Assembly (NCBI GenBank): GCA_014239555.1
Contig: JAAZYR010000005.1
Span: 62,001 to 126,000 of the forward strand
DNA length: 64,000 nucleotides
DNA from: Acidimicrobiales bacterium
GTDB taxonomy: Bacteria > Actinomycetota > Acidimicrobiia > Acidimicrobiales > Poriferisodalaceae
Direction of reading: 5' to 3'
The notes under the pieces are model-generated. The model was not told the origin of the DNA and did not search any database. It saw only the letters and a list, made by a program, of their open reading frames with translations. The translations under genes were made by a program, and so were the position numbers. Each line of letters opens with the position of its first letter. The stretch's first letter is position 1. Of the stretch, positions 1-64,000 are shown piece after piece.

Positions 1-443
1 ATCTCTTCGGATTCGGCTGTCGCAGCTGCTACGTCCGACGGCGTCTGGACGGAATGATGGTGCTGGGGTTCAAAACTCCAAAAAAAATTCGCCAAAGAGC
101 CGTGGATTTCTATGGTCTGAAGTGCGGCGCGAGCATTGGCAATGGTGGCCTCAATCTTGCCGCGATGTCGAACTATTCCCGCATCGTTGAGAAGTCTCTC
201 GACTTCCGGGGCACCAAATTTGGCCACTGCGTCGATATCAAATCCAGCGAAAGCTGCCCGAAAATTTTCACGTTTCCGCAAGATGGTCAGCCACGAAAGT
301 CCGGATTGGAATCCCTCCAAGCACATCTTTTCGTAGAGCCGAACGTCGTCAGTAACTGGCACACCCCATTCGGTGTCGTGGTAGTGCGCGTAATCTGTAT
401 CTTTCTCGCCCCAGGAACACACCACTGTCCCATCTGAGCGCAC
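1..443 (-). CDS. tag: DNA-3-methyladenine glycosylase I, 3' part beyond the left edge
   Basis: Base-excision repair enzyme that removes 3-methyladenine from alkylated DNA. About 147 codons are present and the frame is still open at base 1; the family is about 190 residues, so roughly 40 C-terminal residues are missing. After the likely GTG start at 443 (TTG at 446 is also possible) comes the family N-terminus: a Cys-Ser-Trp segment, then YAHYHDTEWG, whose Tyr, Trp and Glu form the base pocket and whose Cys is a zinc ligand in Tag. The LEGFQSGLSWLTILRKRE stretch follows, as in known Tag proteins. It is divergent from the SnoaL-like gene, with about 100 bases between them. I have little doubt about the family; the exact start is uncertain. 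Confidence 0.93.
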   Translation of the reverse strand, partial: MRSDGTVVCSWGEKDTDYAHYHDTEWGVPVTDDVRLYEKMCLEGFQSGLSWLTILRKRENFRAAFAGFDIDAVAKFGAPEVERLLNDAGIVRHRGKIEATIANARAALQTIEIHGSLANFFWSFEPQHHHSVQTPSDVAAATAESEE

Positions 444-543
444 CAAAGTTCCGCCAGCCACCACCAGAAAATAGCCTCTGGAACGACTTTAAGCTTGAGC
501 GTTGTTCAAGTGAGAAACTGGGGCCCGCACTATGGGAGAAATC

Positions 544-981
544 ATGGAAACTGAGCTGCAACGCCTTCTAGACGAAAACGCTTGTGAAAAACTGATCTCC
601 GAATATTGTCATTTAGTCGACTTCGGGAATGCCAGCGCTATCGCCGATCTCTTTACCGCCGACGGAAGCTGGACTGGTCCTGGCGTAAGCATGGTTGGGC
701 AAGACGAAATACGAGCAGGTTTTAAGCGAAGAGAAGCGGTCACTAGGCGACAATCTAGACATCTCTGCACCAATGTTTTGATCCGTGTGAACGGCGACGA
801 GGCGATCGGTTTGTGCTATCTACTTAACTTCCGTCATGATTCTTCAACGGGCACCGCAGAGTTACCCGCACCATCTGGCCTTGCGAAATATGTCGGCGAA
901 TACCATGATCTCTTTGTCCGCAGCCCAGAAGGATGGCGATTCGCAACACGTCGATTCGATCTAACATTTCTCCGAGATTGA
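544..981 (+). CDS. SnoaL-like (NTF2-fold) protein
   Basis: A 145-residue single-domain protein of the SnoaL-like/NTF2-like cone fold. It opens with an amphipathic helix and the pattern LISEYCHLVDFGNASAIADL, followed by LFTADGSW, typical of SnoaL_4-type proteins. It ends in the strand-rich segment YHDLFVRSPEGWRFATRRF. Members include polyketide cyclases, dehydratases and ring-hydroxylating dioxygenase small subunits, so the reaction cannot be named. I chose the ATG at 544 over the ATG at 532 because a GGGAGA ribosome site overlaps the first ATG and sits just before the second. The nearest neighbour is a CadI-like gene on the same strand after an 81-base gap; no pathway is evident. Confidence 0.85.
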   Translation: METELQRLLDENACEKLISEYCHLVDFGNASAIADLFTADGSWTGPGVSMVGQDEIRAGFKRREAVTRRQSRHLCTNVLIRVNGDEAIGLCYLLNFRHDSSTGTAELPAPSGLAKYVGEYHDLFVRSPEGWRFATRRFDLTFLRD

Positions 982-1062
982 GCGCTGGCTCCGCTGCATG
1001 CAGCCAACACCAGATTCAGGCGCCATAATTGGATTACCGACCAACCCCACTTTGAGCAAAAG

Positions 1063-1461
1063 ATGAGCCGTTTACAACTCGCGATCAATGTTGCCGATTT
1101 AGATGAAGCAATAGCGTTCTATTCGAAGATGTTTTCTACTGCGCCGACTAAGACCCGACCTGGGTACGCGAATTTTGCCATTGAAGAGCCTCCTCTCAAA
1201 TTAGTTTTATTCGAAAACTCCGAAGCTGGGGGTTCGATTAACCATTTGGGCGTTGAAGTTGAAAACGCAGTCATGGTCACCGAAGCTGACCTCCGCATGA
1301 CGGAGGAGGGGTTACCTACTACGGGGATCGACGAAACGATGTGCTGCTACGCGGACAAGACGGAGACCTGGATTCAGGGACCAGACGAAATCCGATGGGA
1401 GTGGTACGTCAAAACTGGTGATAACGAACAGTTCGAATCGGTTTCTACCCGCTGTCCTTAG
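1063..1461 (+). CDS. CadI/ArsI-family VOC protein
   Basis: A 132-residue vicinal-oxygen-chelate (glyoxalase/bleomycin-resistance fold) protein. The order of motifs matches the CadI/ArsI group: LQLAINVADLDEAIAFYSK, then PGYANFAIEEPPLKLVLFEN, then INHLGVEV, then a Cys-Cys pair in MCCYADKTETW, and a closing Glu in RWEWY. ArsI enzymes cleave carbon-arsenic bonds using the Cys pair and a His/His/Glu metal site; CadI is a cadmium-inducible relative. Here the first metal-ligand position appears to be Gln rather than His, as in CadI. No ars operon genes or ArsR regulator are visible nearby, so a role in metal or arsenical resistance rests on the family alone. Confidence 0.85.
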   Translation: MSRLQLAINVADLDEAIAFYSKMFSTAPTKTRPGYANFAIEEPPLKLVLFENSEAGGSINHLGVEVENAVMVTEADLRMTEEGLPTTGIDETMCCYADKTETWIQGPDEIRWEWYVKTGDNEQFESVSTRCP

Positions 1462-1469
1462 TCAAATGC

Positions 1470-1736
1470 CTACCTGGCAGGCTGGGGGTGCGCTATGTCT
1501 TCAAGAACAAGGTCCTCATTAGCCCCATCACGTAAGCCTGCAGTCATTTCTGAGTGAAGCTGCCGAATCTTTGTGCTGGCTGTGGATGCGAACAAACTCG
1601 GGGCTATCGCGTGGGCCGCGGCGGCGACAGACGCTAATGCCAACTCTTTCGCGAAGCGACTCGCTACGCGGAAATGCTCTAGATAGGTCTCCCCTACCGA
1701 AGCCGGATGTTCGGTGAAGTAATCCTTTATCGCCAC
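1470..1736 (-). CDS. DUF6356 family small protein
   Basis: An 88-residue protein with the pattern DYFTEHPASVGETYLEHF near the start, then an alanine-rich helical segment (SVAAAAHAIAPSLF), which could be one membrane-associated helix, and a polar tail. The pattern HPxSVGExYxEHF followed by a hydrophobic HAI-P-F segment is what I recall of the DUF6356 family, which has no assigned function. It runs tail to tail with the CadI-like gene (8 bases between stops) and is divergent from the Lrp-like regulator, which could therefore control it; that is only positional inference. Confidence 0.75.
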   Translation of the reverse strand: MAIKDYFTEHPASVGETYLEHFRVASRFAKELALASVAAAAHAIAPSLFASTASTKIRQLHSEMTAGLRDGANEDLVLEDIAHPQPAR

Positions 1737-1849
1737 ATCAAGATTGTAGGTTGATCGCTACGACACGTTGTTGCCGCGAAACTGGTGTTCTCTCGCATTT
1801 GCACATGATTTATGCTTATTTAAAGCTTTGCATGCATTACTCTTGTGCC

Positions 1850-2323
1850 GTGGACCTTATCGATCGAGAAATACTGCATCTCTTACAAGAGGATTCGACG
1901 CGTTCAGCCCGGGAGTTAGGGGCCGAAGTTGGTTTAACTCCAACTCCTTGCTGGCGGCGAGTCCAGAACTTACGTCGAGAGGGCATCATTCAGCGTGAGG
2001 TGGCGATTCTTGACCCTGAACGTCTTTCGTTAGGGATCAACGCTTTGGTACAAATTCGGACGAATGACCACTCAGCAACATGGTTGGCGGATTTTGCGGC
2101 GGCCATCGAAGAATTCCCTGAGATCGTTGAGGCTTTTCGAACCAGCGGAGAGATCGATTACATGCTTCGAGTAGTAGTTCCTGACATCCGGTCCTACGAC
2201 GACTTCTACAAACGGTTGATTGAACGAGTCGCCCTTTATGATGTGCGAACCATTTTTGAGATGGAAGAACTCAAGCGGACCACGGCGTTACCGCTCGACT
2301 ACGCGAATTTTCAGTTTCCGTAG
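1850..2323 (+). CDS. Lrp/AsnC family transcriptional regulator
   Basis: A one-component regulator of the feast/famine family, acting as a DNA-binding dimer or octamer that senses amino acids. From the GTG at 1850 the protein is 157 residues, the usual size. Residues 1-60 hold the winged helix (LIDREILHLLQEDSTRSARE, then VGLTPTPCWRRVQNLRREG) and residues 65-150 the RAM ligand-binding domain (TSGEIDYMLRVVVPD, then YKRLIERV). Longer readings from ATG 1829, 1805 or 1751 only add an atypical Cys/His-rich leader, so I prefer 1850. It is divergent from the DUF6356 gene across about 110 bases. Confidence 0.9.
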   Translation: MDLIDREILHLLQEDSTRSARELGAEVGLTPTPCWRRVQNLRREGIIQREVAILDPERLSLGINALVQIRTNDHSATWLADFAAAIEEFPEIVEAFRTSGEIDYMLRVVVPDIRSYDDFYKRLIERVALYDVRTIFEMEELKRTTALPLDYANFQFP

Positions 2324-2324
2324 A

Positions 2325-2843
2325 TCAGAGAGAAACCAATACTTCTACTGCCTTTTCAACAGCTTCTTGAGCTCGAGCATCGATTCCGGCAGTGTCGGCA
2401 CTCGCGATTGGATGTTCGATCACCGCAAAGGGATGGTGTGGTACCCCTTGAACCCGTGCCATCAATTCAGCGGCGTCTACGAACGCCGATGTCATGACAC
2501 TGATCGCAGGCACCCCATTGCGTTCTGCGACAACAGCGTCGTGCAAACTGCACGACGAGCAGCTACCTCAGTCACCCACTCCGCTTAGAACCGCATCCCA
2601 CCCCATTGCCTCGGACATCAAGTCGACCTCTGCGGGAGCGCTGTAATTCAACTTCGTCCTGCGGACGACCTCTGCGACTCCGTAACGCTCGCGCAGGATT
2701 GATTCAACTCGGTCAAAGAAGGGAACTGTGTTCTCTTTACCATTGGATATGACTCCGATAACCGCCCCTTTGAGCGTGTCGAGACGCGGCGGCGGTGCGC
2801 TGCCAGTTCGTTGTTGCTCATGACTTGGGTTAAGTAGCTCCAT
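2325..2843 (-). CDS. UGSC-family selenoprotein, in-frame UGA read as selenocysteine
   Basis: Two adjacent open frames in the same register (2570-2843 and 2325-2567) join through a single TGA at complement 2568-2570 into a 172-residue protein. The codons around it read Gly-Val-Gly-Asp-UGA-Gly-Ser-Cys-Ser-Ser-Cys, which is the U-G-S-C signature after which the UGSC family is named. Sequence on both sides is ordinary coding sequence: a Rossmann-like N-terminal half (LKGAVIGVISNGKENT) and a C-terminal half with GVPAISVMTSAFVDAA. A SECIS-like hairpin starts 10 bases after the UGA. The gene lies 2 bases after the 349-residue partner. Function of the family is not known to me; the Sec-Gly-Ser-Cys and second Cys suggest redox or electrophile chemistry. 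The alternative is a nonsense mutation, which the motif and hairpin argue against. Confidence 0.9.
2537..2557 (-). promoter_or_regulatory. Candidate bacterial SECIS hairpin
   Basis: On the minus strand the 21 bases form a perfect 8-base-pair stem around the five-base loop AGUUU, with the loop beginning 19 bases after the selenocysteine UGA. Bacterial SECIS elements are hairpins just downstream of the UGA whose apical loop carries a G in its first bases; spacing and loop content fit. It lies inside the coding frame, as bacterial elements must, and would recruit SelB. Confidence 0.8.
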
Positions 2844-2845
2844 CG

Positions 2846-3895
2846 CTATGGGACCTCACAATCGACACACGCTCCTACAGCGACGGTACTTGCTCGACTT
2901 TTCGTTCCCAGCCAGGGTGGAATGATTTGAGCAAATCCCCCGGCTGGCCCTCCAGCCGCGACCACAAGTAAATCATCAGGAGATTCCATGGCTAGATATT
3001 CCCTGTCAGCTCGATCCTTTACAACTGAACCTTTACCGACCCCAGCCCATTCACCTCGCCTGACGCGAGCCTGTTGAAAGACATAATTTCTGATGTCAGC
3101 TTTCGACCAACCAGCATCATTAAAATGCTGTCGAAGTTGGCCAGGCAGGACGACTGTGTAATTGCCAGCCCAGATCGAGTAGTGAAGCTGATTCGCTCGG
3201 ATCTCGGCCGCGATGGTGTCGCAGATTTCTGTTGGATCGGTGGTCCATTCGTTCATGATTTGTCGCGGTGCCATCGCTGCCACCGCGGTCACAGAGGAGA
3301 CCTCGCTTACACCGAGTCGTTCTTCCGCGAGCGAAGGCCACAAAGAATTTTCTTCGTCTTCTGCAATGCAATAGGTGAACTTGCCCGGATGGCCGAGCGT
3401 TGATCGATCAATTTCACCTGGACGGACATCAAGCAGATTGATTAGCCCGAGTCGGACGGCGCGGCCGATAACGGAAGAAGCTCGGTCCGCATTTCCTAGG
3501 GCATTGAAAGTTCCGGTCATCTCGAGGTCCCGACGAATCGGCCCGTTGATAATCAATAAGACCGCGCAACCTCCGGTTGAAGCGGTCGCGCCGTGAAGCA
3601 GGAAGTCGTCCTGCAGCATCGCGGTGAAGGACGCGACGACAAGCGGAAAATGCTGAGGAAGGCACCCCGCCATAACGGAATTGATGGCCAACTTCTCTGC
3701 TGTTATTGACCGTTCTCGGACGGGTTCGATACCCACCAGATGCTCTGAGGGTAGAAGGGCCCAATCGAGGCAGGCCTGAACTAGATCTAGCGTTGGGGGG
3801 ACGATAGGTAAGCCGTCGGTCCAACCGCGCGAGTGGTAGACCTCCTGCGCCGCTGCGAAGTCGGTGACATCTATCCGAGAAGAAGTCCTATCCAC
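2846..3895 (-). CDS. Uncharacterised partner of the UGSC selenoprotein
   Basis: A 349-residue soluble protein that I cannot assign to a named family with a known reaction. Visible features are an N-terminal segment with GWTDGLPIVPPT, a glycine-rich stretch TASTGGCAVLLIINGP, the segment HPGKFTYCIAEDEE near residue 190, and a C-terminal strand ending Cys-Val-Asp-Cys. It has no signal peptide or membrane helix. Its stop is 2 bases before the ATG of the selenoprotein, so the two are translationally coupled. The amidohydrolase gene just upstream ends 12 bases before this start, so all three are probably one transcript. A shared redox or thiol-dependent step is plausible but not shown. Confidence 0.8.
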   Translation of the reverse strand: MDRTSSRIDVTDFAAAQEVYHSRGWTDGLPIVPPTLDLVQACLDWALLPSEHLVGIEPVRERSITAEKLAINSVMAGCLPQHFPLVVASFTAMLQDDFLLHGATASTGGCAVLLIINGPIRRDLEMTGTFNALGNADRASSVIGRAVRLGLINLLDVRPGEIDRSTLGHPGKFTYCIAEDEENSLWPSLAEERLGVSEVSSVTAVAAMAPRQIMNEWTTDPTEICDTIAAEIRANQLHYSIWAGNYTVVLPGQLRQHFNDAGWSKADIRNYVFQQARVRRGEWAGVGKGSVVKDRADREYLAMESPDDLLVVAAGGPAGGFAQIIPPWLGTKSRASTVAVGACVDCEVP

Positions 3896-3907
3896 AAACT
3901 GATCCTG

Positions 3908-5053
3908 TCAGGACGTGGCCGCCAAACTATCGCCACCTATTGGCAACTCTGACGTGTCGATTCCATATAACTCGGCCACGTTATTGCACAAAATGTCGAT
4001 GCTTTGCTCACTCGTGAGACCCGCAGCATGTTCATCTAGCAACTCTTGACTCCATGGCCAGGTGCTGTCACTGTGCGGAAAATCGTTGGCCCACAACAAC
4101 CGCTTGTGATTCACATGGTCGACCATCTTGAAGGCAACCCAGTCATCTTGGAAGGTCGTATAAATACTCTCGCTGAAGTATTCGCTAGGCAGTTTCGATA
4201 GTTCCTGCCCCGGCGGCAGCCAATAACGGTGACGTTTGTACGCGTGATCCATTCGGTACATGTAATGCGGAACCCAACCGGCGTCTGCCTCGACACACAC
4301 CACCCGCAATCCTGGGTTTCGTTCAAATACCCCTCCGAAGACAAGGGTGCCCATAATGTCCTGATTCGCGCGAATGATTGTCATGAACGAGTTCGCTTTC
4401 GGCCCTCGGGGCCGACCTGATCCTTTTGCGGTCAAGATGTGCCACGAAAGCGGGAACTCTAAATCGATTGCTGTTTGCCAGAACGGGTCCCAACGTGGGT
4501 CGTCGTAGTCAAAGTCAGTTGCAGGATCTCCGGGCATCATGACACCACGCAAGCCAGCATTTTTCATGGCTTCTAGTTGAGTTATACCTTCTTCCACCGA
4601 ACGAAGCGGGGTCTGTCCGATTGCAAGCAGTCGATTCGAATCGACAGAGCAGTAGTCGCTTATCCAACGGTTGTAGGCGTCCATAGCAGCCTTCTTGTAG
4701 TCGGCATCAGGGTGGTTGCACAGCACCATCCCAACCGAGGGGTAGATCACCTCTGCCGATACCCCGTCGCGATTCTGATCTGCCAGTCGGTAGTCCGAGT
4801 CCCATCCACTTCGAGGTAACTCTTCCCATTTCGCGTTGGGCTTTAAGTCTTCAGGAGCCTGACCTGCAGCAGCTATCAGACCCATGTTGATGGTTCGCTT
4901 CATACCATCTATGACGTAGAGATCTCCCTTATCTTCGGTCTCCACCACATGTGGGGCGACGTCACGCCACTGTGGGTCGATGTAGTCGGTGTATGTGTTG
5001 GGCGCCTCGGCAATATGTGAATCAGCGGAGATGATCGGATGATTGACCTGCAT
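3908..5053 (-). CDS. Amidohydrolase family (amidohydrolase_2) metal-dependent hydrolase
   Basis: A 381-residue TIM-barrel hydrolase or decarboxylase of the ACMSD-like amidohydrolase_2 group. The first metal motif is present as ISADSHIAE, the barrel His in FPLSWHILTAKG, and the final Asp in LLWANDFPHSDSTWPW. Relatives decarboxylate or hydrolyse aromatic or ring-derived acids; the substrate here cannot be read from sequence. It is the first gene of a minus-strand run leading into the UGSC pair, and is divergent from an MFS transporter whose start is 73 bases away. A second member of the same family lies at 26054-27190. Confidence 0.88.
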   Translation of the reverse strand: MQVNHPIISADSHIAEAPNTYTDYIDPQWRDVAPHVVETEDKGDLYVIDGMKRTINMGLIAAAGQAPEDLKPNAKWEELPRSGWDSDYRLADQNRDGVSAEVIYPSVGMVLCNHPDADYKKAAMDAYNRWISDYCSVDSNRLLAIGQTPLRSVEEGITQLEAMKNAGLRGVMMPGDPATDFDYDDPRWDPFWQTAIDLEFPLSWHILTAKGSGRPRGPKANSFMTIIRANQDIMGTLVFGGVFERNPGLRVVCVEADAGWVPHYMYRMDHAYKRHRYWLPPGQELSKLPSEYFSESIYTTFQDDWVAFKMVDHVNHKRLLWANDFPHSDSTWPWSQELLDEHAAGLTSEQSIDILCNNVAELYGIDTSELPIGGDSLAATS

Positions 5054-5126
5054 TGGGTCCCCTTTCCCGTAGTGGCATCGTAGTGAGATCGCGAGATTGG
5101 CGCCGCATCAGTGATAGCAATGCGCA

Positions 5127-6341
5127 GTGGCCAAGCTAATAACCAGGTTACGCGAAGCAGAAAAGCTGCTCGTTCTCTGCTTCGCCACCTTTATGGTGAT
5201 GGCGGGCCAAGGAGTCGTCGGACCGGTGCTGCCCCTCTACGCCCGCGATTTCGGGGTAAGCACAGCTGTCGTGGGATTGACGCTTACAGTCTTTGCTCTC
5301 GCTCGTCTGATTCTAAATGTGCCCGCGGGATTAATAGCTGATCGATTTGGGCGACGAATACTCTTGGTAGGCGGACCGATTTTGACGTCTGTTGGAATGT
5401 TCGGGTCAGGGTTCGCGGACAGTATTTCTTCATTGCTGATGTGGAGGTTCGTTGCCGGAGCAGGTTCGGCGTTCTATATGAGCGGGGCGCTCATTTATTT
5501 GATTGATATCGCTCCGATTAATCGGCGTGCTCGTTATGTCGCTACGAATCAATGGGCCCTTAGCGTCGGGGTGGCTTTGGGCCCGGGCGTAGGCGGGTTG
5601 GTTGCAGAGCGCTGGGGCTTGGCTGCACCGTTCCATCTGGTCGGTGTTATTGGAGTAGCAAGCGCCATCTATGCGGCATTCCGTCTCCCCGAAACGTTGC
5701 GCCCGAGAACGGATTCAGAGCAATCAGCTCGTTCCGCGACCGAGGTCAAACGCATCGTTTACAGCGGTCCGTTTATGGCAATCGCCTTCGTCACTGGGAC
5801 AATCTTCATGACTCGGGCGGGCACGCGAGCGACGTTGGTACCCCTCCACGCGGATGGTGTCCTGGCGTGGGGTCCCGGCGAGATTGGGTTGGTGTTTACC
5901 ATCACCGGAGTCATGACTTTGTTCACTCTTTGGCCTGCAACGTGGGCGACAGAGAACCTTGGTTGGGCACCCGTGATCCTATTTTCCGGGGTCGCCGCGG
6001 CACTCGGCACGTTTGTCATCGCATCAAGTGGGACTCCGTTGTGGTTTGTGATCGGCAACGTAATCCTCACTCTTGGCACGGGAACCGCCGGTCCAGCCCC
6101 AGCAGCTTTTGTAGCCGAGTTATTTCCCGAAAGACTTCGCGGGTTGGGAATAGGTTTGTATCGCTCAGCTGGTGACGTGGGGTTTGTGCTCGGACCTCCA
6201 GCGTTAGGTTGGTTGAGTGAAACGGCGTCAATGCCTACGGCTTTTCGAACAGCCGGGTGTCTGGTCGTCGCAGCAGCTATCTGGTTCTTTGTCTCAACGG
6301 GTCGAAACAACGACGCGGTTGCCTCAAAATCACTTCAGTAA
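5127..6341 (+). CDS. MFS transporter, 12 helices
   Basis: A 404-residue integral membrane protein of the major facilitator superfamily with about 12 hydrophobic segments. The conserved loop between helices 2 and 3 is present as GLIADRFGRRILL, and helix 5 carries GPGVGGLVAERWG, a motif-C-like segment typical of drug:H+ antiporters. The GTG at 5127 is the natural start. It is divergent from the amidohydrolase and converges on the HpcH-type aldolase with a 7-base overlap of the 3' ends. Substrate unknown; efflux of a small organic compound is likely from the family. Confidence 0.9.
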   Translation: MAKLITRLREAEKLLVLCFATFMVMAGQGVVGPVLPLYARDFGVSTAVVGLTLTVFALARLILNVPAGLIADRFGRRILLVGGPILTSVGMFGSGFADSISSLLMWRFVAGAGSAFYMSGALIYLIDIAPINRRARYVATNQWALSVGVALGPGVGGLVAERWGLAAPFHLVGVIGVASAIYAAFRLPETLRPRTDSEQSARSATEVKRIVYSGPFMAIAFVTGTIFMTRAGTRATLVPLHADGVLAWGPGEIGLVFTITGVMTLFTLWPATWATENLGWAPVILFSGVAAALGTFVIASSGTPLWFVIGNVILTLGTGTAGPAPAAFVAELFPERLRGLGIGLYRSAGDVGFVLGPPALGWLSETASMPTAFRTAGCLVVAAAIWFFVSTGRNNDAVASKSLQ

Positions 6342-7132
6342 ATGCGTGAAGATCCGTCGCCCGATCCTCCTTCTCGCGCATTTTTCAAGTCTTGGTAACT
6401 CGCTTTGCTCATCGCCATCAGATCCCCACTTATTGTTTGCATAAGGAAACCTTTTTCTCGACGGTTGACGGCAAGTGCTGTCGTTGAGTGAATTCCTGCG
6501 ATCTTTCCCGCTTGGTCGCATCTGTCAACTATGTGCTCTAACACCTTTTTGTACTCGTCATTGTCATCGCTGTAGGCGGGTCCATACCCGTAGCTGAGCG
6601 ACAAATCAGCTGGGCCCACATAAATCGCGTCCACACCCTCAACTGCAAGGATTTCATCAAGATTCTCTACCGCTTGGCGAGTTTCAATCATCGGTATACA
6701 TGCGTTGGTTTCGTTGGCCGTTGGGTAGTAATCCTCCGCTGCGTTTCGAGCGCGCGCACCAATGATCGTTGGTCCATAGCTTCGTTCCCCAAGTGGTGGG
6801 TATTTCGTCGCTGCCACCGCTCTTTTTGCTTCTTCAACCGAATTAACCATGGGAATGATGACGCCTCGTGCACCGGCATCAAGCATTCGTCCGATGATTC
6901 CCGGCTCATTCCAAGGCACTCGGCAAATCGGCGTTCCGTTACCGGTCAGCACTATTGCCTGAAGCATGGCTGCGGCCATCTGGTAATCGGCGACACCGTG
7001 CTGCATATCAACGCACACGTAGTCAAAATCGACACGGGCGACAACTTCGGCAGCGTGGGAGTCAGGGAGCGACAACCAAGTGCCAAGTGCCTCGGTGCGG
7101 GACGCCCATTTCTCCATCAGAAGATTCGACAT
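6335..7132 (-). CDS. HpcH/HpaI family aldolase
   Basis: A 265-residue class II pyruvate aldolase of the HpcH/HpaI family, which cleaves 4-hydroxy-2-oxo acids with a divalent metal. Characteristic segments are VCVDMQHGVADYQM, GARGVIIPMVNSVEEAKRAV, PPLGERSYGP, the metal-site IPMIETRQAVENLDEI (Glu) and VDAIYVGPADLSLSYG (Asp). Length and motif order are typical. It stands alone on the minus strand between two transporters. The preferred hydroxy-oxo-acid cannot be read from sequence. Confidence 0.92.
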   Translation of the reverse strand: MSNLLMEKWASRTEALGTWLSLPDSHAAEVVARVDFDYVCVDMQHGVADYQMAAAMLQAIVLTGNGTPICRVPWNEPGIIGRMLDAGARGVIIPMVNSVEEAKRAVAATKYPPLGERSYGPTIIGARARNAAEDYYPTANETNACIPMIETRQAVENLDEILAVEGVDAIYVGPADLSLSYGYGPAYSDDNDEYKKVLEHIVDRCDQAGKIAGIHSTTALAVNRREKGFLMQTISGDLMAMSKASYQDLKNAREGGSGDGSSRIY

Positions 7133-7345
7133 TTTATGACCACTTTCGTTCGAAGGGCAGGGTTACTGTAATCAGCCGCCTTGAGACACCTCATTGTCGT
7201 CTAGTGAAGGACTCAAGACCACATTCTTTGACACTAGAGACCGCATATTAATTTCGTTAGAGTCCCATGGCCTGCTACTTGAGACCCCCGGGCACAAAAA
7301 AAGTTTGTTGCTTCAACGAATTTAGTGATTCCATAACGGATCTCT
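7133..7345. other. Divergent intergenic region without a recognised feature
   Basis: These 213 bases separate the HpcH-type aldolase and the EamA-type transporter, both transcribed away from here, so they must hold both promoters. The region is A/T-richer than its surroundings, with a run of seven A near 7300. I see no convincing operator, small ORF or RNA. Confidence 0.4.
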
Positions 7346-8176
7346 ATGGCTGTCTTCTTGTCCTTGATCACTTCGGTTCTTTATGGCTCAGGTGACTTTT
7401 TGGGCGGCTTGAGTTCTCGACGCAACACTCAAACTCAGGTACTCATCACCGTTTCCCTAGCAGGAACGGTGCCTCTTTTATGTGTCGCACCACTCTTTAC
7501 ATCAAGTTTCACTGCCAAAGATTTACTTCTAGGAGCACTCGCCGGGATTTTCGGAGCAGGAGGTCTCGGGATCTTCTACCGAGGGCTAGCGCGTGGGCCG
7601 ATGTCACTCGTAGCGCCGTTAACGGCAACCACTTCGGCTGGGGTGCCTGTCATATGGGATTTGAGCAACGGTCAACCACCTGGCTTCATTTGCGGAGTCG
7701 GGATTCTTCTTGCTTTCGTTGCAATTTTTATAACGAGTAGAGGCCGCACCAACAGCGGTTCGTCAATCTCTACATCTGCGATTCTTGAAGCGTTATTAGC
7801 CGGGATTGGGTTCGGTCTTTTCTTTTGCGTCTTAAGCGAGACAAATACCGGATCTGCTCCTTGGCCGATCGTCGCAGGGCGAACTAGCGCGGCTGCTGTT
7901 CTGTTGGCGAGCGCTGCGGTCAGAAAAGTTTCTATTAAACCCGCCGGCAGCTGGTTACCTCTGTTGGCTTGCAGTATCTGCGACACAGGTGCCAACGTCG
8001 CGTTTCTCTTCGCTCTCAGATACGGACAGCTAGGGCCAACAGCGGTGTTGGCCAGTCTTTATCCCGCAGTGACGGTATTACTCGCGCGCTTCGCTTTGGG
8101 TGAACCCCTTGACCGAAGACGCGTAGCAGGCCTTCTCATCACTTTGGTGGCGATCACTCTCATCGCGTGGGGTTAA
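7346..8176 (+). CDS. EamA/DMT-family transporter
   Basis: A 276-residue membrane protein with about ten hydrophobic helices in two repeats, as in the drug/metabolite transporter superfamily. The first repeat starts VFLSLITSVLYGSGDFLGG and ends near residue 130; the second starts ILEALLAGIGFGLFFCVL and ends VAGLLITLVAITLIAWG. The PTAVLASLYPAVTVLLARF segment near the end is the classical EamA motif of helices 8-9. It probably exports a small metabolite or amino acid. It converges on the NIPSNAP gene with 4 bases between stops. Confidence 0.9.
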   Translation: MAVFLSLITSVLYGSGDFLGGLSSRRNTQTQVLITVSLAGTVPLLCVAPLFTSSFTAKDLLLGALAGIFGAGGLGIFYRGLARGPMSLVAPLTATTSAGVPVIWDLSNGQPPGFICGVGILLAFVAIFITSRGRTNSGSSISTSAILEALLAGIGFGLFFCVLSETNTGSAPWPIVAGRTSAAAVLLASAAVRKVSIKPAGSWLPLLACSICDTGANVAFLFALRYGQLGPTAVLASLYPAVTVLLARFALGEPLDRRRVAGLLITLVAITLIAWG

Positions 8177-8180
8177 TCAT

Positions 8181-8486
8181 TTAATCCAACACTTCGTAGA
8201 GAATCGCGTTGCGTTGGCGAATGATCATTGGGCCGATCTTTGCCACGTATTCAAGCCAGGCAGGATCGGCAAACAGAGCCGTTCTTTTCTCCGAGCGTTG
8301 TTCGAGACTTTCATATCGCCACATGTGAATGATCTGGTTGAGATCTCCTACTTCGCTGACGTAATAACCCACCGGCTCTCCAAGATGGCTCTTTTGTATT
8401 GCGTAACCCTCTTCTCGGTACATGCTCGCGTACGCATTCGCCGTGCCGATTTTTAGGTCATAGGTGCGCATTTCCACAAAACTCAC
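8181..8486 (-). CDS. NIPSNAP family protein
   Basis: A ferredoxin-like-fold protein of about 101 residues. VEMRTYDLKIGTANAY opens the domain and LNQIIHMWRYESLEQRSEKR is the NIPSNAP core, followed by a Trp-containing segment and IRQRNAILYEVLD. The reading frame could start at the ATG at 8507, but a GGAGG site 4 bases before the GTG at 8486 makes that the better start. Function in bacteria is unknown; the fold is shared with antibiotic monooxygenases and dimeric alpha-beta barrels. It is downstream of the nitrilase gene on the same strand with a 56-base gap. Confidence 0.85.
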   Translation of the reverse strand: MSFVEMRTYDLKIGTANAYASMYREEGYAIQKSHLGEPVGYYVSEVGDLNQIIHMWRYESLEQRSEKRTALFADPAWLEYVAKIGPMIIRQRNAILYEVLD

Positions 8487-8542
8487 TTTGCCTCCAAAAA
8501 TTCCCATGAGCGAAATCGGTGATTCGCCTATCTACCCTTTTA

Positions 8543-9307
8543 CTAGGTTCGGCGATCTTGTAGCACCGGAAAATCTGATCGCGTTTTTTCCACTGTCGAC
8601 GCGTCGATATCTACAACAAGCAAAGCTTCTACCGATGCACCTGAGGCAAGCACTTCACCCCAAGGGTCAATCACGGCGCTATCGCCGACATAATCCAGGC
8701 CGTCGCCTTGACCAACTCGGTTGACACCTACAACATATGCCTGATTTTCAATCGCGCGAGCTTGAAGAAGCGTGCGCCAATGCGCCCGTCGCCGTTCAGG
8801 CCAATTAGCGGGGACCACATATAGGTCAGTGGTTTTGGCGGTCTGCCAGAACTCGTCGGCGAATCTGAGGTCGTAACAGATAAAGAAGGTGGTGCGGACG
8901 TCGTCGACGTCTACTTGTAGAAACTCGCGGCCCGATCCGTAGTTTTCCGGTTCAGAAGAAAAACTGAATGGATGAATCTTGCGATACCGATGCGCCTGCC
9001 CGTCTGGCGATACCAAGGTGAGGGTGTTGTAAGCAATGTCGTCTTCCCATCGCGTGGGTATCGATCCGACAACCCACACTCGATGAGCGGTTGCCGCTTC
9101 TGACAAGAAATGGAAGCTCGGGCCCTCTAACGGTTCGGCACAATCCACAGAATTCATTGTGAATCCCGTTGAGAACATTTCGCTGAGAACCAGGAGACGC
9201 CCACCGGCCGAAACCGCTCGTTCAATTTGAGGTGTGAGACGGGCAAAGTTCGCGGCTGAGTCTTCCCAAACGATGTCATGTTGAATAGCCGCTATTCGTA
9301 AGCTCAT
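8543..9307 (-). CDS. Carbon-nitrogen hydrolase, omega-amidase (YafV)-like
   Basis: A 254-residue nitrilase-superfamily amidase. The Glu-Lys-Cys triad is visible: Glu in LLVLSEMFSTGF (about residue 42), Lys in YRKIHPFSF (about 110) and Cys in TTFFICYDLRFADEF (about 144). The FSTGFT segment and the FxICYDLRFP-like Cys loop match omega-amidases such as E. coli YafV, which hydrolyse 2-oxoglutaramate and 2-oxosuccinamate. The aminotransferase gene directly upstream overlaps it by 4 bases. A glutamine transaminase feeding an omega-amidase is the known glutaminase II pathway, so this context supports the assignment. Confidence 0.85.
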   Translation of the reverse strand: MSLRIAAIQHDIVWEDSAANFARLTPQIERAVSAGGRLLVLSEMFSTGFTMNSVDCAEPLEGPSFHFLSEAATAHRVWVVGSIPTRWEDDIAYNTLTLVSPDGQAHRYRKIHPFSFSSEPENYGSGREFLQVDVDDVRTTFFICYDLRFADEFWQTAKTTDLYVVPANWPERRRAHWRTLLQARAIENQAYVVGVNRVGQGDGLDYVGDSAVIDPWGEVLASGASVEALLVVDIDASTVEKTRSDFPVLQDRRT

Positions 9308-10512
9308 GACAAACGCTGCAAGCGATTGACCGCTTCGTCCAGCACGTCAAGGCTCTTGCAGAAGGTAAACCTAATCAAGTGCGCCCCTTCTTCCTGGTTG
9401 TCGTAAAACACGACATTGGGGACGGCTACCACACCGACCTTTTCCGGGAGTTGCCAGCAAAGTTCCAGACCATCTTCGTAGCCAACCGATCTCGCATCGG
9501 CGGTAACGAAATACGTTCCTTGAGGTTCGAATATTTCAAACCCGGCTGACCGCAGCCCAGCCGAAAGGTAGTCGCGTTTCGCTCGCATATCGGAAAGCAA
9601 AGTCTCGTAATAGTCATCACCGAGCGCCAACCCCGTTGCAATCGCGTATTGGAAAGGTCCGCCGCTTACATAAGTAAGAAACTGTTTGGCAATACGGACC
9701 GCGCTCGTTAGTTCAGGGGTCGAGCAGACCCACCCGATTTTCCAACCAGTGAAGGAAAAGGTTTTCCCACCCGACGAGATCGTGATTGTTCTTTCCCGCA
9801 TACCTGGAAGTGAAGCAATAGGGATATGTTCACCTTCAAAAACAAGATGTTCATAAACTTCGTCCGTCACCACGAGCAGATCACGCTCGATTGCGACGTT
9901 GGCGATGAACTCAAGTTCCTCTCGAGAGAACACTTTCCCCGTGGGATTATGCGGTGTGTTCAACAAAATCAGTCGAGTCTTCGGGGAAAGCGCCGCTAAG
10001 AACTCTGACTCTTCGAAGGCGTAATGGGGAGGTCGAAGTGTGACAACTTTCTTAGTAGCTCCCGCCATAGCGATATTCGCGCCATATATGTCGTACCAAG
10101 GTTCAAATGTGACAACTTCGTCACCTGTTTCACAGAGGGCGATCACTGACGCGGCGAGCGCCTCGGATGCTCCTGCTGTAACAAGAATTTCGGTGTCGGG
10201 ATCAAATTCCAACCCATAAAAGCGCTGCTGGTGATCCCTTACGGCGTTCCGTAACTCGGGCACTCCGATACCGGGCGGATACTGATTGCCTAATCCGTTG
10301 CGGATGGCCTCAGTTGCGGCCTCCACTACTTCAATCGGTCCGTCTTTATCTGGAAAGCCCTGTCCTAAGTTAACTGCGTTGGTTTTTAGAGCCAGGGCAG
10401 ACATCTCGGCGAAAATGGTGGCGCCGAATCCTTGTAATCGTGCGTTTAGAAATGGTTGACGAGAGCTCACGACTGACACGTTAGGACGGTCGCGCCAGTT
10501 GTCGGTCACCAT
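9304..10512 (-). CDS. Class I aminotransferase, methionine/glutamine transaminase (YbdL)-like
   Basis: A 402-residue PLP enzyme of fold type I. It shows VNLGQGFPDKDGP near residue 45, LVTAGASEALAAS, LLNTPHNPTGKVFSREE, VVTDEVYEHLVFEG, and the PLP lysine in ISSGGKTFSFTGWKIGW. This set is typical of the kynurenine aminotransferase/YbdL/methionine aminotransferase group, which often use glutamine as amino donor. I chose the ATG at 10512: the longer frame to 10725 adds a low-complexity Ser/Thr leader and would overlap the divergent nitroreductase. Its 3' end overlaps the omega-amidase gene by 4 bases, so the two are one operon and probably recycle 2-oxo acids such as the keto acid of methionine (inference). 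Confidence 0.9.
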   Translation of the reverse strand: MVTDNWRDRPNVSVVSSRQPFLNARLQGFGATIFAEMSALALKTNAVNLGQGFPDKDGPIEVVEAATEAIRNGLGNQYPPGIGVPELRNAVRDHQQRFYGLEFDPDTEILVTAGASEALAASVIALCETGDEVVTFEPWYDIYGANIAMAGATKKVVTLRPPHYAFEESEFLAALSPKTRLILLNTPHNPTGKVFSREELEFIANVAIERDLLVVTDEVYEHLVFEGEHIPIASLPGMRERTITISSGGKTFSFTGWKIGWVCSTPELTSAVRIAKQFLTYVSGGPFQYAIATGLALGDDYYETLLSDMRAKRDYLSAGLRSAGFEIFEPQGTYFVTADARSVGYEDGLELCWQLPEKVGVVAVPNVVFYDNQEEGAHLIRFTFCKSLDVLDEAVNRLQRLS

Positions 10513-10561
10513 CGTTCCACTTGTTCGGGCGAAGAGGTCGCCCGTGCGCTTGAATATCGGT

Positions 10562-11767
10562 ATGAATTCACCGCGATCAACTGAACACGTTCCAGCAAGA
10601 TACGACGTAGAAACCGTGGATTTGGCTTCTGTCGACGGTGTGCTATCTACGACGAGGTCCGTACGACTACGACTGGATTTGGATCGACCCGTCCCCAATG
10701 ACCTGCTGCTGGATTGCATCGACATTGCCGAGCAAGGCCCCGGGGGCGGGAATCAATCAAGTCGGCGGTGGCTGATCATTAGGGACAAGGCACAAAAGAA
10801 AGCACTTTCTGATCTTTATTGGGAGGGAGCCGGCAAGTGGATGGTGTCCGCCAGAGACAAGCTGGCCGGAACTGAGCACCGGAATACAAGAGTGATGCGT
10901 TCCGCCGCCCATCTCGCGGAACATCTCACCGATGTTCCCGCACTAGTCATTCCATGCATCTGGGGTGTTCACGACGACAGCAAAAAACCGGGGCTTTTCG
11001 ACTCAGTAGTTCAGTCAGCATGGAGCTTTTGTCTTGCGGCGCGGGCGCGCGGTCTAGCAACAGCATGGACAAGCGCGATTTTAAATCAGGATGCCGAGAT
11101 TCGGGAGATCCTTGAGATTCCTGAAGGAGTCACGCCTATCGCCCTTCTCCCGGTTGCGTACAGCACCGGTGGCGATTTCGCGTCGGTCCCACGACGCTCT
11201 GCTGAAGAGGTCTCCTACTTCGACAAGTGGGGACGAACCTATGAAGATCGTGATGACCAATCCCCGCGAAGTATCGCTGAACGCCCCGGGGCGACCGTCG
11301 AAATTGATATTGACGCGCCGCCGGCCAAGGTGTGGTCTTTGATATCGGACATCAGTGTCAGCGCACAGTTCTCAGAAGAGTTCCAAGGCGCAGAATGGGT
11401 TGAGGGGCATCACGGACCAGCAGTTGGAGCACAATTCGTTGGCACCAATCAGCATCCGGCCATCGGTGAATGGCAAACCACTTCGACGATTACGGCGTTC
11501 GTCGAAAACGAACAATTTGGGTGGGCAGTCGGAGACGACGAGGAGACCGCAGCAGCACGCTGGCGATGGGAAATCGATGAGTTGCACGGCCATCGTTGTC
11601 GACTACGCCACACAGTGCGGCTTGGGCCCGGTCCATCAGGCCTGACCCCCGCTATCGAGGCTATGCCTGACAAAGAGGCACTCATCGTCGATCGCCGGCA
11701 GCAAGAGCACCTCGCGAACATGCGGCGTTGCGTCGAAGGCGTGAAGGCTCTCGCTGAGAAACCGTGA
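10562..11767 (+). CDS. Nitroreductase-SRPBCC fusion protein
   Basis: A 401-residue protein with two domains. Residues about 20-240 are a flavin-dependent nitroreductase: TTRSVRLRLDLDRPVPNDLL, the FMN-binding GPGGGNQSSRRWLIIRD, and a C-terminal IALLPVAYSTG. Residues about 255-395 are an SRPBCC (START/polyketide-cyclase type) ligand-binding domain beginning ATVEIDIDAPPAKVWSLISD and closing LANMRRCVEGVKALAEKP. No stop or frameshift separates them. Either domain alone is common; the fusion is unusual. The ATG at 10562 is chosen; the GTG at 10616 is an alternative closer to the usual nitroreductase start. The gene overlaps the next by 4 bases. Substrate unknown. Confidence 0.88.
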   Translation: MNSPRSTEHVPARYDVETVDLASVDGVLSTTRSVRLRLDLDRPVPNDLLLDCIDIAEQGPGGGNQSSRRWLIIRDKAQKKALSDLYWEGAGKWMVSARDKLAGTEHRNTRVMRSAAHLAEHLTDVPALVIPCIWGVHDDSKKPGLFDSVVQSAWSFCLAARARGLATAWTSAILNQDAEIREILEIPEGVTPIALLPVAYSTGGDFASVPRRSAEEVSYFDKWGRTYEDRDDQSPRSIAERPGATVEIDIDAPPAKVWSLISDISVSAQFSEEFQGAEWVEGHHGPAVGAQFVGTNQHPAIGEWQTTSTITAFVENEQFGWAVGDDEETAAARWRWEIDELHGHRCRLRHTVRLGPGPSGLTPAIEAMPDKEALIVDRRQQEHLANMRRCVEGVKALAEKP

Positions 11768-12669
11768 CGGGGCGTTGGGCACCAAGCCCGACAGGTCATT
11801 TTCATCTCGGAAACCTACGCACAGCCCTTTTAGCGTGGTTATTTACGCGGTCAGCATCGGAGAACTTGATTTGGCGGTTCGAAGATCTTGACCAAGCAGT
11901 GAGACCAGAGTTCTATCGAAGTCAGATTCGCGACTTTCAACGAATCGGTTTGGATTGGGATGGTGAGCCGGTGCGCCAAAGCACCAGAGTTGGAATATAT
12001 CGAGACGCCATAGGCCAGCTAACTAGTCAGGGTCTTACCTATCGCTGCTGGTGTAGTCGGCGCGAGATTCGCGAAGCAATCTCAGCGCCTCACGCACACT
12101 TACCTGAAGGCGCTTATCCGGGCACCTGTCGAGATCTTACGCGTCAACAAATCAGTCGACACGAAGCAAGCGGCCGAGAACCGGCGCTGCGGTTGAGCAC
12201 ACAAGGTGAAGTAGTCAAGATCCAAGACCGCCAATTAGGAAATTTCGAAGGCGCAGTCGACGATTTTGTTTTGTGTAGAGGCGATGGCGTGCCGTCGTAC
12301 AACCTTGGAGTAGTGGTTGACGATGCGGATCTGGGAATTACGGAAGTCGTCAGAGGAGCCGACCTACTTCCGTCGACGCCGCGACAAGTTCACTTATTCG
12401 GTCTATTGGGGCTAAATCCTCCGAGTTACGCTCATGTCCCGTTGGTGGTAGCTCCCTCTGGGGAGCGACTCGCGAAACGACACGGCGCGGTCACGATTGA
12501 AGATCGGCTGGCTCTTGGGGAATCGGAACTTGATGTTCTGAATATTCTTCTCTCAAGCCTCCATATTGAAAAAGTGGCGTCCTTTCGGGAACTAAGCGAG
12601 AGAGTGAAGAACTTCGATTCGACGTCGCTGCCCCTTACTCCGTGGACATTTACAGACCGAGTTCCATAG
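11764..12669 (+). CDS. gluQ: Glutamyl-Q tRNA(Asp) synthetase-like protein
   Basis: A 301-residue truncated class I glutamyl-tRNA synthetase paralogue. GRWAPSPTGHFHLGNLRTAL is the HIGH region, YRCWCSRREI with the later Cys in GAYPGTCRDL forms the zinc site, and SGERLAKRHGA replaces KMSKS. It lacks an anticodon-binding domain, as GluQ-RS (YadB) proteins do; they attach glutamate to queuosine in tRNA(Asp). The GTG start at 11764 overlaps the fusion gene by 4 bases. A QueF gene for queuosine precursor synthesis lies at 41570, which supports a functional queuosine system in this genome. Confidence 0.9.
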   Translation: MTGRWAPSPTGHFHLGNLRTALLAWLFTRSASENLIWRFEDLDQAVRPEFYRSQIRDFQRIGLDWDGEPVRQSTRVGIYRDAIGQLTSQGLTYRCWCSRREIREAISAPHAHLPEGAYPGTCRDLTRQQISRHEASGREPALRLSTQGEVVKIQDRQLGNFEGAVDDFVLCRGDGVPSYNLGVVVDDADLGITEVVRGADLLPSTPRQVHLFGLLGLNPPSYAHVPLVVAPSGERLAKRHGAVTIEDRLALGESELDVLNILLSSLHIEKVASFRELSERVKNFDSTSLPLTPWTFTDRVP

Positions 12670-12672
12670 GAC

Positions 12673-13755
12673 TCATCGCCACGGTTCAACAATAATTTTG
12701 GCGTGAGTTTCGGGATCAGCTAAGTCCTCGAAGGCTTGAGCGACACCATTCAGATCGACTCGGCCGGTAATCAGTTGCTCCACAACAAGTTCGCCTTCGC
12801 TGATTCCTCGAAGCGTGTCGGCAAACTCCTCCGGTGTGTAACCCAAGACAAACTGGATGTTGAGTTCTTTGCCTACGCCGGTAAGCGGCCGAAAATTATC
12901 ACTTTCCATGCATACGCCAACCACCACAATTCGGGTGTCACGCATGGCTCCGTGCATGATCTGGTCGATCACGCCAGGGATGCCTACGCATTCAAAAACC
13001 AGTCCAGGTTTCTTGTTAACGCGCCCTAGGCGCAACGTCGGGTCGTTTCGGTCAACTCCGTGCGGCCACGCGGCTTCTTGCCAACTGTCATAAGGAGAGA
13101 TCGTTGCCGGATCGAGGACTTCGTCTGCGCCCATCGCCTCAGCTAATTGACGACGTCTGGGGGAAAAGTCGGAGGCGAAGACTGGTCCTAAACCTTTTTG
13201 TTTCAGGGCCGCTATTACTGCTAATCCAACGGGTCCACACCCAATTACGAGGCACACATCAGCGGCGGTAGCACCAGATTTCTCTACGGCGTGACGACCA
13301 ACTGCCATTGGTTCGGTTAACGCAGCTAATTCGGGTGCTAACCCATTGCTGACTGGTAGCAACAGTTGCGACGAGAGAAGCATTTGTTCTGCGTAACCGC
13401 CTGGATATTCGTTGGAATAGCCAAGGGTGTGAATTCCGTCAGGCCGAAGAAGAACCGGGAAAGAGCAAACGATGTCACCTATGTGAAGATGCTCAGGAGC
13501 TCCTTGCCCTAAATCGAGGATTTCCGCACAAAATTCGTGACCCATTGTGACATCCCGGTCGGCATCATAAATCAACGGACCTCCTGTCTCCTTTTGGCTT
13601 CGAACCATCTCATGGCCGTGTTTCAAGGCGTGTAAGTCGCTGCCACATATTCCACACGCCAGCGTTTTTACGAGAACATCCCCTACGCCGGGCGTTAAGT
13701 CGTCTGTGGCTTCCACCACAATGCTTCCTTGTCGAGTTACAGCTGCTCGCATCAC
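12673..13755 (-). CDS. Zinc-type MDR alcohol dehydrogenase
   Basis: A 360-residue medium-chain dehydrogenase. The catalytic zinc ligands are in LACGICGSDLHALKHG and TMGHEFCAEILD, and the nucleotide site is VCLVIGCGPVGLAVIAALK with an acidic residue in ASDFSPRR favouring NAD. The four-cysteine structural zinc loop is absent: the region reads LLRPDGIHTLGYSNEYPGG. The gene ends 4 bases from the converging GluQ gene and follows the carboxyltransferase on the same strand. Oxidation of a hydroxyacyl or alcohol intermediate is likely; substrate unknown. Confidence 0.88.
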   Translation of the reverse strand: MMRAAVTRQGSIVVEATDDLTPGVGDVLVKTLACGICGSDLHALKHGHEMVRSQKETGGPLIYDADRDVTMGHEFCAEILDLGQGAPEHLHIGDIVCSFPVLLRPDGIHTLGYSNEYPGGYAEQMLLSSQLLLPVSNGLAPELAALTEPMAVGRHAVEKSGATAADVCLVIGCGPVGLAVIAALKQKGLGPVFASDFSPRRRQLAEAMGADEVLDPATISPYDSWQEAAWPHGVDRNDPTLRLGRVNKKPGLVFECVGIPGVIDQIMHGAMRDTRIVVVGVCMESDNFRPLTGVGKELNIQFVLGYTPEEFADTLRGISEGELVVEQLITGRVDLNGVAQAFEDLADPETHAKIIVEPWR

Positions 13756-13788
13756 TGTTCTTTCAGTTAGAGGCTCGGTGGTTGCCAG

Positions 13789-15342
13789 TTAGCAGGTAGG
13801 CCAATAGGACAGAGGTCTTGCTTCGGGAGGCGGGACTTCACGGTTGGCCAACATCTCCAGGTCGTGTGCGAGGACGCTACGGGTGTCCCCTGGATCAATC
13901 ATTTCGTCGATCCGCATGGTGGCTGCGGCGTCATATGGGGTGGTTGATTCCGCTACTTCGCGCACAAGCGTCTCCCGCTCGGCTTCCCGAGTTTCGACAT
14001 CTTCTATTCGACCAAGTTTGGATCCGAACGCAACGTTGACCCCAACCTCGGGGTCCATAAAGCCGATCTCTGCGCCAGGCCAGCTGTAGACACCTAGAGC
14101 GGGCATCTGTGATCCGTTCATCGCCTGCCACGCCAACCCGAATGCTTTTCGTATGCAGACGGTCAACGTCGGTGTTGAAGCATTCTGTAGGGCGTGCATC
14201 ATTCGCATCCCCCAATGGAGCATAAGTTCGTGTTCGACACGCTCGCCCACCATGAACCCCGGTACGTCAGCTAAGAAAATCATCGGGATGTTGTACGAAT
14301 CACACACGGTCGCCAAGCGAATGATTTTGTGACAGGCCTGAGGGTCCAAGGTTCCTGCGCCAAACATGGGGTTGTTTGCGATGATTCCCACAGAAAACCC
14401 GTTAAGGCGCGCAAGACCGCACACCACATTGCGCGCATATAAGGGTTGGATCTCCAGTAAGGATTCCGGATCGACAATTCGTTGAACGACCCGCCTCATG
14501 TCATAACCCCTCGTCCGTTTGGCCGGAACAAGATCACCGAGTTCATGGTCGCGTTCCAAAGAACCAGAGGGCTCATGACGCGGCGCCACCTGCCAAGCGT
14601 TACTTGGAAGGTAGGAAAGCCATTTCTGGATGGCGTTATAGCCTTCTTCATCCGTTTCGACGCCGAGATCTATTTGCCCAGTTTTTCGGGCGTGCACATC
14701 TACCCCGCCCACATCTTCGAAGGAGATGACTTCGCCTGTGGCTATTTCGAAAACTTTGGGCGACGTGACAGCTAGGCACGAACCGCGCACCATCACGACA
14801 TAGTCCGACAAGGCAGACAGGAACGATGACCCGCCAAACGATTGACCAGTAACCATCGTCGCCATCGGTACTCGATGTTGACGTTTGGCCAGTTCGAATA
14901 GGCCGCCGGGTTCGCTAATCCCTTCCGCCCCCATGGTGTCTGGTATTCGAGCGCCCCCTGTTTCTCCGAAGTGAACGATGGGTGTTCCCATAGCCATCGC
15001 TCGTTCATACAGACGGTGTTCTTTTCGCGTTCCCACGATCGAACTCGAGCCTCGATAAACAGTGATGTCATCACCGAACACAGCCACGGGCCGACCGTCT
15101 ACGGTTCCATGCCCACCAATCTTTCCATCACCAGGAGTTTTTTCACGCTGGTCAGGTCGTATCGATGTGCTGAACGTCCCGATTTCTCGAAAACTTCCAG
15201 AATCAAGGAACCCATCAATATGTTCTCTAATCGTACGGTTACCTTCATCTGCCATTTTCGACAATTTGTCGGAACCGCCCATTTCCTTGCGGATTTTGTC
15301 CGCCCGAGCGTGAAGTTCAGCTGTGCGGTCGGGATCGGTCAT
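13789..15342 (-). CDS. Acyl-CoA carboxylase carboxyltransferase (beta) subunit
   Basis: A 517-residue carboxyltransferase of the propionyl/methylmalonyl-CoA carboxylase beta type. The N-terminal half has VAVFGDDITVYRGSSS, HFGETGGARIPDTMG and GQSFGGSSFLSALSD (acyl-CoA oxyanion hole); the C-terminal half has VGIIANNPMFGAGTLD, IPMIFLADVPGFMVG and YSWPGAEIGFMDPEVG. No biotin carboxylase is adjacent, unlike the 28119-31740 pair, so the biotin subunit must come from elsewhere or the enzyme acts as a decarboxylase. It overlaps the upstream F420-type gene by 4 bases. Confidence 0.9.
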   Translation of the reverse strand: MTDPDRTAELHARADKIRKEMGGSDKLSKMADEGNRTIREHIDGFLDSGSFREIGTFSTSIRPDQREKTPGDGKIGGHGTVDGRPVAVFGDDITVYRGSSSIVGTRKEHRLYERAMAMGTPIVHFGETGGARIPDTMGAEGISEPGGLFELAKRQHRVPMATMVTGQSFGGSSFLSALSDYVVMVRGSCLAVTSPKVFEIATGEVISFEDVGGVDVHARKTGQIDLGVETDEEGYNAIQKWLSYLPSNAWQVAPRHEPSGSLERDHELGDLVPAKRTRGYDMRRVVQRIVDPESLLEIQPLYARNVVCGLARLNGFSVGIIANNPMFGAGTLDPQACHKIIRLATVCDSYNIPMIFLADVPGFMVGERVEHELMLHWGMRMMHALQNASTPTLTVCIRKAFGLAWQAMNGSQMPALGVYSWPGAEIGFMDPEVGVNVAFGSKLGRIEDVETREAERETLVREVAESTTPYDAAATMRIDEMIDPGDTRSVLAHDLEMLANREVPPPEARPLSYWPTC

Positions 15343-16199
15343 AACGATGCCTCCGAGTCATAATCAACAATGAGTTGGGCATATCGATCCTCGAGCTGTT
15401 CAGGAGGTCGCGCAGGAACCATGACCTGGGTAACACCCGCTTCAATGAGTTGTTCTAAATGTTCGCGATCCCCGGTTGAGGAGGTCCACAATTCGATAGT
15501 CGAAGGGTCTCGACCTGCCCCCTCGGCGTATTGCTTTGCCGCCGAGTGAAGCGAGGTGAGGGTCTCAACTGGTCGTTCCGCCGGGAAGAACACGTCTCCC
15601 AGCTCTCCTGCCCTTCGCGCTGCGCGATCTGAATGCCCTCCGACAAGTATGGGTATAGAACTTTGGGTTGGTTTGGGTTGGCAATACACAGGAGCAAAAT
15701 CAACAAAGTCTCCGTGGTATTCAGCTTTCGTTTCTGACCAAAGGACGCGAAGAGCACGAAGGTATTCATCTGTTCTGGCTCCACGAGCTTCGAATGGAAC
15801 ACCCAACGCTTCGAATTCTTCTCGCAGCCATCCCACGCCGATCCCGAGATCTAATCGGCCATTACTCAGGCGATCAAGACTGGCAATTTCTTTAGCCGCA
15901 ATAAGAGGGTTGCGTTGAGGAAGGATGAGAATCCCTGTTGCTAGGCGAATCTTGGTAGTGACCGCGGCAGCAAAAGCCAGCCAGATCAAAGGGTCAGAAT
16001 GATCGAGTTGACTCGCTCCTTTGAATAGGCGACCTCCATCGTCATAGGGATAAGTGGATGTGTATTCCACCGGCACCACTGAATGTTCCACGGCCCATAT
16101 TGAATGGAAGCCGACCTCTTCAGCGGCACGAGCCAGTTCCCCCGCAGCAGCTCCCTCAACATTTGCCATCAAATTTGCGGACATTAAGCCGAACTTCAT
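15339..16199 (-). CDS. LLM-class F420-dependent oxidoreductase
   Basis: A 286-residue luciferase-like TIM-barrel oxidoreductase. KFGLMSANLMANVEG opens the barrel; VGFHSIWAVEHSVVPVEYTS, LATGILILPQRNPLIAAKEIASLD, GRLDLGIGVGWLREEFEALGV and IPILVGGHSDRAARRAGELGD follow in the family order. The TIGR03619-like subgroup uses coenzyme F420 rather than FMN. The ATG at 16199 is preferred to the GTG at 16208. It overlaps the carboxyltransferase by 4 bases, so the products are probably made together, perhaps for breakdown of a specific acyl-CoA. Confidence 0.9.
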   Translation of the reverse strand: MKFGLMSANLMANVEGAAAGELARAAEEVGFHSIWAVEHSVVPVEYTSTYPYDDGGRLFKGASQLDHSDPLIWLAFAAAVTTKIRLATGILILPQRNPLIAAKEIASLDRLSNGRLDLGIGVGWLREEFEALGVPFEARGARTDEYLRALRVLWSETKAEYHGDFVDFAPVYCQPKPTQSSIPILVGGHSDRAARRAGELGDVFFPAERPVETLTSLHSAAKQYAEGAGRDPSTIELWTSSTGDREHLEQLIEAGVTQVMVPARPPEQLEDRYAQLIVDYDSEASL

Positions 16200-16265
16200 G
16201 CGGTGCACTCCCCTTCTGCTACACGTTTCAGAAAATTAGGTTCGTAATTATGGCGTCTTTGTTTC

Positions 16266-17366
16266 TTAGAGTTCGGGGACGATAACTCCGTGCACCGGTG
16301 GCGGTTCACTTCCTTTGCCCGCCATCGACGTCAAAAGTTCTGAGACATCGCCAAGCCCGACTTCCCGTCGGCTAAATAATTCGAAAGGAAAGGCTCTAGC
16401 AGCCAATAGTTCCAGAGCTTTGCGGTACACCGGGGCGTCCACACCAAGCGCACCTTTCACGGTGATTTCTTTCCAGATAATTGCGTCGGTATGAAGATCA
16501 GGTGCGCCTTTCTGTCCGCGCACACCAGCAAGAACAATGGTGCCATCGACCGCGCTTAATCTGACCGCTTGCCCGAAAGCCGTTGGCGCGTTCGCTGTCA
16601 CGTCGACGACAACGTCAGCTAGACGGCCACCCGTCGCATCACGAAACTTTCGAGCGGGGTCTTCCTCGGCGACGTCCACAACCAAATCCGCACCCATGGC
16701 AAGCGCCAACTCAAGTCGCGGATGGTCATTAGGGCCATAGCCAGTTACGGCTACAAATGCAGCTCCAGCATCTCGGGTTGCGACTACCGCACACAGCCCT
16801 CGGATTCCAGGGCCGAGAATTGCAACGAAGTCACCCTCCTGCGTCTTCGGGACCTCGACGCCCCACTTGATCCCCGCGCCTAATGGATTGAAAAGTGTGG
16901 CTTCTACAGCACTCAGACCTTCGGGCACCGGCAAGACAAGCGAGTCTGGCGAAAGATAATGGTGAGTCGCGTAGCCGCCGAATAATGAAGGTTCGCGGGC
17001 TGTGGGGATCATCCCATAGATATCGGTCATACCGTGACGTGTGCAACGTCGGTAGATTCCCGCACGGCAAGGGTCACAGGTGCCACACGATTGCCAACAT
17101 TCAATAGCGACCCGGTCACCAATTCCGACCTGCCACTTCTCGGCTGCTTTCTCACCTACTGCTTCGATCACTCCTACGGTTTCATGTCCAGGCACGACTG
17201 GATAGGGAGCAGGTATGTGGCCGGTATATAGCTCGTGGTCCGTGCCGCAAAGCCCGCACGCCTCGACTCGAAGTATGGCGTCGTCAAGTCCGACCTCGGG
17301 CACTTCGTAGTTTTCAACTCGAAGATCTTCAACGCCGTGTAAAACGGCAGCGGTCGCGTCCCCCAT
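16266..17366 (-). CDS. Zinc-dependent alcohol dehydrogenase (MDR)
   Basis: A 366-residue medium-chain dehydrogenase with both zinc sites. The catalytic site is in EACGLCGTDHELYTGHIPA and VVPGHETVGVIEAVG; the structural four-cysteine loop is SCGTCDPCRAGIYRRC. The nucleotide-binding segment is VAILGPGIRGLCAVVATRDAG. It is distinct from the neighbouring dehydrogenase at 12673, which lacks the structural loop. The gap to the downstream F420 gene is 66 bases and to the upstream phosphotransferase 31 bases, so a shared transcript is possible. Confidence 0.9.
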   Translation of the reverse strand: MGDATAAVLHGVEDLRVENYEVPEVGLDDAILRVEACGLCGTDHELYTGHIPAPYPVVPGHETVGVIEAVGEKAAEKWQVGIGDRVAIECWQSCGTCDPCRAGIYRRCTRHGMTDIYGMIPTAREPSLFGGYATHHYLSPDSLVLPVPEGLSAVEATLFNPLGAGIKWGVEVPKTQEGDFVAILGPGIRGLCAVVATRDAGAAFVAVTGYGPNDHPRLELALAMGADLVVDVAEEDPARKFRDATGGRLADVVVDVTANAPTAFGQAVRLSAVDGTIVLAGVRGQKGAPDLHTDAIIWKEITVKGALGVDAPVYRKALELLAARAFPFELFSRREVGLGDVSELLTSMAGKGSEPPPVHGVIVPEL

Positions 17367-17397
17367 AGCTGGAACGCTACCTCGTCAGAGTCAACAG

Positions 17398-18486
17398 TTA
17401 TTGAGTGGACGTGCTCAGAAACTCGGTAGCACCCAGATCGGCGATTTGAGCGGCGTGCCGATTCGCCATAGCAACGAACATGTCATCGCCTCTTTCAGTG
17501 CGTCCCACGATCATTGAGGCGAGCATCGCCATTAAGAAACCAGACCACGAGAACCGCCGGTAATTAAGCCAAAATTCGTCAAGCGTGACCGAAGGGGCAT
17601 CATCGCGGTTGGTCAGTTCATCGTAGTAATGGCCCACCAGTTGTTCTTCATGGGAACGCCGGTCTTCCGGTGTAAAAGAGGAACCGAGGAAGTAGGCAAC
17701 ATCGTGAGCCGCGTGACTGTGCGTCACTGTTTGCCAATCAACTACTACCAACGGTCGCGAGCTCAGGGTTCCAGTAGGAGCGAACATTAAATTGTCCAAG
17801 CGATAGTCGCCATGAACGAGAGTTGACGGCCGGGGAATGTCAGAGAACCAAACCGAAGCTCCTCGAAGGAAACAATCACCGGCTTCAATCGATTCTTCGC
17901 TCAGCACACTTTGGTAACGATTTATAAAGGCGGGCTGTAACTCCTCAACCAGTTGGACTGTCTGAGCGATGCCCTCAGGGTCTCTTCTGCTCACCCAATC
18001 AAGTTCGAAGAGCGACTCATCGCCCCAGAAGGCGCCATGCAAAAGGGCTGCTTCCGACAACGCCATTCTTGCTTCGCTGTGGCTACACCCATTGAGCTGG
18101 TCTCCTTGGACAAGGGGGTCCAGGTCCTCCATGACAATTACCACGTCTGCAGATTCGGGCACGAAATCGAGATAATGCACATGTGGTACAGCGACGTCGA
18201 TTCTTTGGGCAATCTGGCGATAAAACTCAGCTTCTCGCTGATAGGTCCCCATCTGAATGCCTGTCGCTCGACTCTGAGCATCAAGCGCAGCAAACTTGAT
18301 GACAACGGTCGGCAATTGGCGGTCACGATCCCAGGTCAAGTGGCAGCGGAAATTGGCGCCGACCTGGCCAGTCCCGATCGATTCAATTTCAAAATCAATG
18401 ACGTTGGCTTCATCTCCGAGGATGTAGGTCAACCACCTAGCATTGATTTCATCGGGGTGAAACACCGGCGAATATTCGAACTGCAC
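17398..18486 (-). CDS. Aminoglycoside-phosphotransferase-like kinase
   Basis: About 362 residues of the APH/choline-kinase fold, in the ecdysteroid-kinase-like branch common in actinobacteria. The catalytic loop is LVHGDYRLDNLMFAP (Asp and Asn), the metal motif is VVVDWQTVTHSHAAHDVAYFL, and the nucleotide lysine is in LPTVVIKFAALD. The open frame extends to a TTG at 18666, but that part has no family sequence and covers the promoter side of the divergent FKBP gene. GTG 18486 or 18465 gives a normal N-terminus (HPDEINARWLTYIL). It probably phosphorylates a hydroxylated small molecule. Confidence 0.85.
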   Translation of the reverse strand: MQFEYSPVFHPDEINARWLTYILGDEANVIDFEIESIGTGQVGANFRCHLTWDRDRQLPTVVIKFAALDAQSRATGIQMGTYQREAEFYRQIAQRIDVAVPHVHYLDFVPESADVVIVMEDLDPLVQGDQLNGCSHSEARMALSEAALLHGAFWGDESLFELDWVSRRDPEGIAQTVQLVEELQPAFINRYQSVLSEESIEAGDCFLRGASVWFSDIPRPSTLVHGDYRLDNLMFAPTGTLSSRPLVVVDWQTVTHSHAAHDVAYFLGSSFTPEDRRSHEEQLVGHYYDELTNRDDAPSVTLDEFWLNYRRFSWSGFLMAMLASMIVGRTERGDDMFVAMANRHAAQIADLGATEFLSTSTQ

Positions 18487-18669
18487 ATCGCCATGTTGCC
18501 TGAGTAGCCAAGGAAACCCACTTATTACCAGATTTGTTTGGCTCAGAGTTTCACGAGATTCATGCCAAACATCCGTCAATGGTTTTGCATAATGCCATTG
18601 GAAAGGTATCCGCAGCCGACGAACGAGAAGATCGCCTATCCAAACGTAACCGTCCGTAACATTCAATCC

Positions 18670-19587
18670 ATGTCTTCTCCTCGCAACATCACAGCGGCAT
18701 GCGTCGCCCTATTTCTCGTTGGCTGTGGCAACGCCGACCAAGGTTCGGCAGTTGACGCTCTGCCTGAGGCGACCACTGTTGAAATTACCCAGGCCACTAC
18801 ATCGACGACGGTCGGGGATGAACAGATATGGGCAGAGACTTCGGTCGGCGATGACCGCCCATCTATCAGTGTCGCCTCCGATAAGCAGGGTCCTAAAGGT
18901 CTCGTCATCGAAGACATAACAATCGGTACCGGGGAACAGGCACTGGCCGGAGATCTTCTTGAAGTCAAATATGTCGGAGCCTTACTTGCTGACGGAACTG
19001 AATTTGACGCTAGCTGGAATCGGAATCAAACATTCTTTGTTCCAATCGGAGTCGGTGCGGTGATCCCAGGGTGGGATCAGGGCATCGTCGGGATGCGCAA
19101 AGGCGGCCGACGGCTGCTGGTGATTCCTCCTGAACTTGCATATGGGAACTCAGGCGCGGGTGCCGCCATTCCACCGAACGCAACTCTCGTCTTTGTCGTC
19201 GACTTAATTGAAGTGGTGGATCTACCTATTCCACAGATTCCTGACGTGACCGAAATTGGTTCTTCCTTAGAAATCGAAGATTTGTCTGAAGGAACTGGAG
19301 CAGTGGTTCAGCCGGGCGACACCGTCAGCGTTCACTACCTTGGCACTTTGTTGGACGGCTCCGTGTTTGATACTTCCTGGAACCGAGGACGACCGTTCAC
19401 CACTCAAATCGGCGTCGGCATGGTTATACAAGGTTGGGATCAAGGGGTAGTGGGAATGCGCGAAGGAGGGAGACGGCTCTTGAAAATCCCCAGCGATTTA
19501 GCTTACGGCGAAGCTGGAAGTGGAACGTCGATTGGGCCGAACACTCCCCTGGTCTTCGTAGTGGACCTGCTTCGCATCCAGGGGTAG
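18670..19587 (+). CDS. Twin-domain FKBP-type peptidyl-prolyl isomerase lipoprotein
   Basis: A 305-residue exported lipoprotein. From the ATG at 18670 there is a signal peptide with lipobox LVGC (lipidated Cys near residue 19), then a Thr/Ser-rich linker to about residue 75, then two FKBP domains. Each has the core pattern of a YVG/YLG strand, GTEFDASWNR or GSVFDTSWNR, VIPGWDQGIVGMRKGGRR or its close copy, and a P-ELAYG or P-DLAYG loop. The repeats are very similar, suggesting duplication. It would assist folding of secreted proteins on the outer face of the membrane. A reading from further upstream would place the signal peptide internally and is rejected. Confidence 0.93.
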   Translation: MSSPRNITAACVALFLVGCGNADQGSAVDALPEATTVEITQATTSTTVGDEQIWAETSVGDDRPSISVASDKQGPKGLVIEDITIGTGEQALAGDLLEVKYVGALLADGTEFDASWNRNQTFFVPIGVGAVIPGWDQGIVGMRKGGRRLLVIPPELAYGNSGAGAAIPPNATLVFVVDLIEVVDLPIPQIPDVTEIGSSLEIEDLSEGTGAVVQPGDTVSVHYLGTLLDGSVFDTSWNRGRPFTTQIGVGMVIQGWDQGVVGMREGGRRLLKIPSDLAYGEAGSGTSIGPNTPLVFVVDLLRIQG

Positions 19588-19680
19588 CAATGGCGGTCGC
19601 TTGGATCTACCTAGACGACTCTCAACGAATGGAGATTCGCGGTTGGCTACTGAGAATCCCAATCCTTCAAATCAAGAGTT

Positions 19681-19697
19681 CCTAGCGAACAGCTAGG
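19681..19697 (+). other. Stem-loop downstream of the FKBP gene
   Basis: A perfect six-base inverted repeat CCTAGC / GCTAGG around a five-base loop, about 95 bases after the stop of the FKBP gene. It has no T-run, so it is at most a weak terminator or RNA-stability element. The rest of the 210-base gap before the SCO6745-type gene shows nothing I recognise. Confidence 0.3.
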
Positions 19698-19797
19698 TGT
19701 GTCGGTACTGGCCCGCACCACCTGTAGTCCAGTAATCCTTTTAACAGCGCCGCCTCAAGACGGGCGCAGAGCAGTTTGACTGACTAGTTTCAGAGCC

Positions 19798-20559
19798 ATG
19801 GATAGCACCACTGTTGCACGCAGCATGCGAGGTTCGTTGGGAATGTTGGCTATGGCGTGGCTGATGGCTCCTTCAACCCAGAAGAAGGCGGCAGCTGCGG
19901 GCATGGGGGAAGGGCAGGGGGCTTACGCCGTCGGCCGACTCGGTGTCTTAGGGAACTGCCCTGTCGATAACGTCGTGGCCGCCGCGTTCTTCTGGGCGCC
20001 TGATCACATGCGCTCGATGGTGGAAGAAGGCAGGTCCGCCTTCGATCCGGTGGAGGGTGCGAAGGTTTACGCGAAAATCTGCCAAGAGTACGGTGCCGAG
20101 GCGTTGGCTGACTTCGAGGGCAATGAAAGACTGGGTGAGCTACTTCAACGGGTGGTACAAAATGCCGCGCCGCAGGGGGTTCCGACGTTCGTGGGGTGGC
20201 GAGATCAAGAACTCCCTAGTGATGTCGGCGCTGCTCGCACCTTTCAACTTGCTCAATGCATGCGCGAGTTGCGTTTCGGTCGGCACGCTGTAGCCGTGCA
20301 AGCACTCGGCATGGGTCCCCTGGAAGCTATTCTGAGCGGCCCCGCGGGCGAGTGGAACGCAGAGTTCTTCGGTTGGCCGAAGCCTTACCCCGATGTCAGT
20401 GCTCTCGCTGCAAACAGAGACGAGATTGAGTCTCTTACTGATCGACTACACGGGCCCGATTTCGAATGCCTAACAGATGATGAGCGCGCTGAGGTACGAG
20501 ATCTTTCAAAGGCCGCTCGGTCTCACGCCACGTCACGAGCAGAAGCTGCAAATATTTGA
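19798..20559 (+). CDS. SCO6745 family protein
   Basis: A 253-residue soluble protein of the actinobacterial SCO6745 family (also annotated SalK-like). Typical segments are AYAVGRLGVLGNCPVDNVVAAAFFW, the helical EGAKVYAKICQEYG, and LRFGRHAVAVQALGMGPLEAIL. The family is about 250-290 residues, is mostly helical, and has no firmly established reaction, though some members sit in natural-product or steroid-related clusters. It stands alone between the FKBP lipoprotein gene and the CoA-transferase run. Confidence 0.85.
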   Translation: MDSTTVARSMRGSLGMLAMAWLMAPSTQKKAAAAGMGEGQGAYAVGRLGVLGNCPVDNVVAAAFFWAPDHMRSMVEEGRSAFDPVEGAKVYAKICQEYGAEALADFEGNERLGELLQRVVQNAAPQGVPTFVGWRDQELPSDVGAARTFQLAQCMRELRFGRHAVAVQALGMGPLEAILSGPAGEWNAEFFGWPKPYPDVSALAANRDEIESLTDRLHGPDFECLTDDERAEVRDLSKAARSHATSRAEAANI

Positions 20560-20594
20560 GAACGCTGTTTTGCTTCGCTAATACAAGGCGTTCT
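20559..20594 (+). terminator. Possible terminator hairpin after the SCO6745-type gene
   Basis: A seven-base inverted repeat AGAACGC / GCGTTCT begins at the last base of the stop codon, with a 22-base loop. The long loop and missing U-tract make it a weak candidate. It lies in the gap between this gene and the converging CoA-transferase. Confidence 0.25.
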
Positions 20595-20686
20595 GAGCCA
20601 AGATTTGCCCGGTCTTCGAGATGGTCTCAGCGTTTCTGTTGACTCACGACACGGGCATTTGTTTCAGGAGCGAAATAGTGCGCGGT

Positions 20687-21919
20687 CTATTCGGATAGCT
20701 CTTCTATCAAGGTCTGGTGCTCGCCTAAATGGGGGGCGCGAGTAGCCATCCATGGTGTGCGTTCAAAACGATACGGGGCTCCAGGGTGGGTAAAGGTGGA
20801 ATCGCGATCTTCATAGAAAACGTCCACAGGGAATCCTCTCTCAACAAAGTGAGGATCCTCGATCATTTCGTCGGGTGAGTAGACAATTCCGCATGCCATG
20901 CCTCTTTCCTGCAGCCCAATAAAGAGTTCGTAAGCTGGCAGACGTTGTCCGAGAAATTCGATCACGTCTCTTCCAGCTTGAAAGACTTCACCAGCCATAG
21001 GGTCCGCGTCGAGTTCAAAAACACCGATGCGTTCATACTGATCACCGAGTTTGAGAATCTCGTAGTGGGAGCACTCCTCTACAAGGCCTAGTTCTTCAAT
21101 CCACATACGTAACGCAGCAAATTCACGTTTGTTGCGCGGAGGCATGCCGGTGTTGAACCACCGACCATCGGCGCAACGTATTTGCGTCCATTCGGTGGGT
21201 CGGGTGTGAGCATGACGGCCGGTTTGGCGCTGCACTTCTTGTTCTGCGTTTAACCACCACAGAGTCGCGAATTCAGTAGTCGCGTTTGCGGCACCCAGCA
21301 TTGAGACGTCAATTAGTTGACCTTTGCTAGAAGTCTCTCTCCACATCAACGCGACAAGAATCGCAGGAACTGCGTAATGGCAAGCGGTGTGAAAGGCCTG
21401 ATTCCCGCCGCCACGTATGGGAGGTAACTGCTGATCGTCGTAACCACACGACCAAACAGGGCCTCCTTCCGCTAACAAGGTCAAGTCGGTGGCGGGCGGG
21501 TCTCCCCCGTCGCGCCCATGGTGGGTAATCGAGGTCCAAATTAGTTTGCTTTCATCTCCGCGAAGCTGATTCCAGTCAAGACCTAGGGCGTCTAAACGTC
21601 CGAGAGGCTCAGCCTCAATCACTACGTCCGCGGTGGCTAGCAATGACTGAAATTGTTGGGCGCCGACTTCAGTTTCTATATCAACCATCACCGACTTTTT
21701 CGAGGTGTTGTAATGCCACCAGTGCAAAGAGTTCTCGAGGCCAGGTAGGTCATCGGCAAATGGTTCCCATGTCCGCGTGTCGCAACCACCCGGAGGTTCG
21801 ACAACGATCACTTCAGCACCCATATCTGCCAAAAGTTTCCCGGCGAGCGCGCATCGCTCCGAAGCTAACTCGATCACCCGATAGCCGGTCAGGGCGGCTT
21901 TTGGATCTTCGGGAGTCAT
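20687..21919 (-). CDS. CaiB/BaiF class III CoA-transferase, lacking the usual catalytic Asp
   Basis: A 410-residue family III CoA-transferase. The N-terminus has the CoA-binding pattern LAGKLLADMGAEVIVVEPPGG, and the C-terminus the second-domain segment EEMIEDPHFVERGFPVDV-like (here DEMIEDPHFVERGF). In formyl-CoA transferase and CaiB the catalytic Asp sits in a V-S-M-Q-D-A segment; the equivalent here reads DVSMLGAANA, with Gly at that position. It may be inactive alone, act as the partner of the upstream paralogue, or I may have misaligned it. The two genes are 2 bases apart. Confidence 0.88.
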   Translation of the reverse strand: MTPEDPKAALTGYRVIELASERCALAGKLLADMGAEVIVVEPPGGCDTRTWEPFADDLPGLENSLHWWHYNTSKKSVMVDIETEVGAQQFQSLLATADVVIEAEPLGRLDALGLDWNQLRGDESKLIWTSITHHGRDGGDPPATDLTLLAEGGPVWSCGYDDQQLPPIRGGGNQAFHTACHYAVPAILVALMWRETSSKGQLIDVSMLGAANATTEFATLWWLNAEQEVQRQTGRHAHTRPTEWTQIRCADGRWFNTGMPPRNKREFAALRMWIEELGLVEECSHYEILKLGDQYERIGVFELDADPMAGEVFQAGRDVIEFLGQRLPAYELFIGLQERGMACGIVYSPDEMIEDPHFVERGFPVDVFYEDRDSTFTHPGAPYRFERTPWMATRAPHLGEHQTLIEELSE

Positions 21920-21921
21920 GC

Positions 21922-23178
21922 TTAGATCACTCCCTCTTCAGCAAGTTCGTTAATTTCTTGTTCATCATGTCCAAGCAGTTGACCGAACACATAGCTGTTG
22001 TGTTCTCCAAGGCATGCAGCACCATGGGAGAGCGACCAGTTAGTTTCCGACAAGCGCACTGGGAGACCTTCAACTCGCGCGGGTCCCACCTCGCTATGGT
22101 CGACTGTGATCCATAGGTCGGAAGTGCGTTCGTCTGAATCGATTCGTTCTCCCGGCCGCAGGACTGGAGCTGCCGGAACTCCGACGTCGATTAGTTGTTG
22201 AGCAAGCGCGTGACGATCTTGGGGTGCAGTCCACGCAGCCACTAACTGTTCAAGTTCGTCTTCTGCTCTCAAACGGTCGACTGCTGACCGCCACTTTTGT
22301 TCTTGTGCCCAGGGCTCGTTGACCACTTCAGCGAAAAGGTGCCAGTCACTGTCGTCGCGCACAGCAATTGCAATCCACTGGTTTTCACCTTGAGTCGCCC
22401 AAATCCCATGGGGTGCCATTCTCGGAGACTGTGACCGGTTGCTGTTGGGCATACCAGAGCGGCGCATCGCCCGCCCGTTGACAGTGGCGTCAAGTGTCGC
22501 AGTTCCGTGCAACGTCCCCGCGGCCTCAATACAAGCGAGGTCCACCCACTGACCTTCGCCGGTTCGACGCCGGTGCAGGAGAGCCATTAACACCGCGGTC
22601 GCCATGTAGTAGGCGCCCGTGTGATCCATAAATGAGTACCCCCACCCAGCCGGGGGCTGCTCAGGTAGTCCTGATGTGAAGGTCAGTCCCGAGACCGCTT
22701 GCGCTATGGGCCCCCAGGACTTGAAGGAGCTGTACGGGCCTGTAGAACCGAAGCCATTATTTGACACGTAGACGATGTCTTCACGAATTTCTCGTAGTTC
22801 GTCATATCCGAAACCCAGCCGTTCCATCACTCCTGCAGCAAAATTTTCTGTAACAGCGTCACTGATAGATACGAGTTCTCGAAGGAGTTCTTTAGCTCGT
22901 TCGTCTCTCAAATTGAGCGTGATTCCGAGCTTGCCTGCGTTGTGATTATTGAAGGCACCACCTGCTTCAAGGCCACGCTCGTTACCAACCCATGGAGGAA
23001 TGCCTCGCAAGATGTCCCATTTACCTTTGTTCGTCGGATCTTCGACTCGAATCACCTCGGCGCCAAATGCGGCGAGAATCTTAGTTGCGCCTGCGCCAGC
23101 TAACTGCCCAGTAAAATCGCAGATACGGATGCCGTTCAGTGCTTGTGGCTCGAACGTTTCCTCAACGGGCACCGTCAT
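21922..23178 (-). CDS. CaiB/BaiF class III CoA-transferase
   Basis: A 418-residue family III CoA-transferase that moves CoA between carboxylic acids. CoA-site features are GAGATKILAAFGAEVIRVEDP and VYVSNNGFGSTGPYSSFKSWGP; the central segment GQWVDLACIEAAGTLHG holds Glu where the family usually has the catalytic Asp. The C-terminal domain ends with SLSHGAACLGEHN, the typical PxLGEHN-like closure. It overlaps the phosphatase gene upstream by 4 bases and precedes its paralogue by 2 bases. A heteromeric enzyme, as known for BbsEF, is a reasonable hypothesis. Confidence 0.9.
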   Translation of the reverse strand: MTVPVEETFEPQALNGIRICDFTGQLAGAGATKILAAFGAEVIRVEDPTNKGKWDILRGIPPWVGNERGLEAGGAFNNHNAGKLGITLNLRDERAKELLRELVSISDAVTENFAAGVMERLGFGYDELREIREDIVYVSNNGFGSTGPYSSFKSWGPIAQAVSGLTFTSGLPEQPPAGWGYSFMDHTGAYYMATAVLMALLHRRRTGEGQWVDLACIEAAGTLHGTATLDATVNGRAMRRSGMPNSNRSQSPRMAPHGIWATQGENQWIAIAVRDDSDWHLFAEVVNEPWAQEQKWRSAVDRLRAEDELEQLVAAWTAPQDRHALAQQLIDVGVPAAPVLRPGERIDSDERTSDLWITVDHSEVGPARVEGLPVRLSETNWSLSHGAACLGEHNSYVFGQLLGHDEQEINELAEEGVI

Positions 23179-23669
23179 CGTGTTACCTCACCACACCATT
23201 CGGCGTATCCATGAACCCATAGTCGCTGTGCTTGCGTTTCGGGAACTCTAAGCCCTCTCGCTTTGGTAATGCGCTCCATAGCTTCATTGGGCTCGAGTCC
23301 TAGCTGAGTGAGAGCTACCGCCGCGATGGTTGACGACCTGCCGATCCCGCCGCGGCAATGAACTACTGCGGTTTTTCCGGCCTTGAGGTGGTCTACCAAT
23401 TCGCTTATGACGGCTTGGGCTTGGCGGTAATCATCGAGCACACCGAAGTCTGGTGTGGGGATGCTCCGGAAGGAAATATCCGCTTCGTTCATCACTCGCG
23501 CTTCATCAGCGAGACCAATGCTTGCCGCTTCTTCGTTTGCAAGGAGGGATACGACTATGTCGACTCCTGCCTCCAACAAATCGACAATCTCTCGATCAAG
23601 GCTGCTCCCGCTGGGAGCCGGCGCTGTCGCTAGACGGCCACGCGGTGTCTCAATCCAGTACAGGCGCAT
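23175..23669 (-). CDS. Dual-specificity-type protein phosphatase
   Basis: A 164-residue cysteine phosphatase. The signature C-x5-R loop is present as VVHCRGGIGRSSTIAA, with the general acid Asp probably in RSIPTPDFGVLDD about 40 residues earlier. The protein is compact, without signal peptide. I start it at the ATG at 23669, which overlaps the TAA of the acyltransferase gene by one base; an open frame further upstream adds 12 atypical residues. The phosphorylated target is unknown; the 4-base overlap with a CoA-transferase gene places it in an operon with lipid-type enzymes. Confidence 0.9.
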   Translation of the reverse strand: MRLYWIETPRGRLATAPAPSGSSLDREIVDLLEAGVDIVVSLLANEEAASIGLADEARVMNEADISFRSIPTPDFGVLDDYRQAQAVISELVDHLKAGKTAVVHCRGGIGRSSTIAAVALTQLGLEPNEAMERITKARGLRVPETQAQRLWVHGYAEWCGEVTR

Positions 23670-24367
23670 TAGTCGTTGAGCATTTCGCGAGCTCGAGTTT
23701 GGCATTCCTGCAACCGCTGTCGAAGATCATCAGTCCACAACTTTAAGTCCGATCGCTTCACGCGATTCCCATCGGCAGCTTGTGGGGGATCCAGAGGCTC
23801 GCCAACGACCACTGCAACCGGTACTCGAGCGGGGAATTTAGAACCTGGTGGCATAGCTACTTCCGTACCAGCGATCCCCACAGGCACCACTGTCGCTCCT
23901 GCTTTAGAAGCCAACCATGCGGTTCCGTCGTACACCTCGGCTATGGCGTCACCAATCTGTCGGGTCCCCTCGGGAAAAACAAGCATGCATTCACCGCTTT
24001 CGAGCATTTCTTTTGCGACTCGCATGGCGTCGAGGTCAGCTTCACCTCGACGAACGGGAAAAGACCCGAGAGAGCGCATCGCCCATCCGGCTGCCGCTGG
24101 GCGAAACAATGAGTCCTTACCTAGGTAGCGCACACGGCGATGACTTGAGCTCCCAATGAGGGGGCCATCGAGGTTTGATCGATGTGCGGGCGCGATGATG
24201 ACCCGTCCTTCGACGCACAAACGTTCGCGACCCTCGACTTTGAGTCGAAACCAGCGGAACAAAAAAACACGCACCGATCCCCGTACAGCTCGAAAAAAGA
24301 TTTTGCCAAACACACCGTCGGGCGAAAACAAACTCCGCATGGTCCGCGAAGCTAGCCGGTGGATCAT
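23669..24367 (-). CDS. 1-acyl-sn-glycerol-3-phosphate acyltransferase-like (PlsC family)
   Basis: A 232-residue lysophosphatidic-acid-type acyltransferase. The H-x4-D catalytic motif is IIAPAHRSNLDGPLI, the glycerophosphate-binding motif is MLVFPEGTRQIGD, and VVPVGIAGTE is the third block. It has an amphipathic N-terminus and would act at the inner membrane face on phospholipid precursors or other acyl acceptors. It is the first gene of a minus-strand run (acyltransferase, phosphatase, two CoA-transferases). Confidence 0.9.
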   Translation of the reverse strand: MIHRLASRTMRSLFSPDGVFGKIFFRAVRGSVRVFLFRWFRLKVEGRERLCVEGRVIIAPAHRSNLDGPLIGSSSHRRVRYLGKDSLFRPAAAGWAMRSLGSFPVRRGEADLDAMRVAKEMLESGECMLVFPEGTRQIGDAIAEVYDGTAWLASKAGATVVPVGIAGTEVAMPPGSKFPARVPVAVVVGEPLDPPQAADGNRVKRSDLKLWTDDLRQRLQECQTRAREMLND

Positions 24368-24443
24368 TGCCGGCCTCTTCAGAGACGGCGCGGATAGTTC
24401 ACTACTACAGTCTTGATATTCCCACTGACAGTCGAGGTGTCAC

Positions 24444-25328
24444 GTGCCTGTTCCCACCGACATGGTTGGTGACCAGATTGGTCCCATAAAACACGAGGTC
24501 GATGCCCGATGGACTATGGCGTATTCTGCGGCGCTCGGAGACACTCACGAGTGTTATTTCGACACGCGTCGCAACGGCGGTGTTGTAGCTCATCCGATGT
24601 TCGCGGTGTGTCCTGAGTGGCCGGTCATCGTTGAAAGTCGCGACTTGGCTGACAAATGGGGAATTACTCCCGAGGAAACACGCCAGTCGGTGCACGCCAC
24701 ACATGATTTAACGATTCATCGCCTTGCGCGTCCAGGCGATGTCTTATCGACGCGGCTTACCTTTACCGGAGTGGAGAACAAACGGCCAGGTGCGTACACC
24801 ACTTCGAAACTCGAGACTGTTGACGCCGACGGCCACCCAGTATCTACTACGCATCAAGGGGGCATATATCTCGGAGTTCCGACGATGGGGGAAGATCGAC
24901 CCGACGTCAACGCTCCCCCAATCCCAGAGCTTGGTCCTACGCCGAAAGAACCAATTGCTGAAATCTTTGTTCCTGTCGCTCATGGCGCGGCGCATACTTA
25001 CACCGAGTCGGCACGAATTTGGAATCCCATCCACACCGATGCGTCTGTGGCGAATGCAGCGGGGCTTCCAGCGATCATTCTCCACGGAACGGCCACTCTC
25101 GCGTTAGGTGTTAGCGCGGTGGTTGACACTGTGGCTGACGGCAACCCTGAATTGGTTCGTCGAATTAGAGGCCGCATGGCTTCAATGGTCTTGATGCCGT
25201 CGACTATCAGTGTCAAAGTCATTGACTCCACGACAGTCGACGGGCAAGACATCGTGCGCTTTCAGGTGTTGACCGATGAAGGAGGCCCAGCTATCGATCA
25301 AGGTCTCGTGTTTCTTGATCGGAGTTAG
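24444..25328 (+). CDS. MaoC-like double hot-dog dehydratase
   Basis: A 294-residue protein with two hot-dog halves. The N-terminal half (to about 140) has YSAALGDTHECYFDTRR and THDLTIHRLARPGDVLSTRL; the C-terminal half has TESARIWNPIHTDASVANAAGLPAIILHGTAT, corresponding to hydratase motif 2. The classical S-G-D-x-N-P-x-H catalytic Asp is replaced (A-R-I-W-N-P-I-H), while His is kept, a variant I recall from other actinobacterial members. Likely acts on enoyl- or hydroxyacyl-CoA. GTG start with a GAGGTG ribosome site. It converges on the dienelactone hydrolase gene. Confidence 0.88.
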   Translation: MPVPTDMVGDQIGPIKHEVDARWTMAYSAALGDTHECYFDTRRNGGVVAHPMFAVCPEWPVIVESRDLADKWGITPEETRQSVHATHDLTIHRLARPGDVLSTRLTFTGVENKRPGAYTTSKLETVDADGHPVSTTHQGGIYLGVPTMGEDRPDVNAPPIPELGPTPKEPIAEIFVPVAHGAAHTYTESARIWNPIHTDASVANAAGLPAIILHGTATLALGVSAVVDTVADGNPELVRRIRGRMASMVLMPSTISVKVIDSTTVDGQDIVRFQVLTDEGGPAIDQGLVFLDRS

Positions 25329-25331
25329 TGA

Positions 25332-26009
25332 CTAGCTCAAGCAAGCAGCAAAATGGTTCAGAGTTCTTTCTAATGCCACTGCTGCCGAGTCGGCGTCGTA
25401 GCTTCCGCGTGCATCGCAGTTGAAGCCGTGACCTGCGCCTTCATAGACATGCACAGCTATTTCAGGCCATCGCTCAGCGATCGCCCGCACATTTTCCAAA
25501 GGAATTCCGGCGTCTTCAGCGCCAAAATGAAGCATCAATGGTGTGCGAGGTTTTTCGTCTAGGTGGGGAAGTATTTGGCCACCGTAGTAACCCGATGCAG
25601 CCGAAATTTTTTCAGGTAATCGCGCGGCTGCGACGTAACAAATTGAACCGCCCCAGCAATATCCGACGATGCCGACTTTTCCTGCTGTTGACACAGCGTC
25701 ACACGCGGCTTCAACGTCAGTGATCACTTGGTCCATAGTGACGTCTTCAAACGCGATTTTTCTGCCGATCTCGATGCCAGTCTCGTCATACCCCAACTCG
25801 ACGCCTGCGCGAGCGCGGTCAAACAATGCCGGAGCGATGGCCAGGTATCCCTGTTCGGCGTATCCATCAGTCACACTTTTGATGTGATCGTTAACACCGA
25901 AGATCTCTTGAACGACAACTACACCTCCTTTGGGGAGGCCCTCGGGTTCAGACTTGTATGCGTCAAAAGTGTTGCCGTCGACGGTCGTTAGTTGAACAGT
26001 CGTTCCCAT
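25332..26009 (-). CDS. Dienelactone hydrolase family protein
   Basis: A 225-residue alpha/beta hydrolase. The catalytic Cys is in VGIVGYCWGGSICY (about residue 118), the Asp in MLHFGAEDAGIP and the His in YEGAGHGFNCDARG, which is the Cys-Asp-His triad of dienelactone hydrolases. The N-terminal VVVVQEIFGVNDHIK segment supplies the oxyanion and Glu of the family. Such enzymes open cyclic esters in aromatic degradation or act on other esters. It follows the amidohydrolase gene on the same strand after a 44-base gap. Confidence 0.92.
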   Translation of the reverse strand: MGTTVQLTTVDGNTFDAYKSEPEGLPKGGVVVVQEIFGVNDHIKSVTDGYAEQGYLAIAPALFDRARAGVELGYDETGIEIGRKIAFEDVTMDQVITDVEAACDAVSTAGKVGIVGYCWGGSICYVAAARLPEKISAASGYYGGQILPHLDEKPRTPLMLHFGAEDAGIPLENVRAIAERWPEIAVHVYEGAGHGFNCDARGSYDADSAAVALERTLNHFAACLS

Positions 26010-26053
26010 TAGCCCTCCACGTGGCGGTTTGTCGCGTTTCTAGTTAGTCGAAA

Positions 26054-27190
26054 CTATTTCAATCCCATGAACCGTCTTGCGTTGGTATAAATCACTTCGG
26101 TCCGCAGATCATTCAACCCAATATTGTTGAAGGTCTCATCAAGTTCGGCTAGAGCCCCAGGGTACGTGCAGTCGTAGTGGGGGTAATCCGAACCCCAGAC
26201 AACGGTGTGTGCGAGACCCATATCGGCCATTTGAGCGAACGCCTCGCCTTCTCCTGCTTCCATCGTCACGAAACATTGCTCTGAGAAAATCTCCGTCGGC
26301 TCTCTTTTCAACCGTGGAACGAGGTGACCCATCGATTCTTTGTGCTCATCGAGACGATCCAGCCAATAAGGCAACCAACCCAGCCCAGATTCGAAAAATC
26401 CAACTCGCAACCGAGGATGGTCGTCCAAAATACCGCTAGCAACCAACTCCATAACCGATGCCATCTGCTCAAACGGGTGACAGACCATGTGGACATAAAA
26501 CTGGTTGCTGTATCGGGTTTTGGCAAAGCTCGTCATGTTTGAACCGAAGCTGCCGTGGATAGCGACTGTCATGTCGTGGTCTTCGGCGGCCGACCACACG
26601 CGGTCCATCTCTTCGGAATAGAGTTCAAGTCCGCCATAACGCTCAGGCCGGAACGTGACACCTGTGAGCCCTGCTTCAGCGCAGGCCGCAATTTCTGCAA
26701 TAGCGTGATCAGTGGATTGAAGCGGGGCAACACCAACACCATAGAGACGATCTCGATTCTCTGATACGAAATCTGCCATCCACCGGTTGTAGCCGCGAGC
26801 ATTAGCGGCGGCGACATCTGGTTCTGAGATATCTCCAGACAAAAGATGCAACGACGGGAACATCAACGCCGCGTCAAGCCCCTCGGCATCCATGACTTTG
26901 AGTCGCTCAGCGGGGTCATAGCTCCCGGGGACGATGTCGTCCCAAGTCACTTCGGTCCCATATGCGTCCGGGATACAAGCAGGAGCGCAACTCATGCCTA
27001 GGCCTTTGTCTTCAACGAAGATGCTGTCTAGTTGCCCAACTGGTCGACATTGCATAACCAATTCACGAAATTTCGGGTCGGTATATTCCTGCCATACCGA
27101 CGGCGGTTCGGCAATGTGTGCGTCGGAGTCATAAACCGGAACTGCTCCGGTCGATGCGTACGGTTCTTCTGTTAGTAGTGGTCCGCCCAT
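26054..27190 (-). CDS. Amidohydrolase family (amidohydrolase_2) protein
   Basis: A 378-residue TIM-barrel metal-dependent hydrolase or decarboxylase. The N-terminal metal motif is VYDSDAHIAEPPSVW, the barrel His is in MTVAIHGSFGSN, and the last Asp is in TVVWGSDYPHYDCTYPGAL. It resembles the protein at 3908-5053 in length and motif layout and is probably a paralogue. Between an esterase and a dienelactone hydrolase it may take part in breakdown of a cyclic or aromatic compound; the substrate is not visible from sequence. Confidence 0.88.
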   Translation of the reverse strand: MGGPLLTEEPYASTGAVPVYDSDAHIAEPPSVWQEYTDPKFRELVMQCRPVGQLDSIFVEDKGLGMSCAPACIPDAYGTEVTWDDIVPGSYDPAERLKVMDAEGLDAALMFPSLHLLSGDISEPDVAAANARGYNRWMADFVSENRDRLYGVGVAPLQSTDHAIAEIAACAEAGLTGVTFRPERYGGLELYSEEMDRVWSAAEDHDMTVAIHGSFGSNMTSFAKTRYSNQFYVHMVCHPFEQMASVMELVASGILDDHPRLRVGFFESGLGWLPYWLDRLDEHKESMGHLVPRLKREPTEIFSEQCFVTMEAGEGEAFAQMADMGLAHTVVWGSDYPHYDCTYPGALAELDETFNNIGLNDLRTEVIYTNARRFMGLK

Positions 27191-27224
27191 TCTCCCATTC
27201 TTGCCGAGAAGAACCCGTCTGTGC

Positions 27225-28046
27225 TCATCGAGTGGAATGAAGTACTCGTAAGCCGTGGCTCAAAGCAACTGGCACCACCGACAAATGGTTCTCGTTTGGG
27301 AATAACTGCCAGTGCAAGCGAAGCTCGTCATAGGCCCGACCGGCAAGCTGATCATGGAAGTCTTTTTGGAATGACAATTCATCAGTTTCTAGTTCGCCTT
27401 TCGACATGAAGACATGCGCATTGAGGCTTTTGCCTGTCTCGTATCGTTCTTGTTCCTTGCCAAACATGATTTGATCGTCCCACCAAACTGAGGGGCTCGC
27501 GAGTAAATAGTGATCAAACATCGTGGAGCGTTCGAAGAGCACGTGAACACCAAACAAAGCGCTAAAAGAGTGCCCCACAAAGGTGATCTCAGAAATCCGA
27601 TACTGAGCCCGCAAGAATGGGATCAGATCCGATTCCAGCCATTGCCGAAAACGCTCTGCTCCGCCAAGCTCTTCGCCAGGAACCCTTACCCCGGTTAGGG
27701 GTGGGGCATCAGCAGCGGTTGTTGTGAAGTCCATGGCTCGCTGTTGAATAACATTCTTGTAGGAGGGGTCGTCATGCGCGACACCTACAACAATGGCTTT
27801 GGGAAGTTCTTTTGTTGGGGCGAGCAGCCGCACAGTGTCAACCACAGTGCCGTAGGTCCACATAGCGTCAAAACACAGATACAGGGGGTGCGCTTCATCA
27901 GATACGGGGTCGTAAGTGGGTGGGAGATCAACCCAGAGAACATATTTCCTGTCGACGTCAGGACGATCCAAATGATGTGTCGTCGCGAGCCAAGGAGAGG
28001 CCGGTAGTTGGGTGCTCACCGTCGCAAGTTTGGCCGATGATTTCAT
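27225..28046 (-). CDS. Esterase-like alpha/beta hydrolase (Fes/IroE-type)
   Basis: A protein of about 273 residues with the putative-esterase (D) alpha/beta fold. The nucleophile elbow is ITFVGHSFSALFG and the closing His is in FPNENHLSVVP; a conserved central PKAIVVGVAHDD strand precedes them. Related proteins are siderophore or trilactone esterases and polyester-type hydrolases. The open frame reaches 28133 but would overlap the start of the divergent carboxylase gene; the ATG at 28046 gives a normal N-terminus. It is upstream of the amidohydrolase on the same strand, 34 bases away. Confidence 0.85.
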   Translation of the reverse strand: MKSSAKLATVSTQLPASPWLATTHHLDRPDVDRKYVLWVDLPPTYDPVSDEAHPLYLCFDAMWTYGTVVDTVRLLAPTKELPKAIVVGVAHDDPSYKNVIQQRAMDFTTTAADAPPLTGVRVPGEELGGAERFRQWLESDLIPFLRAQYRISEITFVGHSFSALFGVHVLFERSTMFDHYLLASPSVWWDDQIMFGKEQERYETGKSLNAHVFMSKGELETDELSFQKDFHDQLAGRAYDELRLHWQLFPNENHLSVVPVALSHGLRVLHSTR

Positions 28047-28118
28047 AACGCGCTTGCTATACGCCGCTGTTTCACATAGGAATCCAAGGTCGAAGGAAGT
28101 GTTAAGAGGGAGAAACGG

Positions 28119-29744
28119 GTGGCCGCACTCCAATCACATATCGATACCAACGCCGATTGGTTCATAAAGAACCGCGAAGACATGCTCGAACAATTAGCGA
28201 TTATCGATGATCTACATCAAGAAGCTGCTGCGGGCGGAGGGCCTGCCGCCATGGACCGGATGCGCAGTCGGGGAAAAATGCCGGTTCGTGAACGTATCCA
28301 AATGGTCTTAGACACCGACTCCCCATTTTTCGAAATCAGCTCCCTCGCCGGTTACTGCTCTAACTACGCAGTTGGGGGCGGATTGGTCATGGGGATCGGT
28401 GTGATCGAAGGCGTTGAGTGCCTGATCGAAGGCAACGACCCGACGGTGCTCGGCGGGGCGATGACCCACGTTGCCGGACGCAAGTTGATGCGAGCAATAG
28501 AAATAGCTCGCCAGAACCGCATGCCGTACATTCAGTTTGTCGAATCAGCAGGAGGAGACCTGCGAGGAGACGACGACCCAGAAAGGCAAATGCTGGAGCA
28601 ACGCGATCATTTCGCTGAATCCGGTCGACTGTTCTACGACGTAACAGAGCTATCTAAGCTTCGAATCCCTTCCATTGCCGTGGTGTTTGGCAGCTCAACA
28701 GCTGGCGGCGCGTACCAGCCCGGCATGAGCGACTACAACATTTTTGTCCGAAATCAATCGAAAGTATTCCTCGGCGGACCACCACTGGTGAAGATGGCAA
28801 CCGGGGAAGACAGCGATGACGAGACACTCGGTGGCGCACAAATGCATGCCGAGGTGTCAGGGCTCGCCGATTACCTTGCTGAAGACGAGGCCGAAGCGCT
28901 TCGCATTTGTCGAGAAGTAGTCAGTCACCTCAATTGGCGAAAGCTCGGGCCCGAACCCAGCATGGCTGATGATGCCCCAATACATGATCCCGACGAGTTA
29001 CTGGGAATGATGCCTCGTGATCTTCAGGCTTTGGTCGATTGCCGCGAGGTAATTTCCCGCGTCGTCGACGGCTCGCGATTCGAAGAGTTCAAGTCCAGAT
29101 ACGGAACCACTCTCATCTGTGGTTGGGCCTCAATACACGGATATCCGGTAGGGCTTATCGGTAACAACGGGCCGCTCTTTAGCGAAAGTAGCGAAAAAGC
29201 AGCCCAGTTCATTCAACTTTGCAATCAACAAGACATTCCAATCGTTTTTCTCCAAAACATCACGGGATACATGGTCGGCAAGGACTTCGAACACTCGGGA
29301 ATCGTGAAGAACGGTTCTAAAATGATCAACGCCGTTTCTAATTCAATGGTGCCCCATATCACCGTGATTCTCGGTAACAGCTACGGGGCGGGCAACTACG
29401 GCATGTCAGGCCGGGCGTTCAACACGCGTTTCACTTACCTTTGGCCAACCGCCAAGATTGCGATCATGGGCCCTAAGCAAATAGCGGGCGTCATGTCGCT
29501 GGTACGCCGCGGTCAAGCTGCACGCAAAGGCATCGAATTTGACGAAGAAGCTGACCGCAAGACCACGGAATCTGTAGAGCATTACCACGAACTCAAATCG
29601 CTTGCTCTGTACTCGTCTGGACGCGTAACAGATGACGGCATCATTGATCCTCGCGATACCCGAGATGTCATTGCTTTGTCTTTGTCAGCGTGCTGCAACA
29701 ACAAGATCGAAGGCGCCGAAGGCTTCGGCGTCTTCCGGATGTAA
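28119..29744 (+). CDS. Acyl-CoA carboxylase beta subunit (methylcrotonyl/geranyl-CoA type)
   Basis: A 541-residue carboxyltransferase. Motifs include CLIEGNDPTVLGGAMTH, IQFVESAGGDLRG, VVFGSSTAGGAYQPGMSDY, FLGGPPLVKMATGEDSDDETLGG, IVFLQNITGYMVGKDFEHSG and WPTAKIAIMGPKQIAGVMS. The GAGGCA-like loop and the length place it with 3-methylcrotonyl-CoA or geranyl-CoA carboxylases rather than the propionyl type at 13789. A GAGGGAG ribosome site precedes the GTG at 28119. The biotin-bearing subunit begins 10 bases after its stop, forming an operon, probably for leucine or isoprenoid-acid breakdown. Confidence 0.92.
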   Translation: MAALQSHIDTNADWFIKNREDMLEQLAIIDDLHQEAAAGGGPAAMDRMRSRGKMPVRERIQMVLDTDSPFFEISSLAGYCSNYAVGGGLVMGIGVIEGVECLIEGNDPTVLGGAMTHVAGRKLMRAIEIARQNRMPYIQFVESAGGDLRGDDDPERQMLEQRDHFAESGRLFYDVTELSKLRIPSIAVVFGSSTAGGAYQPGMSDYNIFVRNQSKVFLGGPPLVKMATGEDSDDETLGGAQMHAEVSGLADYLAEDEAEALRICREVVSHLNWRKLGPEPSMADDAPIHDPDELLGMMPRDLQALVDCREVISRVVDGSRFEEFKSRYGTTLICGWASIHGYPVGLIGNNGPLFSESSEKAAQFIQLCNQQDIPIVFLQNITGYMVGKDFEHSGIVKNGSKMINAVSNSMVPHITVILGNSYGAGNYGMSGRAFNTRFTYLWPTAKIAIMGPKQIAGVMSLVRRGQAARKGIEFDEEADRKTTESVEHYHELKSLALYSSGRVTDDGIIDPRDTRDVIALSLSACCNNKIEGAEGFGVFRM

Positions 29745-29754
29745 GGACACTGCG

Positions 29755-31740
29755 ATGACAATCAGACGCCTACTTGTCGCAAATCGGGGTGAGATTGCCC
29801 GAAGAGTGTTTCGCACTGCCCGAGAAATGGGCATATTTACCGTCGCGGTATATTCCGATGGTGACTGCGACGCGCCGTTTGTGAAAGACGCCGATCTCGG
29901 TGTTGCGTTGGGCGGTACCACCGCTTCAGAGTCGTATCTCGATGCTGAGAAAATACTTCAGGCAGCTATTTCGGTCGGAGCTGACGCTATTCACCCTGGA
30001 TACGGGTTCCTTTCTGAAAACGCCGCATTCGCTGAAAAAGTTTCTGCTGCCGGCATGACGTGGATCGGTCCGCCTCCGTTGGCAATAGCTGAGATGGGCG
30101 ACAAGTTAGCTGCGAAAAGAACGATGGCTGATGCTGCAGTGCCGACTTTGCCCTCCGTTGAAGTTACGGAGTCTGTTGACTTAACGACGATCGGTGACGA
30201 CATCGGTTTTCCTCTGCTCGTCAAGGCGAGTGCTGGAGGCGGCGGCAAGGGTATGCGCGTCGTGGCCAGCCACGACGAATTGAGTGACGCTATCGCGGGA
30301 GCGAAACGCGAAGCTTTGGGTGCGTTCGGCGACGACACTGTCTTTCTTGAGCGCTATCTCACAACCCCTCGACACGTTGAAATCCAAGTCTTGGGTGATC
30401 AGCATGGAACCGTTCTTCATTGCTTCGAACGGGAGTGTTCGATCCAACGGCGCCACCAAAAGGTTATTGAGGAAGCGCCTTCCCCGGTGTTGTCGGAATC
30501 GTTGCGACATCGCATGGGAGCCGCCGCGGTGGCTGCTGTTGAAGCCATCGGGTACGTGTCTGCAGGGACGGTCGAATTTCTTCTTGACGGCGATGGCGAC
30601 GAGGCACAATTTTTCTTTCTCGAAGTCAACACCCGACTTCAGGTTGAGCATCCCGTTACCGAAGAAATCACCGGACTCGACCTCGTGCGAGAACAAATAC
30701 GAATCGCGAACGGCGAGGAGCTTGGGTATAACCAAGCAGACCTGTCTATTAATGGCCATTCGATCGAAGCTCGGCTGTACGCCGAGGACCCGGCCAACAA
30801 CTTCTTGCCGGCGACTGGAAGTGTGGATATTTGGCAGCCGGCAACAAGTCCGATAGTTCGGTATGACTCGGGTATCGAAACTGGCTCAGAGGTCACCGTG
30901 GAATTTGATCCGATGTTGGGCAAAGTAATCTCTCATGCGCCGACTCGGACGGAGGCGGCGCTGAAGTTGGCATTAGCACTGGAACGCACGCGTCTGCACG
31001 GGCTAACGACTAACAGGGATTTTTTGGTGGCGACACTGCGAAACGACGAGTTTCTCGCAGGTAACACCACTACAGATTTCATTAGTCGGGTTGATATTCC
31101 TGGGCAACGCGTACCGACAGAATGCGAGTTAGAAGATGCATCTATCGCTATTGCACTGATGGCTCAACAGTCCAACCGGTCGAAGGCAACCAAGCTCCGG
31201 TTTATGTCCTCCGGGTTTCGCAATAGTTCCATGCCCAGTCAACAAATGGTGTTGGTGCACGGAGAAACCGAGATCGTCGTCAATTATCAGCAACTGCGTG
31301 ACGGATCTTTCGAGGTGCGAATTGGTGAACAAGCCGAGCTTCGATCAGCGACACTGCTGTCTTCTACGTCAGACCGATTTGAGATTCGTCTAGATGGCAT
31401 TCATGCCAGTGGTTACGCATCAAAATTTGGCAGCCGTTGGTGCGTCGACATTCCAGCGGGAAGCCTAACCCTCGTCGAAAAAAGCCGTTTCCCGGAACCA
31501 GACCTTGCCGATGTAGAAGGCGGATTGACCGCACCAATGCCCGGCAAAATCTTGGCTATCGAGGTCGTAGAGGGTGACTCGGTCAGCGCTGGCCAACTAC
31601 TAGTTCTTATGGAAGCAATGAAGATGGAGCACCAAATTGCTGCCACCTTCGACGGTGCTGTCGCTGAGGTTCGCGTCGCTGTGGGAGATCAGGTCGATAA
31701 CGGAGAACTCTTGGTGATTATCGTTGCCGAAGAGGCCTAG
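29755..31740 (+). CDS. Biotin-carboxylase/biotin-carrier alpha subunit of an acyl-CoA carboxylase
   Basis: A 661-residue alpha subunit. Residues 1-450 are biotin carboxylase: RRLLVANRGEIARRVFRTAR, IHPGYGFLSENAAFAE, the ATP-grasp KASAGGGGKGMRVV, QRRHQKVIEEAPSP and FLEVNTRLQVEHPVTE. A BT-like linker follows, and the last 75 residues are the carrier domain with the biotinylated Lys in LMEAMKMEHQI. The ATG at 29755 has an AAGGA site; an open frame from 29632 would only overlap the beta gene. With its neighbour it makes a complete enzyme. A short GC-rich hairpin (31756-31768) lies 15 bases after the stop. Confidence 0.95.
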   Translation: MTIRRLLVANRGEIARRVFRTAREMGIFTVAVYSDGDCDAPFVKDADLGVALGGTTASESYLDAEKILQAAISVGADAIHPGYGFLSENAAFAEKVSAAGMTWIGPPPLAIAEMGDKLAAKRTMADAAVPTLPSVEVTESVDLTTIGDDIGFPLLVKASAGGGGKGMRVVASHDELSDAIAGAKREALGAFGDDTVFLERYLTTPRHVEIQVLGDQHGTVLHCFERECSIQRRHQKVIEEAPSPVLSESLRHRMGAAAVAAVEAIGYVSAGTVEFLLDGDGDEAQFFFLEVNTRLQVEHPVTEEITGLDLVREQIRIANGEELGYNQADLSINGHSIEARLYAEDPANNFLPATGSVDIWQPATSPIVRYDSGIETGSEVTVEFDPMLGKVISHAPTRTEAALKLALALERTRLHGLTTNRDFLVATLRNDEFLAGNTTTDFISRVDIPGQRVPTECELEDASIAIALMAQQSNRSKATKLRFMSSGFRNSSMPSQQMVLVHGETEIVVNYQQLRDGSFEVRIGEQAELRSATLLSSTSDRFEIRLDGIHASGYASKFGSRWCVDIPAGSLTLVEKSRFPEPDLADVEGGLTAPMPGKILAIEVVEGDSVSAGQLLVLMEAMKMEHQIAATFDGAVAEVRVAVGDQVDNGELLVIIVAEEA

Positions 31741-31824
31741 TTTCTGGGTTAGTGGCCTCCTCTGGAGGAGCTGAGCGATGGCATAGGGCCGCAGAGTCAC
31801 CCGATATTCGTCGTTCAGGAGCTT

Positions 31825-32703
31825 TTATGTGTTGCCATCGAATCCGCCCAAGAAGCGAGCCATTTTGTGAGGTTCATCCACGGCTGGCCGAGGGCGGTTA
31901 GGCCAATAACCCGATGGGTCGCCGCTCTCGACATGGACAGCACTGTGAGTCCAACTTTCTGCTCCGGGTACCGTGCGCACACTCGCAGCTACGTAGCGCA
32001 AAGCAATGCCGCATCTGCGGCGGTTGCTGGAGTTAGCGGGTGACCCATGGAGCAGCAAGTCACTATGTAGAGACACGTCGCCCGCCTGGAGTTCGTTCGA
32101 AACAAGAGTTTCGTACGTCTGGTGATCTGCGACGCGTCTGTTGAGAACTACTGAGCCGTCTAGAGGAAGTTCCACGTGTTCGAGGTCACCAACAAGATGG
32201 CTGCCAGGAACGAACCGCATTGCTGCGTTCTGCTGATTGGCATCATCGATCGCAAGCCAAATAGTGACGGATTTTGTCGGGGTGAAAGGCCAATAGTTGG
32301 CATCTTGATGAAGCGGTACCTCCATGTTGTCTCCAGGTAGCTTGCAGAACATGTGTGTACTCCAGCACACCGCTTCCGGTCCAAGAACGTCTGTGACGTA
32401 ACTCACGAAAATTGGTGTGTGGATCAAGTCCCAGAGAGGGCCACACACCTGGTGGTACTGATTGATCGAATAGCTGTTTCGACGATCATCGGCAGATACC
32501 ACCTCGTCGATAAGCCAATCCAGATAATGACGAAGTTCGACTATTTCCTCGTGCCCTAGACCTGGCAAACCTCTGAGATATCCGACGTTATTGAACAGTT
32601 CCACCTGTTCCGAGCTCAGAATCTTGAGAGCTTCACTTGTCAATCGATGGAATCCAATTTCGCGATCGGTATCACCAAATCGAAAAACGTCTTCCCCGTC
32701 CAT
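31825..32703 (-). CDS. Phytanoyl-CoA dioxygenase family protein
   Basis: A 292-residue Fe(II)/2-oxoglutarate dioxygenase. The first two iron ligands are in MEVPLHQDANYWPF (His-x-Asp), the distal His in VSLHSDLLLHGSPANSSNRRR, and the Arg in that stretch binds 2-oxoglutarate. Members hydroxylate lipids, amino acids or phosphonates; the substrate is open. It converges on the carboxylase alpha gene (84 bases between stops) and lies downstream of an MFS gene. Confidence 0.92.
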   Translation of the reverse strand: MDGEDVFRFGDTDREIGFHRLTSEALKILSSEQVELFNNVGYLRGLPGLGHEEIVELRHYLDWLIDEVVSADDRRNSYSINQYHQVCGPLWDLIHTPIFVSYVTDVLGPEAVCWSTHMFCKLPGDNMEVPLHQDANYWPFTPTKSVTIWLAIDDANQQNAAMRFVPGSHLVGDLEHVELPLDGSVVLNRRVADHQTYETLVSNELQAGDVSLHSDLLLHGSPANSSNRRRCGIALRYVAASVRTVPGAESWTHSAVHVESGDPSGYWPNRPRPAVDEPHKMARFLGGFDGNT

Positions 32704-32810
32704 GTAACCACCATAGGTTTTTCCTCGATCGTCCGAGTCCTCAAATACTGTCCGTTCGTCGCCTGCGTGCAGTTCTCAGGGGTTCTGAATGGTTCCGAAC
32801 TGTTGCAGAA

Positions 32811-34280
32811 TCATTGTTGATTGTCTGTAACAGGAAAACTCACTCGAAACACATCCGGCGAGCGATGCGGACTTAGCGTCGTTTGTTCTCCTTTGAGATA
32901 GCTCGAGAGTTCACCGGGATAAGCAACAGCAAACAACACGACTTGGCACGAATACATGATCAGTGCAATCCACCACACGATGCGCATATTGCTCAGTGCC
33001 TCCGTCGGACCCTCTGGGCGTCCTACAACACCGATAGCAACGGCTACGCCGATGCCGACAGCCAACTGGAAGACCGTGGTCCGGCCAGCGCCAGCCATTC
33101 CGAAGCGCGCTGGCTGTACATCACGCATCGAAGCGCCGACCAGCATCGAGAAACTACAACCCGCGGCGACTCCCATTAAGAGATTTGCGAACAACAAACC
33201 GCCAAGAAAGCTCGGCGTGGTTCCGGTGAAGACAAGATGTAACACACAGGCAAAAACACCGAAAACGCCCCCTGTCATCAGGATGGGGCGGTGCCCGATA
33301 CGTCCTGCTAGACGCCCATTCGTCACTGAGAGAGCACTTGAGATCACAGGACCAGGAGCAATCGCGAATCCCGATTTCAATACCGACCAACCCCACACCC
33401 GTTGAAGATATTCAGGCAAAACAATTAACCAGCTGAAAAAAGCCACGAGGAAAAAAACTGAACCAATGTTGGCAACGGTGTAGGACCGAACCTTGAACAA
33501 CTTGAGGTCAAACAACGGCTCAGGATGAACATTGGATCGCACCACGAAAGCCAGCATCAAAGCTAAACCAACTGCACACGCGATAAGGGTTGATGGCGAT
33601 ACCCAACCCCAGTCGCGTCCCTGCACGACAGCCAGAAGCAGCGCCCCAACTCCTAGCGACGCAAGAGGCACACTCAGTAAGTCGACCCGCCGACTCACAC
33701 CCTCCCCCACACTCTCCTCAATCCACGCCCGCCCTGCCAGAAATGCCCACGCTGCAACAGGAACGTTCACCAAGAACACCGCCCTCCAGCCGAACCCCTG
33801 AATTAGCAGCGCTCCAAGCGAGGGAGCTAGAGCAGCTGCAAGGCCTGCGACTGCACCCCAAATACCGATAGCGGCTTGTTGGCGATCCCTAGGAAAAGCG
33901 CTGAGCAAAAGCGCTAGCCCGGCCGGATATTGGCAAGCTCCGCCGATGGACTGCAGTATTCGGGCACCGATAAGAAAAGAAGCGGAGGGGGCAAATCCTG
34001 ACAGCAACGAACCGACAGCAAACCCAACAAGACCGATAAGAAACACCCGCTTGCGTCCGTATCGATCAGCGAGCCATCCAGCCGGCAACAACAGAGAGGC
34101 GACGCCAAGGTTGTAGCCAGTGATTACCCAAGAAAGGGTCGCAGCCGTCGCTGACGGGAATGCCCTAGCAAGCTCGTCGCGGGCCACGGAAATGATAGTG
34201 ATCTCCATCGCGACCATAAAGCCGACAAGGGAAGTCACCAATAGTGTCCGATTGGCCTTCCCTCGAGCGTTCGTGTCCAC
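32811..34280 (-). CDS. DHA2-type MFS transporter, 14 helices
   Basis: A 489-residue efflux-type major facilitator protein with about 14 hydrophobic segments. The N-terminal motifs WVITGYNLGVASLLLPAGWLADRYGRKRVFL and RILQSIGGACQYPAGLALL are characteristic of DHA2 (EmrB/QacA-like) transporters. Its start is a GTG at 34280. The downstream dioxygenase is 107 bases away, and the crotonase upstream ends 11 bases before it, so these could be cotranscribed. Substrate unknown; a hydrophobic compound is likely. Confidence 0.9.
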   Translation of the reverse strand: MDTNARGKANRTLLVTSLVGFMVAMEITIISVARDELARAFPSATAATLSWVITGYNLGVASLLLPAGWLADRYGRKRVFLIGLVGFAVGSLLSGFAPSASFLIGARILQSIGGACQYPAGLALLLSAFPRDRQQAAIGIWGAVAGLAAALAPSLGALLIQGFGWRAVFLVNVPVAAWAFLAGRAWIEESVGEGVSRRVDLLSVPLASLGVGALLLAVVQGRDWGWVSPSTLIACAVGLALMLAFVVRSNVHPEPLFDLKLFKVRSYTVANIGSVFFLVAFFSWLIVLPEYLQRVWGWSVLKSGFAIAPGPVISSALSVTNGRLAGRIGHRPILMTGGVFGVFACVLHLVFTGTTPSFLGGLLFANLLMGVAAGCSFSMLVGASMRDVQPARFGMAGAGRTTVFQLAVGIGVAVAIGVVGRPEGPTEALSNMRIVWWIALIMYSCQVVLFAVAYPGELSSYLKGEQTTLSPHRSPDVFRVSFPVTDNQQ

Positions 34281-34291
34281 TGATGAGACGT

Positions 34292-34999
34292 TTACAAGCC
34301 GGCAGCGGCTCGATCGGCGGCGATTGCAGCGTCCATCGAGTTTAAGAGATCTCCTCGCAACGATCGCACCGTTGAGGCGTAGGCCTTTCTATCGAGTTGC
34401 TCAGCGAAACCCTGTGCGACTTCTAGCGCTCTCGCCAACACGTTGTCTTGGGGTGTCACTTCATCAAGAAATCCGGCATCAACGGCGCCAGGCCCGTCAA
34501 CTATTCGGGCATTAGCAACCGACACTTGTAGATGCCTCTTGGAAAGCCGCTCTGTTGCGATAAGTAGCGCCCACCTCGGCAAAGTCAACGCAATCGCGAC
34601 TTCGTTAAGTCCGATTTTCACGGGACCGTCAACGCCAACTCGGTAGTCACATCCGCAGAGCATCAGGGCACCGGCGGCCACTGCGTGTCCTGTGCAGGCG
34701 GCGACGACTGGGACTGAAGCCCCGTACGCCTGTCGGATCAAAGCACCACCGGCAGTACCCATTTCGGTAATTGCTTTGGGGTCACCAGACTTAATGACAT
34801 CAAGGTCAAAGCCTGCAAAAAAGATTTTCTCGTTGCCTGCTAGAACAACCGCCCCAATATTGGGATCAGACTCAGCTTCAGCTAACTCTTGGCTCAGGGC
34901 GAGTAGCAGAGCTGGCGAAAATGCGTTCGCCCGGCCGTCATCAACAGAGATGCACAGCACTTTGTCTATACGTTCGCTGACTAGTGAGCTATTCGACAT
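34292..34999 (-). CDS. Enoyl-CoA hydratase/isomerase (crotonase) family protein
   Basis: About 235 residues from the ATG at 34999. The crotonase fold shows LAGNEKIFFAGFDLDVI (first oxyanion-hole segment), VAACTGHAVAAGALMLCGCDYRVG (second) and VKIGLNEVAIALTLP with the Glu at the catalytic position. It ends with a lid helix. Acts on enoyl-CoA thioesters in fatty-acid or side-chain oxidation. The longer frame to 35035 adds a Cys-rich leader and is less likely. It is divergent from the P450 gene over about 87 bases that carry a palindrome. Confidence 0.9.
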   Translation of the reverse strand: MSNSSLVSERIDKVLCISVDDGRANAFSPALLLALSQELAEAESDPNIGAVVLAGNEKIFFAGFDLDVIKSGDPKAITEMGTAGGALIRQAYGASVPVVAACTGHAVAAGALMLCGCDYRVGVDGPVKIGLNEVAIALTLPRWALLIATERLSKRHLQVSVANARIVDGPGAVDAGFLDEVTPQDNVLARALEVAQGFAEQLDRKAYASTVRSLRGDLLNSMDAAIAADRAAAGL

Positions 35000-35050
35000 A
35001 GCTTGGACCGTAGCTCCACACCCAACTTTTTGCATGGTGGTGCATGACTA

Positions 35051-35073
35051 TTCGGTACCGAACTGATCGGTTA
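35051..35073. promoter_or_regulatory. Candidate operator between crotonase and P450 genes
   Basis: TTCGGTACCGAA is a perfect 12-base palindrome (35051-35062); it overlaps a second inverted repeat ACCGA-5-TCGGT ending at 35073. The site lies 14-36 bases before the P450 start, where a TetR-like repressor would block a short promoter. No regulator gene is adjacent. Confidence 0.4.
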
Positions 35074-35086
35074 CTAGGCTGAAGCG

Positions 35087-36304
35087 ATGCCGACACTAAT
35101 CAGCGATGCCGACATTCCGACGATCTCCACCGAACAACCCATCTCAGAAGTTGAACGGCGTGAAAGCCTTCGACAACTAACAGAAGGGCATTGGATTGCT
35201 CGAGCCGATCTCGGATACGTGATCACTACCCACGACGACTGTGCGGCGATGTTGCGTGATCGACGCTGGTTCAGCGCCCTCTCATTAATCGCAGAGACCC
35301 AAAACTACGACGACCCTGAGTGGTCGAAGCGAGATCGTAAAAGCATTTTGTCCACCGAAGGCGAAGATCATCAAAGAATTCGGCGGATCGTTAGTTCCGC
35401 ATTCACTCCAAAGTCAGCCGATCGGCTGCGCCCTTTCATGCGCGATGTAGTGAACGAGTTACTGGACCCCATCTGCGAACGCGGTCGCTCCGAATTTGTG
35501 GAGGATGTGTGCGAGCCTTACCCGATCCCGATCATCTGCGAGTTACTGGGCGCGCCGCGCGAGGACTGGGAACTTTTCAGCCGACTAGCTGTCGATATTT
35601 TCAGGCTGTTCAATGGAAACCTGGCGGAAGACGCTCCAAAAATTATCGCTGCGAGCGAAGAGATGGACGCTTACATGCTCAATCTCATTTCTGAGCGACG
35701 TTCTGACCCGCGCGATGACTTGCTCAGCGATCTAATAGCAGCAGAAGAGGAAGGAGATCGGCTCTCTACTGACGAGTTGCTCTCAATGGCCAACGCGCTG
35801 CTGTTAGCCGGCACCGATACCACAAGAAACCAGCTGGCCTGCGCGGTGGCTTTGTTCGCTCAACATCCAGATCAGTTCGAACTTCTTCGCGACAATCCGG
35901 ATTTAACTCCTGGAGCGGTAGAAGAAGTCATGCGCTGCCTGGGTGCTGTTCGAGGAACCGGACGTTTCGCCAGCGAGGACATCGTCTACAAGGATGTGTT
36001 GTTCCCCAAAGGAACATTAATCTTCCCGAATTTTGTTGCAGCGAACCATGACAACGAAAAGTTTGCTAATCCAACTGACTTCGACATCACCCGCGAAGCG
36101 AGTGCCCCACATTTGACATTCGGTAGCGGGGCCCACTTTTGTTTGGGTGCTTTCCTGGCGCGCGCCGAACTTCAAGAAGCGTTCACAGTGATCGCTCGCA
36201 GGCTGCCTGATCTCAGGCTTGACGGCGAAATTTCTTGGAAACCTTTGAAGAACGGTATCTGGGGTCCCGAGAATCTTCCCATTGCCTTCTTAAAGGGGAA
36301 CTAA
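35087..36304 (+). CDS. Cytochrome P450
   Basis: A 405-residue soluble bacterial P450 monooxygenase. The I-helix oxygen motif is LLLAGTDTTRNQL, the K-helix E-x-x-R is in VEEVMRCLG, and the heme loop FGSGAHFCLGAFLARAEL supplies the thiolate Cys. It has normal length and no membrane anchor, so it needs a ferredoxin and reductase, neither of which is adjacent. Likely CYP in the steroid or terpenoid/alkyl oxidising actinobacterial groups; the exact CYP family cannot be told. A palindrome upstream suggests a repressor. Confidence 0.95.
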   Translation: MPTLISDADIPTISTEQPISEVERRESLRQLTEGHWIARADLGYVITTHDDCAAMLRDRRWFSALSLIAETQNYDDPEWSKRDRKSILSTEGEDHQRIRRIVSSAFTPKSADRLRPFMRDVVNELLDPICERGRSEFVEDVCEPYPIPIICELLGAPREDWELFSRLAVDIFRLFNGNLAEDAPKIIAASEEMDAYMLNLISERRSDPRDDLLSDLIAAEEEGDRLSTDELLSMANALLLAGTDTTRNQLACAVALFAQHPDQFELLRDNPDLTPGAVEEVMRCLGAVRGTGRFASEDIVYKDVLFPKGTLIFPNFVAANHDNEKFANPTDFDITREASAPHLTFGSGAHFCLGAFLARAELQEAFTVIARRLPDLRLDGEISWKPLKNGIWGPENLPIAFLKGN

Positions 36305-36338
36305 AGATCGACATGGGAACCCTCAACGCGCAGGGGCA

Positions 36339-36569
36339 CTAATGGGAGTGGCATCCCCCGCCACAACACGAATCTCGTCCGGTCCACGGTGAAGCGCTGT
36401 CGGAGACAGCCTGCGAATTGGTTGCTCCAACTGAAGCAAACGTCGACAACCGACGCTTTGCCCCCGTGTGCCCAGCCGAGCATGTCGCCGAGCGCGCAGA
36501 TTCAGACATTGGACGACGTTGATCAAAAGTTTCGCCACATATGTGACAGTGGTAGGAGTACATGGGCAC
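36339..36569 (-). CDS. FmdB-type zinc ribbon protein
   Basis: A 76-residue protein read from the GTG at 36569 (or the ATG at 36563). It begins PMYSYHCHICGETFDQRRPM, the FmdB/CxxC_CxxC_SSSS zinc-ribbon start; the second half of the ribbon is degenerate, reading CSAGH instead of a C-x-x-C knuckle. It ends with the Cys/Gly/His-rich tail SCCGGGCHSH often seen in actinobacterial members. Function unknown; a regulatory or metal-binding role is assumed for the family. The open frame further upstream has no family sequence. It converges on the P450 gene. Confidence 0.8.
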   Translation of the reverse strand: MPMYSYHCHICGETFDQRRPMSESARSATCSAGHTGAKRRLSTFASVGATNSQAVSDSASPWTGRDSCCGGGCHSH

Positions 36570-36635
36570 GGAGTCGATCGTAGGGTGAAGGGGCGAACAA
36601 CGCCAAGGTGGTGTTGGACACCGCGGGAGCGCTAA

Positions 36636-37895
36636 GTGAAGGACACGTCCAATCCCAGCGCCACTTCGCATTTGCTTCGTCGGGGGGCCACGAATTTTCC
36701 TTCGGTGTTCGCAGTCGAGCCTGTGACTCAACTGAGGTGGTCCAGGGTTATTTTGGTGACTCTCGCCGGGGTGGTCTCTCACACTTTTGGGCGCAGCACG
36801 ATGCCGTTGCTGCTTCCCGCTATTGCTGATGACCTTGGACTAAACGCCACCACCTCAGGCGCGACTGGGTCGGTGAATATGGCTGCCTATCTGTGCGGAG
36901 TCATAGCGGTCACATATTTAGCGAACCGATTAGCGCCTGCTCTTCTAATGAAGTTCGGTTTGTGGACTGTCTTGGCTGGTTTGTTGTCCCTTGGCACAGC
37001 GCAGAACACCTGGCAGGTCATGATCGGCACTGGGTTAGCTGGTTTGGGTGGTGCGGGTATTTGGTTAACGATGCCGGTGATTGCAACAGCAGGGGTACCT
37101 GCCGCTAAGCGGGGCATGGTTATGGGTTCTCTCACCGCAACTATGGGAGTGGCCTCAATCATTGTGCCGTTCGCTACATCTGCTCTCCGCAAAGTCGCCA
37201 ATGATGGCGGTGCCTGGCGTGAGATTTGGCTGGCCGAAATAGTCGCTGCCTCAGCAATTCTTGCTGTGCTGTACATGGTTTTGCGCGATGACATCTCACC
37301 AAGGCTTCCATTAGGTGCCGGGATCAAAGCAATTACGCGTCTACAAGGTTGGAAAACAGCTGTCTTTTTCTATATGGCTTTTGCTTTCGTTGCCTCCTCA
37401 TGGTTTCAGTTCTTTGGTTTATCTCTCGAAAATGATCACAACATGTCGCGTGAATTTACGACTCATATGTGGGCGCTGATGGGCATAGGAGGTGTCATAG
37501 GCGCTCTCACATTCGGCCGGCTCAGCGATCATCTTGGGCGACCTCGAACCATGTGCATTGTGACCGCAGCGGGCGCAACTACCTGTCTGTTGGTGCTCGT
37601 GGGAGAGCCGTGGGCTGCAGCTTTAGCAGCTGCGATCTACGGCACTTCAGCAATGGCCGTGCCGTCATTGACCGCAACCTTTGTGCGCGACCAGGTTGAT
37701 GAACATGACTTCACGGCCGTCTTCGGGGCGATGACAATTTTTTATGGACCGGCTTCGGTACTTGGGCCGATTAGCGGCGGGGTGCTAGCTGATATCACCG
37801 GCTCGTATCGACTCACTTATGTTCTTCTTGGGGTGACTTTTGCCTTCGCGTCGGTTGCGGCCTGGCGTCTACCCCGAATCGAAAACGACAACTAG
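36636..37895 (+). CDS. MFS transporter
   Basis: A 419-residue 12-helix major facilitator protein. After a polar N-terminus of about 35 residues come VILVTLAGVVSHTFGRSTMPLLLPAIADDLG and later FGRLSDHLGRPRTMCIV, the conserved loop of the second half. The layout resembles the YbfB/CynX or oxalate/formate-like groups. A GGGAG site is well placed before the GTG at 36636. It lies 50 bases before a sulfatase gene on the same strand and could import or export a compound handled by it. Confidence 0.9.
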   Translation: MKDTSNPSATSHLLRRGATNFPSVFAVEPVTQLRWSRVILVTLAGVVSHTFGRSTMPLLLPAIADDLGLNATTSGATGSVNMAAYLCGVIAVTYLANRLAPALLMKFGLWTVLAGLLSLGTAQNTWQVMIGTGLAGLGGAGIWLTMPVIATAGVPAAKRGMVMGSLTATMGVASIIVPFATSALRKVANDGGAWREIWLAEIVAASAILAVLYMVLRDDISPRLPLGAGIKAITRLQGWKTAVFFYMAFAFVASSWFQFFGLSLENDHNMSREFTTHMWALMGIGGVIGALTFGRLSDHLGRPRTMCIVTAAGATTCLLVLVGEPWAAALAAAIYGTSAMAVPSLTATFVRDQVDEHDFTAVFGAMTIFYGPASVLGPISGGVLADITGSYRLTYVLLGVTFAFASVAAWRLPRIENDN

Positions 37896-37945
37896 ATCAG
37901 CTACGCGGTCACGCCCTTACTTCGACTGTTCGTAGGATCTACGTT

Positions 37946-40168
37946 GTGAATTCCAGAGAAGAAGTTGCTCCAAGCTGGCCTGTCAGGACAACACCACCTG
38001 CGGGAAGCCCGAACGTCTTGATTGTTCTTTTTGACGATGTGGGGTTTTCGGATTTCGGATGTTACGGCTCGCCTATCTCTACTCCTACCATCGATCGACT
38101 TGCAGAGAATGGTCTTCAATACACCGGCTTTCACACCACGGCGATGTGTTCAACTACGCGCGCCGCTCTGCTAACAGGTCGCAATCATCACTCCGTCGGA
38201 GTTGGATGCCTCGCCAATTTCGACAGTGGTTACCCGGGTTACAGAGGAAAGATCAGTCCAGATGCTGGGACTCTCGCCGAGATGCTGCGTCCCCATGGCT
38301 ACAGGAACTACATGGTTGGGAAGTGGCATGTCACGCCTTTAACCGAATCAGGACCTACCGGACCATTTGATGGCTGGCCCTTAGGCAGGGGCTTCGACCG
38401 GTTCTACGGCTTTCTCGATGCCGAGACAGACCAATACTCGCCAGAACTGATTCGCGACAACAGCCACGTTGCACCGCCTGGAACTTTTTCCACCGGATAT
38501 CACCTCACCGAAGATCTTTTCGATCAAGCGATTCAATTTATCGCTTCACATGAGGCGACTATCCCTGACAGCCCGTGGATGACCTTGATAGGGCTCGGCG
38601 CGTGTCATGCACCACACCAAGCCCCAAAAGAACTTATTAGTCACTATGACGATATGTTCCGCCGCGGATGGGATATCGAGCGTTCCGAACGGTTGGAACG
38701 ACAGATCGCATTAGGCATAGTGCCTTCAGGGACGCAGTTACCGCCTCGGAACGACTTTGTTGAAGCTTGGGACGAACTTGATGACATCACTCGTCAGGTA
38801 GCTACACGACTCCAAGCTGCATACGCCGCGATGCTTCATCATTCTGATCTACATCTTGCTCGACTTGTCGATCACTTGGAACTTTCGGGCCAACTGGACA
38901 ACACCGTGATCCTGGTTCTTTCGGACAACGGAGCAAGCCAGGAGGGCGGACCGCTGGGCTTTGTAAATGCTATGGGGCCTTATAACGGTCTCCCTGAGTC
39001 CATGGAAGCCAAATTTGACCGAATTGACGATATCGGAGGGCCCGACACCCACAGCAACTTTCCCTGGGGGTGGGCAATGACCGCCAACACACCGCTTCGC
39101 CGATACAAACAAAACACTCACGGCGGCGGAGTCAGAGATCCTTTAGTTCTGCACTGGCCGCGCAAGATCACACATCCCGGATTGAGAGACCAGTTCTGCC
39201 ACGCGTCTGACATTGTTCCCACATTGCTTGACTTCGTAAACGTGGTGGCACCCGAGACAATCAACGGTGTTCAGCAAAAGCCGATCGAAGGCATAAGTTT
39301 CGCGTCAACATTGACAGACCGGTACGCACAAACTGGGAAAACAACTCAATATTTCGAAATGTTCGGCCATCGAGGGCTCGTTCACGATGGGTGGAAAGCA
39401 GTCGCTTTCCACCCGCCTGGAACTCCCTACGAACATGATCAGTGGGAATTGTTCAATCTTGTGGACGATTTCAACGAAACCAAAGATCTGTCATCGGTTG
39501 AAGCGGTTCGACTCAGCGAAATGATTGACCTGTGGTGGGAACAGGCGAAATTGCATCAGGTACTTCCTCTTGACGACCGCTTTGCCGAGCGCTTCGCTGA
39601 AAACGCTGACCGTCATTTAGGAGGCCGCACTTTTTTCACATTCTGGAAGGGGATGGGGCATTTGCCTAGCGACGTAGCTCCCGATTTGCGAAGTCGGAGC
39701 TATCGCTTGGACGCCCAGGTTGAACCACTCAAAGCCAACGTCTCAGGAGTGTTGATCGCTCATGGCGACGCAACTTCTGGCTACAGCCTTTATCTGGATG
39801 ATCGCGGCCATCTGGTGCACGATCTGAACATTGGTGGGAGTCATCAGGTACTTCGCTCACCTAAACCGGTTCCTCTCGGAACAACGAACCTAGGGTTCTA
39901 CATGTCGCGAGACGAACAAAGCCAACACGGATTGGGACAACTAGTTATCGACGGTGCTGCGGTGGCGACGCAAGAAACAGCCAACATATTTTTCCTCATG
40001 ATTTCCTGGTCCGGTCTAGATATCGGTCTCGATCGAGGAACTGCGGTGTCGAATTATGAAGCGCCAAATCGCTTTACCGGTGATCTCATAAAGGTGACTA
40101 TCGATTTAGCCGACGATCAGCTTCTCGATGGACATGGTCTGGGCCGAGCAGAAATGATGCGCGAGTAA
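37946..40168 (+). CDS. Arylsulfatase-like sulfatase
   Basis: A 740-residue alkaline-phosphatase-superfamily sulfatase, resembling mycobacterial AtsA-type arylsulfatases. The metal site opens with VLIVLFDDVGFSDFGCYGSP; the active-site block is AMCSTTRAALLTGRNHHSVG; a later VGKWHVTP block and ILVLSDNGASQEGG complete the metal site. The formylglycine precursor motif is C-x-T-x-R rather than the usual C-x-P-x-R. There is no signal peptide, so it acts in the cytoplasm if active. GTG start with an AGGA site. It may desulfate an organic sulfate imported by the MFS protein (inference). Confidence 0.92.
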   Translation: MNSREEVAPSWPVRTTPPAGSPNVLIVLFDDVGFSDFGCYGSPISTPTIDRLAENGLQYTGFHTTAMCSTTRAALLTGRNHHSVGVGCLANFDSGYPGYRGKISPDAGTLAEMLRPHGYRNYMVGKWHVTPLTESGPTGPFDGWPLGRGFDRFYGFLDAETDQYSPELIRDNSHVAPPGTFSTGYHLTEDLFDQAIQFIASHEATIPDSPWMTLIGLGACHAPHQAPKELISHYDDMFRRGWDIERSERLERQIALGIVPSGTQLPPRNDFVEAWDELDDITRQVATRLQAAYAAMLHHSDLHLARLVDHLELSGQLDNTVILVLSDNGASQEGGPLGFVNAMGPYNGLPESMEAKFDRIDDIGGPDTHSNFPWGWAMTANTPLRRYKQNTHGGGVRDPLVLHWPRKITHPGLRDQFCHASDIVPTLLDFVNVVAPETINGVQQKPIEGISFASTLTDRYAQTGKTTQYFEMFGHRGLVHDGWKAVAFHPPGTPYEHDQWELFNLVDDFNETKDLSSVEAVRLSEMIDLWWEQAKLHQVLPLDDRFAERFAENADRHLGGRTFFTFWKGMGHLPSDVAPDLRSRSYRLDAQVEPLKANVSGVLIAHGDATSGYSLYLDDRGHLVHDLNIGGSHQVLRSPKPVPLGTTNLGFYMSRDEQSQHGLGQLVIDGAAVATQETANIFFLMISWSGLDIGLDRGTAVSNYEAPNRFTGDLIKVTIDLADDQLLDGHGLGRAEMMRE

Positions 40169-40172
40169 CAAC

Positions 40173-40952
40173 TCAACGGCGAGTGAAGAGCACCTGGAAT
40201 TCAACAATCCCATGATCTTCGGCCGAAACCACGATGATGGCTGAGGGAACAGTCACGTCATAGTCAGCAAATGTGACTTCCGTGGAGCCCACGACCACGA
40301 TCGTATTGTCGACCATTTGAGCGTCAAGGACGAGGGGAACATCACGAGCTATGCCATTGATGGTTAGCCGGCCGAGTACTTCGATCGATACGGGCGAATC
40401 ATCAGTTTCGGGCAGCGGTACTGGTCCAGCAAGCACGAAAGTGGCCATCGGGTTTTCGCTTACGTTCAGCGCGTGACGTGCGGCTCGGTCGCGTCGCGAG
40501 TCATTGGTCACAATGGCAGAGAGATCAGCTGAAACCGACACTTGAACGAGTTGACCATCTTCGATCAAAAGCTCGCCTTGAATTTCACCGGTCCGCCCTA
40601 CCGCTGTAGTAGAGCCGATCCGAGCAAGTTCTTCTTCGACCCGGAATCCAACAAATGATCCTGAGGATTCATCAAAGGTGAAACTCCCAGAATTTGAATC
40701 CACGTACCAGACGCCATCATTGGGCGCGTTGACGGTTGTGACTTGAGCGACGTCCTCTTGGAACTGGTCCGAAGTCGCCTCAACCGTCACGGGTTGTGAA
40801 GCTCCTTGTTCCTCTAGAGAAGCCACCGCCGCGTCAAGCGACACCTTGTCGGGAGCCCCACTCAAAACTCGCCATGCTCCGTAGGCAACCATGGCGCCAA
40901 TGACTACAACTAGGACGGAGGTAGTAATGATGACAGCACGTCGGCTACCCAA
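40173..40952 (-). CDS. Membrane-anchored YceI family protein
   Basis: A 259-residue protein with an N-terminal membrane helix (VIITTSVLVVVIGAMVAYGA), a linker to about residue 75, and a YceI lipocalin-like domain. The domain runs from DGVWYVDSNSGSFTFDESSGSFVGF to ITFADYDVTVPS and a closing VEFQVLFTRR strand. YceI proteins bind isoprenoid quinones or other long lipids. The domain would face outside. It is 4 bases after the GNAT gene stop on the same strand and converges on the sulfatase gene. Confidence 0.9.
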   Translation of the reverse strand: MGSRRAVIITTSVLVVVIGAMVAYGAWRVLSGAPDKVSLDAAVASLEEQGASQPVTVEATSDQFQEDVAQVTTVNAPNDGVWYVDSNSGSFTFDESSGSFVGFRVEEELARIGSTTAVGRTGEIQGELLIEDGQLVQVSVSADLSAIVTNDSRRDRAARHALNVSENPMATFVLAGPVPLPETDDSPVSIEVLGRLTINGIARDVPLVLDAQMVDNTIVVVGSTEVTFADYDVTVPSAIIVVSAEDHGIVEFQVLFTRR

Positions 40953-40956
40953 TAGT

Positions 40957-41478
40957 TCAATCCTTCAGCTCTAACCGGAAGCCCAAAACTTCGACAGGCT
41001 GACTCCCACCGATTTGATAACTGATCTCGGGGTAGGGGCTGAATCCGAGCCTACGGTAAAGACGTTGCGCAACCTCCATATAGTCTGTCGTGTTCAACAC
41101 GAGAGCCACCCGGCCGTCGGTTTTAGCTCTATCGATGCACCACTGGGTAAGTGCTCTACCGATTCCGAGGCCTTGGCAAGAAGGGTCCGTAGCCAATACT
41201 CGGAATCCGGCACACCCTTCGGGGTTTCCTGACTTCACTTCTTTGGCATAGTCATGGTGATAAGCGAGACTCCCGACGATTCTCTTATCAAGTTCGGCGA
41301 CAATGATTTCTGCTCGTTCTGCTCTGCTGGCAACATCACGTAGTTCGGCCCCGTACCAACCAAGGTCGTCGGGCAGGCCAGTTTCAACAAACAACGGCCG
41401 ATAAGCAGCCATAGTCAGGTCCGCAACTGCGTCGTATTCAGCAAGAAGGGCCTCTCGAATTATCAATGTTGACGGCAT
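40957..41478 (-). CDS. GNAT family N-acetyltransferase
   Basis: A 173-residue acetyltransferase. LIIREALLAEYDAVADLTMAAY is the N-terminal strand-helix, AGFRVLATDPSCQGLGIGRALTQWC carries the acetyl-CoA pyrophosphate loop (Q-G-x-G-I-G), and LVLNTTDYMEVAQRLYRRLGFSP is the C-terminal block. I start it at the ATG at 41478, within a slightly longer frame to 41496. The acceptor molecule is unknown. It overlaps nothing and is divergent from the queF gene. Confidence 0.9.
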   Translation of the reverse strand: MPSTLIIREALLAEYDAVADLTMAAYRPLFVETGLPDDLGWYGAELRDVASRAERAEIIVAELDKRIVGSLAYHHDYAKEVKSGNPEGCAGFRVLATDPSCQGLGIGRALTQWCIDRAKTDGRVALVLNTTDYMEVAQRLYRRLGFSPYPEISYQIGGSQPVEVLGFRLELKD

Positions 41479-41515
41479 GTGGATCTCCCAACTCAACTTT
41501 GGTCTCGTCGTAGCT

Positions 41516-41552
41516 GTCAGCGAACGGTAGCGTCATGTTCCGGTCAGCGAAC
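41516..41552. repeat. Ten-base direct repeat upstream of queF
   Basis: GTCAGCGAAC occurs exactly twice (41516-41525 and 41543-41552), 27 bases apart, in the gap between the GNAT and queF starts. It may be a tandem regulator site or chance. The queF ribosome site GGGAG follows at about 41557. Confidence 0.35.
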
Positions 41553-41569
41553 ATTAGGGAGCAGTTGAA

Positions 41570-41923
41570 ATGCCGAGCGAACCCTCAAAAGACCTTGTGG
41601 TTCTCGACAATCCACGACCCGGACGCAACTACGAAATCCGTTGCGAAACTCCGGAATTGACTTGCTTGTGTCCGGTGACAGGTCAGCCGGACTTCGCGAC
41701 GATCGTGATTACCTACGTACCTGACGACCGAATCATTGAGTTGAAGTCCTTGAAGTCGTACCTGTGGAGCTTTCGCAACGAGGGAGTTCACCACGAGGGT
41801 ATTACGAATCGTATTTTGGATGATCTGGTATTGGCGCTGTCTCCTTCATCGATGACGGTGGTCACTGAGTGGTTGATACGTGGAGGTATTGCCACGACAG
41901 TCACGGCAAGTCATCCAGATTGA
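41570..41923 (+). CDS. queF: NADPH-dependent 7-cyano-7-deazaguanine reductase
   Basis: A 117-residue unimodular QueF, the T-fold enzyme that reduces preQ0 to preQ1 in queuosine synthesis. The nucleophilic Cys is in [16 protein letters not shown], the substrate Glu/Ser region is [18 protein letters not shown] with VHHEGITN following, and the RGGI segment near the C-terminus completes the fold. ATG with a clear GGGAG site. No queC, queD or queE genes are near. With the GluQ-like gene at 11764 it indicates queuosine-modified tRNA in this organism. Confidence 0.93.
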
Positions 41924-42091
41924 TTCGTTCTGTACGCGAAGCATCACATCTTCTATAAACCGCGAGTTCTCCTCTTCACTCTTGACGTGGGGGTTACCTG
42001 GCGCGCTGGGGAAGACCGCTAGCTTTCCCAAATCTGCATCGGCTGCTGTCATGGTTGTTGCTTCGTCCAAGGCTTGCTCGTAGCGAACGGG

Positions 42092-43024
42092 TCAGCGTTC
42101 CTCGCGGCGATAAGCGAAACCCAAGGCAGCTGGGGCAGGAGATGGGCGCTTCCGAGACCGCACCGATATTGCGAGGAGTATCGCGAGCGTCAATAGGTAC
42201 GGAAGCATTGAAAGAATTATTGGTGAGAAGTCCACACCGAATGTCTGCAATCGGGTTTTGAGTGCCAAGGTTCCTCCAAAGAGGAGGGCTCCCCAGGCCA
42301 CTCGACCCGGCCGCCAAGCCCCAAAAATTACGAGAGCTACGGCAATCCAGCCCCGTCCCGCAGTTAGCCCTTCAGCCCACTGTGGAGTGATGCTCAAGGT
42401 CAGATAAGCACCGGACGCCCCTGCCAGCGCACCTCCAGCAGCTACGGCGGAAAGACGTAGACCAAGGACAGAATGTCCTGCCGAATCCGTTGAGGACGCT
42501 GATTCACCTGCTGCTCGAAGGGCTAACCCCAGTCGAGTGTTGGTGAGGACCAGGCTGACTGCCACTCCCATCAAAAGTGCTAGGTAGACAATTGGCGCTT
42601 GATTGAAGAAAATTGGACCAACCCATGGAAGGTCAGACAACCCTGACCATTGCACGGGCTTCAATTCCGCGCCTGGTGGCAGCCCGACATAATTTTTACC
42701 CAGGTAGGCGGCAAGTCCGACACCTAAAATGGTTAAGGAGAGCCCCGACACAACCTGTTCCGCGCCAAGCGCCACCGTAAAGAAACCGTGCACCGATGCC
42801 AACGCGGCACCGCTGACCATCGCTACCGCCAGAGCGGCCCAAGGGTTCTTTAATTCCACACCAGCAATGAACGCGGTGACAGCACCGATGGCCATCATCC
42901 CTTCGACCCCGAGGTTCAAAACTCCAGCTTTTTCAGCAAGAAGCTCACCGAGCGCCGCTAAATACAGAAGTGCACCGAAGGAAACGGTAGCGACGAACAG
43001 CCCTATTAATGACGCTTCGTTCAC
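42092..43024 (-). CDS. ABC transporter permease of the BMP/nucleoside type (second permease)
   Basis: A 310-residue inner-membrane permease with about nine helices. AALGELLAEKAGVLNLGVEGMMAIGAVTAF is the hallmark of the YufQ/NupQ-like BPD_transp_2 permeases, and AAGESASSTDSAGHSVLGLRLSA the loop that contacts the ATPase. Such systems import nucleosides with a BmpA-type binding protein. Its ATG overlaps the stop of the first permease by 4 bases. It is the last gene of the transporter operon; about 170 bases separate it from queF on the other strand. Confidence 0.93.
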   Translation of the reverse strand: MNEASLIGLFVATVSFGALLYLAALGELLAEKAGVLNLGVEGMMAIGAVTAFIAGVELKNPWAALAVAMVSGAALASVHGFFTVALGAEQVVSGLSLTILGVGLAAYLGKNYVGLPPGAELKPVQWSGLSDLPWVGPIFFNQAPIVYLALLMGVAVSLVLTNTRLGLALRAAGESASSTDSAGHSVLGLRLSAVAAGGALAGASGAYLTLSITPQWAEGLTAGRGWIAVALVIFGAWRPGRVAWGALLFGGTLALKTRLQTFGVDFSPIILSMLPYLLTLAILLAISVRSRKRPSPAPAALGFAYRREER

Positions 43025-44106
43025 TGGTTAGCCTCCTCAGCGACCACAGGCGTTTCGCCATCAAGAAAAATTCGGTATCGGCTAAAGACCCCAGCACCGA
43101 TAGCTCCGAAGAGAACAAACGCCTGCAGAATGGTCGAAACTGAGGAAGACACACCCAAGGTCTGGATGCTTTGTCCACCAATCTGAACGGCCCCGAAAAG
43201 CAAGGCGACAACAGCAACGCCTGATGGCCTCATGAGAGCCAGAGCGGCGACGATGATCCCGGCGAACCCGAAGCCATTTGAGATGGTCTCAGTAAGTCGA
43301 TCTGCTGTGCCTGTCAACTCGACACCTCCCGCAAGCCCAGCGATTCCCCCACTTATAACTAAGACCGTCAAGATCTTCCGAGAGAGCGATATTCCGCTGT
43401 ACCGGGCAGTCGCCTCCGAGGAGCCCGCTATTCGAAGTTCATATCCCCATGCGGTGTATCGCACCGCCAGTGAGCAGATGATGATCACGCCCGCAGCTAT
43501 AAGAAGCCCACAGTGAGCGCGACTAAATAAAGTCGGCAGGCGAGCTTGGTCGGGCAGCATTGGAGCAAGGGGGAAGTTATAAGCGCCAGGATCTTTCCAC
43601 GGTCCATGGATGAGCCACTGGACTAGCCGTATGGCGACCTCGTTAAGCATCAACGTCGTAATGATTTCGTTGACTCCGAGCCTCGCTCGGGCGATCGCAG
43701 GCCCAACTGCGAGTAATCCTCCACCCCCGAGCGCTGCTAACAGCATCGCTACGATGAGTACCAAGCCAGGCCAGTCACCTCCGATTCTGGCAACCCATGA
43801 AGCCCCGATTGCTCCCGCCATGATCTGGCCTTCAGCGCCGATATTCCAGAGGCCCATAGAACCTGCAACTGCTACCGCAAGTCCTGCTAGCCCAAGAGGG
43901 ACTGCTCGATTGAGTGTCACGGCCCAAGCATCAGGACCGCCAAGTGATGCCTCAAACATTCTCGAGTAGATCCGCAGAGGATCATGACCGGCACCGAGAA
44001 GGAGCAGAGTCCCAACGAACAGTGCGATGGCCAGTCCGATCGCAAACGCAAGAGGTTGACCACCTTGAAGAGGGGCATCGCGGAGGCCTAACCGAGGACG
44101 TTTCAT
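43021..44106 (-). CDS. ABC transporter permease of the BMP/nucleoside type (first permease)
   Basis: A 361-residue permease with about nine to ten helices. It has AVAVAGSMGLWNIGAEGQIMAGAIGASWVA, LGVNEIITTLMLNEVAIRLVQWLIHG (the coupling region seen in YufP/NupP-like proteins) and GFGFAGIIVAALALMRPSGVAV. With its neighbour it forms the membrane channel of a nucleoside importer. It overlaps both flanking genes by 4 bases, so the ATPase and two permeases are translationally coupled. Confidence 0.93.
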   Translation of the reverse strand: MKRPRLGLRDAPLQGGQPLAFAIGLAIALFVGTLLLLGAGHDPLRIYSRMFEASLGGPDAWAVTLNRAVPLGLAGLAVAVAGSMGLWNIGAEGQIMAGAIGASWVARIGGDWPGLVLIVAMLLAALGGGGLLAVGPAIARARLGVNEIITTLMLNEVAIRLVQWLIHGPWKDPGAYNFPLAPMLPDQARLPTLFSRAHCGLLIAAGVIIICSLAVRYTAWGYELRIAGSSEATARYSGISLSRKILTVLVISGGIAGLAGGVELTGTADRLTETISNGFGFAGIIVAALALMRPSGVAVVALLFGAVQIGGQSIQTLGVSSSVSTILQAFVLFGAIGAGVFSRYRIFLDGETPVVAEEANQ

Positions 44107-45644
44107 GGCTGAGAAGTGGCGTTAGTGTCGGCGAGCATAGCGAGGCCAACTTCTTGTCTGGAAGCGGTCCGGGGATCGAACTCTCCGCGGATAGTTCCTC
44201 CCTCCATAACGAGGAGTCTGTCTGTCAACGTTAAGAGCTCGTCTAAATCTTCGGAAATCATGAGCACTGCGGCTCCGGCGTTGCGTCGCTCAAGTAGTAA
44301 ATCTTGGATGGCTTTAACGCCCTGAACGTCAAGACCGCGAGTGGGCTGAGCGGCTACGACCACTGAAGGCTGGCTATCAAGTTCCCTACCGACCAAAAGA
44401 CGTTGTAGGTTGCCTCCGGAAAGTGCCGCAATTGGCCCATTGAGATCACCTGACCGAACCCCGAAACGCTCCACTAGGCCCTTGCAGTATGACAGCGCCT
44501 TCTCTGCCACAATGAATGGCCCTCGTCGTTGCCGGCGATACACACGCAGAATCGCGTTGTCGGTTATGGAAAGACGTGGAGCGAGACCAACGCCAAGCCG
44601 GTCCTCGGGTATGTAGCAAAGGCCTGACAGAAACCGTTGCTGTGGGCTTGCGGCAGTCACGTCGGCGTCGTTCATAATCAACGAGCCTCTTGTTGACGGT
44701 CTTAAGCCTGCAATCACATCTGCCAATTCGCGTTGACCATTCCCTGCTACGCCGGCGATACCAACGATTTCGCCTGAACTGATTTGGAAACTGACGTCTG
44801 AAAATGCGTCAACACCGCGATCTCCACGGGCGCTGAGTTCCTTTAGCTCCAGTAACGGAACTCCAGGAGTGGCGGCCTCAGGGCGATCGGAGGTCGTTGG
44901 TGAGGCGCCAACCATCAGCCGTGCTAGTTCGGTTGGAGCTGTTGTTGTCATATCCAACGAACTTGCCACTGTCTTGCCCTGTCGCAAGACGGTGGCTTCG
45001 TCACAAATTCCTGACACCTCATGCAGTTTGTGGCTTATGAAAATGATGCAGCGGCCATCGTCTGCCATTCGACGCAAGATCTCACCCAGCTCATCCACCT
45101 CGCCGGGTGTGAGCACGGTGGTCGGTTCATCAAGAATCAGCACCCGTGCGTCGCGCCATAAAACTTTAAGGATTTCGACTTTTTGGCGTTCGCCCATCGA
45201 TAGCTGCCACAACGGTTGTGCTGGGTCCACCCTAAGACCGAATTTGTCGCCCATAGCAGCGACTTCAGCCTCTATTTGGCGAGTTTTAATTACGGAAGGT
45301 GCCGAGCCGAGAACAACGTTTTCCGCTACCGAGAAAGAGGGTATTAGACGGAACTCTTGATGGACCATGCCAATGCCGGCCAATAACGCGTCAGCTGGAT
45401 TTCGGAACTGGCGAGAGCGACCCTGAATTTTGAGCTCGCCACTATCTGGTCGGTATACCCCTGCCAGGATGTTCATCAGAGTTGACTTACCCGCGCCATT
45501 TTCACCCAAAAGAGCGTGGATTGTCCTCGGACGCACGCTCAGTTCGACCCCAGCGTTGGCAACAACTCCCGGGAATGTTTTCCATACTTGAGATAGTTGA
45601 ACCGCAAGCTGTGATTCATCGGTCGGGGATGAGGTTTGTGTCAT
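44103..45644 (-). CDS. ABC transporter ATPase, double-domain, BMP/nucleoside type
   Basis: A 513-residue tandem ATPase of the sugar/nucleoside (YufO/NupO, RbsA-like) type. Domain 1 has Walker A LLGENGAGKSTLMNIL, signature LSMGERQKVEILK and Walker B VLILDEPTTVLTPGEV. Domain 2 has a degenerate Walker A (GIAGVAGNGQREL) and signature ALSGGNLQRLLVGREL. An asymmetric pair is normal for this family. The gene lies 93 bases after the binding-protein gene, across a strong hairpin. Confidence 0.95.
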   Translation of the reverse strand: MTQTSSPTDESQLAVQLSQVWKTFPGVVANAGVELSVRPRTIHALLGENGAGKSTLMNILAGVYRPDSGELKIQGRSRQFRNPADALLAGIGMVHQEFRLIPSFSVAENVVLGSAPSVIKTRQIEAEVAAMGDKFGLRVDPAQPLWQLSMGERQKVEILKVLWRDARVLILDEPTTVLTPGEVDELGEILRRMADDGRCIIFISHKLHEVSGICDEATVLRQGKTVASSLDMTTTAPTELARLMVGASPTTSDRPEAATPGVPLLELKELSARGDRGVDAFSDVSFQISSGEIVGIAGVAGNGQRELADVIAGLRPSTRGSLIMNDADVTAASPQQRFLSGLCYIPEDRLGVGLAPRLSITDNAILRVYRRQRRGPFIVAEKALSYCKGLVERFGVRSGDLNGPIAALSGGNLQRLLVGRELDSQPSVVVAAQPTRGLDVQGVKAIQDLLLERRNAGAAVLMISEDLDELLTLTDRLLVMEGGTIRGEFDPRTASRQEVGLAMLADTNATSQP

Positions 45645-45674
45645 TAACAGAGCAACCTGATTTGTTCGAACGCG

Positions 45675-45715
45675 TTAGCGGCGCCGACGTGGATGATCCC
45701 CGCCGACGCCGCTAA
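45675..45715 (-). other. Intercistronic stem-loop between bmp binding-protein and ATPase genes
   Basis: A 15-base inverted repeat (45675-45689 with 45701-45715) around an 11-base loop. Two of the 15 positions mismatch on the plus strand but become G-U wobble pairs on the minus-strand RNA, so the stem is continuous on the transcribed strand only. There is no U-run. Such hairpins between a binding-protein gene and its transporter genes usually protect the upstream message or reduce read-through, giving more binding protein than ATPase. Confidence 0.7.
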
Positions 45716-45737
45716 GTACTGTTGCCAGCTGATTGTC

Positions 45738-46817
45738 TCAGCCAGTGGAACCGATCACACCTTCAACGAAGAACATCATGCCGAGCATGGCTCCGTCGTC
45801 CATGACTTCTCCAGCACCAAGGACCTGATTACCATCTTGGTCGTTGATCGGACCGGTGAACGGGTGAAGGTCGCCTGAAATGATCGCTGCCTTCGCTTCC
45901 ATGACCATGTCAACGACAGACTGGTCAACGTCGCTTGCTATGGGTGCAAGATCGACTATCCCATCCGCCATCGACCCCCAGTAAGCGGTAGGTGAGTAGT
46001 TACCAGCCTTAGCGTCCTCAATAATTTCGACGTACCGAGGGCCCCAGTTCCAGACGGGGGCTGTCAGGAATGCGTTTGGTGCAAAAGCCCGCATGTCAGA
46101 GTTATATGAAACCCATCTTGCCCCTGCTGCTTCAGCTTTTTCGCCCGCAGCTGTTGAATCCTGGTGCATTGCTATGACGTCCGCTCCCTTGTCAAGCACA
46201 GCCTGAGCTGAGTCGCCTTCAACGGCGGGGTCGAACCAAGTGCTAGTCCAAATGACTTCGACCTGAGCACTCGGGTTCGTCTCTTGTACGCCAAGGGTGA
46301 ATGCATTGATTCCTCTAATGACCTCTGGAATTGGGAAAGCAGCTACGTAACCGATCAGGTTCGACTTCGTCGCCGCTCCAGCGACCATGCCCGAAAGGTA
46401 ACGAGGCTCGTACATCCTTCCGAAGGTGTTACCGAAGTTGGTGTCGTTATTCTTGTAACCAGAGACATGTTCAAAGACCACGTCCGGGTACTCATCAGCG
46501 AGCGCCAACATGTCATCCATGTAGCCAAATGAGGTACCGATGATTACGTTGAATCCTTGGTCAATGAAGTCGCGGACGTAATTGGCAAAATCCGCTGTTC
46601 CCTCTGGAACAGCCTCTACGTAAGCCGTCTCAACGCCAGTCTCTTCCGCCGCGTACTGGCGACCTTCATCGTGTGCATAAGTCCAACCAGCATCACCGAC
46701 TGGTCCGACGTACACAAACGCCGCTTTCGTGTCTGCTCCGTCGTCTGATCCGCATCCTGTGAGTGCAAAACCCAGCCCGACACAGACTGCCACCAACGCT
46801 GCAATTCTGCTCCGCAT
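45738..46817 (-). CDS. BMP family substrate-binding lipoprotein of a nucleoside ABC importer
   Basis: A 359-residue lipoprotein. The signal peptide ends in the lipobox ALTGCGS (lipidated Cys near residue 22). The mature domain has AAFVYVGPVGDAGWTYAHDEG, GFNVIIGTSFGYMDDMLALADEYPDVVFEHVSGY and TNFGNTFGRMYEPRYLSGMVAG, matching BmpA/PnrA/Med proteins that bind purine nucleosides or related bases. It is the first gene of the transporter operon, followed by a hairpin and the ATPase. The purine-catabolic genes beside it support a purine or purine nucleoside as substrate. Confidence 0.93.
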   Translation of the reverse strand: MRSRIAALVAVCVGLGFALTGCGSDDGADTKAAFVYVGPVGDAGWTYAHDEGRQYAAEETGVETAYVEAVPEGTADFANYVRDFIDQGFNVIIGTSFGYMDDMLALADEYPDVVFEHVSGYKNNDTNFGNTFGRMYEPRYLSGMVAGAATKSNLIGYVAAFPIPEVIRGINAFTLGVQETNPSAQVEVIWTSTWFDPAVEGDSAQAVLDKGADVIAMHQDSTAAGEKAEAAGARWVSYNSDMRAFAPNAFLTAPVWNWGPRYVEIIEDAKAGNYSPTAYWGSMADGIVDLAPIASDVDQSVVDMVMEAKAAIISGDLHPFTGPINDQDGNQVLGAGEVMDDGAMLGMMFFVEGVIGSTG

Positions 46818-46859
46818 TTCTACCGCCCTATCTATGGTTCAACATCGAACCCTGGCATC

Positions 46860-47069
46860 ATGCCACACCCTGACATCCAAAAGAACCCTTCCTCGCCAGC
46901 ATCTAACCCGCTCGATACGGGCCGTGTGCAAGTCCACCGACAAGTCGAAGGTATTGAGCTCTACCAAGCCGACTCAAAAATTGACGTGGATCTTTTAGAC
47001 CGAGTTCATTGGAACACAAAGGCCTCTCTCAATACTGATGAGGAGCCCAATGGTTCCATCTGCTGGTAA
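46860..47069 (+). CDS. Possible small hypothetical protein in an otherwise empty 319-base gap
   Basis: The stretch 46818-47136 between the binding-protein gene and the F420-type gene contains one open frame of 69 codons. Its product is hydrophilic (LDTGRVQVHRQVEGIELYQA is its middle) and reads like plausible protein, but there is no ribosome site and no family that I recognise. It could equally be promoter or leader sequence for the divergent transporter operon. No other element is apparent in the gap. Confidence 0.25.
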   Translation: MPHPDIQKNPSSPASNPLDTGRVQVHRQVEGIELYQADSKIDVDLLDRVHWNTKASLNTDEEPNGSICW

Positions 47070-47136
47070 GAACGGACGTGTCGCGACAACTTGGACGTTC
47101 CAGCTAAACCTCGTTGCAGTTCAGTATCGAGTGGGG

Positions 47137-48195
47137 CTAGGCGTTCCCATCCCACCCAGCGAACGCATCGATCGTCGCACGCACATCGCCTAGGGGGTAC
47201 AACACTGGGGAGGTGCAACCATTGGCGATGTAGCCAGCTACCGCTTCACGGGCGTCGGCGGGGGTTCCTGACGCGGTAAGCATTTGGACTATCTCGTCAG
47301 GCACCAATTTCGCAGCAGCTTCCACCTGCTCATGAGTAGCTGGCCAAGTCAGAATTTGGCCTACTGCTTCGAGCAGCGATTTCGGGACCCCTGAGGCCTC
47401 CATGATGTGGGGTTGCTGTCCCAGGTACTGCGCGACCATATTTCTCGCCATCTCCAAAGCCACCTTCCGATCTTCATGGACCGAACAAACAACCAACTGG
47501 GGACGGTCGATCTGATCGACGGAGCGCCCACTTTTCTCTGCTCCTCGTTGCAAGGCTTCCATTGCTCGGGCGTTGTAGTCAGGCGAAACCAAGTAATTTA
47601 GTACGACGCCGTCTGCTATCTCACCTGTCAACTCCATCATTTTCATTCCCGTCGCGCCGATGTAGATAGGTACGTTTTTGGGCCGACGTTCTTGATAGAC
47701 GTAATCCAATTCGACGCCGTCGAGTTGTACGAATTCCCCTGCAAAGGTCACGGTTTCGTTGGCCAAGAGGGCGCGGACTACCTCAACAACCTCACGCATC
47801 ACCTTTAATGGGCGTTGGCGTGAAATTCCAACCTTGGCGGCCAGAGGATCCCACCAGGCACCCAAACCGCACAAGATCCGGTTCGGGGCTAAATCATCGA
47901 GCGTGGCAAACATCGACGCCAACCGGGCTGGGTTACGAGTCCAAACATCAATGACCCCTGACCCAATCTTGATTCGCTTAGTTGTTGCGGCAAACGCAGC
48001 CATCGGCACAGACGCCTCACGCACCAACCGGGAGTCGGCCTGCCAAACGGCATCAAATCCGAGATTTTCTGCGTATTGCGCAAATTCGATTGCCTCAGTA
48101 ATCGGATGGGCATCTTGAAGGTACAGAGCGGGGCGAGTCACGAAATCTCCGACGAGGTAGCGGTCAACGAACACTAACGAAGTATCCGCGTACAC
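47137..48195 (-). CDS. LLM-class F420-dependent oxidoreductase
   Basis: A 352-residue luciferase-like TIM-barrel enzyme. Segments are [27 protein letters not shown]-like start, [45 protein letters not shown] and [26 protein letters not shown], as in F420-dependent methylene-tetrahydromethanopterin-reductase-like proteins. GTG starts at 48195 and 48174 are both possible. It stands between the transporter and the purine-type operon, divergent from the latter by 43 bases, so it may share its control. No role in purine breakdown is known. Confidence 0.88.
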
Positions 48196-48223
48196 GAATA
48201 ATTAGCCATTTGGTGTCCTAATA

Positions 48224-48238
48224 AGGTTCAATGAACCT
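48224..48238. promoter_or_regulatory. Palindrome abutting the start of the purine-type operon
   Basis: AGGTTCA-A-TGAACCT is a perfect seven-base inverted repeat with one central base, ending immediately before the ATG at 48239. It lies in the 43-base divergent gap and could be the operator for both genes. It leaves no room for a normal ribosome site other than AAGG inside it. Confidence 0.45.
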
Positions 48239-49492
48239 ATGGCTTTGCCGCACGGCTCATCGGTTTCGATCAACGGAGCGAGACTCGTTGACAGAATCAA
48301 TGAACTCGCCGAAATCGGCGCTATCGAGGGAACCCGGGGTTGTTCCCGGCTCGCCTTTAGCGACGCCGACCGTGAAGGCCGCGACCTAGTGGTTACTTGG
48401 ATGCGCGATCTCGGTCTCACAGTAACAATTGATGCTGTAGGGAATGTTGTTGCATCCACCAGTAGCGACGGTGCCGCTGGCGCAGTGATGACTGGGTCGC
48501 ACATAGACACGGTAGGAACCGGAGGCCGATACGACGGCAACTTAGGCGTTTTAGCGGGCCTAGAAGTCATCGAAGCGACCCTCGCAGCCGGTATTGATCT
48601 GCAACGTCCCCTGGCAGTCGCGTTCTTTTCCAATGAAGAGGGGTCTCGCTACCCACCCGACATGATGGGAAGCCTCGCCTACGTGGGCGGCATGAGCGTC
48701 GAATCAGTGCTGGAAGTCGAAGGGGCCGACGGAACTGTGGTCGGCGGAGAACTAGAACGCATCGGTTATCGAGGCCCAGCACCATGCCCCGGGGCAGTAC
48801 CCCATGCCTACGTGGAGTTGCATATCGAGCAAGGACCAGTATTGGACCGAGCCGACCTGTCAATCGGTGTGGTTGAAAGCGTTCAAGGTATTTCGTGGAC
48901 TGAATTACTTATTACCGGTCAATCAAACCACGCAGGGACAACACCGATGACGCTTCGTCGCGATCCGATGGCGGTAGCAGCCGCTGTCGCCGTAGCAGCA
49001 CGCGATCTCGCTCTTGACCTCGGAGGAAGTCAAGTCGCGACTGTGGGGTCACTGACCCTTCATCCAAACCTTGTGAACGTCGTCCCAGCACACGTAACTA
49101 TGACCATCGACCTACGAAACACCGACGAAGAGACTCTCCAGTTCGCCGAAAGCGATTTGAAGAAACGAACAGCGCAGCTAGCAAAAGCTGAAGGTGTCGA
49201 GGTAACGAGCCGCACTCTCGCGCGCTTCGAACCTGTGGAGTTTGACAGCAGAGTCGTGGATCAAATCGAGCAGTTAGCGACAACGCGCGGTCTATCCACA
49301 AAGCGCATGCCCTCTGGGGCTGGACATGACGCGCAGATGCTGGCCAGAATCTGCCCAACTGGCATGATTTTTGTTCCGAGCGTTGATGGGGTCAGCCACA
49401 ATCCAGCTGAATACACCGACGAGCAAGATTTGATAATCGGAACCCAATTGCTGGCAGACAGTTTGCTTGCGTTAACGGAGGTGACTTGGTGA
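48239..49492 (+). CDS. M20-family amidohydrolase (allantoate/N-carbamoyl-amino-acid hydrolase, AllC/HyuC type)
   Basis: A 417-residue binuclear-metal hydrolase. Metal ligands are visible in VMTGSHIDTVGTGGRYDGNLGVLAG (His, Asp), SNEEGSRYPPDMMGS (Glu), YVELHIEQGPVL (His) and PSGAGHDAQMLARI (His); QSNHAGTTPMTLRRDP is the lid-domain segment. These match allantoate amidohydrolase, L-carbamoylase and beta-ureidopropionase. In a purine context ureide or carbamoyl-amino-acid hydrolysis releasing CO2 and ammonia is likely; YgeY of the E. coli cluster is another M20 member. The stop overlaps the next GTG as GTGA. Confidence 0.92.
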   Translation: MALPHGSSVSINGARLVDRINELAEIGAIEGTRGCSRLAFSDADREGRDLVVTWMRDLGLTVTIDAVGNVVASTSSDGAAGAVMTGSHIDTVGTGGRYDGNLGVLAGLEVIEATLAAGIDLQRPLAVAFFSNEEGSRYPPDMMGSLAYVGGMSVESVLEVEGADGTVVGGELERIGYRGPAPCPGAVPHAYVELHIEQGPVLDRADLSIGVVESVQGISWTELLITGQSNHAGTTPMTLRRDPMAVAAAVAVAARDLALDLGGSQVATVGSLTLHPNLVNVVPAHVTMTIDLRNTDEETLQFAESDLKKRTAQLAKAEGVEVTSRTLARFEPVEFDSRVVDQIEQLATTRGLSTKRMPSGAGHDAQMLARICPTGMIFVPSVDGVSHNPAEYTDEQDLIIGTQLLADSLLALTEVTW

Positions 49493-50406
49493 GATCACTG
49501 CGGGTTGGGGCAGCACAGCTTGGTCCGATAACAAGAGATGCCAGTCGAGGCGAGGTAATCGACCGACTCGTTACTCTGATGCGGCGGGGTAGCGACGCCG
49601 GGGCCCAGTTAATCGTCTTCCCGGAGCTGGCACTCACCACGTTTTTCCCTCGGTGGTATTTAGACGACGTCCCCGAAGAACTCGACTCTTACTACGAAAC
49701 TGAAATGCCGGGACCTCAAACTCAACGGCTGTTTGATGAGGCAAAGTCCCTCGGGGTTGGCTTTTATCTCGGTTACGCCGAATTGACCCCCGAAGGGAAG
49801 CGTTACAACAGTTCAGTTCTGGTTGAGCGAGATGGGTCGATAGTTGGCCGGTACCGCAAGGTTCACCTGCCTGGGCACGAAGAACACGAACCAGATCGAC
49901 CATTTCAGCATCTGGAACGAAGATATTTCGAAGAGGGCCCAGATGGGTTTGGCGTCTGGGCAGCGTTCGACGGGGTCATGGGAATGGCCCTTTGTAATGA
50001 CCGCCGTTGGCCCGAAACGTACCGGGTGATGGCCCTCCAACGCGTTGAAATGGTCCTTATTGGCTACAACACCCCATTGCATTACGCACCGGATCCGTCG
50101 CAGAATCCTCTGCAGTCATTTCACAACCGTCTCGTCATGCAAGCAGGCGCGTATCAAAACGGAACCTGGGTCGTTGGAGTTGCTAAAGGTGGTCTTGAGG
50201 AGGGAGTGGAGTCTTTAGCGCAATCAATGATTATCGCACCATCCGGCCAAATTATTGCCGAAGCTGTAACCACCGACGACGAGCTTCTGGTAGCTGACTG
50301 TGATCTCGACTGGTGTAAGCACTACAAAGAGACGCTTTTTGATTTTGATCGTTACCGCCGCCCCGAGATGTACGAACTGATTACGCAACCGAAAAGCGAA
50401 CAATGA
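49489..50406 (+). CDS. N-carbamoyl-D-amino-acid hydrolase-like nitrilase
   Basis: A 305-residue carbon-nitrogen hydrolase. The triad is Glu in LIVFPELALTTFFPRW, Lys in YRKVHLPGHEEHEPDR and Cys in MGMALCNDRRWPETYRV. The PGHEEHEP loop and the CNDRRWPETYRVM segment are close to those of D-carbamoylases, which release D-amino acid, CO2 and ammonia. I use the GTG at 49489, which overlaps the previous stop. Next to an M20 carbamoyl hydrolase it suggests two ureido-compound hydrolases in one pathway. No hydantoinase is present in the window. Confidence 0.92.
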   Translation: MRSLRVGAAQLGPITRDASRGEVIDRLVTLMRRGSDAGAQLIVFPELALTTFFPRWYLDDVPEELDSYYETEMPGPQTQRLFDEAKSLGVGFYLGYAELTPEGKRYNSSVLVERDGSIVGRYRKVHLPGHEEHEPDRPFQHLERRYFEEGPDGFGVWAAFDGVMGMALCNDRRWPETYRVMALQRVEMVLIGYNTPLHYAPDPSQNPLQSFHNRLVMQAGAYQNGTWVVGVAKGGLEEGVESLAQSMIIAPSGQIIAEAVTTDDELLVADCDLDWCKHYKETLFDFDRYRRPEMYELITQPKSEQ

Positions 50407-52976
50407 CATCTTTTCAGTTAAATGGCCAAGCGGTCACTGTTTCGAACAGCCATGAACATCTGCTCGCCGCGTTACGAGATGAACTTGGTGTCATCTCACC
50501 CAAAGATGGTTGCGCTCCCTCAGGACAATGCGGGTGTTGCACGGTACTTGTCGGAGACAAGGCCCGGGTGGCATGCCAAACATCTCTTGAGCGTGTAACA
50601 GGTGAAGAAGTGACCACTCTCGAAGGGTTCGACGACGCGGAACTACGACGTTACTGCGAGGCTTTCGCCGTCCATGGAGCATTGCAATGCGGCTTTTGCA
50701 TTCCGGGGATCGTTGTCAGAGCAAAGGCCCTGATAGACAAGAAAGGTCCGGCCCTGACTCGTGACGAAACAGCGCGTCACCTGGGGGCCCACCTGTGTCG
50801 ATGCACCGGGTACATAAAAATTCTTGACGCCATTCAAGACTTGGCGACAGGAACGGAGTTCGTACCAAACGCTCCTAAAGGAGTTGGTTCACGAGGGATT
50901 AAATACGAGGCGGAGGCCTTAGCTGCTGGCGTCAGGCCGTTTATCGATGACATGAATGTGGATGGGCTGCTTCACGGAGCACTCAAGCTCAGCGACCATG
51001 CAAGAGCAGATGTGGTGACAATTGATGCCAGCGCTGCACTGAACGTCGAAGGCGTCGTAGCAGTGTTTACAGCCGCAGATATCCCCGGTGAACTGCGAGT
51101 CGGTCTGATTCACAAAGACTGGCCAGTCATGATTCCTGAAGGAGGTCGGACCTCGTATCTCGGAGATGTCCTGGCGGTAGTAGTGGCGCAGGACCGAGTC
51201 ACGGCCATTCGAGCTGCTGACTTGTTACACGTCGAATATCGAGTCCACAAACCCAAGACCGACCCAATTCGCGTTGTGGTTGACGAGGAAGACGCTGTCT
51301 GGGGCCTTACCGGAAATGTTCTATCAACATCCTCGTACCAGAGAGGTGCGGTTGATGCAGCCATCGAAGCTTCGGCACATGTGGTCAAGGAAACGTTTCA
51401 GACTCAACGAGTCGAACATGCCTTTCTTGAACCTGAATCAACTCTCGCGGTCCCTACCGATGATGGTCTTTATGTCTACACAGGAGGTCAAGGAATTTGG
51501 GACGATCGCAATGACATAGCGCGTGTTCTCGGGGTCGAGCCCCGTGTTATCACCACGGAATTGGTGAGCAATGGCGGGGCTTTCGGCGGAAAAGAAGACA
51601 TGTCCAACCAAGTTCACACAGCCTTGTCTGCTTGGCTTTTGAGTCGGCCCGTGCAGATCACTCTTTCTCGAGAACAATCGTTGTTAATGCATCCAAAGCG
51701 ACATCCGATTCGCATGACCTATGAAGCCGGATGCGACTCATATGGCAAGTTGACTGCTGCCCGGGTGCGGATGCTTGGAGACTCGGGGCCATACGCGTCT
51801 GTGGGTATGAAGGTCTTGGAACGCGCTGCTGGCCATGCGACAGGGCCCTACGTCCTTGCAGCCTTAGATGTCGAAGCCGTAGCGGTACGAACAAACAACC
51901 CGGTGTGCGGAGCATTCCGAGGGTTTGGCGCCAACCAGGCACAGTTCGCGATGGAAGGAATAATGGACCGCCTAGCCGAAAAGGTCGGCATCACCGGATG
52001 GGAAATCAGATCTCTCAACGTCGTAAATCCAGGAGATGTTTGGGGTCCAGGCCAAATCATGGATGATGGTTGCCTCGGCGCACGGGCATGTCTCGACGCT
52101 GTCAAAGAATCCTATGACGCCGCTGTGCAGTCAGGACTGCCGGTAGGAGTCGGCCTTGGATTGAAGAACTCGGGGCTCGGAAACGGCTTCGACGAGCTTG
52201 CTAAGGCGGTAGTGCGATTCCGCGAAGACGGATTTGTCGAAGTTCGGCACTGCTGGACTGAAATGGGTCAAGGTGTCCACAACGTTGCCCTCCAAGTCGC
52301 TGTCGAAGAGTTAGGAGTCGGGGCAGAGCAAATCGTAGTTATCGTCGACTCGACCCGAGAATTAGGAGCCGGTCAGACTACGGGAAGCCGAGGAACGCTC
52401 ATGGGCGCAGGAGCAGTCCAAGACGCGTGTCGTATCGCACTCCTCGATGATTGCCAAGTCGGTATCGATTATGAGGGAAGTTATCGAGTGAATTGGACCA
52501 ATTCCCTCAGCGAAGATCTCGAACACCCCGTCATTCATTCGACCTTTGGGTATGCCGCTCAACTTGTGATTCTCGATCCAGACAGTGGCGACGTACAGCG
52601 AGTCGTCGCAGCTCACGATGTAGGTCGAGCCGTCAACCCGTTGTTGTGCGAAGGGCAGATCGAGGGGGCGGTGCACATGGGTCTGGGGTACGCGCTTCTC
52701 GAAGGATTCCCAGCAGACTCCTCAGGTCGTCCGACAAACACAACCCTTCGCAGCCTGAACATCATCCGACCAAAAGACATGCCGCCCGTTGAAGTAATCA
52801 TTGTTGAATCCCCTCAACCAGGCGCACCATACGGAATCAAGGGAGTCGGCGAAATTGGTCTCGTCCCAACCGCTGGAGCAGTAGCAGCTGCTGTTCGAGC
52901 GAACGGAGAACCATGGCCCACAGAACTACCGATCCGGAATCTAGCTAACCGCGAACGAGCTGACGCGTGGACTTGA
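50403..52976 (+). CDS. Fused 2Fe-2S/molybdopterin hydroxylase, XdhD or selenium-dependent xanthine-dehydrogenase type
   Basis: An 857-residue fusion. Residues 1-155 are the 2Fe-2S part: C-x5-C-x2-C in GCAPSGQCGCCTVL, then LQCGFCIPGI and HLCRCTGYIKI. Residues about 170-857 are the Mo-cofactor subunit with GGAFGGKEDMS (about 390), CGAFRGFGANQAQF (about 502) and the catalytic Glu in IKGVGEIGLVP (Glu 817). There is no FAD domain. This order and length fit E. coli XdhD and the Se-dependent XDH family, in which a labile selenium ligand replaces the Mo sulfido group. Starts with an ATGA overlap. A purine hydroxylase role is inferred from family and from the SsnA-like gene that follows. Confidence 0.93.
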   Translation: MTSFQLNGQAVTVSNSHEHLLAALRDELGVISPKDGCAPSGQCGCCTVLVGDKARVACQTSLERVTGEEVTTLEGFDDAELRRYCEAFAVHGALQCGFCIPGIVVRAKALIDKKGPALTRDETARHLGAHLCRCTGYIKILDAIQDLATGTEFVPNAPKGVGSRGIKYEAEALAAGVRPFIDDMNVDGLLHGALKLSDHARADVVTIDASAALNVEGVVAVFTAADIPGELRVGLIHKDWPVMIPEGGRTSYLGDVLAVVVAQDRVTAIRAADLLHVEYRVHKPKTDPIRVVVDEEDAVWGLTGNVLSTSSYQRGAVDAAIEASAHVVKETFQTQRVEHAFLEPESTLAVPTDDGLYVYTGGQGIWDDRNDIARVLGVEPRVITTELVSNGGAFGGKEDMSNQVHTALSAWLLSRPVQITLSREQSLLMHPKRHPIRMTYEAGCDSYGKLTAARVRMLGDSGPYASVGMKVLERAAGHATGPYVLAALDVEAVAVRTNNPVCGAFRGFGANQAQFAMEGIMDRLAEKVGITGWEIRSLNVVNPGDVWGPGQIMDDGCLGARACLDAVKESYDAAVQSGLPVGVGLGLKNSGLGNGFDELAKAVVRFREDGFVEVRHCWTEMGQGVHNVALQVAVEELGVGAEQIVVIVDSTRELGAGQTTGSRGTLMGAGAVQDACRIALLDDCQVGIDYEGSYRVNWTNSLSEDLEHPVIHSTFGYAAQLVILDPDSGDVQRVVAAHDVGRAVNPLLCEGQIEGAVHMGLGYALLEGFPADSSGRPTNTTLRSLNIIRPKDMPPVEVIIVESPQPGAPYGIKGVGEIGLVPTAGAVAAAVRANGEPWPTELPIRNLANRERADAWT

Positions 52977-54019
52977 CAAACCGTGAACTCAACGAGACCA
53001 GTGGACTCGTCTGCGCTCACCACCACCTTTACAGCGCCCTGGCACGCGGTATGCCAGCACCTCCCCGCACACCACACACATTTCGCGAAATTCTTGAGCT
53101 TGTCTGGTGGCGATTAGATCGCGCTCTGGATCTCGAAATGTTGGAATGGTCTGCGAAATTAGGAGCACTCGAGGCGATTGAATCCGGTACCACCGCGATC
53201 GTTGATCACCACGAGTCGCCCAACGCTATCGAAGGCTCCTTGGACGTGATTGCAGACGCATGCGCGGAAGTCGGTGTCCGCGTCAACTGTTCCTACGGTG
53301 TGACCGATCGACACGGACCAGAGGGAGCTAGGCGCGGGCTGGAAGAAAATTTACGGTTCTTGGCTCAAGGAGGACAAGGCATGGTCGGTATCCATGCAGC
53401 CTTCACCTGCGAGCAGGACACGCTTCTAGCTGCTGCAGAATTAGCCAAACAACATGGTGTCGGAGTTCACATTCATGTCGCCGAAGGCGTAGATGACATT
53501 GACGCTGTGAATCGTCTCCGAGGGATGAGCCAAGACAGTTGGCTTCTTGTCCATGGCGTGCACCTCCCCGATGACCACGGGTTGTCTGGACATTTAGTCC
53601 ACAACCCACGCTCCAATATGAATAACTCGGTCGGCTACGCCGCTCCCCAGAGGCTCGGACTTCCTATCGCGTTAGGAACAGATGGCATTGGTGCTGCCAT
53701 GCTTGACGAATTCCGAGTCGCATACGCGCGGGCACGCGAGTGCGACGTCACGATCACTCCGGACCTGGTTTGGAAATGGTTGGAAGGCGGCTACCAGCTT
53801 GTGCCCGAAGCCATCGATGACCGAGTTGTCTGGTCAGATAAGCCAATTGACCCATGGCGCCTCGCGTATCACACCAGTATTCGTCCACTCTCGGTTCGCA
53901 TTGCCGGAGAAGTTGTTGTTCGTGACGGAGTAGCAACCCGAGTCGACGCTGATGAAATACGTGCCAAAGCCGCCGAACAGGCACAGCGGTTGTTCTCCGC
54001 TCTTGAAACCATCTCCTAG
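52967..54019 (+). CDS. SsnA-like amidohydrolase (short form)
   Basis: A 350-residue metal-dependent amidohydrolase resembling SsnA. Points of agreement with E. coli SsnA include GLVCAHHHLYSALARG, WWRLDRALD, VDHHESPNAIEGSL, VHNPRSNMNNSVGY and LGTDGIGAAML. Metal ligands His18/His20, His168/His170, His196 and Asp239 are all present. SsnA is about 440 residues; this form begins right at the first metal motif, so the N-terminal beta-sandwich strand region is missing, and a C-terminal segment is shortened. GTG start, 10-base overlap with the hydroxylase. SsnA marks genomes with selenium-dependent molybdenum hydroxylases; its reaction is unproven but guanine or ureide deamination is suspected. Confidence 0.88.
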   Translation: MDLTNRELNETSGLVCAHHHLYSALARGMPAPPRTPHTFREILELVWWRLDRALDLEMLEWSAKLGALEAIESGTTAIVDHHESPNAIEGSLDVIADACAEVGVRVNCSYGVTDRHGPEGARRGLEENLRFLAQGGQGMVGIHAAFTCEQDTLLAAAELAKQHGVGVHIHVAEGVDDIDAVNRLRGMSQDSWLLVHGVHLPDDHGLSGHLVHNPRSNMNNSVGYAAPQRLGLPIALGTDGIGAAMLDEFRVAYARARECDVTITPDLVWKWLEGGYQLVPEAIDDRVVWSDKPIDPWRLAYHTSIRPLSVRIAGEVVVRDGVATRVDADEIRAKAAEQAQRLFSALETIS

Positions 54020-54025
54020 TTCGGT

Positions 54026-56263
54026 TCAGCGATTTGCTGAAGCCAAATGTCCAAGTAGGACTGACGGTGTGAGTGGAAATGTGTCAATCCACACGCCAGT
54101 GGCATCGTGGATGGCGGCAGTAATAGCCGGGGCGTAGGTAATAAACGGCATCTCAGCGATTCCCCTCGCCCCCCATGGGCCCACCAGGTCAGGGGCTTCA
54201 AGAATCACACAATCTATTTTCGCAGGCACGTCACCAATGCCGGGGATCAGGTATTGAGATAATCGCGGATTTTGAATTCTGCCGTCTTCGACAACTAGCC
54301 GCTCACTCAGCACGTACCCATGTGCTTGGGCGATGGCTCCCTCGATTTGACCAATGAGCATCCGCGGATGAATTGCCTTGCCGACGTCATGTACTGAGAG
54401 AACCCGATCAACCCGCACATGCCCTGTTCCAATATCGACCGTGAGGTCTACTGCTTGTGCCATATACCCATAGCAAAAGTTTGGTTGGCCGACACCCGTT
54501 TGAGGGTCCAATGCTTCAGTCGATGGCGGCTTGTAGCAGAAGTGCCCCATAGCTGGCCGATCACCATCTGCCCACGTTTTTTCGGCCTCTTCGACGGCGC
54601 CCAGAATCGAATTGCCAGCCATGAACGTCAGACGCGATGCTGATGCTGATCCTGAATCACCGCCCGTTGCAGTATCGCTGAAAGTCGCTTCGATCTGTTC
54701 GCTGTCAACATTTGCGGCATCGGCGACCATTTGGATGAGGGCGGTGTGGACGCCTTGGCCAACCTCCGCGGCGCTATGCAACAGTTCGACTCGAATGGGA
54801 CGTTCATCCTCCGGCGCACCGTGAAATACGATGTCTGCTTCACAAGCTTCGGGAAACCCAAAACTGAAGCCAACGTTCTTCATCCCAACCGCGTAGCCGC
54901 GGCCTTGCCTCAACTCACCCATTTCGGCCGGTAAGGACGCGATGGGGCGAAACGGCGTGCCGGAGGCTGGTTCTTCAGACGTCGGTGCCCGTTCAGCACA
55001 TGCGTCGATAACACGCACTACCCCTACGCCTTCGGGAAGACCTGCTTGGGTGATTCCGGCAGAGACGTCGGTGAGGGCATTTTGACGGCGCAACTCTAGT
55101 GGGTCAATTCCTAGCGCCTCGGCAAGCTTGTTCATTTGCGACTCAGCAACGAAAGCACCCTGCGGACCACCAAACCCCCGAAAAGCTCCACCTGGGACGC
55201 TATGGGTGTAGATGGCTTTGCTATCGATACGAGCGTTTGGTACCTCGTATGCGCCAGCTACTGACAGATGAAGATTCCCGAGCACTTTGTTCGAGGTGTA
55301 GTTGTATGCGCCTGCGTCAAGCCAAACGTCGGCTTCTACTGCGGTGATAACGCCTTGAGCGGTCGCTCCTAGACGAGCGTGCACTGTTGCCCGATGACGT
55401 TTGTGGTGGCCCACAATCGATTCTTCGCGAGACCAACCGCAATGCACGGACCGTGTATTTCCTAATTCCGCGAGTTTGCGGGCCGTTACCGCCATAACGA
55501 TTTGCAAACTCATGTCTTCCTTGCCACCGAAAGCACCACCAATTGCGGCGTATCGAACACGCACTTCTTCCGGGTCAATATCGAGAGCATGCGCAATTTG
55601 CTCTCGGTCTTCGTGGACCCATTGACCTCCCGTCTCAACGGTTACTAGCCCTTCATCATCAACCCAGGCGGTGGCGGCTTCCACTTGCAAATACGCGTGT
55701 TCTTGATGTGGGAGTTCGTAATCACCTTCAATAATTACGTCCGCCTCCGATATCCCTTTTTCGATATCTCCCTTGCGAATCTTTAATTCGTGGTACGTGT
55801 TACTTGTGGAGCCAGGGTGCACAAGGACTTCATCGGTACGTGCAGCAATAACGTCGGTTGCCATCGGCAGTTGTTGCCACTCAGTTCTGATGAGAGCTGA
55901 CGCTTGGCGAGCCTCAATGAGACTCTCCGCTACCACCACGACAAGGTGGTCGGCTTCCCAACGGCTTACATTGCAAGGAACCGAGCTACGCCCGGTGTCA
56001 TCCAATCCAATGAATACCGGCTGATCAAATAGTGTGAGGCCATATTCATTGACTGGAACATCAGCGGCGGTTACCACCGTCACGACACCTGGTGCATCGA
56101 GCGTTTCGGTCAGATCGAGGTTCACTAATCGAGCGTGAGGCTGATTTGTGAAAACAACAACAGCGTGCAGAGCGTTTTTTGGAACGCGATCAGCCGGGTA
56201 TGTTGCCGAACCCGTCACTTTGTCGACAGCGTCAATTCGCGGAGGAATTGCTCCAACTGTCAT
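54026..56263 (-). CDS. Xanthine-dehydrogenase-type molybdopterin-binding subunit
   Basis: A 745-residue Mo subunit. Domain order is the small N-terminal aldehyde-oxidase domain (IPPRIDAVDKVTGSATYPAD to about 110) and the two cofactor domains: AIGGAFGGKEDMSLQ (about 245), VPGGAFRGFGGPQGAF (about 358) and the catalytic Glu in GARGIAEMPFITYAP (about 702; GIAE instead of GVGE). The 2Fe-2S and FAD domains are on the preceding gene, with a 4-base overlap. Its 3' end meets the SsnA-like gene 7 bases away. Xanthine, hypoxanthine or another N-heterocycle is the likely substrate. Confidence 0.93.
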   Translation of the reverse strand: MTVGAIPPRIDAVDKVTGSATYPADRVPKNALHAVVVFTNQPHARLVNLDLTETLDAPGVVTVVTAADVPVNEYGLTLFDQPVFIGLDDTGRSSVPCNVSRWEADHLVVVVAESLIEARQASALIRTEWQQLPMATDVIAARTDEVLVHPGSTSNTYHELKIRKGDIEKGISEADVIIEGDYELPHQEHAYLQVEAATAWVDDEGLVTVETGGQWVHEDREQIAHALDIDPEEVRVRYAAIGGAFGGKEDMSLQIVMAVTARKLAELGNTRSVHCGWSREESIVGHHKRHRATVHARLGATAQGVITAVEADVWLDAGAYNYTSNKVLGNLHLSVAGAYEVPNARIDSKAIYTHSVPGGAFRGFGGPQGAFVAESQMNKLAEALGIDPLELRRQNALTDVSAGITQAGLPEGVGVVRVIDACAERAPTSEEPASGTPFRPIASLPAEMGELRQGRGYAVGMKNVGFSFGFPEACEADIVFHGAPEDERPIRVELLHSAAEVGQGVHTALIQMVADAANVDSEQIEATFSDTATGGDSGSASASRLTFMAGNSILGAVEEAEKTWADGDRPAMGHFCYKPPSTEALDPQTGVGQPNFCYGYMAQAVDLTVDIGTGHVRVDRVLSVHDVGKAIHPRMLIGQIEGAIAQAHGYVLSERLVVEDGRIQNPRLSQYLIPGIGDVPAKIDCVILEAPDLVGPWGARGIAEMPFITYAPAITAAIHDATGVWIDTFPLTPSVLLGHLASANR

Positions 56264-57723
56264 GAGTAGCTTCCATCGCTAGGCAGCGGCGACGTTAACG
56301 CATCAACTATTGAGTAGTAGCCCGTGCAGCGACACAAATTGCCCGCTAGTCCGGCTCTAATATCGTCTTCAGTTGGGGATTTGTTTTCGTCATTGAGCAC
56401 TTTCGCTGCGACGAGGAAACCTGGGGTACAAAACCCGCATTGGACTGCAAATTCGTCGAGGAATCGCTGCTGGACCGGGTGAAGTTCTTCCTCCGAACTA
56501 AGGCCTTCGACAGTAACGATGGAAGCCCCATCGGCCTGCGCTGTTGGAACTAGACAGCTTGTTACCGCCGCGCCGTTAAGTGTGACTGTGCAGGCACCGC
56601 ACTCACCTTCGGCGCAACCCTCCTTAGTCCCTGTACCTACGTTCGTTCGGAGCCATTCAAGGAGAGTTTGGGTGGCACCCATTGCAGCAGAGACCTTGGA
56701 TTCGTTGACCGTGCAAGAAACTTCTGTTTGAGACGAAAGATCCAACCGTGGGGGCTCGGAACGGCCAATCACCCAGCCGAGTAGCGGAGTTGTTCGCAAT
56801 TCGGAAGCGGAGGTGTCAAACAAACTCACTAGTGCTCGGCGCACGGCAGTTTCTGTAACGGAACGGCGATATGCACCAGTACCGCGAATGTCGTCGATCG
56901 GTTCTATCTCACTTGCAGCTATCTGAGCTGCAGCGGCCGCGGTCTCCGCGTTCAGCGGCTTACCAATTAGATATTCGCGAAGGGCTTCGGCTACGCCAAT
57001 CGTTTCGCTAACACTACCGATCGCCACATCAGCTTTGGTGACAGCCGACGTCGCCTCATCAAGCTCAAGTACGAGGCCTGCGTGGACGACCGATATCGCC
57101 TGCGCAGACCGGTTTCCGATTTTCAGCCATGTCCCAATTGTGTTCGGACTCCACTTGGGAATTCTGATAGCACGCACTAATTCTGATTGCTGAAGCGCGG
57201 TGCTCCGAAAGCCTTTGAAAAACTCCCTAATCGGAACTTCGCGCTCACCGGTCAGGGAATCCATGATGACTACCGCGTCGAGAGCCACCAGAGCTGAGAT
57301 TGTGTCGTTCGCCGGACTCGCGGTCACGATATTGCCAACCACGGTCGCGCGGTTGCGGAGTTGAGGAGATCCGATTTCCAGGCACGCCAAGCGGAGGAGA
57401 TCAAGAGCCGAGTCGAGACCCACTGCCTGGATGATTTGGTTGTGTGTCACCCCGCAACCAACGACCACGTCGTTATGCCCGACGTTGATTTGAGAACACT
57501 CCGCTAACCCCCAAAGATCTAGGAGGGTGATACCCGAAGTCTCAGCAGATGCTGGCTGTCGCGCTAAATCAAGCATGAGGTCTGTAGCACCCGCTACCGG
57601 AATTGCTTCGGGGAACGAGTCACTCAATTCGATCGCTTCCGACCAACTTGCGGGTCGAAGCACTCGATTAATCTGGGTCCCAAGGCGTTGGGATTCGTGG
57701 AGCAGCCCAGCCTTAGTGCTCAC
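56260..57723 (-). CDS. FAD plus 2Fe-2S fused subunit of a xanthine-dehydrogenase-type enzyme
   Basis: A 487-residue fusion with the FAD domain first. Residues 15-200: AIPVAGATDLMLDLARQ and RNRATVVGNIVTASPANDT; residues 200-310 the CO-dehydrogenase-type C-terminal FAD domain. From about 345 the 2Fe-2S part: GCAEGECGACTVTL, FAVQCGFCTPGFLVA and GNLCRCTGYYSIV, giving both clusters. In bacterial XdhA the iron-sulfur part comes first, so the domain order is reversed here. It overlaps both neighbours by 4 bases. The pair with the Mo subunit makes a complete NAD- or quinone-linked dehydrogenase. Confidence 0.93.
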   Translation of the reverse strand: MSTKAGLLHESQRLGTQINRVLRPASWSEAIELSDSFPEAIPVAGATDLMLDLARQPASAETSGITLLDLWGLAECSQINVGHNDVVVGCGVTHNQIIQAVGLDSALDLLRLACLEIGSPQLRNRATVVGNIVTASPANDTISALVALDAVVIMDSLTGEREVPIREFFKGFRSTALQQSELVRAIRIPKWSPNTIGTWLKIGNRSAQAISVVHAGLVLELDEATSAVTKADVAIGSVSETIGVAEALREYLIGKPLNAETAAAAAQIAASEIEPIDDIRGTGAYRRSVTETAVRRALVSLFDTSASELRTTPLLGWVIGRSEPPRLDLSSQTEVSCTVNESKVSAAMGATQTLLEWLRTNVGTGTKEGCAEGECGACTVTLNGAAVTSCLVPTAQADGASIVTVEGLSSEEELHPVQQRFLDEFAVQCGFCTPGFLVAAKVLNDENKSPTEDDIRAGLAGNLCRCTGYYSIVDALTSPLPSDGSYS

Positions 57724-57902
57724 GGTGGTGCTTCCATTCCGCTAGCCACTAAGGCATCAGCAACATGTTCGCATCTGCCTCGATGTTCGACGTAACCGTG
57801 ACGGATAGAAACAAGTGCTCTTAGCGTTGCACTGAGGGACCAGAGCCCGGCATCCATATTTTCGTCCTGAGCGGGAACTTGAGACTCGTCAAGACTGCTC
57901 AT
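57720..57902 (-). CDS. Small conserved-position hypothetical protein in the dehydrogenase operon
   Basis: A 60-residue acidic, soluble protein. It overlaps the upstream PLP-enzyme gene and the downstream FAD/2Fe-2S gene by 4 bases each (ATGA type), which argues strongly that it is translated. The sequence has a hydrophilic start (DESQVPAQDENMDAG) and a helical middle (WSLSATLRALVSIRHGY) with one Cys, and no motif that I know. It may be a small subunit or assembly factor of the enzyme, or of the PLP step. Confidence 0.7.
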   Translation of the reverse strand: MSSLDESQVPAQDENMDAGLWSLSATLRALVSIRHGYVEHRGRCEHVADALVASGMEAPP

Positions 57903-59002
57903 CGCGTCACCTCGTTTTGGCGGTCGACACCCGTGAACAAAACCCCTACAACCGCTCCAGCCTCAGGGGGGGCCGATACCAGGCCAGCCAGCCCCGCTGA
58001 CCCGGTAGGAGAAACATTTAATCCGGTAACGCTAGTGGCAACGCGGTGGGTTTCAATAAGTGTCGTCTCCGAGACGACCACAGGCTCTCCTCCACTGCTA
58101 AGAGTTGCCTCCATCAATGGCAACCAATCGTAGGTGATGTCATCAAGAAGACCGGAAGCAGCGCTGGCCGGTTTGTCCCAGGGCCACATAAATTTTTCGG
58201 GCGATGAATGGGCTTTTTCCATATTGAAATCGGGTGCAAGAAGGTCCCATGCACGCTTGAAAGGGGCGCAACCCTCCACTTGGACTGGGTAGACAGCGAT
58301 ACCCGATAGTGCCCTTGCCGTAGCAGTACCAAGAGCGCCACCACCGACCTGGACAAAAACAGTATCGAGGTTCTCCGTTTGATCTTGCAATTCCCAGCCT
58401 AGGGTTCGACCCCCGTCGAAAGTTGTGCTCGTGTTGATCCCTTGAACTCCGAACGGGCGGGATCCCTTATTCACTGCTTCGATGAAGCGGGCGTAGCACG
58501 GGTCACCCTTTTCGTTAACTTTGGGTTCACAGATCTGGAGTTTTGCTCCGAGGTCTTCCAGCTGTTCGAGTACTGGCTCTTCAGCCCAAGTAGGCACAAA
58601 TACCTCGATCGGGTGATCGATTGCTTTGGCGACAATCGCCGCTGCGATGGCGGCGTTGCCACAACTGGAGATCACCAACGGACGATTCGTAGAACCGCTT
58701 GCTGTCTCTTCGATAGCTAAATGAAGCGCGACCCCGAAAAGGTGTCTGGCTTTGTGAGATCCCCCGACTGAATCGATTTCGACTTTCACTTTCAGATCAA
58801 TGTCAAGACCGAGCGCCATTGCGAGGGGGCCCCCGTCGAGGGTTGGTGTTATCGAAAATTCGCGGCCGTCGACCTGTCGTATTTGATCGTTCAGGCGGGA
58901 CACTAAGTCGACAAATTGTTGGTCACTCCAACCTGCAGCTAGCGCTCGACTGTATGAGTCAAGCCGCTCTCGGTAGAAGATGAAGGGGTTAGTCTCGGTC
59001 AC
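57899..59002 (-). CDS. Fold-type-II PLP enzyme (threonine-synthase/diaminopropionate-lyase-like)
   Basis: A 367-residue PLP enzyme of the tryptophan-synthase-beta superfamily. The PLP lysine is probably Lys84 in SVGGSHKARHLFGV, the substrate loop is VISSCGNAAIAAA, and the phosphate loop is VQVGGGALGTATA. I start it at the GTG at 59002, one base after the stop of the upstream gene; an open frame reaching 59203 only overlaps that gene. It is in an operon with a second PLP enzyme and a purine-type dehydrogenase. In the E. coli cluster YgeX (2,3-diaminopropionate ammonia-lyase, also fold type II) occupies a comparable context, but the sequence is not close to YgeX. Confidence 0.88.
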   Translation of the reverse strand: MTETNPFIFYRERLDSYSRALAAGWSDQQFVDLVSRLNDQIRQVDGREFSITPTLDGGPLAMALGLDIDLKVKVEIDSVGGSHKARHLFGVALHLAIEETASGSTNRPLVISSCGNAAIAAAIVAKAIDHPIEVFVPTWAEEPVLEQLEDLGAKLQICEPKVNEKGDPCYARFIEAVNKGSRPFGVQGINTSTTFDGGRTLGWELQDQTENLDTVFVQVGGGALGTATARALSGIAVYPVQVEGCAPFKRAWDLLAPDFNMEKAHSSPEKFMWPWDKPASAASGLLDDITYDWLPLMEATLSSGGEPVVVSETTLIETHRVATSVTGLNVSPTGSAGLAGLVSAPPEAGAVVGVLFTGVDRQNEVTR

Positions 59003-59003
59003 G

Positions 59004-60506
59004 TCACTGACGGTGCTTTGCTCCAGTGGCCTCATTGAACTCCGCGATCCGATCGTCCCAGTTGTCAATGAGGGGTCGTAACCCATCCCACCACGTTTGG
59101 TCGCGGCGCCGTTCGAAGTCTTCGATTGCAATTCCTTGCTGTTCCACCCAAGTGAAATAGCCGAGGTTAAAGATTCGATTTCGGTTTGTTTCATCCATAT
59201 CAAGAACGTGTTGCGTGGTGACGTCGGTTATGTGGGTTGTCAACGCGTTCTCGGCTTCTAAATCATCAAATCCTCCTGGGAAGTCTCGGCGCAGGACTTT
59301 TTCTCGCTCGGAGTTATATAACTCTGAACCATCAGTGGCGACTGTGACGATCATGTCGTTGTTGTCAAGTTTCCAGTGTTTCGCCGTTTTAATCGCAGCC
59401 AATATGTTGCAGATTGAGGAATAACCCAAATTGGTGAGTGATGCTGCAAGTTCGGGGTTGACACCCTGGCGATCTAGTGCGCGAAGCCCGGCCGGTGTGT
59501 TGAACGCAACGTCAAGCTGGTCAGTCGCCTTGTCGGAAATTCCGACAACAAGGTCGGTATTGGTCACATTGTGAATGAGGGGCACATGTTTGTCACCAAT
59601 GCCCTGAATGTTGTGATCACCGAACCCGTTATAAAGCATCGTCGGCACCTCAAGGGCTTCAACAGCCACGATTCGCGAACCAAAGGTATCTTTGAGGTAA
59701 TCGCCAGCCCCAAGAGTGCCAGCAGACCCCGAAGCTGAAACAAAAGCGGCAAGTCGTGCCTGCCGGCTGGATGTTGTGTGCCGGAAAACTGATTCGAGGG
59801 CCGGTCCAGTTACTGCATAATGTCCGAGGTGGTTCGAAAATTCACTGAATTGGTTAAGAATTACGTTCGATTCATCTGCTTCTAGGCGGTTGCATTCGTC
59901 GTAGATTTCCTTAACGTTGGCCTCAGTGCCAGGTGTGCGGATGACGTCATCAGGGTGCTCAATCCAGCGATCCAACCACTCAAACCGTTCCCGACTCATC
60001 CCTTCGGGCAAAACAGCAACACCGCGGCACCCCATGATCTTGGAGATAGCCACCCCTCCCCGCGCATAGTTGCCCGTAGATGGCCAGACGGCACGATTGA
60101 TGGTCGGATCGAACCGCCCCGTGATCAACCGGGCCACTAAACAGGCGTACGCGGCCAGTACCTTGTGCGCGCCAATCATTGGGAATCGATTCCCTAGGGC
60201 GACAACTATGCGGGCCTCGGTGCCCGTGAGTTCTGTGGGGAGTTCTATATGGTCCGGCACAGAGGTAGGCAAGGATTGCCCCGGCGTGTTGAACCAGTGA
60301 ACACGAAATAAGTTGACCGGGTCAGCCTCATGAGCGGCGACGCGATCCAAAGCTTCAATAAGGCCAGGGGACAATGCAGACGGGTCCCTCAATTCGTTGA
60401 ACTGAGGTAACACGATGTTTCTCTCGCGGAAACGCGTGATCGCGTTGGTGAAGGACTGTGTACCAGCAGGATCGAAATCTTCGAAAACTGCGAGAGACCG
60501 AGGCAT
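59004..60506 (-). CDS. Fold-type-II PLP enzyme, 500 residues, substrate unknown
   Basis: A large member of the tryptophan-synthase-beta superfamily. The likely PLP lysine is Lys115 in FPMIGAHKVLAAYA; WPSTGNYARGGVAISKI is the substrate loop and VSASGSAGTLGAGDYL the glycine-rich phosphate site. It has about 90 extra residues at the N-terminus and a C-terminal helical extension of about 100 with two Trp-rich segments. It is first in the minus-strand operon and divergent from the deaminase gene. Relatives I recall are annotated only as pyridoxal-phosphate-dependent enzymes. A lyase releasing ammonia from a purine-derived amino acid fits the context but is not shown. Confidence 0.88.
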   Translation of the reverse strand: MPRSLAVFEDFDPAGTQSFTNAITRFRERNIVLPQFNELRDPSALSPGLIEALDRVAAHEADPVNLFRVHWFNTPGQSLPTSVPDHIELPTELTGTEARIVVALGNRFPMIGAHKVLAAYACLVARLITGRFDPTINRAVWPSTGNYARGGVAISKIMGCRGVAVLPEGMSRERFEWLDRWIEHPDDVIRTPGTEANVKEIYDECNRLEADESNVILNQFSEFSNHLGHYAVTGPALESVFRHTTSSRQARLAAFVSASGSAGTLGAGDYLKDTFGSRIVAVEALEVPTMLYNGFGDHNIQGIGDKHVPLIHNVTNTDLVVGISDKATDQLDVAFNTPAGLRALDRQGVNPELAASLTNLGYSSICNILAAIKTAKHWKLDNNDMIVTVATDGSELYNSEREKVLRRDFPGGFDDLEAENALTTHITDVTTQHVLDMDETNRNRIFNLGYFTWVEQQGIAIEDFERRRDQTWWDGLRPLIDNWDDRIAEFNEATGAKHRQ

Positions 60507-60523
60507 TCTCCCAAGATAGACGT

Positions 60524-60568
60524 ATGAGTCTCTAATGAGTCAACACACAGGGCTGACAACAATGTCAG
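60524..60568. promoter_or_regulatory. Repeats and palindrome in the divergent promoter
   Basis: The 72-base gap between the PLP-enzyme and deaminase starts contains ATGAGTC repeated 11 bases apart (60524-60530, 60535-60541), one helical turn, and the palindrome CTGACA-ACAA-TGTCAG (60553-60568) with a further TGTCA just after. Such an arrangement suggests a regulator binding both promoters. Confidence 0.45.
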
Positions 60569-60578
60569 ACTGTCATCG

Positions 60579-61955
60579 ATGGTTAAGCCTGTTGACCTCC
60601 TTATTGAGGACGCCTGGCTGGTCGCCACGATGGATGACGACCGACGTGAGTTAGCGGGAGGCTGGGTCGCGATCGACAATGGTTACGTTGTCGCTGTCGG
60701 CTCGGGATCCGATCCAACTCCGGCCGCTCATAGACGGATTGATGCGACCGCTTGTCTGGTAACACCCGGTCTTGTTAACACCCATCACCACATGTTCCAG
60801 AATCTGACCCGCGCATACCGACCCATGACTTCGGCTCCCTTGTTTGGTTGGCTGCAATCGTTGTACCCACTCTGGACCGCCTCTATTGATGAAGAGTCCA
60901 TGTATCTAGCGGCGTGGGTAGGTCTAGCTGAACTGGCGATGTCGGGGTGCACCACAACGAGCGATCACCACTATTTGCATCCGATGAGAGCTGGCGACTT
61001 ACTTGCTGCTGAAATCCGGGCGGCAGTCGAACTTTCGATGAGATTCCATCCGACTTATGGCTCGATGAGCCTGTCTGTCAAAGACGGGGGATTGCCGCCC
61101 GACAATGCGGTTCGCGACGAGGACGACATTCTCGCGGAAAGTGAACGCCACGTGGCTCGCTGGCACGATGCAAAGTTCGGGGCGATGGTCCGAATCGCTC
61201 TTGCGCCCTGTTCACCATTTACTGTCACCGCAGATCTGATGCACCGAACCGCTGAGTTAGCTGAACGACTAGACGTCAGACTTCACACCCATTTGGCCGA
61301 AAATTCCGAAGATGACGAGTTTTCTTTGGCTCAGTTTGGTCGGCGCCCTGTTGAACTGTACGAAGACGTGGGCTGGCTTACTGATCGCAGTTGGGGAGCG
61401 CACGTTGTTCGTCCCAACGATGCCGAGATTGCTCGGTTAGGTGCAGCAGGCGTCGGCGTTGCCCATTGTCCCAGCTCCAACATGATCCTTTCCTCGGGCA
61501 TCGCGCCGGTGGTCGCCATGAGAGACGCAGGTTGCCCTGTGGGCTTGGGGTGCGATGGCTCTTCGTCTGCCGATTCCGCATCATTGTGGCAAGAAGCACG
61601 TTTGGCGATGCTTCAAGCCAAACTCATCTCAGGTGCGGATCGTATGGATGCGCGAGCGGCGCTAGAAATCGCTACTCGGGGTGGGGCGGCGTGTCTCGGG
61701 CGCCTCGGTGAAATAGGCGAATTGTCGATCGGATCCGTGGGCGATGTAGCGGTATGGAGAATGGATGGCCCTCAATTTGCGGGCGTACTTGATGATCCTA
61801 TTGAGGGATGGTTGCGGTGTGGTCCGTTAGCCGCCACGCACGTGTTCGTTCATGGGAAAGAAATCGTGAGCGAAGGAGTTCTCACAAACCCACGCTTAGA
61901 AGATGTTCTCAGTAGACATCGCGTGGCATCTCGACGCTTTCAACCTCAACCGTAA
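60579..61955 (+). CDS. 8-oxoguanine deaminase-like amidohydrolase
   Basis: A 458-residue amidohydrolase with the full composite domain (residues 1-60 and C-terminal 60). Metal motifs: LVTPGLVNTHHHMFQNLTRAY, VRLHTHLAENSEDDEF, and CDGSSSADSASLW. The THHHMFQNLTRAY and VAHCPSSNMIL segments are the pattern of the 8-oxoguanine deaminase/hydroxydechloroatrazine-hydrolase group; 8-oxoguanine deaminase yields uric acid. Other members hydrolyse chlorinated or amino-triazines, and guanine deaminase is a cousin. It fits as a feeder of oxidised purine into the adjacent pathway. The start ATG is 10 bases after the palindrome. Confidence 0.9.
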   Translation: MVKPVDLLIEDAWLVATMDDDRRELAGGWVAIDNGYVVAVGSGSDPTPAAHRRIDATACLVTPGLVNTHHHMFQNLTRAYRPMTSAPLFGWLQSLYPLWTASIDEESMYLAAWVGLAELAMSGCTTTSDHHYLHPMRAGDLLAAEIRAAVELSMRFHPTYGSMSLSVKDGGLPPDNAVRDEDDILAESERHVARWHDAKFGAMVRIALAPCSPFTVTADLMHRTAELAERLDVRLHTHLAENSEDDEFSLAQFGRRPVELYEDVGWLTDRSWGAHVVRPNDAEIARLGAAGVGVAHCPSSNMILSSGIAPVVAMRDAGCPVGLGCDGSSSADSASLWQEARLAMLQAKLISGADRMDARAALEIATRGGAACLGRLGEIGELSIGSVGDVAVWRMDGPQFAGVLDDPIEGWLRCGPLAATHVFVHGKEIVSEGVLTNPRLEDVLSRHRVASRRFQPQP

Positions 61956-61976
61956 GCAGCCGATAGCGAAGCTGGT

Positions 61977-62001
61977 AGTCGTCGAAGCGGTAACGACGAT
62001 T
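61977..62001 (+). terminator. Candidate terminator after the deaminase gene
   Basis: An eight-base stem (AGTCGTCG with CGACGATT, one G-U pair) around a nine-base loop begins 22 bases after the stop. Five T follow, but only 11 bases after the stem, further than ideal. It lies between the deaminase and the converging phosphoribosyltransferase. Confidence 0.4.
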
Positions 62002-62081
62002 GCGCCGAACCGTTTTTAACCAAAGACTTCTCACGCCCAATGGATTCGCGCTACTGGAAAGCAGGAGTTACTTCTAGATCT

Positions 62082-62588
62082 CTACGCGTCAAGCACTGTG
62101 TCGCCATCGCTGGGCTCAACAAGCGGGGCCTGCGTCGACCAAGGAAAGTTGATCCACCTATCGGTATATTTCCAAACGTATTCACAGTCCACGACGGAAC
62201 GAGATTTTTCGTATAGGACCGCTGTCCTTACCTCAGCCACCTCACTCAGGCAGTGGTCACGAACCAGGGCGAGAGTGTGGCCGGTGTCCGCAACGTCGTC
62301 AGCGATCAACACTTTGGTGTCACGTAAGTCAACTATGTCAACGTATGGCGGGAGCATGACTGGAACGTCTAGACGCTCGTCTACTCCTGTGTAGTACTCA
62401 ACGTTCATGACGTAGAGATTCTTTACCGATAACGCGTAGCCCAAAGATCCAGCCACGAAAAGCCCACCTCGAGCTATGGCAAGAATGATGTCGGGACGGT
62501 ATCCGTCATCGGCGACAAGGGTTGCGAGAGCACGAGACGCGATGCCGTAGTTGCTCCAATCCAGGACTTCGCGGGGCTGATCGTTCAC
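62082..62588 (-). CDS. Purine-type phosphoribosyltransferase
   Basis: A 168-residue type I phosphoribosyltransferase. The PRPP loop is TKVLIADDVADTGHTLALV; the first strand is RPDIILAIARGGLFVAGSL; and the end has YVWKYTDRWINFPW, the base-binding W-x-x-F/P segment seen in xanthine-guanine (Gpt-like) and hypoxanthine enzymes. It would salvage hypoxanthine, xanthine or guanine to the nucleotide with PRPP. Its location beside the purine-degradation genes is consistent. It converges on the deaminase, with about 126 bases between. Confidence 0.92.
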   Translation of the reverse strand: MNDQPREVLDWSNYGIASRALATLVADDGYRPDIILAIARGGLFVAGSLGYALSVKNLYVMNVEYYTGVDERLDVPVMLPPYVDIVDLRDTKVLIADDVADTGHTLALVRDHCLSEVAEVRTAVLYEKSRSVVDCEYVWKYTDRWINFPWSTQAPLVEPSDGDTVLDA

Positions 62589-62676
62589 TTGGGGGAAGTT
62601 ACACCCATCAGCGTCTCAATCGTTGCGGTTAGCTCGACGATGTAACTCTTGCTGCCGACGCCACTAGCTTGTCCTA

Positions 62677-64000
62677 ATGCCGTTGCTGGCCCCGCAACAC
62701 AAGCTAGTGCTGCGACATTTGCTGTCGCGGGGGGGCACCGCTTTGCCTAGCGAGCTGTCGATTGACATAGATCTCGCAACCGAAGATGTTCTGAACGCGC
62801 TCGATTATCTTCATCGAACCGATTTAGCAACGCCGATGCCTCCCACTCCCGGACTAGCAGAAGGTCGCTGGTCGCTGACTGCACACGGCCGTCAAGTGGG
62901 ACCCTCGTTAGTAAAAGGTGAGTCAATAGGCGCTTCCAACGACGACTCCATGGATCCTGCCGAAGGATGGGGTTTCCCTTGGCGGCCTGTGAAGAAAGAC
63001 CCTCCTGTTTACGCGAGGAACTTGCCACGTCCAAAACGACAGGGTCGAAAAGCACTGCGGCAGCCTCGATTCGCTTTGCATGTGCCCGATCGGCCACCTG
63101 AAAGGCGACGCTGGGGCTTATTGGCTCTCGCTTCATTGATGACAGTCACTGGGGCAGTGTTGCTATTAATGACCATCCGAAGTGTTGACATTGAGATTGC
63201 TGGAATCGAAGACGGTGTCGCATTGCAACCAAGTTCCATTGAGGGAATTCAGATTTCTTTCACGATTAACGGAGCAAACGCGCGGTCTGCGAACCTCCTG
63301 CTGGACGACTTTCCTGTAAGCGGCGTTCAACGTTACGGGAATCGAATTGTGTGGGTAGTTCCTCCCTTAACTGAAGGACCACATTCCTTGGAATTAGTGG
63401 TGCAACGACGGCTATACGGGCAAGTGTCTAGTTCGCTTGCCTTCAGTGTGGATGGCACGCCTCCGCTGATCGGTCTGCCGAATGTTTTAGAGCCAGTACC
63501 AATGAATGAGCCCGTCACTATCGCGGGGACCTCCGAACCCGGAGCGACCGTAGTGGTGGGCGGCATACCGATTGAGACCCGTGATGGTTCATTCATTCTC
63601 GAACTCGATGCGCCTCCGGCTGGACCGGTGTCGGTGTTAGCAATCGACCGGGCAGGCAACACAAGCACTTTCAACATGATTATTCCTATTGCCTACCCTC
63701 GGACGCAGGGCGTACACGTGAGCGCTGCCGCGTGGGCGCATAACGGTTTGAAAAACTCGGTGCTTGACTTAATCGAAGCGGGAAAGGTCACCGCTGTTGA
63801 AATAAGTCTCAAAAACGAAAGCGGTGTTGTTGGTTACGAGAGCGATGTGCCGTTGGCGCGCGAAATTGGGGCATCCACTGGCCTGTTCAACCTTCGTTCC
63901 GCTATTGAGGAACTGCATGCGTTAGATGTCAGAGTGATTGGCCGCATAGTTGCTTTCCGCGACCCGATTCTCTCGAAGTATGCCTGGGCACAAGGCAACC
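62677..64000 (+). CDS. Membrane-anchored putative glycoside hydrolase (DUF4015 type) with N-terminal helix-turn-helix-like region, runs off the right edge
   Basis: The frame opens at ATG 62677 and is still open at the last base (441 codons seen). Residues 1-75 look like a winged-helix domain (APQHKLVLRHLLSRGGTALP, then VLNALDYLHRTDLATP); 76-145 are polar and basic; 147-166 are a membrane helix (LLALASLMTVTGAVLLLM); 180-335 are two Ig-like strand-rich modules (GTSEPGATVVVGG is one edge); and from about 340 comes GVHVSAAAWAHNGL, then VTAVEISLKNESGVVGY and VIGRIVAFRDPILS, the start of a DUF4015 (GHL) barrel. This implies a cytoplasmic sensor-like domain joined to an external hydrolase. Boundaries are estimates. 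Confidence 0.85.
   Translation, partial: MPLLAPQHKLVLRHLLSRGGTALPSELSIDIDLATEDVLNALDYLHRTDLATPMPPTPGLAEGRWSLTAHGRQVGPSLVKGESIGASNDDSMDPAEGWGFPWRPVKKDPPVYARNLPRPKRQGRKALRQPRFALHVPDRPPERRRWGLLALASLMTVTGAVLLLMTIRSVDIEIAGIEDGVALQPSSIEGIQISFTINGANARSANLLLDDFPVSGVQRYGNRIVWVVPPLTEGPHSLELVVQRRLYGQVSSSLAFSVDGTPPLIGLPNVLEPVPMNEPVTIAGTSEPGATVVVGGIPIETRDGSFILELDAPPAGPVSVLAIDRAGNTSTFNMIIPIAYPRTQGVHVSAAAWAHNGLKNSVLDLIEAGKVTAVEISLKNESGVVGYESDVPLAREIGASTGLFNLRSAIEELHALDVRVIGRIVAFRDPILSKYAWAQGN

Follow-up and report, generated by a model that had tools for sequence, protein, structure and literature searches.

Selenocysteine very probably encoded by an in-frame UGA in a UGSC-family gene of an Acidimicrobiales bacterium, and a conserved partner gene at its side

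Introduction

The UGSC proteins have been catalogued as a selenoprotein family since at least 2008 (PMC2398784; also PMC9312934 and PMC13188914). For the family, a thioredoxin-like fold was suggested in PMC2398784. In the Actinobacteria, UGSC selenoproteins with selenocysteine (Sec) encoded by UAG were described for the Geodermatophilaceae (PMC5330540), and Sec was reported for several actinobacterial genera (PMC5029168). For bacterial SECIS elements, the bSECIS model (PMC13188914) holds a loop with G at its first position, an N-G-U-N-N apex, a spacing of 16-37 and a minimum free energy below -7.5.

Here we describe a UGSC gene from a draft genome of an Acidimicrobiales bacterium (Poriferisodalaceae, GCA_014239555.1). 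The term “window” is used for the whole analysed stretch of 64,000 nucleotides (contig JAAZYR010000005.1, positions 62,001 to 126,000), and all coordinates without a contig name refer to it. Compared to the known family (PF24696, NF041046), the gene has in common the full-length match, the Sec-UGA at the U of U-G-S-C, the UxxC motif, the SECIS just downstream and the existence of Cys homologues. In the accessible parts of PMC2398784 and PMC13188914 there is no description of three copies in one genome or of a partner gene kept so strictly; otherwise no difference was found. The Geodermatophilaceae proteins belong to the same family and are likewise decoded with Sec in an actinobacterial host; however, their Sec codon is UAG with a CUA anticodon, while UGA and a UCA anticodon are found here. 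Sec in a UGSC gene is consequently not new, as the family is catalogued and Sec is documented in the Actinobacteria. The near-universal partner, its fusions and its versions with thioredoxin domains form the less expected part of the finding and offer a concrete protein pair for study.

Results and Discussion

The UGSC gene and its in-frame TGA

The gene and the elements within it are the following:

2325..2843, minus strand: predicted selenoprotein gene of the UGSC family, product of 172 residues when TGA is counted as Sec, plus the final TGA stop (PF24696, NF041046)
2568..2570, minus strand: putative Sec-UGA codon, residue 92, first letter of U-G-S-C; TGA in all orthologues of the bacterial family; where genomes lack the Sec machinery, the homologues have Cys codons
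2325..2327, minus strand: ordinary TGA stop of the UGSC gene, from sequence and translation
2538..2556, minus strand: predicted SECIS hairpin, 8-bp stem GUCGUGCA/UGCACGAC, loop GUU (A-G-U-U-U apex), 19 nt from UGA to loop

Sequence and translation gave a start codon ATG at 2843 and a single frame of 172 codons on the minus strand, ending at TGA 2327-2325. The internal TGA at 2570-2568 is in frame, exactly where the preliminary description had placed it within one reading frame (complement 2568-2570). As also noticed there, the four codons from this point spell U-G-S-C, with GGT AGC TGC (G S C) behind the TGA. With the TGA read as a residue, the product around the site is ...DAVLSGVGD-U-GSCSSCSLHDAVVAERNG.... 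That both sides are coding, a further claim of the preliminary description, was borne out by the profiles and by the substitution pattern. The Pfam family UGSC (PF24696) matched the joined protein over residues 3-170 (168 residues, E=7.5e-49, 166.6 bits, cut-off 25), the NCBIfam model UGSC_fam (NF041046) reached 127.8 bits at a curated cut-off of 125, and dN/dS against the same-genus orthologues was 0.04-0.07 both before and after the TGA. A total of 33 in-frame TGAs with at least 60 open codons on each side were counted across the window. For the UGSC gene a chance in-frame TGA is excluded, since one family profile spans the TGA and the orthologues of 39 genomes keep it at the same codon. Despite its in-frame TGA, the gene is intact and belongs to the UGSC family, and we regard it as a clean, well-supported Sec gene of the sort that gene callers tend to split.

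In an alignment of 42 sequences [UC]-G-S-C was invariant. Homologues compared with the joined 172-residue protein carry Cys at the Sec position with frames that are never disrupted, so that the other possibility raised beforehand, a different sense codon with disrupted flanks in relatives, did not materialize. Thr at the Sec position was not seen among the sampled homologues. One alternative takes the UGA as a true stop, with two proteins of 91 aa and about 73 aa, the second made from an internal start. A downstream open reading frame with a TTG start at 2546 does exist; however, this TTG lies at the apex of the hairpin, past the conserved G-S-C-S-S-C. This stretch would go untranslated, in spite of the invariance of [UC]-G-S-C at the protein level. 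In addition, the Cys homologues are single uninterrupted proteins, the UGSC profile describes one domain, and the structure model folds as one domain (pLDDT 93). Two separate proteins are thus very unlikely.

Selenocysteine machinery of the genome

The assembly that holds the window comprises 2.72 Mb in 68 contigs (draft) and is 95.6% complete. A tRNA-Sec gene was found at C68:20887 with 65.5 bits (gathering score 47), and ARAGORN called it as tRNA-SeC with anticodon tca. On the same contig selA (C68:37841-38953, 399 bits) is directly followed by selB (C68:38978, 289 bits), while selD is located at C44:173025 (369 bits). The lack of selB or selC, which had been considered beforehand as speaking against Sec, was hence not observed: tRNA-Sec, selA, selB and selD are all present. 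The selD sequence reads CAG TAC AGC CAC GGC GCT GGT TGA GCC TGC AAG, with an in-frame TGA at the active-site codon (SHGAG-U-ACKL; L018 1530-1532, G000:C44). As selD carries UGA at the active-site position, SelD is a second selenoprotein of this genome. The preliminary description had pointed to a working Sec system in an actinobacterial lineage as worth documenting. The full machinery agrees with the first part of this statement; the novelty was overstated, since Sec in Actinobacteria had already been published (PMC5330540, PMC5029168). An actinobacterial host is in line with the named relatives.

TGA also serves as an ordinary stop, for the UGSC gene itself and for several other long open reading frames of the window; therefore, UGA is not globally reassigned. 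This bears on the possibility that UGA is reassigned genome-wide, e.g. to Trp or Gly, or is passed by non-specific readthrough. Nothing was found in favour of it. Moreover, homologues have Cys and not Trp or Gly at the Sec position, and the occurrence of the TGA tracks tRNA-Sec (see below), which makes such a decoding vanishingly unlikely.

Conservation of the TGA and its linkage to the Sec machinery

The genome contains three UGSC genes with one internal TGA apiece. UGSC genes were found in 39 of 39 searched genomes of the bacterial family, at one to six per genome. The TGA is present in all copies that span the site, as well as in the orthologues of five other genomes of the genus. These data decide on the possibility of a pseudogene, or of a sequencing or assembly error that turned an ordinary codon into a premature stop. 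The draft state of the genome with its 68 contigs speaks for it to some degree, as single-base errors happen. Nevertheless, the conservation of the TGA across genomes, including the five others of the genus, all genomes of the bacterial family and both other copies of the same genome, refutes it. The low dN/dS downstream of the TGA and the complete Sec system also argue against it, and we consider a pseudogene or an error extremely unlikely.

For a broader view, an evenly drawn phylum sample of 396 genomes was used, 29 of them with a UGSC match. All 23 genomes with TGA copies possess tRNA-Sec, and 22 of the 23 possess selA. The one without a selA match (G074) has a TGA copy and tRNA-Sec, and the missing match probably reflects incompleteness. 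For the class with uninterrupted copies only, copies above the cut-off that span the motif were considered. Two genomes (G140 and G188) lack both tRNA-Sec and selA and carry Cys in a CGSC motif; G332 has the Cys form despite the presence of Sec machinery, and G322 combines one TGA copy with one uninterrupted copy. Cys at the first motif position was found in L067, L083, L086 and L087. The association of TGA with tRNA-Sec gave a Fisher p-value of 3.5e-8 in a 2x2 table of 49 genomes, a calculation that leaves out most UGSC-negative genomes and ignores shared ancestry.

Two single cases were observed besides. G226 possesses a UGSC gene with TGA, selA and tRNA-Sec, and its congener G129 (genus g14) has none of the three, a candidate for recent loss of the whole Sec trait. 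In a UGSC copy at G024:C126:4373-4864 the matched stretch contains a TAG in addition to the TGA, which may reflect decay of this copy or an error of the assembly.

A predicted SECIS hairpin downstream of the UGA

The hairpin GUCGUGCA-GUU-UGCACGAC agrees with every point of the bSECIS model (PMC13188914), with an 8-bp stem, a 3-nt GUU loop, A-U closing and a 19-nt spacing. The 51 nt behind the UGA fold with -17.9 kcal/mol, which is not exceptional in single-sequence folding against dinucleotide shuffles (z=-0.55), and synonymous-codon shuffles gave mixed results. As the fold energy of the single sequence is not significant, the case for a SECIS was built on covariation and on the comparison with Cys forms. 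Among 28 distinct sequences 94.2% of the stem cells were paired, changes on both sides were found in 5 of the 8 pairs, and none of 500 shuffles was as high on the stem pairing measures or on the covariation score. The full set of eight stem pairs is possible in 37 of the 44 distinct UGA forms versus 0 of 89 Cys forms (mean 4.4 pairs). As loop codon, 40 of the 44 UGA forms have AGU, which was not among the codons listed for the Cys forms. An Rfam search near the UGSC gene yielded one sub-threshold chance match and no SECIS family. In the most divergent UGSC copy of the genome (L021 = L061 6384-6911) the hairpin after the UGA is weak and differently shaped, which makes this copy the weakest case for a SECIS.

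Frame, family, machinery, hairpin and the linkage of the TGA to the Sec machinery are established at the level of sequence and comparison, and from this level of evidence we conclude that the UGA at 2570-2568 is almost certainly read as Sec. With high confidence the insertion at residue 92 would be directed by SelB: as the ribosome arrives at the hairpin 2556-2538, SelB would deliver Sec-tRNA(Sec) to the UGA 2570-2568. The outcome would be a single 172-residue protein with U92-G-S-C95, and selenium would be expected in the actual peptide.

Predicted structures of UGSC and its partner

The high-confidence model of the UGSC protein (pLDDT 93.4, pTM 0.87) consists of five successive beta-alpha units. 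Their order is Rossmann- or flavodoxin-like, and the helix after the third strand begins with residue 92. Searches against the PDB gave many generic matches with TM-scores of about 0.5 (Rossmann-like, GTPase or TIR-type folds), none of them specific, and thioredoxin was absent among the best 50. The beta-alpha order of the model and the lack of thioredoxin among these 50 do not support the thioredoxin-like fold suggested in PMC2398784. The fold of UGSC is predicted to be Rossmann-like and not thioredoxin-like. Accordingly, the model with its successive beta-alpha repeats differs, as a prediction, from the thioredoxin-fold selenoproteins.

GrdB and PrdB, subunits of glycine and proline reductase (PF07355), are likewise alpha/beta proteins able to carry Sec, and motif and fold order hinted at homology. 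This relationship was not supported by profile-profile comparison, in which seven full-length GRDB proteins gave an hhalign probability of 0.2%. The same genome also encodes three proteins of about 150-170 aa (G000:C7:30623-30976, L191; C1:118127-118495; C22:101184-101402) that lack internal stops and whose similarity to the GRDB model is confined to its C-terminal third; they are a separate stand-alone family.

For the product of the adjacent gene (see below), the model reached a pLDDT of 88.7 and a pTM of 0.90. The top Foldseek match by E-value was class I fumarate hydratase (E=1e-4, probability 0.97). With TM-scores of only 0.27-0.32, a shared fold is not supported; matches to cyanuric acid/orotic acid hydrolase were weaker still and were also dismissed. 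PDB sequence searches with the profiles of UGSC and partner found nothing at E up to 1, and a viral structure library returned generic alpha/beta matches only. No structural relative in these searches points to a specific enzyme for either protein.

The partner gene and the gene neighbourhood

Two genes upstream of the UGSC gene belong to the conserved cluster of the window's orthologue group:

2846..3895, minus strand: conserved partner gene, 349 aa, stop codon 2 nt before the UGSC start codon
3908..5053, minus strand: gene of the Amidohydro_2 family (PF04909), the third in the conserved cluster

The partner product of 349 aa matched no Pfam or NCBIfam family. Its residues C78, R145, D163, C176 and E179 are near-invariant. 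Homologues of it adjoin all three UGSC copies of the genome and the copies of other genera, either before or after UGSC. In the phylum sample the partner was adjacent or fused in 27 of 29 loci, the two exceptions being UGSC matches below the cut-off. Of 80 loci with the Cys form in named genomes, 76 likewise had the partner; these genomes include Microbacterium, Amycolatopsis, Pseudonocardia, Sphingobium, Chelatococcus and the haloarchaea Natrialba and Halorubrum. Two loci (L053 and L065) encode UGSC and partner fused as one protein of 582-599 residues. The UGSC/Unknown_1 fusion of the GOS survey (PMC2398784, Fig. S1A) similarly joins UGSC to a conserved domain; in L053 and L065 this is the family of the 349-aa neighbour. 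One subgroup of partners is extended by an N-terminal domain that gives weak matches to Pfam thioredoxin and whose CxTC motif and TVPT loop are typical of thioredoxins.

Due to the near-universal adjacency and the fusions, we assume with moderate confidence that UGSC and its neighbour act together. Slightly better than even, in our judgement, is the more far-reaching proposal that the UGSC and partner families form a previously undescribed two-subunit (seleno)enzyme with a UxxC motif, acting in small-molecule catabolism in Actinobacteria, Proteobacteria and haloarchaea. UGSC would be the small subunit and the 349-aa neighbour its obligate partner, with U92/C95 at the helix N-terminus as redox or nucleophilic active site. 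The thioredoxin-like domain on many partners and the invariant [UC]-G-S-C also speak for this proposal. In the window, the catabolic cluster in which the pair might act would further comprise the amidohydrolase, a transporter of MFS-like type and an aldolase of the HpcH/HpaI type. More speculatively, U92/C95 could form a selenenylsulfide or a nucleophilic site in small-metabolite turnover, reduced by the fused thioredoxin-like domains where these are present. The differing gene context between UGSC groups counts against the proposal, as does the result that no structural relative points to a specific enzyme. In groups other than that of the window, the neighbours are aldehyde and alcohol dehydrogenases, acyl-CoA dehydrogenase, TauD, CoA-transferase or MaoC.

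Alternatively, UGSC could be a stand-alone thioredoxin-like thiol oxidoreductase with a neighbour that is only co-transcribed. The UxxC motif and the fold guessed in PMC2398784 would fit. However, the Rossmann- or flavodoxin-like model without thioredoxin among its best PDB matches and the partner being adjacent or fused in almost all loci, bacterial and haloarchaeal, render this unlikely. UGSC is among the commonest selenoproteins of aquatic metagenomes, and the association with the partner is a useful lead to its function.

Other genera of the bacterial family share the gene order that includes the amidohydrolase gene at 3908..5053, with 80-88% identity. A distant paralogue of this amidohydrolase (26% identity) is located at 26054-27190 of the window.
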